Assembly: GCA_014804425.1 (NCBI GenBank)
Contig: JAAUZV010000002.1
Coordinates: 77,308-141,307, forward strand
Length of the DNA: 64,000 nt
Reading direction: 5' to 3'
Source of the DNA: Lachnospiraceae bacterium
Lineage (GTDB): Bacteria > Bacillota > Clostridia > Lachnospirales > Lachnospiraceae
Shown: positions 1 through 64,000 of the stretch, piece by piece
Layout: every line of letters starts with the position of its first letter
How positions within the stretch are numbered: position 1 is the stretch's first letter
Notes under the pieces: generated by a model
Told to the model about the DNA's origin: nothing
Seen by the model: the letters and a program-made list of their open reading frames with translations, nothing else
Databases searched by the model: none
Made by a program: the position numbers and the translations under genes

Positions 1-192
1 CTGTTATTCATAGCGATTGTTATTGAAATAAACCGCGGGAGCGTTTCCATGCGTTTTTATCCCGTGACGGATGCAATCCCGCTTGGGGCGGAAAGTCTGT
101 TTGTCTATCTTTGTTATGCCGCGGTCTGCCTCGCGCTGCCTGCGGCGCTTTGTGTGTTACGGTTTCGGCGTATGATGAGAGAAAGGAAGTAA
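1..192 (+). CDS. C-terminal fragment of a membrane protein, possibly the ECF transporter T component (truncated by window start)
   Basis: Frame 1 open from base 1 to TAA at 190-192, hydrophobic, stop overlaps ATG of the ECF ATPase gene (taATG). Confidence 0.5.
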   Translation: MLFIAIVIEINRGSVSMRFYPVTDAIPLGAESLFVYLCYAAVCLALPAALCVLRFRRMMRERK

Positions 193-1949
193 TGATGGAG
201 CTGTATCGGGTCGAACATCTGACGTTTGCGTACCCTGCCTGCGGGTTAAGTGACATGCAGCGCGGCGACGGCGGGAGGGAAATAACGGTTTTGCAGGATT
301 GCTCTTTTCAGGTGAAGGAGGGCAGCTTTGTGACGCTGTGCGGCGGGTCGGGCAGCGGAAAGACGACGCTGCTGCACCTGTTAAAAAAGGAATTGCAGCC
401 GGTGGGGAGGCTGACCGGAATCATCCGCTACCGTGACAGGGAGCTTTCGGACTATGCGTACGGCGAGACGGCGGCCGAGGTTGGTTTTGTCATGCAGAAT
501 CCGGACGAACAGCCTGTTACGGACAAGGTGTGGCATGAGCTTGCGTTCGGGTTGGAAAATATGGGCGTGCCCTCGGAGGAGATCAGGCGGCGGGTCGCGG
601 AAATATCGGCGTATTTCGGAATCGACGATTGGTATGAAAAGGCGGTGGAGGAGCTTTCCGGCGGACAAAAGCAGCTTTTGAATCTGGCGGCGGTCATGGT
701 CATGCGTCCGCGGGTGCTGCTGCTTGACGAACCGACCGCACAGCTTGATCCGATCGCCGCGCAGAATTTTATGAATATGATCGTGCGCTTAAACCGGGAG
801 CTTGGTATGACAATTCTTTTGGCGGAGCATCGGCTTGAGGAGGCGCTTGCGGTATCCGACAGGGTGCTCGTGCTGCAGGACGGAAGGCTTCTGCATGATG
901 GGACGCCGCAGCAGATCGCGCGCGCCATCGGTCAGAAGGAGCGTATTTATATGGCGCTGCCTTGTTCGGCAAGGCTCTGCCGCGCACTTCGGGACGGGGG
1001 AGAGGAAAAGCCGGAACGGGCGGATGGATGTTCGGAGGCGGAGAAGAAAGCGGAGGCGGATACAATCCCGCTCACGATCACGCAGGGGCGGCAATGGCTG
1101 TGGGCGCGCTACGGAGACATTCGAAAAGACGATGCGGAGCAGGATGGATACCAAGACGCTTCGAAGACATTGTCCGCGAAAAAAGAAAGGCAGGTGTCCG
1201 GTGCGGGAGACAGGACGCAGGAGCATAGAAAAACAAATCCGATATTGGAGTGTAAACAGGTTTGGTTTCATTATAAAAAAGCATGTGATATTCTTTGCGG
1301 CATTCAATTTCGGATGAATGAGGGTGAGATTGTCAGTTTACTTGGCAGCAACGGTTCGGGAAAGACGACATTTCTGCATGTGATCGCGGGCATCCTGCAT
1401 GCCTGCGGCGGGAAGGTGCGCGTGGGCGCAGAGCGGGTCGGGTATCTGCCGCAGAATATCGAAACGCTGTTTGCTGCGGATACCGTGGAGGAAGAGCTTC
1501 GTCTTGTCGGCGCAGAGCCTTCCGAACGGCTGGTATCGTACCGTCAGGTACATCCCTATGACTTAAGCGGCGGGGAGAAGCAGATTCTCGCATGGGAAAA
1601 GGTGCTTGCGGGGAAACCGCAGCTTCTTCTTTTGGACGAGCCGACAAAGGGACTCGATGCGGCGGCGCGAAGGGAGGTCGGCATCCGGCTGCGTGCGCTT
1701 GCGGACGAGGGCGTCTCTGTGCTTATGGTAACACATGATATTGAACTTGCGGCGGCTGTGAGCGACAGGTGCGGACTGCTGTTTCGCGGAGAGCTTTTGG
1801 CGCTCGGCAGGACGCGGGAATTTTTTCATGGAAACAGATTTTATACAACGGCGGCGGCAAGGCTCTCGCAGAATTTGTTTGCGGATGTACTGACGGCGGA
1901 GGAGCTGACAGAGCGCTGCCGGACACTTGACGGGAAAAGAGCCCGATAG
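192..1949 (+). CDS. Energy-coupling-factor type ABC transporter ATPase with two fused ATP-binding domains
   Basis: Two Walker A motifs (GGSGSGKTT, GSNGSGKTT), two signature motifs (LSGGQKQ, LSGGEKQ), two Walker B motifs (LLLDEPT). Start taken at 192 (MMELYRV) rather than 111. Confidence 0.93.
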   Translation: MMELYRVEHLTFAYPACGLSDMQRGDGGREITVLQDCSFQVKEGSFVTLCGGSGSGKTTLLHLLKKELQPVGRLTGIIRYRDRELSDYAYGETAAEVGFVMQNPDEQPVTDKVWHELAFGLENMGVPSEEIRRRVAEISAYFGIDDWYEKAVEELSGGQKQLLNLAAVMVMRPRVLLLDEPTAQLDPIAAQNFMNMIVRLNRELGMTILLAEHRLEEALAVSDRVLVLQDGRLLHDGTPQQIARAIGQKERIYMALPCSARLCRALRDGGEEKPERADGCSEAEKKAEADTIPLTITQGRQWLWARYGDIRKDDAEQDGYQDASKTLSAKKERQVSGAGDRTQEHRKTNPILECKQVWFHYKKACDILCGIQFRMNEGEIVSLLGSNGSGKTTFLHVIAGILHACGGKVRVGAERVGYLPQNIETLFAADTVEEELRLVGAEPSERLVSYRQVHPYDLSGGEKQILAWEKVLAGKPQLLLLDEPTKGLDAAARREVGIRLRALADEGVSVLMVTHDIELAAAVSDRCGLLFRGELLALGRTREFFHGNRFYTTAAARLSQNLFADVLTAEELTERCRTLDGKRAR

Positions 1950-1976
1950 GGGGATTCCCAAAGAAGCGGAGGAAAC

Positions 1977-2666
1977 GTGAAACAGACACGAAAGAAAGCG
2001 ATGATTTCAATAACGATATTGCTGTTTGGGAGCATCCTGCTTCTTGTTCTCGGCGCAGCGGTCTTTCAGGAAAAGCGGTATGCATGGATTTCCCTCGGTA
2101 TAGCCGTTTTGTCCTGTGCAGTCATGCTGCACAGCTTTGACAGGCGGCATACGCATATCAGGCGTCTGGTATTCATTGCGGTCATGACGGCGCTTTCCGT
2201 GGCGGGAAGGTTTTTGTTTGCCATGATACCGGCTTTTAAGCCGGTGACGGCAGTGATCGTCATGACAGGAATGTATTTTGGCACGGAGGCGGGATTTTTG
2301 TGTGGGGCGTTTACCGCCGTACTGTCAAATTTTTATTTCGGGCAGGGTCCGTGGACGCCGTTTCAGATGGTTTCCTTCGGTGTGATCGGGCTTTTGGCGG
2401 GCGTCTGCCATAAACCGCTGAAAGCAAGCCGCATGGCGCTTGTTTGTTACGGGATATTTGCAGGTGCCTTTTATTCTTTGATCATGGATGTGTGGACGGT
2501 TCTGTGGAGTCAGGCGGCGTTTGATCCTGACCTATATGCGGCGGCCATTTTAGCGGCGGCGCCGTTCACCTTTCTCTATTCTATATCGAATGTTATTTTT
2601 CTGCTCCTGATGAGAAAGCCGCTTGGCGCGCGTCTGCAGAGGGTGATCACCAAATACGGCGTGTGA
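1977..2666 (+). CDS. ECF transporter S component (substrate-specific membrane subunit)
   Basis: Multi-TM protein directly downstream of the ECF ATPase; motif 'GRFLFAMIPAFKPVTAVIVMTGMYFGTEAGFLCGAFTAVLSNFYFGQGPWTPFQM' is typical of ECF S components. Confidence 0.85.
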   Translation: MKQTRKKAMISITILLFGSILLLVLGAAVFQEKRYAWISLGIAVLSCAVMLHSFDRRHTHIRRLVFIAVMTALSVAGRFLFAMIPAFKPVTAVIVMTGMYFGTEAGFLCGAFTAVLSNFYFGQGPWTPFQMVSFGVIGLLAGVCHKPLKASRMALVCYGIFAGAFYSLIMDVWTVLWSQAAFDPDLYAAAILAAAPFTFLYSISNVIFLLLMRKPLGARLQRVITKYGV

Positions 2667-2751
2667 CAGATATGCGATAAGTGAGCGCACACGGCATAAA
2701 TTAAAGGTTGAAATACCATACTTTTTTATATATAATAAGAAGTCAGCTAGA

Positions 2752-3414
2752 GTGAGGAGAATTTGTCGGATGGAAATGAAAAACGGCATCTATTCGTTAA
2801 GAAAAAGTGTGATATGGCTGTTTGCGGTGCTGATGCTTACAGGATGCGCAAAATCCGGACAGGAGCCGCAGCCGGAAAAAGAGGATTCTTTTACCGCGGC
2901 TGAGGACACGATCATTGTCACAAGGGAGAACAAACTGATCGGGTATATTTGTGAGGCGTTTGATGAGAGCCGGTATAGCTTTACGGATTTCGAAGAAATG
3001 CTGAACTCCGAAGTGGAGGATTATAATTCGCAGATGGGCGGAGGCGGTATTGAGGTTAAGGAATGCACGCTTGCGGACGGCATCGCGCAGATTTCTTTAT
3101 CCTACACTGATGCCGCGGATTATGAGAAATTTAACGGCGTACAGTTTTCCTGCGGTCAGACGCCGGAGGAAGGGGCGCGGCGGTTTGCGCTTCCTGCGAA
3201 TCTGACGCTTGTGGACGCGCATGACCCGACACGTACGATCACATTGGGAGAGCTTGACGACGGACAGGATTATCGGATGCTTGTCACGGACGATGATTCT
3301 AATATCCGCATACACGGAAGCGATATTTATTATATCGGCGAGGGCGATACGCTTATGGGCGATGGCGATGTCAAAACCGCGGACGATGCGGCGCTGCATG
3401 TCATTATCTATTGA
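2752..3414 (+). CDS. Putative lipoprotein of unknown function
   Basis: Signal peptide with lipobox (LMLTGC); start may be internal (2770 or 2776). Confidence 0.6.
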   Translation: MRRICRMEMKNGIYSLRKSVIWLFAVLMLTGCAKSGQEPQPEKEDSFTAAEDTIIVTRENKLIGYICEAFDESRYSFTDFEEMLNSEVEDYNSQMGGGGIEVKECTLADGIAQISLSYTDAADYEKFNGVQFSCGQTPEEGARRFALPANLTLVDAHDPTRTITLGELDDGQDYRMLVTDDDSNIRIHGSDIYYIGEGDTLMGDGDVKTADDAALHVIIY

Positions 3415-3473
3415 GGTGATCGGGCTTAAAATGCAGGAATACCTGATTATATCAGTTCAAAAGGAGAAAAAAC

Positions 3474-4862
3474 ATGGAAAAAACAATGGAGAAAATCGTT
3501 GCGCTGTCGAAAGCGAGAGGGTTTGTTTATCCCGGCTCTGAGATTTACGGCGGTCTTGCCAACACATGGGACTTTGGAAACTTGGGTGTGGAGCTCAAGA
3601 ACAATATCAAGAAGGCGTGGTGGCAGAAATTTGTAATGGAGAGCCCCTATAATGTGGGCGTTGACTGCGCAATCCTGATGAACCCTCAGACATGGGTCGC
3701 TTCCGGTCATTTAGGCAGCTTTTCCGATCCGCTTATGGATTGCAGGGAGTGTCATGAGAGATTCCGGGCGGATAAGATCATCGAGGATTTTGTGGCGGAA
3801 CAGGGCATGAAGCTGGACAGCTCCGTAGACGGCTGGAGTCAGCAGCAGATGAAAGACTTTATTGAGGAACATCAGATTCCCTGCCCCACCTGCGGCAAAC
3901 ATAATTTTACCGACATCAGACAGTTTAATCTGATGTTCAAGACGTTTCAGGGTGTCACCGAGGATGCAAAAAACACGGTATACCTGCGTCCCGAGACGGC
4001 GCAGGGCATTTTCGTGAACTTTAAGAACGTACAGAGAACATCCCGCAAGAAGATCCCTTTTGGTATCTGTCAGGTGGGTAAATCGTTCCGAAATGAGATC
4101 ACACCGGGCAACTTCATTTTCCGTGTGCGCGAGTTCGAGCAGATGGAAATGGAATTTTTCTGTGAGCCGGACACGGATCTGGAATGGTTCGCGTATTGGA
4201 AAAAGTATTGTATTGACTTCTTAAAGAGCCTGGGGATGAAAGAAGAGGAGATGCGCGTACGTGATCATGATCCGGAAGAGCTTTCTTTCTATTCCAAGGC
4301 AACCACGGACATAGAATTTTTATTCCCGTTCGGCTGGGGAGAGCTGTGGGGTATCGCGGACAGAACCAATTATGATCTGACGCAGCACCAGACGGTATCC
4401 GGAGAGGATATGTCCTATTTTGACGATACCAAGAATGAGAAATACATTCCTTATGTCATTGAGCCTTCGCTCGGCGTGGAGAGACTGTTCTTAGCGGTGC
4501 TGTGCGGTGCCTATGACGAGGAGGAGATCGGCGAGGGCGATGTGCGTACAGTCCTCCATTTCCATCCGGCATTGGCGCCGGTGAAGATCGCCGTGCTTCC
4601 CCTTTCCAAAAAATTAAACGAGGGTGCGGAGCCGATCTTTGAGAAGCTCAGCAAAAAATATAACTGCGAGTTTGATGACCGCGGCAATATCGGCAAGCGT
4701 TACCGCAGACAGGATGAGATCGGAACACCGTTCTGCGTTACCTATGATTTTGATTCCGAGACAGATGGGTGCGTGACCGTTCGTTTCAGGGATTCCATGG
4801 AGCAGGAGCGCGTTGCGATCGAAAAGCTGGATGAATATTTTGCGGATAAATTTACTTTTTAA
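3474..4862 (+). CDS. glyS: Glycyl-tRNA synthetase (alpha2, class II)
   Basis: '[35 protein letters not shown]', '[15 protein letters not shown]', '[10 protein letters not shown]', typical of the dimeric enzyme. Confidence 0.97.
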
Positions 4863-4986
4863 TCACATGTCTTACAAAATTGTCAGATACGCGTAAGTGA
4901 AAGCGATGGCATGAAATACAGCCTTTTTGTAGAATGAACCTAAATCAGACACCGTCCTGGCGGCGGAGACGATAGGAGGAGATTCT

Positions 4987-5610
4987 ATGAAAAGGCTGTT
5001 TCGATTTGCGGCTGTCGCATGCATTGCGCTGATACTTACGGGAACGCTGGTGGTCGGGCATTATGTTGTTTTGGGATATCGGATGTATCAGGACGCCGTG
5101 TTTGTTCAGAATGTGGAGGAAAAAGCCGGACAGATCCGGTGCAGAGACGATTACATAGCGTTTGATGACATTTCGGAGACGTTTCTTGATGAACTACTTT
5201 ATCGGGAAGACCGGAATTTTTACAGTCATTCGGGCGTGGATCTCGTTGCTATTGCGCGCGCCGCATGGCATGACCTTCAGGCGGGGCGTTATGTGGAGGG
5301 CGGCTCTACGATCACGCAGCAGCTCGCAAAGAATCTTTATTTTTCCAGCGAAAAAGAATTAGAGCGCAAGGTGGCGGAGCTGTTTGTGGCGTTTGAATTG
5401 GAGCGGTTGTTCACGAAAGAAGAAATTTTGGAATTATATTGTAATGTGGTCTATTTCGGGGAGGGCTGTTACGGGATTGACGAGGCGGCACAGCATTATT
5501 ACGGTGTGGCGGCGGCGGATCTGAATGAGGAACAGGCCGAGGCGCTTGTTTACACATTAAAATGTCCGGGATACTATAACCCGAATGCGCGCCTGACTGC
5601 AGAAAATTGA
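4987..5610 (+). CDS. Monofunctional biosynthetic peptidoglycan transglycosylase (GT51)
   Basis: 'LLYREDRNFYSHSGVDLVAIARAAWHDLQAGRYVEGGSTITQQLAKNLYFSSEKELERKVAELFVAFELE' GT51 motifs; single N-terminal TM. Confidence 0.92.
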   Translation: MKRLFRFAAVACIALILTGTLVVGHYVVLGYRMYQDAVFVQNVEEKAGQIRCRDDYIAFDDISETFLDELLYREDRNFYSHSGVDLVAIARAAWHDLQAGRYVEGGSTITQQLAKNLYFSSEKELERKVAELFVAFELERLFTKEEILELYCNVVYFGEGCYGIDEAAQHYYGVAAADLNEEQAEALVYTLKCPGYYNPNARLTAEN

Positions 5611-5656
5611 GAAAAAGTAAGGCAGTGATCATCGGCTGAAAGAGGAGGAAGCAGTT

Positions 5657-5770
5657 ATGAAGAAGAAAAAGAAAGGGTTGCGGATCGTCGGTTTTGCGGC
5701 GCTGCTTGTGGGAACGGCATACATTTTAATGCGGGTCGGCAAGGATGTTCGCATCAGGGATTATTTATAA
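5657..5770 (+). CDS. Small (37 aa) single-TM hypothetical protein
   Basis: Manual ORF MKKKKKGLRIVGFAALLVGTAYILMRVGKDVRIRDYL*, preceded by AGAGGAGGAA Shine-Dalgarno; absent from the supplied ORF track (length cut-off). Confidence 0.55.
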   Translation: MKKKKKGLRIVGFAALLVGTAYILMRVGKDVRIRDYL

Positions 5771-5889
5771 TTTTTTTTCTGCAAAAATATTATTAAAATT
5801 TGACAAAAAAATGTGAGATAGAAGTGGATATATATACAAATTTATGGTATAATCTACCCATGTGTGCAGGAAAAATATTCCTGTCGGTC

Positions 5890-5908
5890 GGACGAAGGGG
5901 TTTCGTCC
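5890..5908 (+). promoter_or_regulatory. Leader hairpin upstream of ppdK
   Basis: GGACGAA-ggggt-TTCGTCC inverted repeat; TATAAT-like box at ~5848. Confidence 0.4.
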
Positions 5909-5947
5909 GGTTACCATTATAATAATGTTCAAAGGGGGACATGAAGA

Positions 5948-8572
5948 ATGGCAAAATGGGTTTACCTATTTAAGGAAGGCAACGCAGATATGAGAAATCT
6001 TCTCGGCGGAAAGGGCGCGAATCTTGCCGAGATGACGAATCTGGGACTTCCGGTACCGCAGGGCTTTACGATCACGACAGAGGCGTGTACGAAGTACTAC
6101 GAGGACGGACGAAAGATCAATGATGAGATCATGGGACAGATCATGGAGTATATCGACCAGATGCAGGAGATCACCGGCAAGAAATTCGGCGATAAAGAAA
6201 ATCCCCTTCTGGTATCCGTTCGTTCCGGCGCACGCGCGTCCATGCCCGGCATGATGGATACAATCTTAAATCTTGGTCTGAATGAGGAAGTTGTGGAGGT
6301 TCTGGCCAAGAAGTCGGGCAATCCCCGTTGGGCTTGGGACTGCTACCGCAGATTTATCCAGATGTATTCCGATGTCGTTATGGAGGTCGGAAAGAAGTAT
6401 TTTGAGGAGCTGATCGACCGCATGAAACTGGAGCGCGGCGTGAAGCAGGATGTGGAGTTGACCGCAGACGACTTAAAGCAGCTTGCGGATCAGTTTAAGG
6501 CGGAGTATAAGAGCAAGATCGGCAAGGATTTCCCGAGCGATCCGAAGGAGCAGCTTGTCGGAGCGATTGAGGCGGTATTCCGCTCCTGGGACAACCCCCG
6601 TGCGAATGTATACCGCCGTGATAACGATATTCCGTATAGCTGGGGTACGGCGGTCAATGTTCAGATGATGGCATTCGGTAACATGGGAGACACATCCGGT
6701 ACGGGTGTTGCCTTTACGAGAAATCCGGCAACAGGCGAGAAGCAGTTGATGGGCGAGTTCCTCTTAAATGCACAGGGTGAGGACGTTGTTGCGGGTGTTC
6801 GTACGCCGCAGCCGATCGACCAGTTAAAGCAGATCATGCCGGAGGTATACGAGCAGTTTACGCAGATCTGTAACACACTGGAAAATCATTACCGTGATAT
6901 GCAGGATATGGAATTTACGATTGAGGATCGTCATTTATATATGCTGCAGACGAGAAATGGGAAGCGTACGGCGAAAGCAGCGTTAAAGATTGCCTGCGAC
7001 CTTGTGGATGAGGGCATGATCGATGAGAAGAAAGCGGTCAGCATGATCGATCCGAGAAACTTGGATTCCTTATTGCATCCTCAGTTTGATTCCTATGTGA
7101 TCAGCAAGGCGATCCCCGTAGCAAAGGGACTTGCGGCAGCGCCCGGTGCGGCATGCGGTAAGATCGTGTTTACGGCGGAGGACGCTAAGAGATGGGCGGC
7201 AAGAGGCGAGAAGGTTGTGCTTGTCCGTCTGGAGACCTCACCTGAGGATATTGAGGGTATGAAAGCAGCGCAGGGTATCCTGACCGTGCGCGGCGGTATG
7301 ACAAGCCATGCGGCGGTCGTTGCACGCGGTATGGGTGCCTGCTGTGTATCCGGCTGTTCGGCGATCGAGATGGACGAGGCGCACAAGGTGTTCCGCATCG
7401 GTGAGCAGGAGTTCCATGAGGGAGATATTATTTCCTTTGACGGCACGACCGGAAATATTTATGACAGGGCGATCCCGACTGTGGATGCGACGATCGCGGG
7501 TGAGTTTGGCCGGATCATGGAATGGGCGGACAAGTACCGCACATTAAAAGTCCGTACGAATGCGGATACGCCTGCCGATGCGAAAAAAGCAAGAGAGCTT
7601 GGCGCGGAAGGTATCGGACTCTGCCGTACCGAGCACATGTTCTTCGGCGGACATCGTATCGACGCGTTCCGTGAGATGATCTGTTCCGATACGCTTGAGG
7701 AGAGAGAGGAAGCGCTTGCGAAGCTCTTGCCGCTTCAGCAGGGCGACTTTGAGAAGCTGTTTGAGGCAATGGAAGGCGATCCGGTCACAATCCGTTTCTT
7801 AGATCCGCCTCTGCATGAATTTGTTCCGACCGAGGAGGAGGACATCAGAAAGCTTGCGGATGCGAAGGGCAAGACGATGGACGAAATCCGCAAATTCATC
7901 GCGACGCTGCATGAGATGAACCCGATGATGGGACACAGAGGATGCCGTTTAACGGTTACGTTCCCCGAAATTGCCAGAATGCAGACCCAGGCAGTTATCC
8001 GCGCAGCGATCAATGTGCAGAAGGCACATCCCGAGTGGAGCATTACGCCGGAGATCATGATCCCGCTGATCGGTGATGACAAGGAATTAAAATATGTCAA
8101 GAAGAGTGTTGTGGAGACGGCGGATGCCGAGATCAAAGCAGCGGGTGTTGACTTAAAATACGAGGTCGGCACGATGATCGAGATCCCGAGAGCGGCGCTG
8201 ACCGCGGGCGATCTTGCCAAGGAAGCGGAGTTCTTCTGCTTCGGTACGAACGACTTGACGCAGATGACCTACGGCTTCTCGCGTGATGATGCAGGTAAGT
8301 TCCTTGAGGCATATTACAAGGCGAAGATCTTTGAGAACGATCCGTTTGCAAAGCTTGACCGCAACGGCGTCGGACTCCTGATGGAGATGGCGATCAAGAA
8401 GGGCAAGGAGACAAGACCGACGATCCACTGCGGTATCTGCGGTGAGCACGGCGGCGATCCGTCCTCCGTTGAGTTCTGCCACAACATCGGCTTGGATTAT
8501 GTATCCTGCTCGCCGTTCAGAGTGCCGATCGCAAGATTAGCAGCAGCACAGGCGGCTATCAATCAAGGGTAG
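5948..8572 (+). CDS. ppdK: Pyruvate, phosphate dikinase
   Basis: 'GGKGANLAEMTNLGLPVPQGFTITTEAC', 'GGMTSHAAVVARGMGACCVSG' phospho-His motif, C-terminal PEP-utilising domain. Confidence 0.98.
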   Translation: MAKWVYLFKEGNADMRNLLGGKGANLAEMTNLGLPVPQGFTITTEACTKYYEDGRKINDEIMGQIMEYIDQMQEITGKKFGDKENPLLVSVRSGARASMPGMMDTILNLGLNEEVVEVLAKKSGNPRWAWDCYRRFIQMYSDVVMEVGKKYFEELIDRMKLERGVKQDVELTADDLKQLADQFKAEYKSKIGKDFPSDPKEQLVGAIEAVFRSWDNPRANVYRRDNDIPYSWGTAVNVQMMAFGNMGDTSGTGVAFTRNPATGEKQLMGEFLLNAQGEDVVAGVRTPQPIDQLKQIMPEVYEQFTQICNTLENHYRDMQDMEFTIEDRHLYMLQTRNGKRTAKAALKIACDLVDEGMIDEKKAVSMIDPRNLDSLLHPQFDSYVISKAIPVAKGLAAAPGAACGKIVFTAEDAKRWAARGEKVVLVRLETSPEDIEGMKAAQGILTVRGGMTSHAAVVARGMGACCVSGCSAIEMDEAHKVFRIGEQEFHEGDIISFDGTTGNIYDRAIPTVDATIAGEFGRIMEWADKYRTLKVRTNADTPADAKKARELGAEGIGLCRTEHMFFGGHRIDAFREMICSDTLEEREEALAKLLPLQQGDFEKLFEAMEGDPVTIRFLDPPLHEFVPTEEEDIRKLADAKGKTMDEIRKFIATLHEMNPMMGHRGCRLTVTFPEIARMQTQAVIRAAINVQKAHPEWSITPEIMIPLIGDDKELKYVKKSVVETADAEIKAAGVDLKYEVGTMIEIPRAALTAGDLAKEAEFFCFGTNDLTQMTYGFSRDDAGKFLEAYYKAKIFENDPFAKLDRNGVGLLMEMAIKKGKETRPTIHCGICGEHGGDPSSVEFCHNIGLDYVSCSPFRVPIARLAAAQAAINQG

Positions 8573-8639
8573 GCGAAAAAATAAAAGAATGGTTTGAAAA
8601 AGCTGAAAGCAAGGATTTCAGCTAGGAATTTCAGGCTTA

Positions 8640-8676
8640 GAGGGGTTCACCGGAGCGACTGGTGAGCCCCTCTTTT
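8640..8676 (+). terminator. Rho-independent terminator after ppdK
   Basis: gaGGGGTTCACCggagcgactGGTGAGCCCCtcttttt; a second stem AGCTGAAA-gcaagga-TTTCAGCT sits just upstream at 8601-8623. Confidence 0.85.
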
Positions 8677-8817
8677 TGCGCGGATATAGTTTTGCCAAAT
8701 TGTATGGTTTTTACAAATCGGTTTGGAGTTTCGCTGAAAGGTATGCGAAATATGTCAAGGCGATGAATATTGCAGAGATTCATGGTATAGATATAGTAAC
8801 AAAAAGCATGGAGCCTT

Positions 8818-9267
8818 ATGAAAAAATATAGGCTAATTATTGTCTGCCTGCTGATATTGCTGGTCTTATTGCTATTCAACCTTTATAGGAATAGAAGCTC
8901 AACCATAGAAACATTCAATATGGATTCAACATCAAAAGAAGAAATGACGGATGAACTGGTCATAGCATTATTTATTGAAGATATCACAAAGGAGATTACG
9001 GGGGTCTATTCGGAATATTATTCGGGAGAGATTGCGGTTTATAATTATGAAGTAAATATTGTGGATATTGGAAAAATAGAGCCGGGATCTATTTCTGTTA
9101 TATTCGGTGTCACACCACAGGTAGGGGCGCATAATCCTTTAGGATATGATGAGCTGGCTTATCGCGTTGATTCAAGTGGGAACAAAGAACTGGTCGGCTA
9201 TGAACATCTAAAAACCTATGAAGTGCCGGAGAAGTTTCAAAAGTACATAATAAAACCGCTTGAATGA
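8818..9267 (+). CDS. Membrane-anchored hypothetical protein (possibly DUF3888-like)
   Basis: N-terminal TM; 'GAHNPLGYDELAYRVDSSGNKELVGYEH' resembles DUF3888-type sequences from memory only. Confidence 0.5.
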   Translation: MKKYRLIIVCLLILLVLLLFNLYRNRSSTIETFNMDSTSKEEMTDELVIALFIEDITKEITGVYSEYYSGEIAVYNYEVNIVDIGKIEPGSISVIFGVTPQVGAHNPLGYDELAYRVDSSGNKELVGYEHLKTYEVPEKFQKYIIKPLE

Positions 9268-9449
9268 GGTAGATTTGTCTGTAAATGCTATTGAAAACTG
9301 GGCGGTATTGTCGATCCTGTCAGGGTGTATCCGGCACAAGGGATGAGACTCTTGCGCCATTTTATAAGGTCAATGTGAAAAGTTTTTTTACCCTTATTTT
9401 TACATTTTCTCTCAGATTTTCACATTAATTCACAGTGTCATAAAAATGA

Positions 9450-9478
9450 TTGACAAAAATACAATACTATAGTATCAT
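9450..9478 (+). promoter_or_regulatory. Sigma-A-like promoter for the 9772 gene/operon
   Basis: TTGACA (9450-9455), 17-nt spacer, TATCAT (9473-9478). Confidence 0.65.
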
Positions 9479-9484
9479 CGCTAA

Positions 9485-9620
9485 TATATTAAGTCATATA
9501 GCTTGAAAGATAAGCGGATGCTATCAATATTTGATAAGCGAGCAGATACCTCATCAAGAGGGATAGTCTGCCCTTTTGAAGATATTGATGTATCGGCTTT
9601 TTTGTTGTGCCGATTTTCCG
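9485..9620 (+). ncRNA. Candidate structured 5' leader (attenuator or cis-regulatory RNA)
   Basis: Nested complementarity: ATCAATAT(9523-9530)/ATATTGAT(9582-9589); GCAGA(9542-9546)/TCTGC(9567-9571); CCTC-ATCAA-GAGG(9549-9561); then ATCGGC(9592-9597)/GCCGAT(9609-9614) followed by TTTT. No ORF in this interval. Confidence 0.4.
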
Positions 9621-9771
9621 TTCTTTGACAACTTCATCCGCAAATTTGCCGGAAGACCGACCGGGTAAGTATCGCTATGACCTGCTGATGCTGTGAGCGT
9701 GCCAAGGAATCGTCCGACAAGGATTGCGACACAAAACGAAACCATTATTTTAAGAAAGAGAGGCACAGCTT

Positions 9772-11637
9772 ATGTCAAACTATATGATGAATTCAATGTT
9801 ACATGAAACGTCAAACGTGACGGTTTTGTCATTAAAACCGTGGGATGATACCTATGCCGGATCGGATACCGCCGTCAAAGCGGGGGTAAGGTTCCTGCAA
9901 TCGGCAGCCCTGCTTAAAAGAGAGCAATTTCTTGGCTTGCAGATTAAAAGGGACGAAGAAGGAAAAAGTCAAGTCTGCGCATTTTCAAGCATGGACGCAG
10001 AGGTGACCGCAGAGGATTTTATGTGGATGTTTCAAGGATGCGCGGATATTGGCTCATTTTCCGCAAACTCTCCCCTTATTCAGAACGGTAACCTAAACAA
10101 GATTTATGAATTGCGCTGGATACCCGGAAATACATGGGAACAACATGACAGCTATGGAAGCAAGCCGTTAAAATACAGCAGTTCAATTTCAAAGGACTAT
10201 TTTCTGCAGTTGCTTGATGAAATGAAAAAAAACGACGCAGCAATTCAGATCAGAGCCGGTGTAACGAATGATGGCATGGCTGCAGGAACGTTCACTTTAA
10301 TCCTGCCCGGCGAGATGCCCTTGAGGATGAGAACGATGCTCTCCCTGACTTTTCTGAACACAAAGGTGAGCATGCCATTTGGGAGCGCTGAAAGCCATAC
10401 CGACAACGCGATCCCGATGAAATGCCTGCTGGAGAGTATGTCGGAAATATTGGAAATGCTGATGAAGGAACGCCGTGAGGAGAAAACTGTCGAAGAAGAA
10501 CGTGATGGATTTGAGGATGGTTCCTTCAAACCCTTTGACCTTGAGCCAAAGTGCGATCCGGAAAGCAGTACGGAAGCTGACGGCTTCACACCGATTGATG
10601 AATTGGATTTAAGTATACGCCCCTATAATTGTCTAAAGAGGGCCGGAATTAACAGTGTAGAGGAACTCAGGCGTTTGAGCGATGAGGATTACCATCATAT
10701 TCGAAATTTGGGCAGGAGGAGTATTGAAGAGATCAAACAGAAGCTTTCAGAATTCGGGACTTTGACAGCGGCGCCGCTGCTGCCGGCACACGGTTATGCA
10801 GATGCGTTGAATGAACTGATCGGACTTAAGGAGGTAAAAGACCAGGTCCGGAAGATAACGGCATTTGTTAAGATGAAGCAGGATATGAAAAAACACGGCA
10901 TGCCTGAGACTCCTGCAGCATTCAACATGGAATTCGTTGGCAATCCCGGAACCGCAAAGACAACGGTAGCCCGGATACTGGCAGGTATTTTTTACGAGAT
11001 AGGCCTGCTTAACAGTAATGAAATTGTTGAAGTGGGACGGGCGGATCTGGTGGCCAAATATGTAGGTCAGACTGCCGATAAGGTAAAATCAGTGTTCCGG
11101 CGGGCCAAAGGAAAACTGTTATTCATAGACGAGGCATACTCCCTCGTGGAAAACGGGGAAGGGAAGTATGGGGACGAGGCGATCAACACGATTGTGCAGG
11201 AAATGGAGAATAACCGCAATGATACGATTGTCATTTTTGCAGGCTATCCTGACAAGATGAAAGAGTTCTTTTCCCGAAATCCCGGGTTGAGATCCCGCGT
11301 TCCGTTTCGCATTGTTTTCTCTGATTATTCCGCTGAAGAAATGGTTCAGATTATCGAATTGGAAGCCGGGAAAAGAGGTTTCTCGTTTGGAGCCAATGCC
11401 AGAGAGCTGGCATCATCCATTTGTAAGAAAGCGCTACGATACCCGGACGCGGGGAACGGACGTTTTTGCAGGAATCTGGTAGAAAATGCGATACTTAGAT
11501 ATGCTCTTCGAGTCTATGGAACGGATGACGAGGGAAGCGCAGACAAGGATTTCCTGTTGCAGGAGGAGGATTTTGCTTTCCCTGAAAATATGTCGGAAAT
11601 AAAGGGTTCCGCACCGATTGGTTTCAGAGTATCGTAG
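9772..11637 (+). CDS. CbbX/SpoVK-like AAA+ ATPase with N-terminal domain of unknown function and central RNAP alpha-CTD-like domain
   Basis: '[52 protein letters not shown]' (alpha-CTD-like), Walker A '[18 protein letters not shown]', Walker B '[11 protein letters not shown]', '[30 protein letters not shown]'. Confidence 0.88.
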
Positions 11638-11744
11638 TCGGAGCAAGATTTATGTATTTCCTGCCAACTGTTTTCATGCATATAAATGCGATTATGATTA
11701 AGAAAATGTAAGAGTAAAAATAAGAAAGAATAAAGGAACGAACG

Positions 11745-13802
11745 ATGAAAAAGGAAATAATAAAAGATCTGCAAAGCATTTTTCATGAATGTATTTCTGA
11801 ACTGAAAGCACTTGGTATTGCGGTGAATGATGAGACTTCGCTAGAACTTATATGCAAAACCGAACGGATACAAGATCCCGTCTACCTCCACTTTTTTGAT
11901 GATAGAACCGAGCTGACGGTTTCCGAGAAGCTGTTATCGTTTCCTTTGGATATTGCAAAGGCGGAGATTATCGGGAGCATTCTCAGTATAGATAATGGCA
12001 GGCAGATATATGGAAAAGGCTGGCTTGAAAAAGCGGCAAAGGTACAGCGTGCATATGGTTATGACATGTTGAATGAGCTCGATGAGGACAATTTGAACGG
12101 ACTTCCGGTAATTGGAATTTTGCGATGCAAAAAGTGCGGTTCCCGCTATGAATTAAGGGGGACGGAAAATTACAACGATTATCTCGATCATGGATGTACG
12201 GAAAAGCAGTGCAGGCATTGTGGAAGCCACATGTGGCCGGATATGCATGCGCCGGCTGACGGAGAACCGGATCTTCAGGCTTTACTGGAGGAATGTCTTG
12301 CAGAAGTACATGCCGCGGGCATCAAAACAAATCCCATCCGCTGCATCAGATGGAAAAAGCATTCCGCCGGTGCATGGGGGCAGTGCTGTGACCACGATGG
12401 TGAGTTTGAAATTCTGATAAATGAAATATATCGAAAGGGGAAAAAGGATCTTGCCCACTTAAAGGAAACGATGATCCATGAAATTCTTCATACCTGTGAT
12501 AGATGCCAAAATCATGGGCAGGAATTTTGGGATCATGCAAAGAAAATGGATGAAATGTATGGGTATCATATTTTTTCAACAGATTTAGAGGAAGAGGAAA
12601 CGTCAAAATCTCCTTTGCATCATCCTGTGATCTGTCCGAACTGCGGCATAAAGAGTGAGATTCATAGCAAAGACAGCTTTAAAATGTTGAAAGAAAAGAA
12701 GATTTTGTGCCAATACTGCCTTGTTCCGTATGTTTCCATAGAAAATTATGAGCAGGCTGTAAAAGAACTGCTGAAAGAGAAAAACCTTCAGACGATATTG
12801 GAGGAATGCACAGTCAGATTAAAGGAGCTTGGGATTCCAATCAGCGATCGAATACGGATTGAGTGGGTCCGCGAATATATAGAATTTGCCATATGTAAAA
12901 AGGAGAAGGATTGTTTCCTTATTCAGATTTCCGATCAATGTAAACAGATACAGATTTGTACGGATGATTTAAGAGATATGATCATCCACCAAATGCTTCA
13001 TACCTGTGACGGCTGTGATACCCATAGTCAGAAATGGGTGGATTATGCGAAACAGGTGGATGCTGCTTTTCATTATCAGGTAGCTGTCTGTAAATCGAAG
13101 TATGAATATTTCCATCACGATAAGCGGGTCAGAACTTTCATGAAATGCCATAAATGCGGTGCCTTAAGAACGGTAAGGGACGATGATCTCTATGATTCCT
13201 ATTCACGGGGAGAACATTGCACCTGTGACTGGTGCGGTTCCCAGATGCTTCTTATTGACAAAAAAAGAAGCAAAGTCCATAATCTAAATAAGCTGCTGAA
13301 GCAGTGTATCAGTGAATTGGAGGCCATAGAGATTTATGCCGGAAAGATTGTAAATATCATTTATGTGTTCCTTGGCAAAGATTATGGAGAATGTATTCCG
13401 ATTGATGACGATAAGTATGAAATCCAGATTCCCTATGAATACAGGAAGAATACCACTGATGAAAAACGGCTGAAAGCCCTGATCATTCATCAGATACTAC
13501 ATACCTGTACAGAGAGTGGCAAGCATAACAGACAGTGGATGGTCTATGCAAGAGAGATAGAGGAAGCATATGGATATGAGATATTGAGGGATTGCCCTTT
13601 TGACCCGTTAAATATGTGGAAGGTTGAAAGTGTGTACAAAGGCACATGCCCCAATTGCGGATGCAGGGTGGAGATTAAGGGAGAGCGAAATCTTGCTTAT
13701 ATCCTCAACCATCATAAGAGATTTTGCAGCTTTTGCTCCGCTGATCTTGAAATCATGGAGAATGTGGATGCGGCGACAAGGATGCGCTTAAATCATATAT
13801 GA
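11745..13802 (+). CDS. Multi-unit SprT-like/zinc-ribbon protein (putative metalloprotease-related)
   Basis: 'IHEILHTCDRCQNHGQEFWDHAKKMDEMYGYHI', 'IHQMLHTCDGCDTHSQKWVDYAKQVDAAFHYQV', 'IHQILHTCTESGKHNRQWMVYAREIEEAYGYEI', each followed by Cx2C...Cx2C ribbons; a fourth N-terminal unit lacks the His motif. Confidence 0.82.
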   Translation: MKKEIIKDLQSIFHECISELKALGIAVNDETSLELICKTERIQDPVYLHFFDDRTELTVSEKLLSFPLDIAKAEIIGSILSIDNGRQIYGKGWLEKAAKVQRAYGYDMLNELDEDNLNGLPVIGILRCKKCGSRYELRGTENYNDYLDHGCTEKQCRHCGSHMWPDMHAPADGEPDLQALLEECLAEVHAAGIKTNPIRCIRWKKHSAGAWGQCCDHDGEFEILINEIYRKGKKDLAHLKETMIHEILHTCDRCQNHGQEFWDHAKKMDEMYGYHIFSTDLEEEETSKSPLHHPVICPNCGIKSEIHSKDSFKMLKEKKILCQYCLVPYVSIENYEQAVKELLKEKNLQTILEECTVRLKELGIPISDRIRIEWVREYIEFAICKKEKDCFLIQISDQCKQIQICTDDLRDMIIHQMLHTCDGCDTHSQKWVDYAKQVDAAFHYQVAVCKSKYEYFHHDKRVRTFMKCHKCGALRTVRDDDLYDSYSRGEHCTCDWCGSQMLLIDKKRSKVHNLNKLLKQCISELEAIEIYAGKIVNIIYVFLGKDYGECIPIDDDKYEIQIPYEYRKNTTDEKRLKALIIHQILHTCTESGKHNRQWMVYAREIEEAYGYEILRDCPFDPLNMWKVESVYKGTCPNCGCRVEIKGERNLAYILNHHKRFCSFCSADLEIMENVDAATRMRLNHI

Positions 13803-13879
13803 TAAGAGAGACTGCGGTCCGGGTGATCAGTACAATTTCAAAGAGTATTTAATAAATATGGAAAGCAGGATGAAAACAC

Positions 13880-15511
13880 ATGTTGAGCAATGTGAAAAAT
13901 AGTATTAATGATTTGCAATTAACAGTTTTGCAGGATTTTTTTGAACTTCGGATGAGGGAATACGCTGGGGATTCCTGGAAACAGGAAGTAAAACAGGTAG
14001 TTACGAAAAGGTCACTGGCGAATGATCAGTATTCTCCTACCTATCGGAGTGTTTATGATGTCATTAAAGAGAAGGGGATTGAAACGATCAATAAAAGATC
14101 ATTCGATATTACCCTTGTTACGGCTTTCCTGATGTTTGATTTTCATGATGAGTGTAAAGTCGGAACCGCATTTAAGAAACAGATCAAATGCATCAGAGAG
14201 GATAAAAATGGATTTATCAGTCACAATTCTGATATGGAAGATAGATTGACAAACAGTATCATGGCTTTATCCTGCTTGAAAAACCTGAAGATATTTGTGG
14301 AGTACTTAGAACAAGCCGATTGGAGCGGGAGTGATAAGGAATTATTTGTAGAGACATATAAGAATAAAGTGAATCGGGTGATACAGGAGTTTTATGCCAA
14401 TATTGAGGATCGTGAATTAGAAGCGATCGAAATAAAAAGTGATGTCGATGTTTATTTGAAGGGGATTCTTCAAGAGCAGGAAGAACATGCGGAACAGTAC
14501 ATACCCTTATCTTATAAGAGATTGGATAATTTGAATGATCAATATGATCTTGAGGAGATCAACAAACAAAATAAGAGAGGGTTTGTGCTATTTGCGGAGG
14601 CAGGTTACGGAAAAACATGGAGCTTGCTAAAACTGGCGTCAGGCTATGCGGATGATTACTTAAATGCGAAATCAGACGTGATTCCGATTTTTATCAAGAT
14701 GGGGCAAGTAGCATCGGATAGCAGACAGATCATTAGAGAATATATAAGGGAAAAGCTTTTTGGCAATAAAATACAAAATGATGATGTCATTTCCTTTCTC
14801 AGAAAGAATCAAATCGTGCTGTTTATTGATGGATTTGATGAGGCGATATCAAGCGTAAAAGAAGCAGTGAAAGCCGAAATGGCTGGCTTGTTCTCGGATT
14901 ATAAACAGATTGCGATCATTGGTGGAACCCGGGAAGCGGATCGATTCAAATTTCCTGAGAAACTGGTGCAATATCATATTTGCGATCTGTCGGAATGGCA
15001 GTTGGAACAATTTGTGGAGAAGTTTGTCGAGCCGCAATATAGGGAGAAGGTGAAAGGGCTTTTATTGAATCCGGATAGCTTTTTTTCTAAAATAAGAACG
15101 CCGTTTTATATAACCTGTTATGCGAATATTGTGAATGAAGGAGTGGTAAGTCCAAGTTCCATTACAGAGATTGTTTCTATATGCTTAGATAAGATGATCG
15201 AAAGAGAAATTCGGATAAAAGGATTTCATTGCACAGAAGCGTACATGAATGAATTTTTGTTCGCGTTTGGCAGTGCTTTGGGAGAAAAAAGCAGTATGTT
15301 AGAAAGGGAAGCATTGCAGATGATAGAAAGTCAGACAAAAAACACGATTCCGGAAGGCGTCAGTATCTCAGCAGTGGAGGAGCGTCTGATAGAGATGCAT
15401 GTGATAAAAGCTTACATGGCAGGCAGAAAAAAATATTTAGCGTTTCATTCTGTGCACTACAGAATGTTGTTTTCTGAAACGGGAAACGATGATTCACTTT
15501 TGGACTTTTAA
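13880..15511 (+). CDS. NACHT-like STAND NTPase
   Basis: Walker A 'FAEAGYGKTWSLLKLA', Walker B 'VLFIDGFDEA', 'VIPIFIKMG', sensor-like 'AIIGGTRE'. Confidence 0.75.
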   Translation: MLSNVKNSINDLQLTVLQDFFELRMREYAGDSWKQEVKQVVTKRSLANDQYSPTYRSVYDVIKEKGIETINKRSFDITLVTAFLMFDFHDECKVGTAFKKQIKCIREDKNGFISHNSDMEDRLTNSIMALSCLKNLKIFVEYLEQADWSGSDKELFVETYKNKVNRVIQEFYANIEDRELEAIEIKSDVDVYLKGILQEQEEHAEQYIPLSYKRLDNLNDQYDLEEINKQNKRGFVLFAEAGYGKTWSLLKLASGYADDYLNAKSDVIPIFIKMGQVASDSRQIIREYIREKLFGNKIQNDDVISFLRKNQIVLFIDGFDEAISSVKEAVKAEMAGLFSDYKQIAIIGGTREADRFKFPEKLVQYHICDLSEWQLEQFVEKFVEPQYREKVKGLLLNPDSFFSKIRTPFYITCYANIVNEGVVSPSSITEIVSICLDKMIEREIRIKGFHCTEAYMNEFLFAFGSALGEKSSMLEREALQMIESQTKNTIPEGVSISAVEERLIEMHVIKAYMAGRKKYLAFHSVHYRMLFSETGNDDSLLDF

Positions 15512-15531
15512 TGTTTCTGAGGTAGGGATCG

Positions 15532-16362
15532 GTGAAAAAAACGTATTGCGATCATCATGAACTTGTAGTGTTTCCTGATGATTTTAAGGAAAAGAAAATA
15601 TATCAGATTTGCTCCGACTTATATGTCTCGGAAAGAAAAATGGGCGAATTGATCACTTGTTTTAACAAAGCGTATATGTCAGGTGCATGGTCGCTGGAGC
15701 AATTAGAAACGCAGATATGGAAAGTGTTTTGGGTGAATCCGTTCATCGCGGTCAAAATGTTTGAAAGCTGTTGTTTATATGAAACGGTGAATCTATACGG
15801 GGCATTAAAATCGGTTTGGTATGGCCTGTTTGATCCTGATCGCATGGGCAGGCAAAGCAGTCCGGATCAATATATACAAGTTGACAAGCTGCAATTTACT
15901 GTGTTGATGATCGTTGTTTGTTTTTCGACGATCGTGCAGAGTGACAGAGATAACCGGCATGTGATTGACGCAATGCTAAAGTATGCATATGGCTTATATA
16001 GCAAAGCGGGAGTAGCTTGTTTTTCTGCCAGAAATTTGTACTTTATATACTATCATATACCGAATCAATACAAAATTAAATTCTTGAATTGGTTTTGCAA
16101 AAAGTACAGGTATGAGGCGGCCGCGAAAAGGGTGAATAAATACGGAAAGAAGACGACAGATAAACCGTTGCGATGCATTAAGACGATTGTGGAGGAGACA
16201 AAGACAGACTGTTTATGGAAATATTTCAGTGATGAAAATGGGGATGAATATGCCGAGGTTGTGCAAATTCTTCGGGAGGAGCATGAGGATTTTCTTTTTT
16301 CCATCTTAGGCGGAGATGATATGGAGAAGAAAATAGAACGGATAGAGGCTTATGCGGGCTGA
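15532..16362 (+). CDS. Hypothetical protein, partner of the NACHT-like NTPase
   Basis: ORF with GTG start 20 nt after the previous stop; no recognised domain. Confidence 0.65.
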   Translation: MKKTYCDHHELVVFPDDFKEKKIYQICSDLYVSERKMGELITCFNKAYMSGAWSLEQLETQIWKVFWVNPFIAVKMFESCCLYETVNLYGALKSVWYGLFDPDRMGRQSSPDQYIQVDKLQFTVLMIVVCFSTIVQSDRDNRHVIDAMLKYAYGLYSKAGVACFSARNLYFIYYHIPNQYKIKFLNWFCKKYRYEAAAKRVNKYGKKTTDKPLRCIKTIVEETKTDCLWKYFSDENGDEYAEVVQILREEHEDFLFSILGGDDMEKKIERIEAYAG

Positions 16363-16390
16363 TGACGAATATAAGGCAGCATGAGCTGCT

Positions 16391-16433
16391 ATAAAAACAG
16401 TTTTTATTTGAAGTGATGCTTTTAAAAAAGCAT
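16391..16433 (+). terminator. Possible transcript end after the NACHT operon (two A/T-rich hairpins)
   Basis: ATAAAAACagTTTTTAT and ATGCTTTTaaAAAAGCAT inverted repeats. Confidence 0.4.
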
Positions 16434-16826
16434 TGCAATCTCATATAGAATATTGTAAAATGAATTCAAATTTGATGAAAGGTGGTGAGAGATATGAAGC
16501 AATGCGAAGTCCTGATGGCTAAAAAGTTATTTGACGGCAGTGATATCATACGCAGATTCACATACAAAGCAGGAACCGCAGGGGATAACTATGCCCTTTT
16601 TTGGGAAACGGATTGTTTTGTATGCAGCTCACCATTTGACGGAATAGACGGGAGGATGGCGGTCTTGTAACCTATGGCTTACAGGAACCTTTCCTTTCGT
16701 TGTGCGTTGGATTTGCGGTTGAAAGCGAGTGCCTTGTGCGGACAAAACAGTCTGTGCAGGGCATTTTTTATGCCCAAAAATAAATGGAGTGAGCAATATC
16801 GCCGCAGCAGCGGCAGAATGAGAGGA

Positions 16827-17603
16827 ATGAAAATGATAAGTAAATATATGGCGACTGCCCGGATGGCCGTGAAAGGTAAAATGGGCGGCGGTGTGCTTTA
16901 TCTGTTTCCGGATATGATCATGAAGGTAGTGTATCTGGTGCCGGTAATGTTTATCTGGAGAACGCTGGCGGAAAGCGGATATGAGGCGGAAATGTCGATT
17001 TCACAGCTTCTGAGCTATACGTATGTCAATGCGCTGCTGGCAGACATGATGGTGGTAAATACCTGTTTATCGGCGTGGGATTACGATACAAAAAGCATGG
17101 AAATGTTTACCCGTCCCCTGCCGGTGTTCGGGCAGGTCATCTCGAGGACGATCGGAGAGTGGATACCGATGCTGCTTTTGTTTTCGATGCCGATGGTCTT
17201 GGCTGCGCCACTTTTAAAAATCAGGATACTTCCAAGGACGCTGTGGATAATACCGTCACTGGTGTTAAGCGTATCTCTTGGGTTTGCCTTTGAATTTCTG
17301 TTTTACTGTGTTACGGTCAGACTGCGTAATGTTTCATGGCTTACCTATGTGATCAGGAGCGCTGTGACCTCCTTTTTTTCCGGCACAGTGATACCATTCA
17401 AAATCCTGCCCTTTGGCATGGACAGGTGGATTCACTATCAGCCCTTCGGCAGTCTGGGCGGTGCTTTTTTATCACTATATGTAGGAAGTGCAGAGGCCTC
17501 AGAGATCATTCCGGTACAGCTTTTCTGGAATGTTGTGATATGGATTGCCGCAGCCGTGTGGTTCCGAAAATCCAGAGAGAGGATGGTGAGCTTTGGTGGA
17601 TAA
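16827..17603 (+). CDS. ABC-2 type transporter permease
   Basis: Six-TM-like hydrophobic profile; followed by a second permease and an ATPase. Start taken at MKMISKYM inside the longer ORF. Confidence 0.8.
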   Translation: MKMISKYMATARMAVKGKMGGGVLYLFPDMIMKVVYLVPVMFIWRTLAESGYEAEMSISQLLSYTYVNALLADMMVVNTCLSAWDYDTKSMEMFTRPLPVFGQVISRTIGEWIPMLLLFSMPMVLAAPLLKIRILPRTLWIIPSLVLSVSLGFAFEFLFYCVTVRLRNVSWLTYVIRSAVTSFFSGTVIPFKILPFGMDRWIHYQPFGSLGGAFLSLYVGSAEASEIIPVQLFWNVVIWIAAAVWFRKSRERMVSFGG

Positions 17604-18453
17604 AAGGAAAAGAAAACTGTTTTATGGAATAAAGAGATACTTTCAACTGCTGAAAATTTATGCCCGCATGGACTTAGCTTCCCTGATGCGGGATGGGAAG
17701 TTTATGGCGATCGTCATCATTGCTGATATTGTCTCCAATATATCGTCGATTTCAGGAATATTTCTTCTGGCGTGGAAATTTGGCGGAATTGGCGGCATGG
17801 ACCGGTTTGAAGTTTTGTTCATGCTGGCATATGGCAATATTGTGATGGGCTTTCTCAATATGATGGGCGGATGTAATGCGCTGTTTCCAAGCAGGATCAT
17901 CGGCAGAGGGCAGTGGGAGCATATGTTTATTATGCCCGTTCCTTATGCCGTGCAGCTGACAGTAGGAATCTTCCCTTTTACCGGTTCCAGCAGCTTTCTG
18001 TCAGGAATCGGGATGCTGTGGGCGGCCGTATGCCATATGGAAATGGTTATGCCCTGGTGGTGGCCGGGAATGCTGATTCTCCAGCTGATCATCAGTATGG
18101 TAATCGTGGTGGCGTTTTCTTATTTGTTTTCAAGTCTTGCCTTTTATGCGCCGGTGCAGTGTGAGGAGATATCCGGTGCGGTAGTTTACAGTATGGAGCG
18201 TACCATGACGTTTCCGTTATCCGGTATGCCGAGGTATATCCGGTATCCTTTACTGACGATTTTTCCGGCAGGTCTGATGGCATGGTTTCCGACAATGATT
18301 CTGTTAGGAAAGGCAGCAACATTGGAAGGTATTTATCCGGCGATATTTGCGCTGCTGATATCGCTGACGGCAACTTATTATTTTAGGAAAGGATTTCGAT
18401 ATTATGTTAAAAAGGGAATCAACAGATATGTTTCAGGCGGCCACCGCTCCTGA
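17593..18453 (+). CDS. ABC-2 type transporter permease
   Basis: Paralogous arrangement to the preceding gene, overlapping ORFs, hydrophobic. Confidence 0.8.
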   Translation: MVDKRKRKLFYGIKRYFQLLKIYARMDLASLMRDGKFMAIVIIADIVSNISSISGIFLLAWKFGGIGGMDRFEVLFMLAYGNIVMGFLNMMGGCNALFPSRIIGRGQWEHMFIMPVPYAVQLTVGIFPFTGSSSFLSGIGMLWAAVCHMEMVMPWWWPGMLILQLIISMVIVVAFSYLFSSLAFYAPVQCEEISGAVVYSMERTMTFPLSGMPRYIRYPLLTIFPAGLMAWFPTMILLGKAATLEGIYPAIFALLISLTATYYFRKGFRYYVKKGINRYVSGGHRS

Positions 18454-19489
18454 GGAGATTGCGGTAAGGGTGGAGTCCGTGAGTAAATTATTTACACAGT
18501 GGCAACGGAATGAAGAAAATTCCAAGAAGAAAGGCGATAGCGAAAAGAAAATCGCACACTTGTTCAGGCAGGAAAGGAAAACAGTGTCGGCACTTGACAA
18601 TGTTTCTTTCCGGATCAGGAAAGGCGAGTTTGTAGCGTATGCAGGTCCGAACGGAGCAGGAAAAAGCACCACAATGAAGCTGCTGTCGGGTATCCTTCAG
18701 CCCACAGAAGGGACGATATCCGTGCTGGGGATGTCGCCGGAGAAAGACAGAATCGCGCTGATGAAAAAGCTTGGCGTGTTATTCGGAAACCGAACAGAGC
18801 TTTGGTGGGATCATCCGGTGATGCAGAGCTTTGAATGGAAAAAGGTTGTGTGGGACATCCCGGATACGGTGTACAAACGGAATCTGGATATGGTGACGGA
18901 ATTGTTGGATATTGGTGAGATTCGGAACACCTTTGCCAGAGAATTGTCACTGGGGCAGCGAATGAGAGCAGATCTGGCAATGATGCTGCTGCATTCGCCG
19001 GAGCTGATCCTGTTGGATGAACCGACGCTGGGATTGGATGTGGTGGCAAAGCGGCAGATGATTGATTTTTTGAAAAAGATCAATCGGGAGGAAGGTGTGA
19101 CAATTCTGGTGACCAGTCATGATATGGATGATCTGGAGGAGATGGCGCGGAGGATTTTGATGATCTCCAAAGGAAAGCTTGCCTTTGACGGCAGCTTCGA
19201 TGGATTGCGCGACATTACGGGAAATCTCACACATTTCATCGTTACCACGGACGGCAGAGAGCTTCAGCTTGAAGACTGCAGGCTCCTAAGCGAAAATCGC
19301 GGCGTTTTTGAATTCGAAGTGGATCTGTCCAGTCTGCCTGTCAAAGTATTGCTGGAGAGGCTGTCGAAGGCGGATGGGGTCATGGACGTGGAAATTAGAA
19401 AAGCGCCGATTGAACAGGTGATTGCACAGATATATCAGACATGGGCAGAACCCACATCCGGGCCGGAAAAAAATGGAAAAGATAGTTGA
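18404..19489 (+). CDS. ABC transporter ATP-binding protein (NatA/DRA-like)
   Basis: Walker A 'GPNGAGKSTTMKLL', signature 'LSLGQRMRADLA', Walker B 'LILLDEPTLGLD'. Confidence 0.93.
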   Translation: MLKRESTDMFQAATAPEEIAVRVESVSKLFTQWQRNEENSKKKGDSEKKIAHLFRQERKTVSALDNVSFRIRKGEFVAYAGPNGAGKSTTMKLLSGILQPTEGTISVLGMSPEKDRIALMKKLGVLFGNRTELWWDHPVMQSFEWKKVVWDIPDTVYKRNLDMVTELLDIGEIRNTFARELSLGQRMRADLAMMLLHSPELILLDEPTLGLDVVAKRQMIDFLKKINREEGVTILVTSHDMDDLEEMARRILMISKGKLAFDGSFDGLRDITGNLTHFIVTTDGRELQLEDCRLLSENRGVFEFEVDLSSLPVKVLLERLSKADGVMDVEIRKAPIEQVIAQIYQTWAEPTSGPEKNGKDS

Positions 19490-19514
19490 CAAATCAAAAT
19501 CGATTGCGTACAAT
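19486..19514 (+). promoter_or_regulatory. Promoter of the redox cluster
   Basis: TTGACA (19486-19491), 17-nt spacer, TACAAT (19509-19514); overlaps the upstream ABC gene stop codon. Confidence 0.65.
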
Positions 19515-19570
19515 CTAAATAAAGATTTTACAAAATTTAATTTTACACAATTTTATTGATGAAGGAGGAT

Positions 19571-20119
19571 ATGATGAATATTTATGATTTTAATGTAGAA
19601 AATGCTGCCGGTGTTGAGGTATCGTTAAAGGACTATGCGGGACAGGTAATTTTGATAATCAACTCTGCGACAGAGTGTGGTTTTACTCCGCAATATGACA
19701 ATCTGCAGGATCTCTTTGAAAAATATGGCAGTGATGGTTTCGTTATTCTTGATTTCCCTTGCAATCAGTTCGGACATCAGGCGCCCGGCAGTAATGAGGA
19801 AATTGTCAGCTTTTGTGACTCCAGATATGGTATTACATTTCCGATTTTTTCAAAGATTGAAGTGAATGGAGAGAATGAGAGTCCGCTCTATACTTTTCTG
19901 AAATCCAAAAAGGGATTTGCCGGTTTTGATCCGGAACATCCCCTGACACCAATGATGGAAAGCGTGTTGAGCAGGACTGCTCCGAATTATTTGCAAAGCA
20001 GCGATATTAAATGGAATTTCACCAAATTTCTGATTGACAGGGACGGAAATGTGGTAGAACGTTTTGAGCCGACGGCTGACATGGCTGAAGTGGAAGAAAA
20101 GATTGCAAACTTATTATAG
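19571..20119 (+). CDS. Glutathione peroxidase family protein (Cys type)
   Basis: 'NSATECGFTPQYDNLQDLFEKYG', 'ILDFPCNQFGHQAPGSNEEI', 'IKWNFTKFLIDRDGNVVERFEP'. Confidence 0.95.
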   Translation: MMNIYDFNVENAAGVEVSLKDYAGQVILIINSATECGFTPQYDNLQDLFEKYGSDGFVILDFPCNQFGHQAPGSNEEIVSFCDSRYGITFPIFSKIEVNGENESPLYTFLKSKKGFAGFDPEHPLTPMMESVLSRTAPNYLQSSDIKWNFTKFLIDRDGNVVERFEPTADMAEVEEKIANLL

Positions 20120-20133
20120 GAATCGATTGGAGG

Positions 20134-20409
20134 ATGATGATGGAATACACTTATAAGACACAGGATACCTGTTCCACTGAAATAAAACTCAATATTGATG
20201 GAAATGTGGTCACAAATATTTCTTTTACAGGAGGATGCAATGGAAACCTGAAAGCGATACCTCTGCTTGTAGACGGATGGACGGTGGAAGAAATTGAGAA
20301 AAAACTGTCGGGCGTGATTTGCGGACGAAGACCGACTTCCTGCGCGGATCAGCTTGCCAAAGCTTGCAGGGCGGCATATGAAGAACAAAGAGAGGTGGGA
20401 CAGGCATGA
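20134..20409 (+). CDS. TSCPD domain protein (TIGR03905-like)
   Basis: 'YKTQDTCSTEIKLNIDGNVVTNISFTGGCNGNLKAIPLLVDGW...CGRRPTSCADQLAKA'. Confidence 0.8.
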   Translation: MMMEYTYKTQDTCSTEIKLNIDGNVVTNISFTGGCNGNLKAIPLLVDGWTVEEIEKKLSGVICGRRPTSCADQLAKACRAAYEEQREVGQA

Positions 20410-20813
20410 AAATAGAAGTAAGATATTACACAAGATCGGGAAATACAAAAAAGCTGGCGGATGCGATTGCAAAAGCGGTAGGAGCAGAGGCAAAGACGGT
20501 GGAAGAGCCGCTTCGGGAAGACGTTGATATCCTCTTTCTTGGCAGTTCTGTCTATGCGTATGGGGTAGATGACAATATTAAAAAATTTATTTCTAACATC
20601 GATGTAACAGTGGGGAAAGTTGTAAACTTTAGTACAGCAGCTTTAATAAAATCCACATATAAGCAGGTGGGAAAGCTCCTTGCGGAAAAAGGAATTGTGC
20701 AGGCAAAAGAAGAATTCTACTGCAAAGGGTCTTTTGGTCCCATTCATAAAGGAAAACCGGATGAAAAGGACTGCGAGGCTGCTGCGGCATTTGCCAAAAA
20801 GATCATATCGTGA
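20406..20813 (+). CDS. Flavodoxin family protein
   Basis: 'IEVRYYTRSGNTKKLADAIAKAVG' FMN-binding P-loop; 4-nt overlap with the upstream gene. Confidence 0.88.
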   Translation: MKIEVRYYTRSGNTKKLADAIAKAVGAEAKTVEEPLREDVDILFLGSSVYAYGVDDNIKKFISNIDVTVGKVVNFSTAALIKSTYKQVGKLLAEKGIVQAKEEFYCKGSFGPIHKGKPDEKDCEAAAAFAKKIIS

Positions 20814-20837
20814 TAAATTGTGTAGCATAAAAATGGT

Positions 20838-21293
20838 ATGAGGAGTTATGATACTATGCCAAACAACAAATACGACAGCTTAAAACTTGAAAATCAGTTA
20901 TGTTTTCCGCTCTATGCCTGTTCCAAAGAAGTGATAAGGAGATATAAACCGTATCTTGACAAGCTGGACCTGACATATACCCAGTATATCGCAATGATGG
21001 TCATGTGGGAGAAAAAGGAGGTAACAGTCAAGGAGCTTGGGAAATGCCTTTATCTGGATTCCGGTACGCTTACTCCTGTGCTGAAAAAGCTGGAGGAAAA
21101 AAATTATGTGGTACGGAACCGCTCCAAAGCAGATGAACGGAATCTGATCGTTTCCATTACACAGGAAGGCGAGGACTTAAAGGAGCAGGCTGTTGAGATA
21201 CCGGTGAGCCTGGGAGCCTGTGTTAATGTGGAACCGCAGGAGGCGCAGCAATTATACCGGCTTTTGTATAAGCTGCTTGACGGGTTATCTTAA
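20838..21293 (+). CDS. MarR family transcriptional regulator (OhrR-like)
   Basis: 'LENQLCFPLYACSKEVIRRYKPYLDKLDLTYTQYIAMMVMWE...LDSGTLTPVLKKLEEKNYVVRNRSKADERNLIVSIT'; conserved N-terminal Cys of OhrR type. Confidence 0.92.
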   Translation: MRSYDTMPNNKYDSLKLENQLCFPLYACSKEVIRRYKPYLDKLDLTYTQYIAMMVMWEKKEVTVKELGKCLYLDSGTLTPVLKKLEEKNYVVRNRSKADERNLIVSITQEGEDLKEQAVEIPVSLGACVNVEPQEAQQLYRLLYKLLDGLS

Positions 21294-21333
21294 CACGGAA
21301 AAGGAATTGTAATATGAAAATTCAGGAGGAAAC

Positions 21334-21879
21334 ATGATGAGTATTTTTGATTTTACAGTACAAACACAGGATGGAAATGCAGTATCGCTTTCCGAGTATC
21401 AAGGGAAAGTGCTTTTGATCGTCAATACCGCTACAGGATGTGGATTTACACCACAGTATGATGCTCTGCAGGATTTATATGAGCTTCACCAGAAGGACGG
21501 GCTTGAGATCCTGGACTTCCCATGCAATCAGTTTGCCGATCAGGCTCCCGGTAGTGATGAGGAGATCCATTCCTTCTGCACCGGCCGCTACGGGATCACT
21601 TTCCCGCAGTTTTCCAAAGTTGAGGTGCTGGGCGAAAATGCCAGCCCGCTATTTCAATATCTTTCTGACCATACTTCCTTTGACGGTTTTGGCAAGAGTC
21701 CGATGACGCTGATACTGAAAGGCGTTGTCAAGAAGATGGATAAGGATTATAAAAACAACGGCAACATCAAGTGGAATTTTACAAAATTTCTGATTGACCG
21801 TGAAGGGAAGATCGTTGCCCGGTTTGAGCCGACGGAGTCCATGGAACATGTAAAAAAGAAAGTGGAGGAGATTTTGTAA
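21334..21879 (+). CDS. Glutathione peroxidase family protein (second paralogue)
   Basis: 'NTATGCGFTPQYDALQDLYE', 'ILDFPCNQFADQAPGSDEEI', 'IKWNFTKFLIDREGKIVARFEP'. Confidence 0.95.
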   Translation: MMSIFDFTVQTQDGNAVSLSEYQGKVLLIVNTATGCGFTPQYDALQDLYELHQKDGLEILDFPCNQFADQAPGSDEEIHSFCTGRYGITFPQFSKVEVLGENASPLFQYLSDHTSFDGFGKSPMTLILKGVVKKMDKDYKNNGNIKWNFTKFLIDREGKIVARFEPTESMEHVKKKVEEIL

Positions 21880-21881
21880 AT

Positions 21882-21937
21882 AAAACAGCTATTGAAATGC
21901 GGATTCCGTGAGGAAGTGGATATCAATAGCTGTTTTT
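21882..21937 (+). terminator. Terminator after the redox cluster
   Basis: AAAACAGCTATTGA ... TCAATAGCTGTTTTT. Confidence 0.8.
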
Positions 21938-21945
21938 GGTGCTTT

Positions 21946-22407
21946 CTAATTTAATAGATAGATGGATAAGTTTAAGTAGCCTGCAAAAGTTACCCACAGT
22001 AGATAGGGAACCATCAGATATCCGGCAGGTTTTGATATTTCATAGAACAAAATGGTTGTTTTGAGGATCAGCAGCCATAACAGAACAAGCCAGATAAATG
22101 CAAACAGGTATAGCTCTAAATTAAAAAAGATAATTGACCAGAAAAAGTTAAATATAAGCTGAATGCCATATGTGGTTAGGGCATGATCGTTTGGCTTTCC
22201 GGATGTAAGTACCAGATAGGATGCAATTCCCATAAGGACATACAGAATTGTCCACACAACCGGAAACAGCCAGCCTGGCGGAGCCAGACCCGGTTTTGTG
22301 ATTGATTGAAAGGTTTCCATACTATTTCGTGTCAATAGCGCAGAAAGACTGCCGACGGCAAGCGGTATGGCAATACAGGTAATTAAATTTTTCCATTGAA
22401 TTTTCAA
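21946..22407 (-). CDS. tspO: TspO/MBR family protein (tryptophan-rich sensory protein)
   Basis: 'SITKPGLAPPGWLFPVVWTILYVLMGIASYLV', 'FFWSIIFFNLE' signature. Confidence 0.93.
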   Translation of the reverse strand: MKIQWKNLITCIAIPLAVGSLSALLTRNSMETFQSITKPGLAPPGWLFPVVWTILYVLMGIASYLVLTSGKPNDHALTTYGIQLIFNFFWSIIFFNLELYLFAFIWLVLLWLLILKTTILFYEISKPAGYLMVPYLLWVTFAGYLNLSIYLLN

Positions 22408-22531
22408 AAAGCATCACCCTCTACTACCAATATGATGTGACTTGCTTTTTTATTCCATATGATATTGTTTCTATTGTTGTGTATCATGTTAATATGGTGT
22501 ATGATAATGTGCGGAGCCGGAGAGTCGTGTA

Positions 22532-22571
22532 GGGTATCATGTCGATAGACATGATACCCGCCCGAATGGGC
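22532..22571 (+). promoter_or_regulatory. Perfect 12-bp palindrome plus adjacent GC hairpin upstream of the aldo/keto reductase
   Basis: GGGTATCATGTC-GATA-GACATGATACCC followed by GCCC-GAAT-GGGC. Confidence 0.5.
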
Positions 22572-22605
22572 GGCTTGTGAAATAAAGAAACCTTGGAGGA
22601 TAGAA

Positions 22606-23781
22606 ATGAAATATAGACCTGACCGATATGGCAATCAAATTTCCCAATTGGGTTACGGCTGCATGAGATTCAGCAGAAAGGGAAATAGCATCGACTTTGA
22701 AAAAGCTGAGAAGGAAGTTCTTCTTGCAATCGAAAAAGGTGTCAATTATTTTGATACCGCATACATTTATCCGGGCAGTGAGGAATGCCTTGGAAAGATT
22801 CTTTACAAAAACAAGTGCCGTGAAAAGGTGTATATTGCCACCAAGCTCCCGCAGTACATCATACGTTCCTCTGCGGCGATTGACAAAACCTTTAACGAGG
22901 AGCTATCCCGTCTTCGCACAGACTATATTGATTACTATCTGATGCATATGTTTACGGATTATGCAGAATGGGAGCATCTTAAGGCTCTGGGAATTGAGGA
23001 TTGGATCAAAAGGCAGAAAGCGGAAGGTCGTATTCGTAACCTCGGTTTTTCCTACCATGGTGAAACGGAAATGTTCCTGAAAATTCTGAATGCTTATGAT
23101 TGGGACTTCTGCCAGATACAGTATAACTATCTGGATGAGCATACCCAGGCGGGAAAGAAGGGACTTCAGGCAGCGGCAGAGAAGGGGATTCCGGTTATCA
23201 TTATGGAGCCTCTTCGCGGCGGCAAGCTGGTCAATCTTCCGGATAAAGCGAAGGAGGTGCTTGCCTCGGACAGCAAGGGCTATTCGCCTGCTGAGCTGGG
23301 ACTGCGCTGGCTGTGGAATCAGCCGGAGGTCACCTGTGTGCTTTCCGGTATGAATTCTGAGGATATGGTGAATGAAAATATACGTATCGCATCCGAGGCA
23401 GAACCGGGGCATTTTACAGAAGAAGATATGGAGATCATTGAACGGATCAAGCAGATCATTCGTGAACGGGAAAAAGTAGGCTGTACGGGCTGCCGATATT
23501 GTATGCCCTGTCCAAAGGGTGTGGATATTCCGGGCAATTTCTACTATTATAATCTGATGTATATGGAGAAGAAAACCTCAGCACGCTTTGAGTTTGCCCA
23601 GAACATGGGGATGCGGAAGGAACCCGGTTTTGCATCACAATGCATTGGCTGCGGCAAATGTGAAAAACATTGTCCTCAGCATATCAATATTCGTGAAAAA
23701 CTAAAGGAGGCGGATCATGACCTCAGGCCTCTGCCTTATAAAATCGGTATCCATGCAGCGCGCAAGTTTATCATTCGATAA
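22606..23781 (+). CDS. Aldo/keto reductase with C-terminal 4Fe-4S domain
   Basis: 'YRPDRYGNQISQLGYGCMRF' AKR start; Cys motifs 'CTGCRYCMPCPKGVDIP' and 'CIGCGKCEKHCPQHINI'. Confidence 0.93.
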   Translation: MKYRPDRYGNQISQLGYGCMRFSRKGNSIDFEKAEKEVLLAIEKGVNYFDTAYIYPGSEECLGKILYKNKCREKVYIATKLPQYIIRSSAAIDKTFNEELSRLRTDYIDYYLMHMFTDYAEWEHLKALGIEDWIKRQKAEGRIRNLGFSYHGETEMFLKILNAYDWDFCQIQYNYLDEHTQAGKKGLQAAAEKGIPVIIMEPLRGGKLVNLPDKAKEVLASDSKGYSPAELGLRWLWNQPEVTCVLSGMNSEDMVNENIRIASEAEPGHFTEEDMEIIERIKQIIREREKVGCTGCRYCMPCPKGVDIPGNFYYYNLMYMEKKTSARFEFAQNMGMRKEPGFASQCIGCGKCEKHCPQHINIREKLKEADHDLRPLPYKIGIHAARKFIIR

Positions 23782-23796
23782 AGCGAAAGGGTGATC

Positions 23797-25467
23797 ATGA
23801 ATCGAAAAAAGCAGAGGATGCGAATCATTGCGGCGACATTCCTTATCGTTTGTATCGCAGCCTGCGGAAAGCAGACGGATACCGATCGCGAAACAGTACC
23901 GGAATATGGAAATGTAGATGTGGAAGATGGTGCGGAGACGGAAGCCGGAACAGAAGAAGCGGCAGGAGAAGATGCCGCGGATACGGTAGAAGATACCGCA
24001 ACAGCGGGGGATGAAGCGACTGATGTGATGGAAGGTACTGCAGATACAGAGGAACCGGAAGCGGTAATCACGGTATATGTATCAGAAGATATCGAGTATA
24101 GCGATGAGGTCATACCTGTACAGTATGCGGATGATCTGTCCATGCTGGATGATATGAAATATACGAACAGCACTTATGCTTATCAGGATGGTAACGTGTA
24201 TTATCGCAGGTATCATGAAGATTCCTATGAGGAAGCAGCTTTATGGGCAATGTACAATTCCCAACCGATTCCGGGAGCCAAAAAGGAGATTGTCTGTATG
24301 GATTCTGACGGAGCGGAAACAGAGCTGTTTACGGATGAGGGCTATGGTGATATTTATCTGGTCAATGGCCGGTTTTACATGACAGACGGGGTAAACATGG
24401 AGGACTATATGGGTCTGCAGTTGTATTCCGTGGATATGCAGGGAAATAACCGGATTGATTATGGAAACGGAAAGATTCTCGCGATCGACAGAGAGAGAAA
24501 TGTGATGGTTTTGCAAATGTGGGAGGAGGAAGGCAGCAGCTATTGGGATCGTACCCGATACTATGCGATGAACTACGAAACAGGAGAAACGGAACCAATC
24601 AATTTTGATGACAGCCATATTCGTGTGGAAGCCTATCAGGATGGATGGCTTTATTATACAAAATACGATAAGGATGATGCAGCTGTTCATATGCTGTGTG
24701 CGGTTTCCTTAGAGGGGGAGCAGAGAGAGATCCTGGCACTTACCTCGAATTACAATATTTACAATGAAGATCAGTCCCCTTTTGCTGATGAATACATATT
24801 GCATGTGGAGGTAGATGAGGACAGGATCTATTTTCTATACGGCGGGTATGCCGGAAGTGCCGGTATGTTTCAAGGCGGATTATTGATCAGTGTCAGGCTG
24901 GATGGTACAGATTATAGGGCAGTCATGATTCCGGAGGATTTTTTTTATCTGAGTCATAACAATGGAAAAACAATGATTTATTTTCCGCGTTATTTCTTTC
25001 CGGATGAAGCAGATTCTTTTCAAGAGCATAATATGTGGGCATGGGACATGGATGCCAATACATGCTGTTTTACGGATTTTCCCGAACGAATCTTAAGAGA
25101 CTATGATTTGCAAACGAGGAGAATGCTGTGGTATTATCCGGCAGAAAAAGGCGTTTTGTGCGAATGGAGTCTCTATGGAGAGAATCCTCAAACGAATATT
25201 TATGCTCTGCCTGACGATTCCGGCACAATTGTGAGGGTTGCCACGGATTTGGGAGATTGTATCTCAAAATGGGAGGATGAGGAGACAGATTGGATAAGAT
25301 ATAGGGATTTGTATTATGCGGATGGATTCTTATATTTTACCATAGAGTATAGTACTTACGACGAAACCGCTTCTATCGGCTGGCGGGATGGCTATCGCAG
25401 ACTGCGCTCGGAAGTATACCGGCTGAAAACGGGGGAGAGTACAGCTAACATGCTTTATTCGTATTAA
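23797..25467 (+). CDS. Lipoprotein with acidic linker and repeated beta-propeller-like (DUF5050-like) domain
   Basis: Lipobox 'IAACG', long E/D/A/T-rich linker, repeats such as 'GNVYYRRYHED', 'DGWLYYTKYDKDDAAVHMLCAVSLEG'. Confidence 0.6.
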   Translation: MNRKKQRMRIIAATFLIVCIAACGKQTDTDRETVPEYGNVDVEDGAETEAGTEEAAGEDAADTVEDTATAGDEATDVMEGTADTEEPEAVITVYVSEDIEYSDEVIPVQYADDLSMLDDMKYTNSTYAYQDGNVYYRRYHEDSYEEAALWAMYNSQPIPGAKKEIVCMDSDGAETELFTDEGYGDIYLVNGRFYMTDGVNMEDYMGLQLYSVDMQGNNRIDYGNGKILAIDRERNVMVLQMWEEEGSSYWDRTRYYAMNYETGETEPINFDDSHIRVEAYQDGWLYYTKYDKDDAAVHMLCAVSLEGEQREILALTSNYNIYNEDQSPFADEYILHVEVDEDRIYFLYGGYAGSAGMFQGGLLISVRLDGTDYRAVMIPEDFFYLSHNNGKTMIYFPRYFFPDEADSFQEHNMWAWDMDANTCCFTDFPERILRDYDLQTRRMLWYYPAEKGVLCEWSLYGENPQTNIYALPDDSGTIVRVATDLGDCISKWEDEETDWIRYRDLYYADGFLYFTIEYSTYDETASIGWRDGYRRLRSEVYRLKTGESTANMLYSY

Positions 25468-25478
25468 GGAATGAGATC

Positions 25479-25500
25479 GGGCTGCACGTGCGTGCAGCCC
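25479..25500. terminator. Convergent (bidirectional) terminator-like hairpin
   Basis: GGGCTGCAC-gtgc-GTGCAGCCC between convergent genes. Confidence 0.6.
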
Positions 25501-25505
25501 TTATC

Positions 25506-26333
25506 TTATTTTTCTGACAGTGCGGAGTCAGAAATGGCATTTATAAAGATCGCGTTGAATTTTTCCAGCTGGTCATACATGATCCCGTGCCCGCTGTCGG
25601 ATAAGGTGATGAGTTTGGAACCGCAGATGCACTTGTGCTGTATTTCAGCAAGTTCATTGGAGACGATCACATCCTGAGCACCGTGGATGATATCGGTGGG
25701 GACATGGACGCAGGGGAGATCTTTTCGACAGTCCTCATCACGAAGCGAGATCGCGCACTTGACCGTTCCGATGCCGGATGCGGACAATGCGATGCTTCGG
25801 AACCAGTCAACAACGGCGTCAGAATGCGGACATGCAAGAAGCTGTTTGCTGAAGTTTTGACAAAGCTGCGGCCTGTCGGTTTCGGCAAGGCAGATCAGAT
25901 CATTCACTTCCTGCATGGTTTTTCCGTATGGAAAGCCGGGACGTTTTGTAAAGCACGGGGCAGCGGCGGAAAGCAGGATGAGTCTGCATACGCCGAATCC
26001 GTTGTAGCGATTCATATATCGTAAAGCGATCGCTCCGCCCATGGAAAACCCAACTAAAATGAAGTTTTTCAGGCGAAGGCGACGGACGATCTGAAACAGA
26101 TCGGCAGACATTTGATCATAAGAATATCCGCATGCAGGCGTATCCGACCTGCCAAAGCCTCTTAAATCCACTGTAATTACGCGGTATCCGCAATCCGTAA
26201 GCAGATTGACCTGATATTCAAAAATCTGATGGGACAGCGGCCATCCGTGAAGGAGAAGGACGGTCTGTTTTCCATGCGGACAATAGTCATAGACGGCAAT
26301 TTTTACGCCGTCGGTCGAGGGGATATAAAACAT
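25506..26333 (-). CDS. Alpha/beta hydrolase
   Basis: 'LLLHGWPLSHQIFEYQVNLLTDCGYRVITVDLRGFGRSD', nucleophile elbow 'GFSMGG', 'SDSGHG'. Confidence 0.93.
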   Translation of the reverse strand: MFYIPSTDGVKIAVYDYCPHGKQTVLLLHGWPLSHQIFEYQVNLLTDCGYRVITVDLRGFGRSDTPACGYSYDQMSADLFQIVRRLRLKNFILVGFSMGGAIALRYMNRYNGFGVCRLILLSAAAPCFTKRPGFPYGKTMQEVNDLICLAETDRPQLCQNFSKQLLACPHSDAVVDWFRSIALSASGIGTVKCAISLRDEDCRKDLPCVHVPTDIIHGAQDVIVSNELAEIQHKCICGSKLITLSDSGHGIMYDQLEKFNAIFINAISDSALSEK

Positions 26334-26499
26334 AAATTTCCTCGTTATCAGACTTTTTTTATTTTATGCGCTTGGAAGCAGAAACGTGATTGTGCTATGA
26401 TAAGTATTGATAAGAGAAGAATTGAAGGGCAGGAAAACGCATGCAAATTCAGATCAGGAACGCAAAAAAGGAAGAAATCGGATAAGGAGAATCATCACT

Positions 26500-27338
26500 T
26501 GCAGAATTCATTCATTTTACAAAATATTGACGGGATTCCTTACAAAATGAAGGAGCCGTTTGATTTTAGTTTTTTAAGCCGGTACGGGAAGGTGTTTCAA
26601 GTATTTGACGATCAGGATTCAGGCAATATTTGTTTTGGGACGGAGAAAGACGGCGAACGATACTTTGTGAAATTTGCGGGAGCTCCGACGGAGGCATATA
26701 CCGGAACGCGGGAGGATGCGATTGAACGCCTGCGATCGGCATTGCCTGTCTACGAGAAACTGAAGCATGAAAAACTCATTGAATTTGTTCGGGCGGAGGA
26801 GATTGCCGGTGGGTTTGCAATGATCTTCAAATGGGCAGAAGGAGATTGTATGGGCAGAATGTATCCGGCAGAGCACCGCACCTTTATGCAGATGCCGGTG
26901 GAGGAGAGAATGATTGTATTTTGCGATGTTCTTGACTTTCTGGCATATGTTGCGGCAAGCGGATATGTGGCAGTTGATTTTTATGACGGCAGTGTGATGT
27001 ATGATCCCGCCAAACACTGTACAACGGTCTGTGATATTGATTTTTTTAGAAATATGCCATGTGTCAATGACATGGGGCGGATGTGGGGCAGTTCGCTTTT
27101 TCAGGCGCCTGAGGAATATCAGTTCGGAGCGGAGATTGACGAGATTACGAACGTTTATACCGCCGGCGCCATGGCGTTTGCGCTGTTTGGCAATTATGAG
27201 CGCATCCGCGAGGCGTGGCAGCTTTCGGATGAAAGCTTTGAGGTTGCGAAAAAGGCGGTCAGCGACAACAGGAAAGATCGTTATCGGTCCATCAAAGAGC
27301 TTGCGGAAGCATGGAAGCGGACGGTTGAAAAAATTTAA
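26500..27338 (+). CDS. Divergent serine/threonine protein kinase-like protein
   Basis: Kinase-like fold 'ERYFVKFAG', 'VAVDFYDGSVMYD', 'CDIDFF', 'DEITNVYTAGAMAFALFG'. Start uncertain (TTG at ~26500). Confidence 0.7.
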
Positions 27339-27462
27339 AAAATGAATTTAAGCATATAGATTATTTCAAATTTCTGCTATAATAGAAACGATGGACAAGG
27401 GTCTTATATGTCTGATTTGATACGGCGCAAGGAGCCGGTCATATAAAGGGGGAACGAGGGAC

Positions 27463-29187
27463 ATGATAAAAAGAAAAACGAGGGGAATCGGTATTCGAGC
27501 CAAAATCCTATTTCCGACGAGCGTGGCGATCATATTGCTGTGTGCGGTGATGGGCTTTAATTCCTATCAACGTACAAAAGAGGGATTGGTCGAGATGGGC
27601 GTCGAGGAAGCGCAGATGGCGGCAGTCATTTCCACAAGAGTGATCGATGCGGAACTGGTGGCAGAAATGTCGGCGGAGACACAGAATAGTGAGGAAGTGA
27701 ACGCCCTGCTGCAGACAATGTTGGAATTGAAGCAGAGCTGCGGGATCAAATATCTGTACACCCTATATACGGACGGAAATAGAGTATACTACGGAATTGA
27801 TGCGGACAATACGGACAGAAAAAATGCTTATGGCGTTGTCTTTGAGTCGTCCTATCAGGAACTGAAATCCGTTTTTGACGGTAACATGTATGTACAGGAC
27901 TATATTGATTCTACGGATGACGGCGATCTGATTTCGGCGTATATGCCTTTGACAGACACAAGCGGGAAGGTCGTGGCAATTGTCGGCTGTGATTATGATG
28001 CGGCGGGCGTGGTGGAGCGCTTGCAAATGGCATTGACGCGGGTGATACAGATTTCGCTGATCTGTATGGTCATTGCGCTGGTAGTTCTGAATCTCATGGT
28101 CGGCAAAGTGATCAGGAGACTGCGTAAGGTAGACGACAAAATATATGAATTGGTACATAGCGAGGGGGATCTGACAAAGACATTAGATGTTCATACCGGC
28201 GATGAGATGGAAATGATCGCGGAAAATGTCAACAAGCTGCTTCAGCATATACGGGAGATCATGCTGAATATCTCTGCAAATTCGCAGCAGTTAAAAGAAT
28301 CTTCGCGTACGGTATCAAACAAATTGTCTCACGCGGAAGAGGAAGTCACGGATGTTTCCTCTGTGATGGAAGAGATGTGTGCGGCAATGGAGGAATCCAG
28401 CGCGTCGTTAGACCGGGTCAATGAGTCGATCCGGCAGATTTTTGAATCCATAGAGAGTATTGACGGACAGGCGGAAGAAGGAAGAATCTCTTCTGACGGG
28501 ATCATGAAGACCGCTTCGGAAATATATCGGCGTGCAGTAGAAGAAAAGCAGGAGGCGATGAATCAGGTTGCCGAGATGGCGGGAGAGGTTCAACAGAAAA
28601 TAGAAAAATCCAAGGATGTAGAAAAAATCAGAGAACTGACAACGAATATTATCAGCATTACCGAAGCAACCAATCTTTTAGCGTTAAATGCGAGCATTGA
28701 AGCTGCGCGGGCGGGAGAAGCAGGCAAAGGATTTGCGGTTGTTGCGGACGAGATCGGAAAGCTGGCATCTAATTCCGCGGCTTCTGCAACAGAGATACAG
28801 AACGTGACAAGTGATGTGATCCGGACAGTGGATGAGTTGGCAGCGGAAGCGGAAGAAATGATCAAATTCATGAACACGACTGCGGTCGGCGGCTATGAAA
28901 AGCTGTTGGAGACCAGTGAGAGCTATCAGAGTAACGTTGGGGATATGAATGTGATGATGCAGCGCTTTGCGAGCGAAAGCGAGCAGTTGAAGCTAAATAT
29001 GGACGCGATCAGGGAAGCGTTGAGAGAAGTGAAGAACGCGGTAAATGAGAGTGCGATAGGGGTAACCAATGTAACGGAAACGGCAGTGAGACTGACGAGT
29101 GATGTGAGCGATATAGGAGAAGAAGCGGCTTCCAATTTGGAGATCGTCGAAAGATTGAACGGCGAAGTAGGCAAATTCAAATTATAA
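27463..29187 (+). CDS. Methyl-accepting chemotaxis protein
   Basis: '[35 protein letters not shown]' signalling tip, HAMP and extracellular sensor domain. Confidence 0.96.
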
Positions 29188-29223
29188 GCGGGGGTATCTT
29201 TGGCACGTAATAAGTGATACTGC

Positions 29224-29268
29224 AAGGACATTTCTCTTGCGATAAAATGCAGAGAAATGTCCTTTTTT
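29224..29268 (+). terminator. Terminator after chemoreceptor gene
   Basis: AAGGACATTTCTCT ... AGAGAAATGTCCTTTTTT. Confidence 0.85.
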
Positions 29269-29360
29269 CAGGTTTATTACTTTACAAAGAGATGTTCAAG
29301 CTGCCGATATAATACATGGAAGCCGACAAGAATCTTTGCAAAGAAATTGAGGTGTCAAAA

Positions 29361-30071
29361 TTGAATATCGCAGTCGTTGATGATGAGGAGATTATCAGGA
29401 GGCAGGTAAAAGGTCTGATCGAAAAGCAGGGAACAGAATTTGATGTGGAAGTCTATGCTTCCGGTGAAGCGCTGCTTTGTTCAGGGAAATCTTATGATAT
29501 GATTTTTCTGGACATACAGCTGGACGGAATGAACGGTATTGAGACAGCCAAAAGGATTCGGGAGCAGAGCGAAGATGCCGTTTTAGTCTTTATTTCCGGT
29601 TTGAAGGATTATGTATTTGAGGCTTTTGATGTCGCCGCGTTTCATTATCTGCTAAAGCCAATAGAAGAAAACAGGTTTCGGGAGATATTTGGCAGGGCGG
29701 TAAAAGAAGCGGAAAAGCAAACGGAAAAAGGGCGGGAGCAGCTTTTTATCAAAACAAAATACCGGCATATTACTTTGTACCATCGGGACATTCTGTATGC
29801 GGAAAACAGAGGGAGAAAAGTGGAGCTCCATACCAAGGGGGACACCATAGAGATTTATGCTGTCATGAATGAATTGGAGACGCAGCTCGGAGAAAGCTTT
29901 TTTCGCTGCCACAGAGGGTATCTTGTGAATATGGCGCATATCGCGGAATATGACAACGGCATGATCCGGCTGGGGAACGGGGAGTGTATTTATCTGGCAA
30001 AGAAACGGTACAATGAATTTGTCAAAGCGTATATGCGGTATTTACGGAACGGAGGAACAGCCTGTGTCTGA
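29361..30071 (+). CDS. LytTR family response regulator
   Basis: Receiver 'IAVVDDEE...MIFLDIQLDGMNGIE', C-terminal LytTR 'RHITLYHRDILYAENRGRKVELHT...FFRCHRGYLVNMAHI'. TTG start inferred. Confidence 0.92.
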   Translation: MNIAVVDDEEIIRRQVKGLIEKQGTEFDVEVYASGEALLCSGKSYDMIFLDIQLDGMNGIETAKRIREQSEDAVLVFISGLKDYVFEAFDVAAFHYLLKPIEENRFREIFGRAVKEAEKQTEKGREQLFIKTKYRHITLYHRDILYAENRGRKVELHTKGDTIEIYAVMNELETQLGESFFRCHRGYLVNMAHIAEYDNGMIRLGNGECIYLAKKRYNEFVKAYMRYLRNGGTACV

Positions 30072-31530
30072 TGTGATAGGTGCGGTGCAGGAGGTATTCT
30101 ATGCATTGTTTCAGGGATACTGCCTGCAATATTTCATGGAAGCGTTTTTGGAAAGCAGATTTGCGAAACAAAAATGGAGCGGCTTTATGGCTGCCATCCT
30201 GTTTGGGGTGATAAAGATAGGGCTGCGTCTGCGCCCGCCGTCAAATGATGCGAGCGTGGAGATCCTAAAAAAACAGATCGCTTTATTTTTGATCCTGTTT
30301 GTGCTGACGTTCTGTTTTTATCAGGCGTTTCATATCATTACCGTATTTTTGGTGATCACGTTCATGGCAGTCAGTGAGATCAGTTTCTTTTTGGCGTATT
30401 TGGTCATGGAGTTTGGAAGTCTTTTGTTTGAGTTTTGGAATTGGTGCGTAGGACAGGCGTATATCACTTCCGTGGAAACGTTTGAGTATGTCATAAAAGG
30501 CACCATGATCGGCTTGTATATTCTCATGTATCTCTCCTTTTGTGTCATATTTTATTTTGCGTTAAAAAAAATAGTAAAGAGTTATCGGGAAAAAGACTAT
30601 GTCATTCACAGGACGGAGCTTTTGTTCATTCTCACACCGGGGCTGGTCGGATGGCTGATATGCCTGTTGCTGCGCATCATCATCATTACCGTGGAAAACG
30701 GGATATTGAATTTCTGGTATGATAAATATCCCGTTCTGTTATTGATCGTCCTGGCAATCCTGCTGTTATCGCTGTTATCCATTGTGTATGGCGTTAAGCT
30801 GTTTCAGGATATGATTTATTTTAACAGAGAAAAAAACAGCAGGATCATTCTGGAAAATCAGATTGGCAGTATGCAGGAGCACATGACGGAAATGGAGCGT
30901 ATTTTTTCAGGTATACGGAGCATGAAGCATGACATGAAAAATACGCTTTCCGTGATCATGCAGCTTTCCGCGGGAAATGAGGAAAAGGAACAGGAGGAGC
31001 TGCAGGATTACCTGTCTGAGCTGAATCAGACGATGGACAGACTGGAATTTCAGTTCCGCACGGGAAATGCAGTGATCGATACGCTGCTGAATATGAAGTA
31101 TCATGAAGCGATAAAGGCAATTCCGGATATACGAATGGATGCGGAATGGCTGCTGTTTTCGGAGAGTCTTCTGATACAAAGCTATGACATCGGCATTATT
31201 CTGGGAAATGCATTGGATAATGCGATCGAGGCATGCAGGAAGCTCAAGGAGAAAGAACCGGAGGCGGAAACGTTTATCCGGTTGTCCTCTGTTCAAAAAG
31301 GAAACATGATTTTAATAGAAATAGAAAACAGCTTTGACGGAACTGTGATACGGAAACGGCAATCGGAATTTCCGGTAACGGATAAGGCGGATAAGGAAGC
31401 GCACGGGATCGGGTTTTCCAATATCAAAAAGGCGGCAGAAAACTATCATGGCGCGGTCGATTGGTCTGTCGATCATAAAGTGTTTCTGTTATCCGTTATG
31501 CTGCAAAATGAAAAGAGCAGGGGAGGTTGA
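30064..31530 (+). CDS. GHKL-domain sensor histidine kinase (AgrC-like)
   Basis: Multi-TM N-terminus, 'SMKHDMKNTLSVIMQL', 'GNALDNAIEAC', 'HGIGFSNIKKAAENYHG'. Confidence 0.9.
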   Translation: MSDVIGAVQEVFYALFQGYCLQYFMEAFLESRFAKQKWSGFMAAILFGVIKIGLRLRPPSNDASVEILKKQIALFLILFVLTFCFYQAFHIITVFLVITFMAVSEISFFLAYLVMEFGSLLFEFWNWCVGQAYITSVETFEYVIKGTMIGLYILMYLSFCVIFYFALKKIVKSYREKDYVIHRTELLFILTPGLVGWLICLLLRIIIITVENGILNFWYDKYPVLLLIVLAILLLSLLSIVYGVKLFQDMIYFNREKNSRIILENQIGSMQEHMTEMERIFSGIRSMKHDMKNTLSVIMQLSAGNEEKEQEELQDYLSELNQTMDRLEFQFRTGNAVIDTLLNMKYHEAIKAIPDIRMDAEWLLFSESLLIQSYDIGIILGNALDNAIEACRKLKEKEPEAETFIRLSSVQKGNMILIEIENSFDGTVIRKRQSEFPVTDKADKEAHGIGFSNIKKAAENYHGAVDWSVDHKVFLLSVMLQNEKSRGG

Positions 31531-31538
31531 AATCGTAA

Positions 31539-32195
31539 ATGAAATTTGAAGCGGCGATTTTTGACTTGGACGGAACACTTTTAGATTCGATGGGAATATG
31601 GGAACAGATTGATATTTCTTTTTTGCGGAAGCGGAATCTGTCCGTACCGGAGGATTATGCGGCGAAGATCAGCAGCCTCAGCTTTGCGGAAACAGCGCAT
31701 TATACGATCGCGCGATTTGGGCTGGAGGAAAAGGCAGAAGACATTATGCAGGAGTGGAGTGAAATGGCGGCGTACGAGTATGCGCATAACGTCAGGCTGC
31801 TGCCGCATGCGTTGGATTATCTGTTGAAGCTGAAGGAGGCGGGCATCCGGCTGGCAGTCGCTACGGGGATGACCGTAAAGCTGGCGATACCCTGCCTGAA
31901 AAATAATGCCATATTAGAGTTATTTGACGCCGTATGCTCCACGGATGAAGTGGCGCACGGGAAAGAATATCCGGATGTATTTGAACTTGCCGCGGACAGG
32001 ATCGGAGTGCTGCCGGAAAAGTGTATTGTTTTTGACGATGTTCTTCCGGCAATCAAGAGTGCTAAGCAGGCTCATATGATTACCTGCGGTGTGTATGATC
32101 AATATTCGGAGCGTCAGCGGGCGGAGATAGAAAAGCTTGCGGATTACTACCTGCTTGACTGGCGGGATGCGCCGCTGCCTGACAGCGGAAAATAA
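31539..32195 (+). CDS. HAD family hydrolase (beta-phosphoglucomutase-like)
   Basis: 'AAIFDLDGTLLDSMGIWEQID', 'VFDDVLPAIKSAKQA'. Confidence 0.9.
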   Translation: MKFEAAIFDLDGTLLDSMGIWEQIDISFLRKRNLSVPEDYAAKISSLSFAETAHYTIARFGLEEKAEDIMQEWSEMAAYEYAHNVRLLPHALDYLLKLKEAGIRLAVATGMTVKLAIPCLKNNAILELFDAVCSTDEVAHGKEYPDVFELAADRIGVLPEKCIVFDDVLPAIKSAKQAHMITCGVYDQYSERQRAEIEKLADYYLLDWRDAPLPDSGK

Positions 32196-32200
32196 TGAAA

Positions 32201-33043
32201 TTATTTATTCTGATTTCTCCAAATGCGCGGAGAAACACCATATGTTGTTTTGAATGCGCGTGAAAAATGAAGCTGATTTTCATATCCCACAGCAGAACTG
32301 ATATCTGCAATGGATAGGGAAGTCAGCTTTAATAATTCAGTTGCCTTTATCATGCGGTAATTGATCAAAAATTCCTGGGGCGATTTTCCCATGGACTTAT
32401 GAAAAATCTTGCCAAAATAACTGCGGTTGATTCCGCATACTGATGCAATATCTTCAACTGTTATATTATTCTGAAAATTCTGTTCTATAAAGCTGACCGC
32501 TTCCTTGATATAAAAATCACTCATTTTACTGCTGCTGAGCAAATTAGCGGATTTTGTTGATTGGATCAGATAATCGAAAAAAAGGTAAAGGTGCCCAATT
32601 AGATGAAAAGGAGATTTCCCCGAGTTTTGTACGATATACATGATTTCATTTACCATCAGTTCTCTTAATTCTTTGGAATGAGAGTGATAGACAGGCTGAT
32701 TTAATGACAGGTCAGTTCTGTCAAATGCTTCTTTGACCCTCAGACCGTCAAATTCTATCCATGCGTATTCCCAGGGAAGCTGATGATCCGCAATGTAGGT
32801 AGTGATCTGGCCGGGAAAGATCAGGAATCCCTGTCCGCTTTTGACAGAATAGGTTTGAGTTTCACCCTTTGCATTGTCCGCCATCAGAGTTCCTGTGCCG
32901 TAAATGATATAGTGGAACAAGTAATGATTTCTTGCAGCCGGCCCGAAAGAGTGCGATGGTCTGCAGTGCTCCCAACCGTACTGATATAATCCCAAATCTA
33001 TAAAATTTTCATTCGGAAAAACAGAAAAGAGCAAGTCGTTCAT
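32201..33043 (-). CDS. AraC family transcriptional regulator (MsmR/RafR-like)
   Basis: Cupin-like N-terminus and C-terminal HTH 'ITVEDIASVCGINRSYFGKIFHKSMGKSPQEFLINYRMIKATELL'. Confidence 0.92.
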   Translation of the reverse strand: MNDLLFSVFPNENFIDLGLYQYGWEHCRPSHSFGPAARNHYLFHYIIYGTGTLMADNAKGETQTYSVKSGQGFLIFPGQITTYIADHQLPWEYAWIEFDGLRVKEAFDRTDLSLNQPVYHSHSKELRELMVNEIMYIVQNSGKSPFHLIGHLYLFFDYLIQSTKSANLLSSSKMSDFYIKEAVSFIEQNFQNNITVEDIASVCGINRSYFGKIFHKSMGKSPQEFLINYRMIKATELLKLTSLSIADISSAVGYENQLHFSRAFKTTYGVSPRIWRNQNK

Positions 33044-33063
33044 CAGATACCTCCGATTTCAAA

Positions 33064-33120
33064 TATACCAAAATGCGTCATCAATATGTATTATAGCACA
33101 AATTCAAGCATTTTGGTATA
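33064..33120. promoter_or_regulatory. 13-bp perfect inverted repeat in the divergent araC/SBP intergenic region
   Basis: TATACCAAAATGC (33064-33076) and GCATTTTGGTATA (33108-33120). Confidence 0.55.
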
Positions 33121-33220
33121 AAACTTCAAAAATGATGGTATTTATAGGTAGCATATTGGTATGTTAAACTTTAATTAATAAAAATCAAAACGCAGAAAAC
33201 AGCGAAAGGAGATAAAAAAT

Positions 33221-34519
33221 ATGGCGAAAAGGAACATGGCAGAAAGGGTTATGGCAGTCATGCTGGTAATGCTTAGCATCCTGAGCATATCGGGCTGTGG
33301 GAAAAATGAACACGACGGTAAGGTGGTGGTGGAATTAGTTTCTTATAAACCCGAGGCTGTTGCGGCATTTGAACAGATAGCACAGCGCTTCAATGAGACG
33401 CATGACGATATCTATCTGTCGGTCGAATCACCGAATGAAGCGATGACAATTTTGAAAACCCGTTTTGTGAGAGAGGATTATCCTGATATTGTCGGAATCG
33501 GCGGAGACAGTAATTATTCAAATTTTTTGGATGCGGATCTGTTCATGGACATTTCTGATTTTGAGGGGATCACACAAGTAAAGCCTTCTTATATGGAGAT
33601 GCTTGAAGAACTGGAGTTTATTCCGACGGAAGGCGCGTATGCACTTCCTTATGCGGCAAATGCAGCCGGAATTCTTTATAACAAAGATATGTTTGAGGAG
33701 TATGGCTGGAGCGTGCCTGAAACATGGAGTGAATTTCTTTCCCTATGCGAAGAAATACAGAACAGTGGTATACAGCCGTTATATTTGGGCTATAAGGATA
33801 CATGGACCTGTCTAGCACCCTGGAATGCATTAGCAGTGGGACTATCTGATTCTGATACCTGTAATCAAGTGAATATGGGAAATACAACATTTGAGTCAGC
33901 GTATCGGGAAACAGCAGAGAAAATAAGAAAGTTGTTGGATTATGCAGAGCCCAATCCGTATGCTTACGGGTACAATGATGCCTGTACGGCTTTTGCCAGA
34001 GGAGAATCTGCGATGTATCCGATCGGCAGTTATGCAATTCCGCAGATTCGGTCGGTAAATCCGGATATGAATATCGGCTCCTTTGTATTTCCGGCAAATG
34101 AGAACGAAGCCGACAATGTGTTGAATTCGGGCATCGACCTTCAGTTCTGTGTGATGAAGGAATCTGAGAATAAAGAGGCGGTTTATGAGGTGCTGCGATT
34201 CTTATATGAGGATGAGACGATTCAGATTTATCTCAATGATCAGGGAGGAATCGCTTGCAAAGAGGGCGACTTTGACTTGCCGGTCGAGCTTCAGGATATG
34301 AGTGCCTATATCCAAAATGACAGAATGGCTGACTTTCAGGATCACCATTATCCGAGTGAAATGAGTGTGGACGCTATGATACAGACATTTCTGTTAGATC
34401 AGAGTGAAGATTCGGTTACTGCTTTTTTACAGCGCTTTGATACGGAATGGAAAAGGTATAATAGAGATTTGATTAGAAAGGTGCAGCAATATCAGGAGGA
34501 AATGGAGGGTGCAAGATGA
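33221..34519 (+). CDS. Carbohydrate ABC transporter extracellular solute-binding protein
   Basis: Lipobox 'SISGCG', 'FEQIAQRFNETHDDIYLSVE', family 1 SBP. Confidence 0.94.
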   Translation: MAKRNMAERVMAVMLVMLSILSISGCGKNEHDGKVVVELVSYKPEAVAAFEQIAQRFNETHDDIYLSVESPNEAMTILKTRFVREDYPDIVGIGGDSNYSNFLDADLFMDISDFEGITQVKPSYMEMLEELEFIPTEGAYALPYAANAAGILYNKDMFEEYGWSVPETWSEFLSLCEEIQNSGIQPLYLGYKDTWTCLAPWNALAVGLSDSDTCNQVNMGNTTFESAYRETAEKIRKLLDYAEPNPYAYGYNDACTAFARGESAMYPIGSYAIPQIRSVNPDMNIGSFVFPANENEADNVLNSGIDLQFCVMKESENKEAVYEVLRFLYEDETIQIYLNDQGGIACKEGDFDLPVELQDMSAYIQNDRMADFQDHHYPSEMSVDAMIQTFLLDQSEDSVTAFLQRFDTEWKRYNRDLIRKVQQYQEEMEGAR

Positions 34520-35388
34520 AGAAGATGTCAAGTCGTAATAAAACCTATTGGGCAATTATCACACCGGTGGTGATTCTCTTTTTCACGTTCAATACGCTGC
34601 CGATGATTAAAGGAGTAATCTACAGCTTTACAAATTACCGTGGCTATGGAACCTATGACTATGTAGGAATCCGAAACTATATTGATCTGTTTACTGACGC
34701 AAGAGTAGGAAAAAGCTATTTATTTACCTTTAAATATGCAATCGTGGGAACGGTATTAGTGAATGTTCTGAGTCTGATCATGGCGTTAGGATTAAACAGC
34801 CGTATCCGATTTAAGAGCGCGTTAAGGGGAATCTATTTTGTGCCCAATGTTTTGGGCGGACTTGTTATTGGTTACATTTTCAGCTTCATTTTTACATATA
34901 TCATTCCGGCAGTCGGAACCACATTTCATATCGGATGGATGCAGAACAGCATTCTTGCAAGTGAAAAATATGCATGGATCGGCGTGTTGATCGTCGGCGT
35001 CTGGCAGGCGGTAGCAATGAATACTATTATTTATATTTCGGGCTTACAGACCGTGCCGGGTGATGTATATGAGGCATGTATGCTGGACGGTGCAAGTAAA
35101 TGGCAGGAATTTTTCAAGGTAACACTGCCGCTGGTAGTTCCTTTTATTACGATCAATCTCGTACTCAGCACCAAGAATCTTTTGATGGTATTTGATCAGA
35201 TCATGTCATTGACGAAGGGCGGGCCGGCTCAAAGCACGGAATCTATTTCCTACTTGATCTACAGAAACGGTATGGATGGCGGTCAGTTCGGCTTTCAAAG
35301 TGCAAATGCGGTGATTTTCTTTTTGGTGATTGTTGCAATATCGATTTTCCAAATGACCGTGCTTGGTAAGAAGGAGGAGCAGTTATGA
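34516..35388 (+). CDS. Carbohydrate ABC transporter permease (MalF/MsmF-like)
   Basis: EAA loop 'EACMLDGASKWQEFFKVTLPLVVP'; ATGA overlap with upstream gene. Confidence 0.95.
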   Translation: MKKMSSRNKTYWAIITPVVILFFTFNTLPMIKGVIYSFTNYRGYGTYDYVGIRNYIDLFTDARVGKSYLFTFKYAIVGTVLVNVLSLIMALGLNSRIRFKSALRGIYFVPNVLGGLVIGYIFSFIFTYIIPAVGTTFHIGWMQNSILASEKYAWIGVLIVGVWQAVAMNTIIYISGLQTVPGDVYEACMLDGASKWQEFFKVTLPLVVPFITINLVLSTKNLLMVFDQIMSLTKGGPAQSTESISYLIYRNGMDGGQFGFQSANAVIFFLVIVAISIFQMTVLGKKEEQL

Positions 35389-36233
35389 TGGGTAGGGATA
35401 AAGATAGTAAAACGAATTGGATGCTGACCATTGTATTGATCTTAGGGACGGTTACTGTATTCTTCCCATTATACATGGCATTCATCATTGCTTTTAAGCA
35501 GCAGAGTGAAATGACAAATGATGTGGCGGGCGCATTAGCGTTTCCTGCAAGATGGAGTCTGGATAATTTTAGGCAGGCAATGGAGGTGACAGATTTTGGG
35601 CATTCACTGGGGAACAGCCTGTTGATCACACTGGCTACGATCGCACTTTCCATTTTGGTTCATTCGGTGGCAGGATATGCAATAGGAAGAAATATGGCAA
35701 AGAAAAAGAGCTTTCGGTTTATCTATTTGTATATCGTAAGCGGTATGTTTGTGCCGTTTTCCATCCTGATGATGCCGCTTGTCAAGCAGACTGCACAGAT
35801 GGGATTGGGAAATAAGGTCGGAGTCATTCTGCTGTATTTAGTATTCTATATGCCGATGAATATACTGCTTTATACAGGGTATCTGAAAAATATACCGGTG
35901 GTATTGGAGGAAGCGGCCGGCATTGACGGGGCAAGCACATGGAAAACTTATTGGAAAATTATTTTCCCGATGATGGGACCAATGCACGCGACTGTTGCGG
36001 TATTGACTGCGCTTGGAACATGGAATGATGTCATGACGCCGCTTGTCATTATGTCCGGTACGGGTGAAAATACCCTGCCGTTGGCGCAGCTAAATTTCCA
36101 GACACAGTTCGGAACCAATTACAATTTGGCGTTTGCATCCTATATTCTTTCGCTGATTCCGATCCTGATTTTCTACATTGTCTGCCAGAAACAGATTTTG
36201 AGCGGAGTTGCAAACGGCGCGGTAAAGGGTTAA
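35385..36233 (+). CDS. Carbohydrate ABC transporter permease (MalG/MsmG-like)
   Basis: EAA loop 'EEAAGIDGASTWKTYWKIIFPMMGP'. Confidence 0.95.
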   Translation: MMGRDKDSKTNWMLTIVLILGTVTVFFPLYMAFIIAFKQQSEMTNDVAGALAFPARWSLDNFRQAMEVTDFGHSLGNSLLITLATIALSILVHSVAGYAIGRNMAKKKSFRFIYLYIVSGMFVPFSILMMPLVKQTAQMGLGNKVGVILLYLVFYMPMNILLYTGYLKNIPVVLEEAAGIDGASTWKTYWKIIFPMMGPMHATVAVLTALGTWNDVMTPLVIMSGTGENTLPLAQLNFQTQFGTNYNLAFASYILSLIPILIFYIVCQKQILSGVANGAVKG

Positions 36234-36283
36234 AGGAGTGAGTCGAAGCCGCATCCGGGATAGTAGGGAAGGGAGAGAAAACG

Positions 36284-38467
36284 ATGGCAGTCTGTGTACA
36301 GGACAATCGGTTTGATATTGTGACTAAAAATACGTTATACCAAATAAAGGCGGATGAATACGGAGTATTGTGTCACCTCTGGTATGGTGCAAGGACAGAC
36401 TGCCATATGGACTATCTGCTGGATTATCCGGATGTTGGGTTTTCCGGCAATCCATATGATGTCGGAGATAAGAGGACGTATTCGCTGGATACCCTTCCGC
36501 TGGAGTATGCATGTGAAGGAACGGGAGATTTCAGAACCCCTGCCATATCGATCACACATGAAGATGGAAGTACGGCATTGGATTTGCGGTTTCTAGAGTA
36601 TCGTTTAACGAAAGGAAAATATTCGATTCCGGGATTGCCTGCAGTGTATGCTGATGAGAAAGAGGCGGAGACGTTAGAGATTGTTTTAAAAGATACGGCA
36701 TCAGATGTGCAGGTTGTTTTGAAGTATGGCGTTTTGGAGCAGGCGGATGTCATTACGAGAAGTGTGGTCGTCACAAACAAGGGAGAGAGCGCCGTTGTGA
36801 TAAAAAAGGCTCACAGCCTTTGCATGGATATTCCTTATGGCGATTGGGACTGGGTACATTTTCATGGAAGACATACGATGGAACGTCAGATGGAATGTGC
36901 GCCCCTCATTCACGGCATACAGGAAAGCGGAAGCGGCAGAGGGACCTCCAGCCACCAGCAGAACCCGACCGTTTTATTATGTGAAAAGGATTGCACGGAA
37001 AACGCCGGTTTTTGTATTGGTGCGGCATTGATGTACAGCGGCGGCTTTCAGACGCAGATTGAAAAGGATCAGCTTGATCAGGTTCGTCTTGTCATGGGCA
37101 TTCATCCGAAAACCTTTTCTTGGAAGCTGGCTGCGGGTGAAAACTTTTATACGCCGGAGGTTATCTTATCCTGCTCCGTCGAGGGAACCGCTAAACTGTC
37201 ACAGCGATTTCATCATGTGATCCGAAATCATGTGTGCAGGGGAAAGTATCAGTTTTCGGAAAGACCGGTTTTGATCAATAACTGGGAAGCGACCTATTTT
37301 GATTTTACAGAGCAGAAAATATTGGATATCGCAAAACAGGCGTCGGAATTGGGAATTGACATGATGGTTCTGGATGATGGATGGTTTGGAAAAAGGGAAT
37401 CCGACACATCCGGACTCGGAGATTGGTTTGTCAATGATAATAAGTTAGTGGGTGGTTTACAGAGCCTGATCGGGCAGATCAATCAAATGGGAATGAGGTT
37501 TGGCATTTGGGTTGAGCCGGAGGCGGTGTCCGAAGACAGCGAGCTGTATCGGAAACATTCGGAATGGGTGATACGCATTCCAGGGAGGATGCCAGTAAGA
37601 GCGCGGTATCAGTTGATTCTTGATCTTTCCAATCCGGTAGTCGTGGATTACCTGTATGATAGGATCAGTAAAATATTAAGCGAAAATCATATAGAGTATG
37701 TGAAATGGGATTTGAACAGAAGTATTTGCGACTGGTATACGGATCGTTTACCGCAGGATCGTCAAATGGAAATGCCGCATAGATACGTTCTTGGATTATA
37801 TGAATTGCTGGAGAGGCTGACACATGATTTTCCGGATGTGTTGTTCGAAGGGTGCAGCGGAGGCGGCGGTAGATATGATGCAGGGATGCTCTATTATTGT
37901 CCGCAGATATGGTGCAGTGATGATACGGATGCACATGAACGGACATTGATTCAATACGGAACGAGTTTTTTTTATCCGACGTCCACAGTGGGGGCTCATG
38001 TTTCGGCGGTACCCAATCATCAGACCGGACGTGATACCTCTTTGAAAACGCGAGGTATTGTCGCTATGGCGGGAAGCTTCGGATACGAACTGGATTTAAG
38101 CACGTTAAACAACGAAGAAAAAAAAGAAGTTGCAGAGCAGGTAAAAAAATATAAGGAGTATCAGAAGCTGATTTATGAGGGAACCTATTATCGGCTCAGT
38201 AATCCGTTTGAAGATGGGATGGCAGCGTGGTCCTGGATATCTAAAGAGGAGGCGCAGATATTGGTGCAGGGAGTGGTGTACCGTTCAGCTTCCAATACAT
38301 TAAGAAGAAGACTTCGGCTGACCGGACTGAATGAACATGCAAGTTATAAGGAGTCGGAAAGCGGCAGGGTCTTTACCGGAGCGGCGCTCATGTCAGGAGG
38401 TATTCTTTTGCCGCGGCTGACAGGGGATGACGCAGCTTTTGAAATAACTCTTATAAAATGGAAATGA
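36284..38467 (+). CDS. Alpha-galactosidase (GH36)
   Basis: 'PVLINNWEATYFDFTEQKIL', 'MMVLDDGWFGKRESDTSGLGDW', 'YVKWDLNRSI', 'FEGCSGGGGRYDAGMLYYCPQIWCSDDTDA'. Confidence 0.97.
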   Translation: MAVCVQDNRFDIVTKNTLYQIKADEYGVLCHLWYGARTDCHMDYLLDYPDVGFSGNPYDVGDKRTYSLDTLPLEYACEGTGDFRTPAISITHEDGSTALDLRFLEYRLTKGKYSIPGLPAVYADEKEAETLEIVLKDTASDVQVVLKYGVLEQADVITRSVVVTNKGESAVVIKKAHSLCMDIPYGDWDWVHFHGRHTMERQMECAPLIHGIQESGSGRGTSSHQQNPTVLLCEKDCTENAGFCIGAALMYSGGFQTQIEKDQLDQVRLVMGIHPKTFSWKLAAGENFYTPEVILSCSVEGTAKLSQRFHHVIRNHVCRGKYQFSERPVLINNWEATYFDFTEQKILDIAKQASELGIDMMVLDDGWFGKRESDTSGLGDWFVNDNKLVGGLQSLIGQINQMGMRFGIWVEPEAVSEDSELYRKHSEWVIRIPGRMPVRARYQLILDLSNPVVVDYLYDRISKILSENHIEYVKWDLNRSICDWYTDRLPQDRQMEMPHRYVLGLYELLERLTHDFPDVLFEGCSGGGGRYDAGMLYYCPQIWCSDDTDAHERTLIQYGTSFFYPTSTVGAHVSAVPNHQTGRDTSLKTRGIVAMAGSFGYELDLSTLNNEEKKEVAEQVKKYKEYQKLIYEGTYYRLSNPFEDGMAAWSWISKEEAQILVQGVVYRSASNTLRRRLRLTGLNEHASYKESESGRVFTGAALMSGGILLPRLTGDDAAFEITLIKWK

Positions 38468-38479
38468 GGGCGATATCAT

Positions 38480-40426
38480 ATGTCGTATGAAAAATATAAT
38501 AGCGCCTTAAAAGCCGGACAGAGGGAATACCGTGCCCGCCTGTCGAAAGGCGATTATCCGTATCTGCCTGCGCTGAGCGAAATCTTATCATATACAGCGG
38601 TGGAACATGAAGTGAGCCTTGGTGTGTGTGAAATTCCATTGGAGCTGATCATTGGTACCAGGATGAAGGGGCGGACTAATTCTTTTGCATCTAACTTCAT
38701 GCCGCTTTTAGATGCCGGCACAGAATTTGCTGTCAAATGGATACGCCTATATGCATCGCTTCAGGAAGAGGGTCTTCAGGAGCCCGTGAAGGTTTATGAG
38801 TTTATGAACCGGTTTTATGTGCAGGAAGGAAATAAACGGATCAGCATTTTGAAATATCTGAATGCGTATAGTGTTCCATGTTCGGTTGTGCGGATCGTAC
38901 CAAAGCGTACGGATGCAAAAGAAAATAAGATTTATTATGAATTTTTAGAATTTTATGAGGTTACTGGGATTCATACGGTCAATTTCAGCGAGGAAGGTCG
39001 TTTTGCCAAGCTCTTAAAGCAAATCGGTACGCCAGAGGGGACGAAATGGACATCCGATGACCGGATGGAATTTCAGGATGTCTATTGCTGTTTTGGGAAG
39101 GCATTTCGGTCGAAGGGCGGCGACAGACTCCCTATCACGGTGGGCGATGCTTTTTTGACATTTATTACTATGTTTGGATATGAGGAGACAAAACAGAAAG
39201 CGGTGCAGGAGATTAAAAAGGATCTCTCTAAGATTTGGGATGAATTTTTGGCACTGACGGAGAAGCAGACGATTGAGCTGTCTATGGATCCTCCCCAGAA
39301 GGACGTTTTGCATCGTTCCTATAAAAATCTGCTGAATCTGATCATTCCAAGCAATGTGAATAGGGTTAAGATTGCATTTTTATATGAGAAGGATCATAGA
39401 ACCTCCGGTTGGACTTACAGTCATGAACTTGGACGGCTATATTTAGAGAATGTATTTCCGGGGCGTGTGGAAACAACGGCTTTTGAGAACGTAATTGCGG
39501 GAGAGAATGATCTGGAAATAATGGAACAGGCTATTCGGGACGGATATAACATGTTTTTTACCACCAGTCCGGTGATGGTATCTGCCAGCTTAAAGATTGC
39601 GGCCAATCACCCGAACGTGATTATTTTGAATTGTTCTTTGAATGTTTCTCACCCCAGCATGCGAACCTATTATGCCAGAATGTACGAAGCAAAGTTTCTT
39701 GCGGGTGCCATTGCCGGGATCATGACGACCACAAATAAAATCGGTTATATCGCCAATTACCCGATCTATGGCATGGCGTCCAACATCAATGCCTTTGCCC
39801 TGGGGGCCAAGATGGTAAATCCCTATGTGAAGGTCTATTTGGACTGGAGCACTCTAAAAGATCGAAAGGTACATATTGTTGACGATCCGGAAATTAATTA
39901 CATTATGGATCGGGATATGATATCGCCTGATAAAAGATCACGACATTTCGGACTTTACTATATGCACGGGGAAGCACCAAATAATTTGGCGATGACCACT
40001 TGGCATTGGGGAAAGCTTTATGAAAAGATCGTACGCATTGTGTTGAATGGTACATGGAAGGATGATGATGCCGCCATAAGGAATCGGGCAGTCAATTATT
40101 GGTGGGGAATGTCCGCAGGTGTAGTTGACCTGATTTATTCGCAGAACTTGCCTCAGGGTACCCAGCGATTGGTAGAGCTGCTGCGTAATCAGATTTGTTC
40201 GGATGCACTCATACCTTTTTACGGTGAGCTAAAGGCGCAGGATGGTACGGTCAGGAATACATCCGAACAGGCGATTTCGCCGGAGGATGTGATTACGATG
40301 GACTGGCTGGCCGAAAATGTGGTAGGAAGTATTCCGTCGGTCTCAGATCTGACAGAGGAAGCGCAGGCGGTTACCAAGCTGCAGGGGATGGAAAAAGGCG
40401 TAGAATTTATTTCTAACGTACGATAG
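38480..40426 (+). CDS. ParB/sulfiredoxin-like N-terminal domain fused to BMP (PnrA-like) substrate-binding domain
   Basis: N-terminus 'CEIPLELIIGTRMKGRTNSFASNFMPLL...KVYEFMNRFYVQEGNKRISILKYLNAYSVPCSVVRI'; C-terminus 'IAFLYEKDHRTSGWTYSHELGRLYLE...FFTTSPVMVSASLKIAANHPNVIILNCS'; no signal peptide. Confidence 0.75.
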   Translation: MSYEKYNSALKAGQREYRARLSKGDYPYLPALSEILSYTAVEHEVSLGVCEIPLELIIGTRMKGRTNSFASNFMPLLDAGTEFAVKWIRLYASLQEEGLQEPVKVYEFMNRFYVQEGNKRISILKYLNAYSVPCSVVRIVPKRTDAKENKIYYEFLEFYEVTGIHTVNFSEEGRFAKLLKQIGTPEGTKWTSDDRMEFQDVYCCFGKAFRSKGGDRLPITVGDAFLTFITMFGYEETKQKAVQEIKKDLSKIWDEFLALTEKQTIELSMDPPQKDVLHRSYKNLLNLIIPSNVNRVKIAFLYEKDHRTSGWTYSHELGRLYLENVFPGRVETTAFENVIAGENDLEIMEQAIRDGYNMFFTTSPVMVSASLKIAANHPNVIILNCSLNVSHPSMRTYYARMYEAKFLAGAIAGIMTTTNKIGYIANYPIYGMASNINAFALGAKMVNPYVKVYLDWSTLKDRKVHIVDDPEINYIMDRDMISPDKRSRHFGLYYMHGEAPNNLAMTTWHWGKLYEKIVRIVLNGTWKDDDAAIRNRAVNYWWGMSAGVVDLIYSQNLPQGTQRLVELLRNQICSDALIPFYGELKAQDGTVRNTSEQAISPEDVITMDWLAENVVGSIPSVSDLTEEAQAVTKLQGMEKGVEFISNVR

Positions 40427-40456
40427 AGGAACGGATGAAATAAAAAGGAATTATAA

Positions 40457-41059
40457 ATGAAAATTTTAGCGATTGCGGATCATGAATCAGAATGGTTATG
40501 GGACTATTTTGACAGGAGTCATCTGAAGGGGATCGATCTGATTCTCTCTTGCGGGGATTTAAAGCCTCAATATCTCTCGTTTTTGGCAACCTTTACGACT
40601 GCTCCGGTTTTGTATGTACATGGAAATCATGATAACCGGTATGCGGAGGGTAAGCCTGATGGATGCATTTGCATTGAGGATAAAATCTATATGCATAATG
40701 GCATTCGGATATTGGGGCTGGGAGGTTCCATGCGTTATAAGCCCGGTAGTCATCAGTATACACAAGTCCAGATGCGCAGACGAGTGCGAAAGCTCTGGTG
40801 GAGACTGAAACGGCAGCGGGGCTTTGACATTTTATTGACACATGCGCCCGCTTATCAGCTCAATGACGGCGATGATCTGCCACACAGAGGTTTTGAAGCG
40901 TTTCGAACTCTGCTTGACAAATATCATCCCGCATTTTTTGTTCATGGGCATGTACACTTAAACTATGGGCGAAAATTTCTGCGTTTGACCGACTATCACG
41001 GGACACAGGTCGTCAATGCATATGAAAAATATATATTTGAAATAGACGAAACGAAATAA
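40457..41059 (+). CDS. Metallophosphoesterase
   Basis: 'LILSCGDLKPQYL', 'YVHGNHDNRY', 'FVHGHVHLNYG'. Confidence 0.92.
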   Translation: MKILAIADHESEWLWDYFDRSHLKGIDLILSCGDLKPQYLSFLATFTTAPVLYVHGNHDNRYAEGKPDGCICIEDKIYMHNGIRILGLGGSMRYKPGSHQYTQVQMRRRVRKLWWRLKRQRGFDILLTHAPAYQLNDGDDLPHRGFEAFRTLLDKYHPAFFVHGHVHLNYGRKFLRLTDYHGTQVVNAYEKYIFEIDETK

Positions 41060-41071
41060 GGGGGCTTCAAG

Positions 41072-42946
41072 TTGAAAAAGAAGACAGAAACACAGGATAC
41101 CGTTTTTCAGAGAAGACTGGAGCGGCATCATGACGAATTACGCTGGCTGTACATGGAACTGTATGACAACAGTTCTATGTTTGCGGAATTGTGCGATGAA
41201 CTGTATCATTTTTACCATGAGAGAAACAAAGCGCTAAAAAAACAGGATGAAAAGCGCGAGGCGCATCCGGACTGGTATAAGCAAAATGATATGCTTGGCA
41301 TGATGTTTTATATAGACAATTTTGCGGGCAACATGCGCGGGGTTGAAGAGAACCTGGATTATCTCGAAAAATGTAATGTAAACTATCTTCATTTAATGCC
41401 GTTTTTAGAGACTCCGAAAGGACGGTCAGACGGGGGATATGCGGTATCTGATTTCCGAAAGGTGCAGGAAAAATTCGGTACAATGAAGGATTTGGAGCAT
41501 CTGACCGCCGCATGTCATAAAAAGAATATGAATGTCTGCATGGATTTCGTAATGAACCATACATCGGAGGATCATGAATGGGCAAAAAAGGCCCGTCAGG
41601 GAGATGGTGAATACCAGAGTCGTTATTTCTTTTTTGACAGTGATACCATTCCGAACATGTATGAAAAGACAGTGCCGCAGGTCTTTCCGACAACTGCGCC
41701 GGGAAATTTCACATGGCTGCCGGATGCAGGACATTATGTCATGACATCGTTTTATCCGTATCAATGGGACTTAAATTATCGGAATCCGCGCGTGTTTAAT
41801 GAGATGATGTACAATTTCCTTTATCTGGCGAATCGTGGCATCGATATCATTCGGATTGACGCGGTTCCGTATATTTGGAAAGAACTGCATACGCAATGTC
41901 GGAATCTCAAACAGGTGCATACGATCGTTCGAATGATGCGGATCATTAGTGAGATTGTCTGTCCGGGTGTATTGCTGCTCGGGGAGGTTGTCATGGAGCC
42001 GGAAAAGGTTGTGCCGTATTTTGGAACAATAGAAAAACCTGAATGCCATATGCTTTATAACGTGACAACGATGGCGACAACCTGGCATACTGTGGCGACA
42101 CGAAATGTGCGCCTGCTGAAAAAACAATTGGATATCGTGAATGCGTTGCCGAAGGACGAAGTGTTTTTGAATTACCTGCGCTGCCATGATGACATTGGCT
42201 GGGGGCTGGACTATGATGCGCTGCTTCGCGAAGGGATAGAGGAACGCTCTCATAAGCGATATTTGAATTGCTATTTTCAGGGGCTTGAAGGAAGCAGCAA
42301 CAGCAGAGGAGAGCTGTACAATGCCGATCCGGTATCGGGAGACGCGCGCTTTTGCGGGACCACTGCATCTATGTGTGGGATTGAAAAGGCTTTGGCGGAA
42401 CAGGATGAGGAAGTTATAGAGCGAGCTGTCAGACTGGATGTGACGCTTCACGCCTATATGTTTATGCAGTCGGGAATTCCAGTGCTTTACAGCGGAGATG
42501 AAATAGGGCAGGTCAATGATTACACCTATAAAGAAGACCCGGATAAAGCAGATGATTCACGCTATATTCACCGTGGCGCGTTCGACTGGAAGCAGGCGGA
42601 GCAGATTGATGATAAAACCAGTGTGGCAAGCCGGATTTTTAACAGGCTGGATCGATTGGAAAGAATCAGAAAATCGGAAAAAGTGTTTGTCTGCAAAGCC
42701 AATACATGGACGGTCGATACTTACGATCCCAGTGTGCTGTGCATGGGAAGATATTATGACGGTGAGAAGGTTCTTGGCATATTTAATTTCAGCGAGTATA
42801 ATAAAACAGCATGGATCAATGAGGCAGACGGAGTATATACGGATATGATAACTGGAGAGATGATGAGAGCAGCCGATGTGAATATTCCTGCCTATGGTTT
42901 TCTCTATTTGAAAAGAAACGGAGAGGGTTCAGATGAAAAAATATGA
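41072..42946 (+). CDS. GH13 amylosucrase-like glycoside hydrolase
   Basis: 'LGMMFYIDNFAGNMRGVEENLDYLEKCNVNYLHLMPFLETPKGRSDGGYAVSDFRKV', 'QWDLNYRNPRVFNEM', 'IDIIRIDAVPYIWKELHTQCRNLKQVH', 'LNYLRCHDDIGWG' match amylosucrase (GH13_4) motifs. Confidence 0.85.
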   Translation: MKKKTETQDTVFQRRLERHHDELRWLYMELYDNSSMFAELCDELYHFYHERNKALKKQDEKREAHPDWYKQNDMLGMMFYIDNFAGNMRGVEENLDYLEKCNVNYLHLMPFLETPKGRSDGGYAVSDFRKVQEKFGTMKDLEHLTAACHKKNMNVCMDFVMNHTSEDHEWAKKARQGDGEYQSRYFFFDSDTIPNMYEKTVPQVFPTTAPGNFTWLPDAGHYVMTSFYPYQWDLNYRNPRVFNEMMYNFLYLANRGIDIIRIDAVPYIWKELHTQCRNLKQVHTIVRMMRIISEIVCPGVLLLGEVVMEPEKVVPYFGTIEKPECHMLYNVTTMATTWHTVATRNVRLLKKQLDIVNALPKDEVFLNYLRCHDDIGWGLDYDALLREGIEERSHKRYLNCYFQGLEGSSNSRGELYNADPVSGDARFCGTTASMCGIEKALAEQDEEVIERAVRLDVTLHAYMFMQSGIPVLYSGDEIGQVNDYTYKEDPDKADDSRYIHRGAFDWKQAEQIDDKTSVASRIFNRLDRLERIRKSEKVFVCKANTWTVDTYDPSVLCMGRYYDGEKVLGIFNFSEYNKTAWINEADGVYTDMITGEMMRAADVNIPAYGFLYLKRNGEGSDEKI

Positions 42947-43901
42947 TGTGGCGGCGTTAGGGGAATTGTTGGTGGATTTCACAAGGAACGGAACGAGCGG
43001 ACAGGGAAATCCCCTGTTTGAAGCGAATCCGGGAGGAGCGCCCTGCAATGTGCTGTCAATGCTGCAGCGCTTGGGAAAGCAAACGGCATTTATCGGAAAG
43101 GTCGGAGAAGATTCTTTCGGTAAAATGCTTCGGGATGCCGTGGCGGAGCAGGGAATTGATATCAGCAATCTGGTTGCTGACAAGGATGTACCGACGACGC
43201 TTGCGTTTGTTCATACGGCTTTTGACGGGGATCGCAGTTTTTCTTTTTACCGGAATCCGGGAGCGGACATGATGCTTCGAAAGGAAGATGTGGATTTTTC
43301 TTTATTGAAAGATGCCCGTATCTTTCATTTCGGGAGCCTGTCCATGACGGATGAAGGAATCGAGTCCGTGACAAAGATGGCTGTGGAGGCGGCAAAAGAG
43401 GGAGGCGCATGGATTTCGTTTGATCCGAATCTGCGTCCGCCTTTATGGAAAAGCCTGGACAGGGCAAAAGAAAAAATCGCCTATGGGATCAGCCGGTGTG
43501 ATATTTTGAAAATATCGGATGATGAAATTGAGTTTTTTACCGGGACAGCGGATATTGATGAAGGTGTGGCAAAGATTCTGGGCGAGTATCATACGCCGCT
43601 GATCTGCGCAACAATGGGAAGGCTGGGAAGCAGAAGTTATTATCGCGGCGAGCGGGTGGAATGCGAACCGTTTTTAAGTGAGGATACGATCGAGACGACC
43701 GGTGCGGGGGATACGTTTATGGCATGTGTGTTGAATGCGGTTCTGGAACAGGGATTAGATGGATTGGACAGGCAGAAATTATATGAAATGCTGGAGTTTG
43801 CCAATGCCGCCGCTTCCATTATCACGACAAAAAAGGGCGCATTAAGGGTCATGCCGCGTAAAGAGGAGATCCTGCGCCTGATACAGGAAAGAAAACGATA
43901 A
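42933..43901 (+). CDS. PfkB family carbohydrate kinase (fructokinase)
   Basis: 'GELLVDFTRNGTSGQGNPLFEANPGGAPCNVLSMLQRLG', 'TTGAGDTFMACVL'. Confidence 0.94.
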   Translation: MKKYDVAALGELLVDFTRNGTSGQGNPLFEANPGGAPCNVLSMLQRLGKQTAFIGKVGEDSFGKMLRDAVAEQGIDISNLVADKDVPTTLAFVHTAFDGDRSFSFYRNPGADMMLRKEDVDFSLLKDARIFHFGSLSMTDEGIESVTKMAVEAAKEGGAWISFDPNLRPPLWKSLDRAKEKIAYGISRCDILKISDDEIEFFTGTADIDEGVAKILGEYHTPLICATMGRLGSRSYYRGERVECEPFLSEDTIETTGAGDTFMACVLNAVLEQGLDGLDRQKLYEMLEFANAAASIITTKKGALRVMPRKEEILRLIQERKR

Positions 43902-43944
43902 CAGCGCAAATTCTTTTAACTGATCAAAGAAAGGGAGTATCGTC

Positions 43945-45999
43945 ATGGAAGAGAAACAAACCTTTTTGTGGGAAAAAATGACAATGGGTACCTGCTATTA
44001 CCCGGAGCACTGGGAGGAAAGTCTGTGGGAAAGCGATTTGGACAGGATGCTTCAGACAGGGATTTCCGTCATTCGGATCGCAGAATTCGCATGGAGCAGG
44101 ATTGAGCTGCGTGAAGGAGAATATGATTTTTCTTTTTATGACCGTTTTCTGGAACTGTGTGCGCAAAAGGAAATGAAAGTCATCTTCTGTACCCCTACGG
44201 CAACGCCGCCCGCATGGCTGACGGAAAAATATCCGGAAGTATTAAACGCGCGGAAAGACGGCGTACTGTACCGGCATGGCGGAAGAAAGCATTATAACTA
44301 TAACTCCCCCGTTTATCTTGCGTATTGTGAAAAAATTGTGACACAGAGCGCGGCGCATTATGGAAAGCATCCATCCATTGTGGGATGGCAGATTGATAAT
44401 GAATTAAATTGCGAACTGAGCGAATTTTATTCGGATGCGGATGATCAGGCATTCCGTGATTTTTTAATAGATAAATACAAAGGGATAGACAGTCTGAATA
44501 AAGCATGGGGCAATGCATTTTGGAATCAGACTTATACGGCATGGAAAGAAGTTCATCTGCCGAGGCTAACGCCAGGTCAGGGAATCAATCCGCATATGCA
44601 TTTGGATTATGATCGGTTTATCGCGGAAAGCACCTTCCGTTTCTGTAAGATGCAGGCGGATATCATTAAGAAGTACCGTAAAAAAGGAGATTTTATTACC
44701 ACAAACGGGATGTTTCCCAATATTGACAATCATCGGATGACAAAGGAATGCCTTGATGTTTATACCTATGATTCCTACCCGAATTTTGCGTTCGGACTGG
44801 ACCGAAGACCGAAAGAAGATTGTCTGAATGACCGTTGGAATTCCAAGAGTCAGAATGAGGTGCGCTCCGTCTGCCCGCATTATGGGATCATGGAACAGCA
44901 GGCGGGAGCGGGCGGCTGGACAACGAGAATGGAGGGCCCCTCTCCCAGACCGGGACAACTTACCTTATGGGCGATGCAGAGCGTGGCGCACGGCGCGGAT
45001 TACATTTCCTTTTTTCGGTGGAGAACCTGCACGTTTGGGACGGAAATCTATTGGCATGGCATTTTGGATTATGACAATCGGGATAACAGAAAACTTCGCG
45101 AGGTGACGGATTTTTACGGAAAGCTGCAAAAATTGGATGCGGTCTGCGGTGCGGATTACATCGCCTCTTTTGGTCTGGTCAAGGATTATGATAATGTATG
45201 GGATCAGACAGTGGATGCATGGCACAGAAGGATTGCCGAACACAGCGAAAATGAGATTTTTGCGGGAGCGGAGCTTGCGAATCTGCCTTATGATGTGATC
45301 TATCTGCAAAAAGACACCATAATTTCCGAATTGGCAAAATACCCGGTTCTTATTTATCCGCATCCGGTCATCATGAACAAAGAGCGGGCGGCGCTGCTTC
45401 AAAGCTATGTCGAGCAAGGAGGCACATTGATCGTAGGCTGCCGCAGCGGACTGAAAAACCAAAACGGAATCTGCGAGATGATGCCGCAGCCGGGACTCCT
45501 GCAAACCTTGACCGGTACGGATGTCAGAGACTTTACCTATACCAGTCCCGCAGAGGAGGATACTTATGCCCTGTGGAGGGGAAAAATGCTGAACACACCG
45601 GTATTCAACGATGTGTTGACGCCGCTTGAGGGAACAGCGGTGCTGGCAGAATATGCAAACAGTTATTATGCCGGCAGCGCGGCGCTTACGGAACATCAGA
45701 TAGGAGCGGGCAGAGTGCTTCATTTCGGCAGCGCGTTTTCCAGAGAAAATATATCCGATCTGCTGGAATATGCCGGTGTGGTATCTCCTTTTTCAGAATT
45801 CATTGAAGCAGAGGGAAGAGAGGTAGAACTCACGCTTCGGCAAAAAGACGGAAGAACCTTTTTGTTTGTTCTCAATTATAATGCGGAAGAAGCCGCTTTC
45901 GTGTTAAAAAAGAAAATGGTTTCTTTATTTGATGAGCAGGAGACGTTTGGCAGGGTAAGCCTGCCGGGATTCGGAACCGCAGTGTATGAGGTGCGATAG
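43945..45999 (+). CDS. Beta-galactosidase (GH42)
   Basis: 'MGTCYYPEHWEESLWESDLDRMLQTGISVIRIAEFAWSRIE', 'VGWQIDNELNC', 'PRPGQLTLWAMQSVAHGADYISFFRWRTCTFGTE'. Confidence 0.96.
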   Translation: MEEKQTFLWEKMTMGTCYYPEHWEESLWESDLDRMLQTGISVIRIAEFAWSRIELREGEYDFSFYDRFLELCAQKEMKVIFCTPTATPPAWLTEKYPEVLNARKDGVLYRHGGRKHYNYNSPVYLAYCEKIVTQSAAHYGKHPSIVGWQIDNELNCELSEFYSDADDQAFRDFLIDKYKGIDSLNKAWGNAFWNQTYTAWKEVHLPRLTPGQGINPHMHLDYDRFIAESTFRFCKMQADIIKKYRKKGDFITTNGMFPNIDNHRMTKECLDVYTYDSYPNFAFGLDRRPKEDCLNDRWNSKSQNEVRSVCPHYGIMEQQAGAGGWTTRMEGPSPRPGQLTLWAMQSVAHGADYISFFRWRTCTFGTEIYWHGILDYDNRDNRKLREVTDFYGKLQKLDAVCGADYIASFGLVKDYDNVWDQTVDAWHRRIAEHSENEIFAGAELANLPYDVIYLQKDTIISELAKYPVLIYPHPVIMNKERAALLQSYVEQGGTLIVGCRSGLKNQNGICEMMPQPGLLQTLTGTDVRDFTYTSPAEEDTYALWRGKMLNTPVFNDVLTPLEGTAVLAEYANSYYAGSAALTEHQIGAGRVLHFGSAFSRENISDLLEYAGVVSPFSEFIEAEGREVELTLRQKDGRTFLFVLNYNAEEAAFVLKKKMVSLFDEQETFGRVSLPGFGTAVYEVR

Positions 46000-46147
46000 C
46001 GAGCGGGGCTATTGGTTACGTCCGATTGTGCCTGCAAAAAAGGGCAATTTTCATGAAGACGGCGCGTGTTTGAGAGAGTAGAATGTTATGGCAGAAAGAA
46101 AAAATAATCTGCCGTGAAGCGGACAAAGACCAAAAGGAGCTGTTTTT

Positions 46148-46564
46148 ATGAAGGGCAAATCAGTAGTAAATCGTATCCTCTCGTATGTAGAAAGAAATTT
46201 AGAAAACGATCTGACGCTGGAGGGAATTGCAAAAGAATTTCATTATTCCAAATTTTATGTAGAGAGGGTGTTCAAGGAACACACAGGACAGACGCTGTAC
46301 CGGTATATGAAAAACAGGCGGCTAAATGAAGCGGCAAAAAAACTGGTTGAAACAAGGCGGCCCATTGTGGAGATTGCGTTGGAGGCAGGCTATCATTCTT
46401 AGCAGGCATTTACGCAGGCTTTTCATGAGGTATATGGATTATCGCCTCAGAAATACAGAAAGCTCGAAAATTTTGTACCGATACAGACGCGGATTGACTT
46501 AAGCGCCATCCGGGCATATGGAATATCACGATTACGGCATATGGACGGGAGGATGGCGGCATGA
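46148..46564 (+). pseudogene. AraC-type HTH regulator interrupted by an in-frame amber (TAG) codon
   Basis: First part ends 'VEIALEAGYHS' then TAG (46400-46402); same frame continues 'QAFTQAFHEVYGLSPQKYRKL...' to TGA at 46562-46564, matching the AraC C-terminal HTH. Confidence 0.8.
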
Positions 46565-47160
46565 GCGTGATTCCTTATGTGGTGGAACAGACGGGCAGAG
46601 GCGAACGGAGCTACGATATTTATTCAAGACTCCTCTCGGATCGGATTGTTTTTTTAGGGGAGGAGGTCAGCGATCAATCCGCAGGCATCGTGATTGCGCA
46701 GATGCTTTTTTTAGAGGCGGAAGATCCCGAAAAAGACATTCAGTTTTATATCAACAGTCCGGGCGGCTCCATATCGGCGGGACTTGCAATGTATGATACC
46801 ATGCAGTATATCCGCTGCGATGTTTCAACGATCTGTCTTGGCATGGCGGCAAGCTTCGGCGCATTTCTGCTGGCGGGCGGAGCGAGGGGAAAACGCAGGG
46901 CGCTCCCGAATGCGGAGATCATGATACATCAGCCGGCAATTGGCGGGAAAGGCGTGCAGGGGCAGGCGACGGATATTCAGATCGTGTCCGACCATCTTCT
47001 TCGTAGCAAAAAAAGACTCAACAGGATATTGGCGCAGAACACCGGAAGAACGGTTGCGGAGATCGAGGCGGCGACCGAGAGGGACAACTACTTATCGGCT
47101 GAGGAGGCGCTTGCGTTCGGTTTGATCGATGAGATTATTTCAGGGCGTGAGAAAATCTGA
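46561..47160 (+). CDS. clpP: ATP-dependent Clp protease proteolytic subunit
   Basis: '[23 protein letters not shown]', '[14 protein letters not shown]', 'MIHQPAIGG', '[19 protein letters not shown]' (Ser-His-Asp retained). Confidence 0.96.
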
Positions 47161-47199
47161 AAATAAGTGTCAAGAATGAAAATTGAGAATAAGATCAAG

Positions 47200-47231
47200 A
47201 AACTGTTTCTGATTGCAGGAACAGTTTTTTT
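47200..47231 (+). terminator. Terminator between clpP and the kinase operon
   Basis: AAACTGTTtctgattgcaggAACAGTTTTTTT. Confidence 0.7.
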
Positions 47232-47267
47232 CTGCTATGATTTGTTTTGGAGATGGAGGATTAGCAA

Positions 47268-48944
47268 ATGGACAACAGTACCCAGCTAAATAGAGATTTG
47301 AATGTAACCGCTTTGAATACACAGGTTTCCGGCAATGGCACGGTACTAAATAATAAGGTTATGAACGCAGAAACCTATGCTGTTGGAGAAACATTGGGTG
47401 GAAAATACATAATTCAATCCAAAATGGATGTGTCTTCAGGCGAGGCAGATTTATATATTTGTTCAGATGGTGTTAGTAGTTATGTGGCAAAGATATATAG
47501 GCGAAAGGTTGCAATCAAGGAAGAAGTATCCGAAAAATTACAGGCGATTGATTCTCCATATGTTTCAAAAGTATATGCAACCGGAGAAATAGGTGGGTAT
47601 CCGTATGAAATCATACCGTATTATCAGAACGGAAGTCTCGAAGGGAAAAAATTTACCTATGACCAGCTGAAAGGAAGTATTATTCCGGCCCTGAATGAAG
47701 GATTACGAGTGTTACACGATAATGGAATCATACATAAAGATTTAAAACCGTCAAACATCATGTTGGCTGACAATGGTAAGGATGTAGCCATTATTGATTT
47801 CGGGATCAGCTCAATCAAAGAGGATGGAAATACGGTCATTGTAACAAGAACGGGAATGACACCGGAGTACGCTGCGCCGGAAACATTTAAGAATTTGTTT
47901 TTAAGTGAGTCGGATTACTATTCCCTGGGAATTACTTTATTTGAATTGTATTGCGGACATACACCATATGCGAAAATGAGTCAGGATGAAATTGAACAGT
48001 TTGTATCGGTACAGAAAGTACCACTTCCTTCAGATATGGAGGAAGAATTCAAGGTTTTAATTAGCGCTCTGACTTATCCGGATATTACAAACAGAAAAAA
48101 TAAATCCAATCCGAATCGACGTTGGGGATATGAAGAAATATTAAAATGGTGTGTTGGAGTCAAACAGCCTGTTCCGGGAGAAATGATCGGTACAACAGGT
48201 GTGTCGGGAGATATTAGACCATATAAGTTTTTGGGAGTAACCTATACCGAGAAGAATAAATTGATAGAGGCACTTACAGATCATTGGGAGGATGGAAAGA
48301 AGCAGTTATTCAGAGGTTTGTTGTCCGCGTATTTCAAGGAATTTGACGCAGAAGCTGCCGGATACTGTATGGATGCTGAAGACGAAGTGTCAGGTGGAGA
48401 TGAGGATTTGATTTTTTTCAAAACTCTATATAAGATAGATTCTACTATGACAAGATTTCTTTGGAAAGGAAAGCAGTATGAAGATATTTCGGAGTTGGGA
48501 AAAGAATTTCTTAAGTCATTGTGGGCAAGCGATACATCAATGAATGTGTTTGTGGATGAATTATTAAAAAAGGGAGTTTTGTCGCAGTATATCATTTGCA
48601 TGGACAAGACTGATACGCAAAGGATAAATGCAGTAAGCGCGATAGAATCGTCATACCGTGCTTTTAAGAATGATAGCAAACAAAGAATGAAGAACTATTA
48701 TTTGATTGCGTATATGTTATCCGGAATAAAAGTATTTTATAAAGAAGGAGTTGGGTTTAAAAACGTTGATGAATTGACGAATTTTTTAATGAATGCGCTG
48801 GATCGCTCTTATGAGGAGTTTGAAAAGATATGTCTTGAATTGATAGATTATAATAATAATATTGATCCTCAATTTGAGGGGTGGCTGTTGGCGTTAGGCA
48901 AGAAGAAGGAAATAGAGCAGTGGAGAAAAAGCTTACAAGGTTAG
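47268..48944 (+). CDS. Serine/threonine protein kinase with Thr-containing N-terminal extension and C-terminal unknown domain
   Basis: 'GIIHKDLKPSNIMLADNGKDVAIIDFGISSI', 'TRTGMTPEYAAPETFKN', 'DYYSLGITLFELYCGHTPY'. Confidence 0.93.
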   Translation: MDNSTQLNRDLNVTALNTQVSGNGTVLNNKVMNAETYAVGETLGGKYIIQSKMDVSSGEADLYICSDGVSSYVAKIYRRKVAIKEEVSEKLQAIDSPYVSKVYATGEIGGYPYEIIPYYQNGSLEGKKFTYDQLKGSIIPALNEGLRVLHDNGIIHKDLKPSNIMLADNGKDVAIIDFGISSIKEDGNTVIVTRTGMTPEYAAPETFKNLFLSESDYYSLGITLFELYCGHTPYAKMSQDEIEQFVSVQKVPLPSDMEEEFKVLISALTYPDITNRKNKSNPNRRWGYEEILKWCVGVKQPVPGEMIGTTGVSGDIRPYKFLGVTYTEKNKLIEALTDHWEDGKKQLFRGLLSAYFKEFDAEAAGYCMDAEDEVSGGDEDLIFFKTLYKIDSTMTRFLWKGKQYEDISELGKEFLKSLWASDTSMNVFVDELLKKGVLSQYIICMDKTDTQRINAVSAIESSYRAFKNDSKQRMKNYYLIAYMLSGIKVFYKEGVGFKNVDELTNFLMNALDRSYEEFEKICLELIDYNNNIDPQFEGWLLALGKKKEIEQWRKSLQG

Positions 48945-48983
48945 CATGTATTATATGAGACAGCGGTATGTGGAGGAGTGTTC

Positions 48984-50246
48984 ATGAGTGGACCTAAAAC
49001 ATCCAGATATGTTTTAACGGAAGAGCAAAGAAAACGAATTGCAGAACAACAGAGAATCATTAGAGAGACCCAAATTGCGCAGAAAAAATGTGATAATTTG
49101 CTCAGAAAATGTTCCAGTCAAATTTCTGATATTGATGAGATCATAGAAGACCTAAAAATCTTATGTACTGAATCCGGAAAGGGAATAGAAGAACTACATT
49201 CCTTGAAAACGGAAAAGTCAGAAGCAGCCAAGCTGATCGTTAAAAATAATTCTGGTTCTCTTGAGTCCTTAAATAAAGAAAATCAGCGTCTGGAGATGCT
49301 CTTACGGAGAATTCAGCAACTCAAATTGAACGGAAGAAATGTAACAAGAAGGATAGGCTTGGATTACCAACAAGAACTATCAGACATAATGTCTGGGGGC
49401 TTCAATTTATCTTTTGCGGGATTAGGTAAGGATCAAAAGATAAAAGACAATCCATTCGTTGTAAAGATCAACAAGGCGCTTGCAGGAGTAGAGGATATAG
49501 AGTTAACGCCTGAATTAGAAGAAAAGTTTTCTGTATTAAGGAAACGTGCCGATGAAATAAAAAACTTGGATTTTCTCGAAAATTTCTGTTCAATGCAAGT
49601 ATACCCGTTTGTTCATGACTGTGAATTTTATAGAGATCATATTGATGAATTTGAAGAACTTCTGGCTCATTATTCTTTTTTGACAGCAGAGGTAGGAGAA
49701 CCGGAAAAGTTTTTTACATTTTCGGAAGAAAATATTGGGAAACTACAGTCAGAGATATCAAGATTGAATCAAATTATGATGTCCCAAAAAGAACAGGAAT
49801 ACATCAGTACTGCTGTTGATGAAGCAATGATTGAAATGGGATACGAACTAATAGGTGAAAAAACAGTAACGAAAAAGAACGGAAAGAAATTCAGAAATGG
49901 ACTTTATACATTGGAGGAAGGAACTGCGGTAAATGTTACTTTCTCAGATTCCGGACAGATATCGATGGAATTGGGTGCCTTAGATATTTTGGACCGTGTT
50001 CCAACAGAAGCCGAAGCTGCAGAGCTGGCAAAGGACATGCATGCTTTCTGTTCAGATTATGCAGCTCTTGAAAAGAAACTGGCTGAGAAAGGTATTACAA
50101 CGAATAGAATATCTATATTACCGCCATCAGAGGAATATGCACAGATATTCAACACATCGGATTATGATCTAAAGCGTCAAGTTGATACATATAAAAAAAG
50201 AAGAAAGAAGGCTGCTGCGGGAAAGCAGTTATATAAAGAAGGATGA
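48984..50246 (+). CDS. Coiled-coil protein with N-terminal 'MSGPKTSRYVLTEEQR' motif
   Basis: ORF with GGAGG SD at 48972-48976; E/K/Q-rich helices; start adjusted from 48978. Confidence 0.75.
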   Translation: MSGPKTSRYVLTEEQRKRIAEQQRIIRETQIAQKKCDNLLRKCSSQISDIDEIIEDLKILCTESGKGIEELHSLKTEKSEAAKLIVKNNSGSLESLNKENQRLEMLLRRIQQLKLNGRNVTRRIGLDYQQELSDIMSGGFNLSFAGLGKDQKIKDNPFVVKINKALAGVEDIELTPELEEKFSVLRKRADEIKNLDFLENFCSMQVYPFVHDCEFYRDHIDEFEELLAHYSFLTAEVGEPEKFFTFSEENIGKLQSEISRLNQIMMSQKEQEYISTAVDEAMIEMGYELIGEKTVTKKNGKKFRNGLYTLEEGTAVNVTFSDSGQISMELGALDILDRVPTEAEAAELAKDMHAFCSDYAALEKKLAEKGITTNRISILPPSEEYAQIFNTSDYDLKRQVDTYKKRRKKAAAGKQLYKEG

Positions 50247-50863
50247 GTATGGAAAAATACAAGGTATGCCCATATTGTGGAAAACATAATCCGCCCAAAA
50301 TGCTGGAATGTATTCAGTGTGAAACGGATTTATCAAATATTCGGGTAATAGATGAAGAAATAGAGAAAAAAAGCCTTGAAAAAAATGAACAAACAAAAAC
50401 TGCTGTTAAGATGGTCAGAATATGCGATTGTGGAACGCATAACCCGGTTAATACACGAAAATGTAATAACTGTGGAGAAGATATATCAGATATAATACCC
50501 ATTGAAGAGCAAGAAGGGGAATTGGTAACCAACCGTTTTGTGTTTGCATCTCTCGATGGCGCATACGCCTATGAATTGGCGGAGGCACCGGCCATTATAG
50601 GACGCGAGGCGGTGATGCAAGAATATCTTTCGACAAAGCCGTTTGTGAGTAGACAACATGCGGAATTGATTATAGAGGATAATGATCTGTTTATAAGAAA
50701 TATCAGCCAGACGAATTATACCTATGTGAACAATGTAAAAATTCCAGAGGGAAAATATGAACTTCATGATGGTGATGAGGTAGGTCTTGGCGGTAATATT
50801 CATAATGGGAATAGACAAGCTGAAGCAGCTTATTTTCAAGTGAGGATTGGCTCATGTATATAG
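50243..50863 (+). CDS. FHA domain protein with two N-terminal zinc ribbons
   Basis: 'CPYCGKHNPPKMLECIQC', 'CDCGTHNPVNTRKCNNCG', FHA 'AIIGREAVM...FVSRQHAELIIEDNDLFIRNISQTNYTYVNN'; ATGA overlap upstream. Confidence 0.9.
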   Translation: MSMEKYKVCPYCGKHNPPKMLECIQCETDLSNIRVIDEEIEKKSLEKNEQTKTAVKMVRICDCGTHNPVNTRKCNNCGEDISDIIPIEEQEGELVTNRFVFASLDGAYAYELAEAPAIIGREAVMQEYLSTKPFVSRQHAELIIEDNDLFIRNISQTNYTYVNNVKIPEGKYELHDGDEVGLGGNIHNGNRQAEAAYFQVRIGSCI

Positions 50864-51459
50864 CGAGAATCCTATATCCGGTAAAGGTTTTGGGCCCGGG
50901 AAATAGATTGGGACTTTGGTTTTCAGGGTGCGAACATCATTGTTTTGGATGTAGTAATCCTGAATTATGGGAACAGAAGGAGAAACATAACATTTCATTA
51001 GAAGGTCTTATGAAACTTTTGAAGCCCATCTGTGATAATTACAACGTTGATGGGTTCACGTTAACCGGTGGAGATCCTTTTTTTCAACCAAATGCATTAA
51101 GAGAGTTGTTACCATGTTTACATATGATAAGTGATGATATCTTAGTTTATACTGGATATCGATATGAGGAGCTGACTGGTCGATACAAAGATATATTAAG
51201 AGATATTTCTGTGATAATAGACGGACAGTATGTGGAAGCTGAGAATCATGGGACGATATTAAAAGGATCGGATAATCAGCGTATTATTTATTTGAACCGG
51301 TTATTTGAGGCAAGATATAACGAATACCTATCTCACGAGAATAGTAGGATTCAGAACTTTACAACGCAAGATGGTATCATATCTGTGGGAATACATTTGC
51401 CTGAGTACGAAGACAGGCTAAGAATTATAACACAAAAGAAAGGTCTGGAGGAAGCTTAG
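50854..51459 (+). CDS. 4Fe-4S radical SAM activating-enzyme-like protein (NrdG-like)
   Basis: 'GPGNRLGLWFSGCEHHCFGCSNPELW' CX3CX2C, 'GFTLTGGDPFFQPN', 'ILVYTGYRYEEL'; overlaps the FHA gene by 10 nt. Confidence 0.88.
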   Translation: MYIARILYPVKVLGPGNRLGLWFSGCEHHCFGCSNPELWEQKEKHNISLEGLMKLLKPICDNYNVDGFTLTGGDPFFQPNALRELLPCLHMISDDILVYTGYRYEELTGRYKDILRDISVIIDGQYVEAENHGTILKGSDNQRIIYLNRLFEARYNEYLSHENSRIQNFTTQDGIISVGIHLPEYEDRLRIITQKKGLEEA

Positions 51460-51460
51460 A

Positions 51461-53335
51461 ATGGAGGAATTTATACCTAAATGGCATAAGGAACTGGATA
51501 TATTCTGTAAGATAAAGCCAATCATAATATTAGAGGGCAATATTCTTGATCGTTACCAATATCCGGTTGATGGAAGCGTAGATAAGGGAAGTATATTGAG
51601 ATTAGCAGAATACTTGCATTACTTTTTTAAAGATCAGGGATATCAAAACATTGCTTTTTATGATAGTATCCGTGGTTTTTACAATAATTGTGAGGAAGGA
51701 TATGCTCAGCAGTTTGCTGAATTAGTTGGCGGAAAGCTGGATGACGGTACAATTAAAGCCGAATTTAAAGGGAAAAATAATACAGCGGCAACATATATCA
51801 GAACCGCGATGACACAATCAGAACAGGCGTCTGTCATTGTCTTGGACTTTGCATCAAGATATATTACAGATCCAACAAATATGGACCAGACCGAAATAGA
51901 TGCGTTTACAATAATGGTCCAAACATCTGTTGAAGGTAAGGATGTAAGAACAGAACAGGGAATACTAAAAAATCTTGTTGTTGTTCTGGTAAACAAGGTG
52001 AATGATATTCCGGCATGGTTTTATTTGGATAATCCGAACGTAAAGACTGTGATGTTAAGAACACCGGCAAAGGAAGAACGAGAACAACTTGTTAAGGGAG
52101 ATAATTTTCCTAGTTTTTTTGCAGGAGATATCTATGTTGATGAATATCCGCATTATGAAGAATTTCCGGAAGAGTTAGAGAAGATTCAGGATAGATTTGT
52201 AGGTCTTACAGAGGGATTTTCGTTCACGGAATTGAATGGCTTAAGGCGTCTATGTAAAAATCAGAGAATTCACATCAAGAATATGTGTGATGTGATAGAC
52301 CTTTACAAGTTTGGTATTAAAGAAAATCCATGGAATTCTTTAGATTATACCGAAATGAAGAATGCATATGAAGATATTAGTAAACGTGTTAAGGGGCAAG
52401 AGTTTGCACTGACAAAGACGCTCGATGTAGTAAAGCGAGCGATAACCGGAATGACCGGGCTGCAATCATCTTCTCATGGCAGACCTAAGGGGGTTCTGTT
52501 TTTTGCAGGACCAACGGGTACCGGAAAAACAGAAACGGCGAAAGCGCTTGCAGAAAAACTATTCGGAGACGAGTCTTGTTGCATTAGATTTGATATGAGT
52601 GAATATGGTCAATCTCATAGTGACCAGAGACTGTTAGGGGCACCTCCGGGATATGTAGGTTATGAAGCAGGTGGACAGCTTACGAATGCAGTAAGGAATA
52701 ATCCGTTTTCAATCCTTCTATTTGACGAGATTGAAAAAGCGCATCCGACAATTCTGGATAAATTCCTTCAGATTTTGGAAGATGGTCGTATGACCGACGG
52801 TCAGGGAAATACTGTCTATTTCTCGGAAACGATCATCATATTCACGAGTAATCTTGGAATATACAGTATCAATAATCAGGGTGAAAGGTACCTGAGCGTT
52901 TCCTCTGATATGACATATGATCAAGTACAAGAGAAGGTACGAAGGGGGATAGAGGATTATTTTAAATTGCAGCTCGGCAGACCGGAGATTCTAAACAGAA
53001 TTGGTGAGAATATTGTGGTCTTTGATTTTATTCGTGAAAGTGCTGCGGACGAAATATTACGGTCTCAGATCAAAAAGATTAACAGTGCATTAAAGATGAA
53101 CAAAAATATTGATTTGATCATATCGGAAACTGCATTTAATACTTTGAGGCAGAAAGCGATTGATAATCTTGATAATGGAGGACGCGGAGTTGGTAATATT
53201 GTAGAGAGTCTTCTAATAAATCCCCTATCAAGGTATCTGTTTGATCATGAGCTCTTTTCGAATTGTGAGATTACAATTACCTCTATTGAAGCTGTAAATA
53301 TGCCATATTCGATGGAATGTATAGTGAATAAATAG
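51461..53335 (+). CDS. ClpB/ClpV D2-like AAA+ ATPase with atypical N-terminal half
   Basis: 'GVLFFAGPTGTGKTETAKALAEKLFGDESCCIRFDMSEYGQSHSDQRLLGAPPGYVGYEAGGQLTNAVRNNPFSILLFDEIEKAHPTILDKFLQILEDGRMTDGQG'. Confidence 0.92.
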   Translation: MEEFIPKWHKELDIFCKIKPIIILEGNILDRYQYPVDGSVDKGSILRLAEYLHYFFKDQGYQNIAFYDSIRGFYNNCEEGYAQQFAELVGGKLDDGTIKAEFKGKNNTAATYIRTAMTQSEQASVIVLDFASRYITDPTNMDQTEIDAFTIMVQTSVEGKDVRTEQGILKNLVVVLVNKVNDIPAWFYLDNPNVKTVMLRTPAKEEREQLVKGDNFPSFFAGDIYVDEYPHYEEFPEELEKIQDRFVGLTEGFSFTELNGLRRLCKNQRIHIKNMCDVIDLYKFGIKENPWNSLDYTEMKNAYEDISKRVKGQEFALTKTLDVVKRAITGMTGLQSSSHGRPKGVLFFAGPTGTGKTETAKALAEKLFGDESCCIRFDMSEYGQSHSDQRLLGAPPGYVGYEAGGQLTNAVRNNPFSILLFDEIEKAHPTILDKFLQILEDGRMTDGQGNTVYFSETIIIFTSNLGIYSINNQGERYLSVSSDMTYDQVQEKVRRGIEDYFKLQLGRPEILNRIGENIVVFDFIRESAADEILRSQIKKINSALKMNKNIDLIISETAFNTLRQKAIDNLDNGGRGVGNIVESLLINPLSRYLFDHELFSNCEITITSIEAVNMPYSMECIVNK

Positions 53336-53352
53336 TAGAGAGGTGAATTTGG

Positions 53353-54126
53353 TTGAATTTAATAATTGGAATAGTATTATTAATAATATTTTGTGGTTCA
53401 GGAACTCTTTTTTGCATTGTTTATTTGGTCGAGGCGCAGACATCCGGACCGTGGATTGCAACGATTATCTGCATAATAATCACATGCATTGTTATTTGTT
53501 GTGTCAGAATAGAGGGCATGTGGTCGATGGGTGCCGCATTAATTATTATGGGCTGTTCCGGATTAGTACAGTTTATTATTATAAGCACAATCGAAACCCC
53601 TGACTTTTGGCGTGAAATGAAAAATGATGAGTGGTTTATTAGACTTGCGAGTGGTTTCTTTAGTCAGCCGTTAGTATGTTTGTTTGGGTATGGTATTTCC
53701 AGATCAGTTGAGTATGGTTTTGAGAGCAGGGCAAGGAATTTAGCCAATAAAATCGAACAAAAGCTTGTCACTCAAATTAATGCGTTGAAGAGCATCGAGA
53801 GTGAAATATCAGTCGCAAATCGTTCATATAAAGTTTCCGATAATTTGGTTTTGCTGATAAGTAATGTGGCTGATAAGACATTAGAAAATGCATATATTAA
53901 ATCGCGAGAAAAAAAGGATTCAGAGTTGATTTCTCAAATAGCAAAGGTTTCTTCTAAAAATAACTTTCATATAGTTACGGAAGGAAAAACATTATCAGTT
54001 ATACATACCGATATTAAAAACAGGATGCAAGACAGATATGAACTATTAGCGCAGATAGTGAAAGGCAGGTTTTTAGGGAAAGACTATAAAGAACTGAAAA
54101 GGAAATGGAAAGTGTTGAGACGGTAG
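53353..54126 (+). CDS. Membrane protein with cytoplasmic coiled-coil
   Basis: Several hydrophobic segments then K/E-rich helices; TTG start preceded by AGAGAGGTG. Confidence 0.7.
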   Translation: MNLIIGIVLLIIFCGSGTLFCIVYLVEAQTSGPWIATIICIIITCIVICCVRIEGMWSMGAALIIMGCSGLVQFIIISTIETPDFWREMKNDEWFIRLASGFFSQPLVCLFGYGISRSVEYGFESRARNLANKIEQKLVTQINALKSIESEISVANRSYKVSDNLVLLISNVADKTLENAYIKSREKKDSELISQIAKVSSKNNFHIVTEGKTLSVIHTDIKNRMQDRYELLAQIVKGRFLGKDYKELKRKWKVLRR

Positions 54127-54141
54127 TGCGAAGGAGAGATC

Positions 54142-54909
54142 GTGATGATAATCACATATAAAATACAAAAAGGAATCAATAAAGATAAATGTGATGATTC
54201 AGCGCTCATTGGCTCTCAAGTTGTTAATAATGAAATAGGCAGCACTGTAATGAATGGCATGGGAAGAGTCTTTATATGCGATGGTGTTGGTGGAAATGCA
54301 GGTGGAGATGAAGCATCTTTGTTTGTATTAAATCAAATATCAGATATCAGGTTAGAAGATTCAAAAGAAGCAATAAGAACAAAGCTATTATCTGTCAATG
54401 ATGCACTTATTTCCTATGCTAAAACTGTAAAAGGGCATGAGTCGATGGCCACAACATTGACAGGACTCTTTTTTGAAGAGAATCGTGTAATATTAGCTCA
54501 TTGCGGAAATACGAGGATATATGTAATCCAAGGCAGCTTTTTAAAGCAAATGACATCGGATCAAACCACATATCAATGGTTATTAGATACAAACAATCAT
54601 GATGCAGCAGAGCATTGCAATAAAAGTGAAATCAGAGGCGCCTTTGGAGGTGGAACATCAAAGTTTGCAAATACACTTATCGTAGAGGAGGTTTTTGAAC
54701 GAGGACTTCCGGGTAAGATTTTGATGACATCGGACGGGATTCATGATGTTGTAGATATTGATACAATTGAAGATATCGTGACCAATGACAATTTGGTTTC
54801 GAAAGATAAGGTACAGCAATTAATATCATTAGCTGTGGAAAATGGAAGTACGGATGATTGTTCTGCGGTATTAATTGAAATGAGTGAAAATGGGATCACC
54901 GATGAATGA
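54142..54909 (+). CDS. PP2C-family protein serine/threonine phosphatase
   Basis: 'VFICDGVGGNAGGDEAS', 'SMATTLTGLFFEENRVILAHCGNTRIYVI', 'ILMTSDGIHDVV', 'STDDCSAVLIEM'. Confidence 0.93.
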   Translation: MMIITYKIQKGINKDKCDDSALIGSQVVNNEIGSTVMNGMGRVFICDGVGGNAGGDEASLFVLNQISDIRLEDSKEAIRTKLLSVNDALISYAKTVKGHESMATTLTGLFFEENRVILAHCGNTRIYVIQGSFLKQMTSDQTTYQWLLDTNNHDAAEHCNKSEIRGAFGGGTSKFANTLIVEEVFERGLPGKILMTSDGIHDVVDIDTIEDIVTNDNLVSKDKVQQLISLAVENGSTDDCSAVLIEMSENGITDE

Positions 54910-54963
54910 AAAAACAATCAAAATCTGATAATTGTATCAAGGAAAAAGAGAGAGAACAAAAGA

Positions 54964-55683
54964 ATGTTAAAGAAACCGAAAATGATATGGTTCGATTATG
55001 GCCAGACCTTGGTAAAGGAAGCAAATTTTAATGGCGTAAAAGGAACGGAAGCGGTATTGCAATATGCCGTAACTAATAAATATGATCTGACTGCCGCACA
55101 GGTACAGGCGGAGGCGGAAAAGATCAATCAGGAATTGGGTAGATTTGATCCGGCAAAACGGCATCTGTTTCAGGTGGAAGTGCCGAACCATATGTTTACG
55201 GCTTATTTGTATGAATCTCTGGGTATTCAGCTTTCGATCGATTCGAAGGAAATCGACCGCGTATTTTGGGATGCGGCAGGACCGGGGACACCGACAGAGG
55301 GGATTGAATCCTTTTTGGAATTTTTGTATCAAAATGAAATTCGGACGGGCGTGCTGAGCAATATCAGTTATGCAGGGACAGTGGTGGAAGAACGTATCAG
55401 CAGACTGCTTCCGAATCATCATTTTGAATTTATCATTGCCACGAGTGAATACATGTACCGTAAGCCCCATAAGAGAATCTTTGAATTTATTTTGGAAAAA
55501 TCGGAATTGAGACCGGAGGATGTCTGGTATATCGGCGATCAGTACCAATGTGATGTGGTAGGCGCAAAAAGCGTCGGAATATTTCCAATCTGGTATCGGG
55601 GCGCGATCGACATGCCGTATGAGGAAAAAGAAGACGTACTGAAGATTGCGGATTGGAAGGATTTGCAGGCGATGCTCACGTAA
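54964..55683 (+). CDS. HAD family hydrolase
   Basis: 'MIWFDYGQTLVKEANFNG', 'VLSNIS', 'RKPHKRIFEFILEK', 'YIGDQYQCDVVGAKSVG'. Confidence 0.92.
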   Translation: MLKKPKMIWFDYGQTLVKEANFNGVKGTEAVLQYAVTNKYDLTAAQVQAEAEKINQELGRFDPAKRHLFQVEVPNHMFTAYLYESLGIQLSIDSKEIDRVFWDAAGPGTPTEGIESFLEFLYQNEIRTGVLSNISYAGTVVEERISRLLPNHHFEFIIATSEYMYRKPHKRIFEFILEKSELRPEDVWYIGDQYQCDVVGAKSVGIFPIWYRGAIDMPYEEKEDVLKIADWKDLQAMLT

Positions 55684-55742
55684 AATGCTTTCACGGGGGA
55701 GGATATGACATGGTGAGCAGATAATACAGGAATCGAATTCTA

Positions 55743-55779
55743 ACGGACAGAGTTTACACAAAAAACTCTGTCCGTTTTT
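55743..55779 (+). terminator. Terminator after HAD gene
   Basis: ACGGACAGAGTTTacacaaaAAACTCTGTCCGTTTTT. Confidence 0.9.
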
Positions 55780-55907
55780 CTTCGAATATGCTTTTCAATT
55801 TGAAAACTGCATGTTGAGAAAAAGCTTGGAAAATGATAACATGGTCTTTGAAAACAGATCATTCCTATTTGGAAAATACAATTTTTGTTCACATTGCGGA
55901 GGGGAGT

Positions 55908-57854
55908 ATGGAAACAAAGATCAAAGAAGTGAAAAGCAGCCGCGTCACCATTTCAGATCCGTTCTGGTCTAAAATGCAGGAAAAGGTCATTGACGTCGTT
56001 ATTCCGTTTCAGGAAAAAGTATTAAACGATGAAGTACCCGGTGTGGAGAAAAGCCATGCGATCGAAAATTTCCGTATCGCGGCGGGCTTAGCGGAAGGGG
56101 AATTCTATGGGATGGTATTTCAGGACAGCGATGTGGCGAAATGGCTGGAGGGCGTTGCCTATTCGCTGATTGTCAAGCCGGACGCGGAATTGGAAAAAAG
56201 AGCGGATGCGATCATTGAGATCATTGAAAAGGCACAGCAGCTGGACGGTTATCTGGATACCTATTTTATCATCAAAGAGCCGGAACACCGCTGGCAGAAT
56301 CTGCATGAATGTCATGAGCTGTACTGCGCGGGACATATGATGGAGGCTGCGGCGGCGTATTATGACGCGACGGGGAAGGATAAGCTGCTGCATGTGACGG
56401 AGCGGCTGGCGGACGCGATCATAAGCAGGTTCGGCGCGGAGGAAGGAAAAGAACACGGGATTCCCGGACATCAAGAGGTAGAGATCGGACTGATGAAGCT
56501 CTATCATACGACGGGAAAAGAAAAGTATAAGGACATGGCAAGGTATTTCCTTGAGGAGAGAGGAAAAAATCCGGATTATTTTTATCAGGAAAAAGTGAAA
56601 AGAGGATGGCAGCATTGGGGGCAATACAGCTTAGATAAGCTGGATGTGACCTATAACCAGGCACATCAGACGATCTATGAGCAGAAAGAGGCGGTAGGTC
56701 ATGCCGTCCGCGCGCTGTATATGTATACCGCCATGGCGGACTTGGCGGGAACCGATGGGGACGAGAGACTGTATGCAGCCTGCAGAACCCTGTGGGATAA
56801 TATCGTGGGCAAGAAGTTGTATATTACCGGCGGGCTTGGCGGAAATTCCGAGGGAGAGGCCTTTTCCGTGAATTATGAACTGCCGAACGATATGGCGTAT
56901 GCAGAAACCTGCGCATCCATTGCCATGGTATTTTTTGCACATCACATGCTGGAAATGGATATGGACGGCGCTTATGCGGACATTATCGAGAAAGAATTAT
57001 ACAACAGCACGATCAGCGGAATGCAGTTGGACGGGGAAAAGTATTTTTACGTCAATCCGCTGGAGTGTGAGCCGGGCGTATCCGGGAAGCTGTTTGGGTA
57101 CCGGCATGCGCTGCCGGTGCGGCCGGGATGGTATGCGTGCGCATGCTGCCCGCCCAATCTGATCAGACTGGTCACTTCCCTGGGGAAATATTGCTTCAGC
57201 GAAAGTGACTCCACGATTTATTCCCATCTGATGATCGGACAGAAGGCGAAAATGGAAAAAGCCGACATTACGATCGAGACGCGCTATCCGTGGGAAGGAG
57301 AGGCGGTGTATCGTGTTACGCCGAAAACGGAGCAGGAATTTACGCTGGCGATCCACATTCCCTACTATGTGAATTTTGAGAAGCAAGAAGCGTATCTGAC
57401 AGTGAACGGGGAAAAACTGGATGCGCAAGGTCTCATGAAAAAAGGATACGTGTACATTAAGAGACAGTGGAAAGCGGGCGATCAGGTCGTCCTTCACTTC
57501 CCGATGGAGGTGCGCAGGGCATATGCCAATGAGCATGTGCGCGAGGATGCGGGCTGTGTTGCGCTGCTGCGCGGTCCTGTTGTATATTGCTTTGAAGGGG
57601 CGGACAACGACGGGCTGCTTCAGAGCCTTCGTATTCCCAAAGATTTGAAAGCGGTACCGGAGCTCTGTGAGGACGGTATTCTGAAAGGAAATGTCCTGCT
57701 GAAGATCGAGGGCGTTCGCATGACAGGAAGCGGGGAACTCTACAGCGAAAAACCGCCGGTTAAGGAAAGAGCGACGCTCACGGCAATCCCATATTATGCA
57801 TGGGCGAACCGCGGCGAAAACCAGATGAGAGTCTGGATGCTGGAGGAGTCGTAG
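55908..57854 (+). CDS. GH127 family glycoside hydrolase (beta-L-arabinofuranosidase-like)
   Basis: 'LDGYLDTYFIIKEPEHRWQNLHECHELYCAGHMMEAAAAYYDATGK', 'YITGGLGGNSEGEAFSVNYELPNDMAYAETCASIAMVFFAHHML', 'WYACACCPPNLIRLVTSLGKY'. Confidence 0.93.
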   Translation: METKIKEVKSSRVTISDPFWSKMQEKVIDVVIPFQEKVLNDEVPGVEKSHAIENFRIAAGLAEGEFYGMVFQDSDVAKWLEGVAYSLIVKPDAELEKRADAIIEIIEKAQQLDGYLDTYFIIKEPEHRWQNLHECHELYCAGHMMEAAAAYYDATGKDKLLHVTERLADAIISRFGAEEGKEHGIPGHQEVEIGLMKLYHTTGKEKYKDMARYFLEERGKNPDYFYQEKVKRGWQHWGQYSLDKLDVTYNQAHQTIYEQKEAVGHAVRALYMYTAMADLAGTDGDERLYAACRTLWDNIVGKKLYITGGLGGNSEGEAFSVNYELPNDMAYAETCASIAMVFFAHHMLEMDMDGAYADIIEKELYNSTISGMQLDGEKYFYVNPLECEPGVSGKLFGYRHALPVRPGWYACACCPPNLIRLVTSLGKYCFSESDSTIYSHLMIGQKAKMEKADITIETRYPWEGEAVYRVTPKTEQEFTLAIHIPYYVNFEKQEAYLTVNGEKLDAQGLMKKGYVYIKRQWKAGDQVVLHFPMEVRRAYANEHVREDAGCVALLRGPVVYCFEGADNDGLLQSLRIPKDLKAVPELCEDGILKGNVLLKIEGVRMTGSGELYSEKPPVKERATLTAIPYYAWANRGENQMRVWMLEES

Positions 57855-57952
57855 GAGCATATGATCGGTGTTGTAACGCATACGGGACTGAGAATGATCG
57901 AAATCTTGAAATTTATCAATTTTTGAAGAATCAGATCAATCGTTGACGAATC

Positions 57953-58003
57953 TGTGACAAATATCATAAAAAATGTGACAAATGTCATGATAAAAAGGTG
58001 ACA
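57953..58003 (+). repeat. Direct repeats with CRP/FNR-like half-site architecture
   Basis: TGTGACAAATATCAT (57953), TGTGACAAATGTCAT (57974), GGTGACACATGTG (57997). Confidence 0.5.
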
Positions 58004-58032
58004 CATGTGAGATGTACATGTGTCACCTTTTT
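57992..58032. terminator. Perfect 17-bp stem, bidirectional-terminator-like hairpin
   Basis: AAAAAGGTGACACATGT-gagatgt-ACATGTGTCACCTTTTT. Confidence 0.75.
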
Positions 58033-58089
58033 CATATACTTGTATTACAAACAAAAATAAATGGAAGAATAGTAGAAGGAGGGATTGAA

Positions 58090-58518
58090 ATGAAATATGT
58101 GTTATTGGTCAGTCATGGCATGTTTGCACCGGGATTGCACAGCGCGCTCGATATGCTTGCGGGAGAAGGAAGAGAAGACATTCTGTCAGTAAGTCTTGAG
58201 AACGGTATGAGTTCGGATGTATATGCAGACAATGTAAGAAAATGCCTTGAGGTGGTCGGACCGGAAGATGAGATCCTGTTGTTCGGCGATCTGGTAGGCG
58301 GTTCGCCGCTGACGACAGCGGCAAATGTCATCGCGGAAAAGAATCTGTTAGAAAGAACCGTGATGATGGGAGGCATGAGCCTTCCGCTCGTGTTAAGCGC
58401 TGCCCTGATGAAGGACAGTATGGATTTAAAGGAGCTTCCGGGAATGCTGATTCCCGAGGCAAGGGAAGAACTAAAAGAGTTTCAGATCACAAGTGAAGAA
58501 TCAGAGGATGACATCTAA
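58090..58518 (+). CDS. PTS mannose/fructose/sorbose family EIIA component
   Basis: 'YVLLVSHGMFAPGLHSALDMLAG' (active His), 'ILLFGDLVGGSPLTTAANV'. Confidence 0.93.
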   Translation: MKYVLLVSHGMFAPGLHSALDMLAGEGREDILSVSLENGMSSDVYADNVRKCLEVVGPEDEILLFGDLVGGSPLTTAANVIAEKNLLERTVMMGGMSLPLVLSAALMKDSMDLKELPGMLIPEAREELKEFQITSEESEDDI

Positions 58519-58533
58519 AAGGAGGGAAAGAAA

Positions 58534-59028
58534 ATGGCAGTATCATTTATTCGAGTGGACGATCGTATGATCCATGGACAGACATGTACCAGATGGGCGT
58601 TGGAGTATCCCTGCGACGGATTGATCGCAGTCAACAATGCGGCGGCAGGAAATTCCGTGCTGAAAGCAGCGTACAAGAGTGCGAGCGGAAAGAAAACGTT
58701 CGTATGGACGCTGGATGAGTTCAAGGAAAAGAGCGGCAAGGTGCTGGAGAGCAAGGACAATTATTTTTTGATCACCAAAAATCCGTTGGATATGGAGAAG
58801 ATTCTGGTGGAGCAGGGATTTCAGCCGGGAATCAAGGATGTGATCATCGGTCCCTGCAACGACAGACCGGGCACCACGAAGCTTGGGAATAATCAGTCGA
58901 TCACGCAGGAGGAAGCGCAGGCGCTTGAAAATATCATGAACGCGGGCTACAATGTGGAGTTTGCGCTGCTCAAGGATGAGGCGATCGGTAACTGGAAAAA
59001 GTTCAGAGGTCAGTTTGGTTTTCACTAG
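58534..59028 (+). CDS. PTS mannose/fructose/sorbose family EIIB component
   Basis: 'SFIRVDDRMIHGQTCTRWA' (active His). Confidence 0.95.
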   Translation: MAVSFIRVDDRMIHGQTCTRWALEYPCDGLIAVNNAAAGNSVLKAAYKSASGKKTFVWTLDEFKEKSGKVLESKDNYFLITKNPLDMEKILVEQGFQPGIKDVIIGPCNDRPGTTKLGNNQSITQEEAQALENIMNAGYNVEFALLKDEAIGNWKKFRGQFGFH

Positions 59029-59078
59029 ACAATGAAATCATTTTAACAAGCAATAGGACAGGTATAGGAGGGAACAAT

Positions 59079-59918
59079 ATGGAAATCAGTTGGATACAGG
59101 CAGCCATCTTAGGGTTGTTTGCCTGCCTGGCGAGTATGCCGGGCTTAGGAGGCACTTCCATTGGTAACTTTACGCTGGGAAGGCCTTTGATCGGCGGTCT
59201 TGTGTGCGGAATTGTTTTAGGGGATCTCAGAGCAGGTATTTTAGTCGGATGCGCGACGCAGATTGTTTACATCGCACTGGTTACGCCGGGAGGAACGGTA
59301 TCGGCGGATGTCCGTGCCGTCAGCTACATTGGTATTCCGCTGGCAATGGTCGCGTTAAAGAGCTATGGTCTGGATGCGGATACGACTGAGGGATCGGCGC
59401 TTGCAACCTCATTCGGCACGATGGTAGGTACCTTAGGAACCGTATTATTCTACGGAACGGCGACCATCAATCTGGCATGGCAGCATATCGGCTGGAAAGC
59501 GGTGGAGAAGCGGCAGTATAAAAAGCTGTATCTGGTAGATATGGGACTGCCCTGGATTTCCCACCTCGCATGCTCTTTCATCCCTACTTTGGTCATGTGT
59601 AAATTGGGAGCAAGCGTCGTGGATGCGATCAAGACCGCGCTTCCAATGGACGGCATTGCGATGAAGACCTTATTTACCGTAGGAGCGCTGCTTCCCTGTG
59701 TGGGTATTGCGATCCTGCTAAAGCAGATCGTAAAGAGCGCGGCGGACTTTATACCGTTCCTGTTCGGTTTTGTGCTGGCGGCATCGCTGGGGATCAATTT
59801 GGTATCCGCAACCGTAGTAGCAGGCATGTTTGCGATCATTATCTATAGGATCAAAATGCTTTCCGCAAGAAAGCCGGAGCTTGCAGGCGGGATGGATGAT
59901 GAAGAGGAGGAGATCTGA
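59079..59918 (+). CDS. PTS mannose/fructose/sorbose family EIIC component
   Basis: 'RPLIGGLVCGIVLGDLRAGILVGCATQIVYIALVTPGGTVSAD'. Confidence 0.95.
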   Translation: MEISWIQAAILGLFACLASMPGLGGTSIGNFTLGRPLIGGLVCGIVLGDLRAGILVGCATQIVYIALVTPGGTVSADVRAVSYIGIPLAMVALKSYGLDADTTEGSALATSFGTMVGTLGTVLFYGTATINLAWQHIGWKAVEKRQYKKLYLVDMGLPWISHLACSFIPTLVMCKLGASVVDAIKTALPMDGIAMKTLFTVGALLPCVGIAILLKQIVKSAADFIPFLFGFVLAASLGINLVSATVVAGMFAIIIYRIKMLSARKPELAGGMDDEEEEI

Positions 59919-59920
59919 CC

Positions 59921-60754
59921 ATGGAAAAGAAATTATCAAAAAAAGCATTGTCAAAGTCCTTTCATAATTGGTACTATGGTCATCTTACCTGTTTCTCTCA
60001 GGAGCATATGCAGACATTTGGTTATCTGTGCGCCATGCTTCCGCTTGTAGAGGAGCTATATCAGGATGAAGATGAAAAAGCAAACGCGATGAACACATAC
60101 ACGGCGTTCTTTAATACCGAGCCTCAGCTTGGTACGGTTATCGTCGGTATGACGGCAGGTTTGGAGGAAGCGAGGGCAAACGGAGCGGATGACGTGGATG
60201 ATGAGACCATCAACAGTCTGCGTGCCGGTCTGATGGGACCGGTGGCCGGAATCGGCGACTCATTGGTCGTAGGAACCGTGATTCCGATCTTACTCGGTAT
60301 CGCATTGGGAATGTCCACGGGCGGATCACCGATTGGTGCGATCTTTTACATTATCGTATGGAACCTGTTTGCTTATTTCGGCATGAGATTCCTTTATTTC
60401 AAAGGTTATCAGCTCGGCGGAAAAGCGGTGGACTTTCTGATCGGGGCGCAGGGAGAGGCGCTCAGGGAATCTGTTTCCACATTGGGCGGCATCGTGATCG
60501 GTGCGGTCGCGGCGACATGGGTAAGCGTCACGACCTCATTGCAATTGTTTAATGAGGAAGGGGAAGCCTACCTGACTTTGCAGGATAAGCTGGACGAAGT
60601 ATTTCCAGGCTTGTTGACAGCGGTGGTGATTGTGGTATGCTGGTTCTTGATGGCAAAGAAAAAAATGTCTCCCATCAAGGTGATGCTGCTCTTAGTTGTT
60701 GTTGCGCTTGTCGGCGTACTGGTTGGATTCTTTGATCCGCAACTGGTATACTAA
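59921..60754 (+). CDS. PTS mannose/fructose/sorbose family EIID component
   Basis: 'SFHNWYYGHLTCFSQEHMQTFGYLCAMLPLVEELY', 'GLMGPVAGIGDSLVVGTVIPILLGIALGMS'. Confidence 0.96.
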   Translation: MEKKLSKKALSKSFHNWYYGHLTCFSQEHMQTFGYLCAMLPLVEELYQDEDEKANAMNTYTAFFNTEPQLGTVIVGMTAGLEEARANGADDVDDETINSLRAGLMGPVAGIGDSLVVGTVIPILLGIALGMSTGGSPIGAIFYIIVWNLFAYFGMRFLYFKGYQLGGKAVDFLIGAQGEALRESVSTLGGIVIGAVAATWVSVTTSLQLFNEEGEAYLTLQDKLDEVFPGLLTAVVIVVCWFLMAKKKMSPIKVMLLLVVVALVGVLVGFFDPQLVY

Positions 60755-60771
60755 TGTTGGGAGGTTATGCC

Positions 60772-61062
60772 ATGAATGCTGTAGAAAAAGAAAAATTGAT
60801 GTCAGAAGCAAAAATGCAGATGACGGCTCTTAAAAAGATTAACGGATGGAAAAATCTTGCCATTGTCCTTTCTGCCGTTGGTGCAGCAATCGCCTACGGA
60901 GGGTTTGCGGGAACACCCTCGCATCTTTTCCTCGGCATTCTTGGCATTTTTCTCATGGTAGCGGGCTTTGCTGCTGCGGCTGTTTTCGGACTCGGTCTGA
61001 AAAACGGACGCCGGAATGTAGAAAAGATGCTCTGTGTGCTTGGCGGGGGCAGGGAATCATGA
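60772..61062 (+). CDS. Small membrane protein of unknown function embedded in PTS operon
   Basis: 'MNAVEKEKLMSEAKMQMTALKKINGWKNLAIVLSAVGAAIAYGGFAG...' two TM segments. Confidence 0.65.
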   Translation: MNAVEKEKLMSEAKMQMTALKKINGWKNLAIVLSAVGAAIAYGGFAGTPSHLFLGILGIFLMVAGFAAAAVFGLGLKNGRRNVEKMLCVLGGGRES

Positions 61063-61859
61063 AATACAAATTGTTCTGCGTTGATCTGGATGGAACATTG
61101 CTTACAGACCAAAAAGAGATGAACGGGCAGGACATCGAGGCGCTTAGAAAGGCTTCTGAGCAGGGCGTGAAAATCGCGCTGATCACGGGAAGGATGCCGG
61201 CGGCGACGGACATGATCGTAAGGAAGCTTGCGATCCCGTGCATTCGTGCCTGCAATGCCGGCACCTATATTCTGAAAAACGAGCGCTGCATCCATACCGA
61301 ATATTTATCCGTAGAGACGATGACGGAAATTTATGAGCGCGTCAGGGATTTTGGTATCCCGCTTTGGATTTTTCGCGGCAGACAGTGGTATGTTACGTCA
61401 AAAGATTCTTACGTGTATACGGAGGAAGGATTGATCGATCATAGGGCGGAGGAGACGTCGGTGGAGGCGCTTGCAAAAAAGTGGCGGCATGAGCAGACGG
61501 GACCGAACAAATTGCTGATCGGGGCAGATCCGCCGATCGTACAGAATGTTTACGCAGTATTAAGAAACCGGCAGGATGCGGATATGGCATGTTCGTCGGA
61601 GAATTATCTGGAAATCTTTCCCAAAGGAATGAATAAGGGGAAGGCGCTGCGCGTGATCTGTGAAAAAGAAGATATTCCGATTCGGGAAACGGCAGCGTTC
61701 GGAGATCAGGAGCTGGATATTCCGATGATAGAAGCGGCAGGTACCGCGGTCGCTATGGGGAATGCCATAGAGGAATTAAAGCAAAAGGCGGATTATATCA
61801 CAAAAACAAACAACGAAGCGGGAATCGCATATGCGATAGAATATTTTCTGAATTCGTAG
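61059..61859 (+). CDS. Cof-type HAD-IIB family hydrolase
   Basis: 'KLFCVDLDGTLLTDQKEMNGQDIEALRKASEQGVKIALITGR', 'AAFGDQELDIPMIEAAGTAVAMGNAIEELK'; ATGA overlap with upstream gene. Confidence 0.94.
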   Translation: MKYKLFCVDLDGTLLTDQKEMNGQDIEALRKASEQGVKIALITGRMPAATDMIVRKLAIPCIRACNAGTYILKNERCIHTEYLSVETMTEIYERVRDFGIPLWIFRGRQWYVTSKDSYVYTEEGLIDHRAEETSVEALAKKWRHEQTGPNKLLIGADPPIVQNVYAVLRNRQDADMACSSENYLEIFPKGMNKGKALRVICEKEDIPIRETAAFGDQELDIPMIEAAGTAVAMGNAIEELKQKADYITKTNNEAGIAYAIEYFLNS

Positions 61860-61900
61860 AAATGACGAAAATGGGATTGGGATTGAAAGGAGAGAGCAAT

Positions 61901-62158
61901 ATGGTAAAATTTACATTTACAGTCAAAGATGAGATGGGACTTCATGCAAGACCGGCAGGGCTGCTTGTCAAGGAAGCGGCGAAATGCACGAGCAAGGTCA
62001 CGGTTAAAAAAGGGGACAAATCCGGTGATGCCAAGCGCATTTTTAATCTGATGGGACTTTCAATCAAGCACGGTGAGGAAGTGGAAGTGATGGTCGAGGG
62101 AGAAAAGGAGCAGGAAGAAGCGGCTGCATTGGAAGCGTTTATCGCAGAGAATATTTAG
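61901..62158 (+). CDS. HPr family phosphocarrier protein
   Basis: 'MVKFTFTVKDEMGLHARPAGLLVKEAAK' with His15; Ser46-equivalent is Asn. Confidence 0.93.
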   Translation: MVKFTFTVKDEMGLHARPAGLLVKEAAKCTSKVTVKKGDKSGDAKRIFNLMGLSIKHGEEVEVMVEGEKEQEEAAALEAFIAENI

Positions 62159-62182
62159 TGTTTTCGGAAATGGGGTGAGGGC

Positions 62183-63796
62183 ATGAAGAGATATAGCGGA
62201 AAAGCGGTTTTCCATGGGATTGCCATTGGAAAGATACAACTATTGAAGAAAAAAGAAACGAATGTTTTCAGAAATCATATAGAGGATGTAGAGCAGGAAA
62301 TCGCGAGAGCCAAAAAGGCTGTGACGGAGACAGAGGAACAGCTTAAAAAATTGTATGACAAAGCGCTGCTTGAAGTAGGAGAATCCGGTGCGGCAATCTT
62401 TGAGGTGCATCAGATGATGCTGCAGGATCAGGATTATCAGGAGTCCATTCAGAATATCATCCGTACCCAGCAGGTGAACGCGGAGTACGCGGTGGCGATT
62501 ACAGCGGATAATTTTTCTGAAATGTTCGCCCAGATGGACGATGCGTATATGAAGGAGCGGGCGGCGGATGTCAAAGACATTTCCGAGAGACTGATCCGGG
62601 TGTTGTCTGCGGAAGAAAAAGAGGATCTTGATACGGAGGGAGCCACGATCATTGTCGCGGATGATCTTTCTCCGAGCGAGACGGTTCAGATGGATAAGAG
62701 TAAGGTGAAATCCTTCGTGACGCGTTACGGCTCGTCGAATTCCCACACGGCAATTCTGGCAAGAACCATGAATGTACCGGCATTGATCGGGGTTGCATAC
62801 GAGGATGACATCGACGGCAAGACGGCGGTCGTGGACGGCTTCAAGGGAGAATTGATCGTAGAGCCGGATGCGGACGTGCTTGCGGAGTATGAGAAAAAAG
62901 CAGCCGAAGAAGCAGAAAAACAAAAACTGCTACAGGAGTTAAAAGGCAAGGAGACCGTGACGCAGAGCGGTAAACAGATTCGGCTTTATGCAAACATCGG
63001 AGGTATTTCCGATCTGCAGGCAGTCATGCAGAATGACGCTGCGGGTATCGGATTGTTCAGGAGCGAGTTCCTGTATTTGGAGAAGGATGATTATCCGACC
63101 GAGGATGAACAGTTTAAGGTCTATCGCTCCGTGGCGGAAACGATGGCGGGGAAAAAAGTCATTATCCGGACATTGGACATCGGTGCGGATAAACAGATCG
63201 GCTATTTCGGATTGGATAAGGAAGACAATCCGGCGATGGGCTACCGCGCGATCCGTATCTGCTTAACACGTATTGATATTTTTAAGACACAGCTCCGCGC
63301 ACTGTATCGTGCAAGCGCGTACGGGAACATCGGAATCATGTTTCCGATGATCATCTCCGTGAACGAGGTAAAGCGGATCAAGGAGATCGTGGAGGAAGTG
63401 AAGCAGGAGCTGAAGGAAAACGGTATTGCGTACGGGGAAGTGGAGCTGGGGGTCATGATCGAGACGCCGGCCGCCGTGATGGTCAGTGAGGAGCTCGCAA
63501 AAGAAGTGGACTTCTTCAGCATCGGGACGAATGATCTGACGCAGTACACGCTTGCCATCGACAGACAGAATGCAAAGCTGGATGATTTTTATGATGCGCA
63601 CCATCCCGCCATTCTGCGGATGATCCGGATGGTGGTCGAAAACGGGCACAAAGGCGGGGCGTGGGTAGGAATCTGCGGCGAGCTTGGTGCGGATTTAGAA
63701 TTAACAGATGAATTTGTGGAAATGGGAATTGACGAATTGAGCGTATCTCCTTCCTGTATTCTTCCGATCCGAAAGAAGATACGGGATCATCAATGA
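62183..63796 (+). CDS. ptsP: PTS enzyme I (phosphoenolpyruvate-protein phosphotransferase)
   Basis: 'GSSNSHTAILARTMNVPALIG', 'GIGLFRSEFLYLEKDDYPTEDEQF', 'FFSIGTNDLTQYTLAIDRQN', 'GICGELGADLELT'. Confidence 0.96.
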   Translation: MKRYSGKAVFHGIAIGKIQLLKKKETNVFRNHIEDVEQEIARAKKAVTETEEQLKKLYDKALLEVGESGAAIFEVHQMMLQDQDYQESIQNIIRTQQVNAEYAVAITADNFSEMFAQMDDAYMKERAADVKDISERLIRVLSAEEKEDLDTEGATIIVADDLSPSETVQMDKSKVKSFVTRYGSSNSHTAILARTMNVPALIGVAYEDDIDGKTAVVDGFKGELIVEPDADVLAEYEKKAAEEAEKQKLLQELKGKETVTQSGKQIRLYANIGGISDLQAVMQNDAAGIGLFRSEFLYLEKDDYPTEDEQFKVYRSVAETMAGKKVIIRTLDIGADKQIGYFGLDKEDNPAMGYRAIRICLTRIDIFKTQLRALYRASAYGNIGIMFPMIISVNEVKRIKEIVEEVKQELKENGIAYGEVELGVMIETPAAVMVSEELAKEVDFFSIGTNDLTQYTLAIDRQNAKLDDFYDAHHPAILRMIRMVVENGHKGGAWVGICGELGADLELTDEFVEMGIDELSVSPSCILPIRKKIRDHQ

Positions 63797-63823
63797 CAGC
63801 CCTCATTTCATCCCAATTTTGAT

Positions 63824-63860
63824 AAAGCCGTCGGCCAAAGGAATTTTGACCGGCGGCTTT
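63824..63860 (+). terminator. Terminator-like hairpin after EI gene
   Basis: AAAGCCGTCGG ... CCGGCGGCTTT. Confidence 0.65.
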
Positions 63861-63890
63861 GCATGACGTTTTGGACAGGAGGAACATTAT

Positions 63891-64000
63891 ATGCAGATGG
63901 AACAGATCAGAATTTCGCATCATAACAGAACAGTGGATGGAATGTATTACAAACCGGGTGAAAAAGGGCGGTTCCCGTTGGTGATTTTCAGTCATGGCTA
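63891..64000 (+). CDS. N-terminal fragment of an alpha/beta hydrolase or dienelactone-hydrolase-like protein (truncated by window end)
   Basis: MQMEQIRISHHNRTVDGMYYKPGEKGRFPLVIFSHG...; SD AGGAGGAAC upstream. Confidence 0.7.
   Translation, partial: MQMEQIRISHHNRTVDGMYYKPGEKGRFPLVIFSHG

Follow-up and report, generated by a model that had tools for sequence, protein, structure and literature searches.

A rare tandem member of the SprT-like family: four units, one chain and a single complete catalytic signature

In human SPRTN (Spartan), the protease domain is followed by a zinc-binding, DNA-binding domain, and E112Q is a standard catalytically inactive form (PMC9867749). SPRTN combines a single SprT unit with DNA-binding regions and PCNA, p97 and ubiquitin motifs. 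Stand-alone bacterial members of Pfam family PF10263 (~165-210 aa) display, in order, a helix Cys, WGxC, HExxH...H and a CxxCG...CxxC ribbon. The minigluzincins selecase, abylysin and jannalysin are single domains of ~110 residues without a ribbon. In the unrelated ADAM family, some members are HQxxH pseudo-metalloproteases that have been suggested to act as decoys; across broken HExxH sites at large, Gln is the commonest substitute for that Glu (PMC3650047). The literature searched, in partial coverage, yielded no report of tandem SprT units. Here we describe a new and rare tandem variant of SprT-like proteins, encoded within a window of 64,000 nucleotides, the whole stretch of DNA analysed.

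The gene occupies 11745..13802 on the plus strand and is a complete open reading frame (ORF) of 685 aa with an ATG start and zero internal stops over 685 codons. The sequence AAAGGA 5' of the ATG is a plausible ribosome-binding site. The gene is present in one copy in the source genome (3.4 Mb, 27 contigs). Its product consists of four homologous SprT-like/zinc-ribbon units of 165-178 aa each: unit 1 (U1; aa 1-172, 11745..12260), unit 2 (U2; aa 173-342, 12261..12770), unit 3 (U3; aa 343-507, 12771..13265) and unit 4 (U4; aa 508-685, 13266..13802), all on the plus strand. Aligned end to end, the four units share 12 invariant columns, among them the helix-1 Cys and the four ribbon Cys. A Cys4 zinc ribbon lies at the C-terminal side of all four units, as in bacterial SprT-like members. 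The ribbon columns, invariant in every unit, are C128/C131/C156/C159 in unit 1 numbering; the corresponding residues are C297/C300/C322/C325 in unit 2 (12633..12719, plus strand), C468/C471/C494/C497 in unit 3 (13146..13235, plus strand) and C635/C638/C661/C664 in unit 4 (13647..13736, plus strand).

Family membership was assessed by profile and by structure. The Pfam SprT-like model PF10263 matched three stretches of the protein (E=2.8e-9; 37.2 bits against a cut-off, the gathering score, of 25.6). Unit 1 was recovered at E=2.8e-14 by a profile built from units 2-4 and four single-unit relatives; since this profile lacks unit 1 and still finds it, unit 1 does belong to the family, though in derived form. 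An AlphaFold prediction for unit 2 (pLDDT 86.2) shows the SprT fold, with human SPRTN (6mdw) as its top PDB match (Foldseek E=4.2e-5, probability 1.00) and phage SprT-like proteins as its top viral matches. The unit 1 model is weaker: its pLDDT is 79.5, and it matched selecase and SPRTN with probabilities of 0.97-1.00 but E values of ~0.01. A phmmer search of the PDB gave zero matches for the protein, and SPRTN was matched there weakly, by profile search only. PADLOC, PHROGs and NCBIfam named nothing useful for it, the PADLOC models being without a match. The original prediction had read the chain as four tandem SprT-like/zinc-ribbon units; the four-unit alignment, the Pfam match and the profile lacking unit 1 bear out the tandem organization, and the Pfam score and the SPRTN fold match bear out the SprT-like assignment.

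The motif states proposed at the outset were confirmed at the level of residues and codons. Unit 2 carries WGQC and HEILHTC (from aa 245); its intact HExxH is HEILH (12477..12491, plus strand; CAT GAA ATT CTT CAT), with Glu246 at the position of the catalytic Glu. In unit 3, HQMLHTC begins at aa 415, and the HQMLH core (12987..13001, plus strand; CAC CAA ATG CTT CAT) has Gln (CAA) for the catalytic Glu. In unit 4, HQILHTC begins at aa 582, and HQILH (13488..13502, plus strand; CAT CAG ATA CTA CAT) has the same replacement, encoded by CAG. Each Gln codon is a single G-to-C change away from a Glu codon. The third His is retained in units 2 to 4 (HGQEF, with H257, in unit 2; HSQKW in unit 3; HNRQW in unit 4). 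Unit 1 has neither HExxH nor the third His, reading EIIGSILSI where the motif is expected, and keeps its ribbon. HExxH plus a third His is thus found in unit 2 only, units 3 and 4 having HQxxH plus His and unit 1 none of these. These states support one complete catalytic signature and three units predicted to be non-catalytic, as the original prediction proposed. Units 3 and 4 are predicted to be inactive because the same change inactivates SPRTN. That Gln recurs is weak evidence for selection, since Gln is the commonest replacement generally.

Units 3 and 4 each keep seven of seven metal ligands against a background identity to unit 2 of 21-26% (binomial P = 2e-5 and 9e-5, respectively, both only approximate, as the motifs themselves influence the alignment). 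Such retention at low background identity favours conserved zinc binding over simple decay. On these residues, metal binding by the His triads of units 3 and 4 and by all four ribbons is plausible.

The breadth of the family rests on profile searches of ~1,300 distinct sampled genomes; a first scan of sampled genome contigs had returned zero relatives. In the profile searches, relatives were thinly spread, and almost all came from the same family and class. Most are stand-alone proteins of ~165-210 aa. Sorted by number of units, the homologues are mostly single-unit, with one three-unit tandem. HExxH is present in 21 readable single-unit relatives, so that a family generally lacking the motif is not what was found; it is absent from one, G1264, which reads QGVFH. 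Since single-unit relatives nearly always have HExxH, motif loss occurs mostly in the tandem context. A tblastn search of 50,697 phage records and 72,556 plasmid records gave no match. The degenerate stand-alone unit of G1264 (L089:6980-7519, minus strand) lies directly 5' of a gene for a transposase-like protein of 607 aa without a Pfam match, and a TniB-like ATPase also adjoins (E=1.2e-10); this unit is possibly a transposon accessory. In G489, a protein of 783 aa (L041:4362-6713, minus strand) has a SprT-like unit at its C terminus, with HELLH, in addition to helicase motifs (GSGKT, DEAH).

The second tandem protein (L040:762-2042 of G352) comes from another genus of the same family and has three units in 426 aa. 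Its first unit has HQLLH and a third His without a ribbon, its second has HELLH with a ribbon, and its third has neither motif nor ribbon. In both tandem proteins, from two genera, the catalytic signature is complete in just one unit, and HQxxH occurs in one unit or more. As this shorter protein of another genus has the same mixture of motifs, the four-unit chain appears to be a genuine, if rare, architecture and not the product of decay. Three paralogous proteins of ~380-480 aa are encoded 3' of the G352 tandem gene (L040:2481-8504); the two that were tested match no Pfam family.

Identity is 20-30% both between units and between units and single-unit relatives. Recent tandem duplication was rejected at this identity, and the duplications that produced the units must be old. 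Ten canonical proteins with a single unit cluster together with support of 96/98. The four units of the 685-aa protein, the G352 units, G192 and G1264 fall outside this group, in an internal order without resolution, and clade tests reject neither one nor two multiplications of units in the two tandem proteins.

The gene lies in a strain-variable island of ~7.1 kb (9272..16423). Upstream is a SpoVK/CbbX-like AAA ATPase joined to a domain that resembles the C-terminal domain of RNA polymerase alpha (9772..11637, plus strand; E=1.5e-21). Downstream is a NACHT NTPase of 543 aa (13880..15511, plus strand; Pfam NACHT E=3.2e-8). The last ORF of the island (15532..16362, plus strand) has a GTG start and encodes 276 aa of no known family. 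It starts 20 bp after the NACHT gene, and the pair is possibly a two-gene NACHT unit. In the congener G302 the island is missing; ~0.97 kb with a P-type-ATPase-like (HAD) remnant takes its place between flanks that are 93-94% identical. This other DNA at the same spot points to a possible hotspot for insertions. In G300 the island is present, with the AAA, NACHT and 276-aa proteins intact (93-96%), and all that is left of the SprT gene is a 145-bp scrap of unit 4 (L009:10519-10662, 96% identical) between two deletions. The states of these two congeners make the SprT gene variable cargo whose neighbours can remain when it is gone. Full-length orthologues of the four-unit protein were not found; G300, in which the gene is deleted, is the sole island-bearing congener. 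Bacterial NACHT proteins can have anti-phage activity (PMC12169576), and the NACHT neighbour is suggestive of a defence locus, which the island may be. The NACHT and AAA neighbours likewise point to a possible conflict-related role for the SprT chain.

What might such a chain do? From its WGxC, HExxH and third His, unit 2 is a probable SprT-type zinc endopeptidase of minigluzincin fold, expected to hydrolyse protein. Units 3 and 4, with a zinc triad and no general base, would bind zinc, and perhaps peptide, without cutting, and unit 1 would retain only the fold and the structural ribbon. The dead modules would most likely be protein-binding arms that hold or select substrate for unit 2, or docking modules for it. 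We give an even chance to the reading that combines these elements, in which one catalytic unit works with zincin modules that do not cut but hold or select its protein substrates, or dock with or regulate unit 2. The degenerate stand-alone relative in G1264 counts against this reading. The whole would probably be a regulatory protease of the cytosol and part of the variable cargo, not a housekeeping DNA-protein-crosslink protease.

Unlikely, in our judgement, is the proposal that the dead units mainly inhibit or gate unit 2, a form of pseudoenzyme control, instead of binding substrate. The covalent joining of one active and several inactive copies in both tandem proteins suits such a regulator, but pure inhibition would not need the zinc triad that units 3 and 4 keep. 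Relaxed selection, with the extra units as decaying protease copies in a dispensable island gene, is improbable. It would account for the deletion of the gene in G300, the lack of the whole island in G302, the lost triad of unit 1 and the bare third unit of G352. However, the 685-aa frame is open, the four ribbons and the His triads of units 3 and 4 are intact despite 20-30% identity, and the same motif mixture occurs in another genus. A more specific form of the substrate-holding reading is decidedly improbable: the E-to-Q modules would be natural substrate traps that offer one particular protein, such as a phage or host factor, to the active unit, as part of a conflict system with the NACHT and AAA proteins.

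The original prediction had also suggested DNA-binding beads. Units 1 to 4 are acidic (net -8, -8, -1 and -1; pI 5.3-6.8), whereas the canonical relatives with a single unit have a strongly basic character (net +5 to +16, pI 8.8-9.7); judged on net charge, none of the four has a basic DNA-binding surface of the SPRTN type. The G352 units differ in sign (+6, +2 and -4), so the charge shift is not uniform across tandem proteins. The acidic units disfavour both the beads and an SPRTN-like role in crosslink repair, although charge is not a binding test. A protease directed at DNA or DNA-protein crosslinks is very unlikely: SPRTN is the closest solved structure, and the ribbons sit behind the protease domain, where SPRTN has its zinc-binding DNA-binding domain (PMC9867749), but the units are net acidic and there is no basic tail.

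To inactivate zincins such as SPRTN, biochemists introduce this same E-to-Q replacement. A chain that combines one active unit with two that are E-to-Q by nature would allow a direct test of whether pseudoproteases hold substrate or regulate a sibling, and the three-unit protein of the other genus makes the pattern of one active unit with HQxxH units testable by comparison.

Set against known systems, the units follow the same order of elements as the stand-alone PF10263 members, and unit 2 has every one of their signature residues; unlike them, the protein has four units per chain, three without the catalytic Glu, and is acidic, not basic. SPRTN (6mdw, 6mdx) resembles unit 2 in fold and matches weakly by profile, and has no tandem units. 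The minigluzincins share the compact catalytic fold matched by the unit 1 and unit 2 models. The ADAM pseudo-proteases likewise have Gln for Glu at HExxH with the metal His kept (PMC3650047), but among them dead and active domains do not share a chain.
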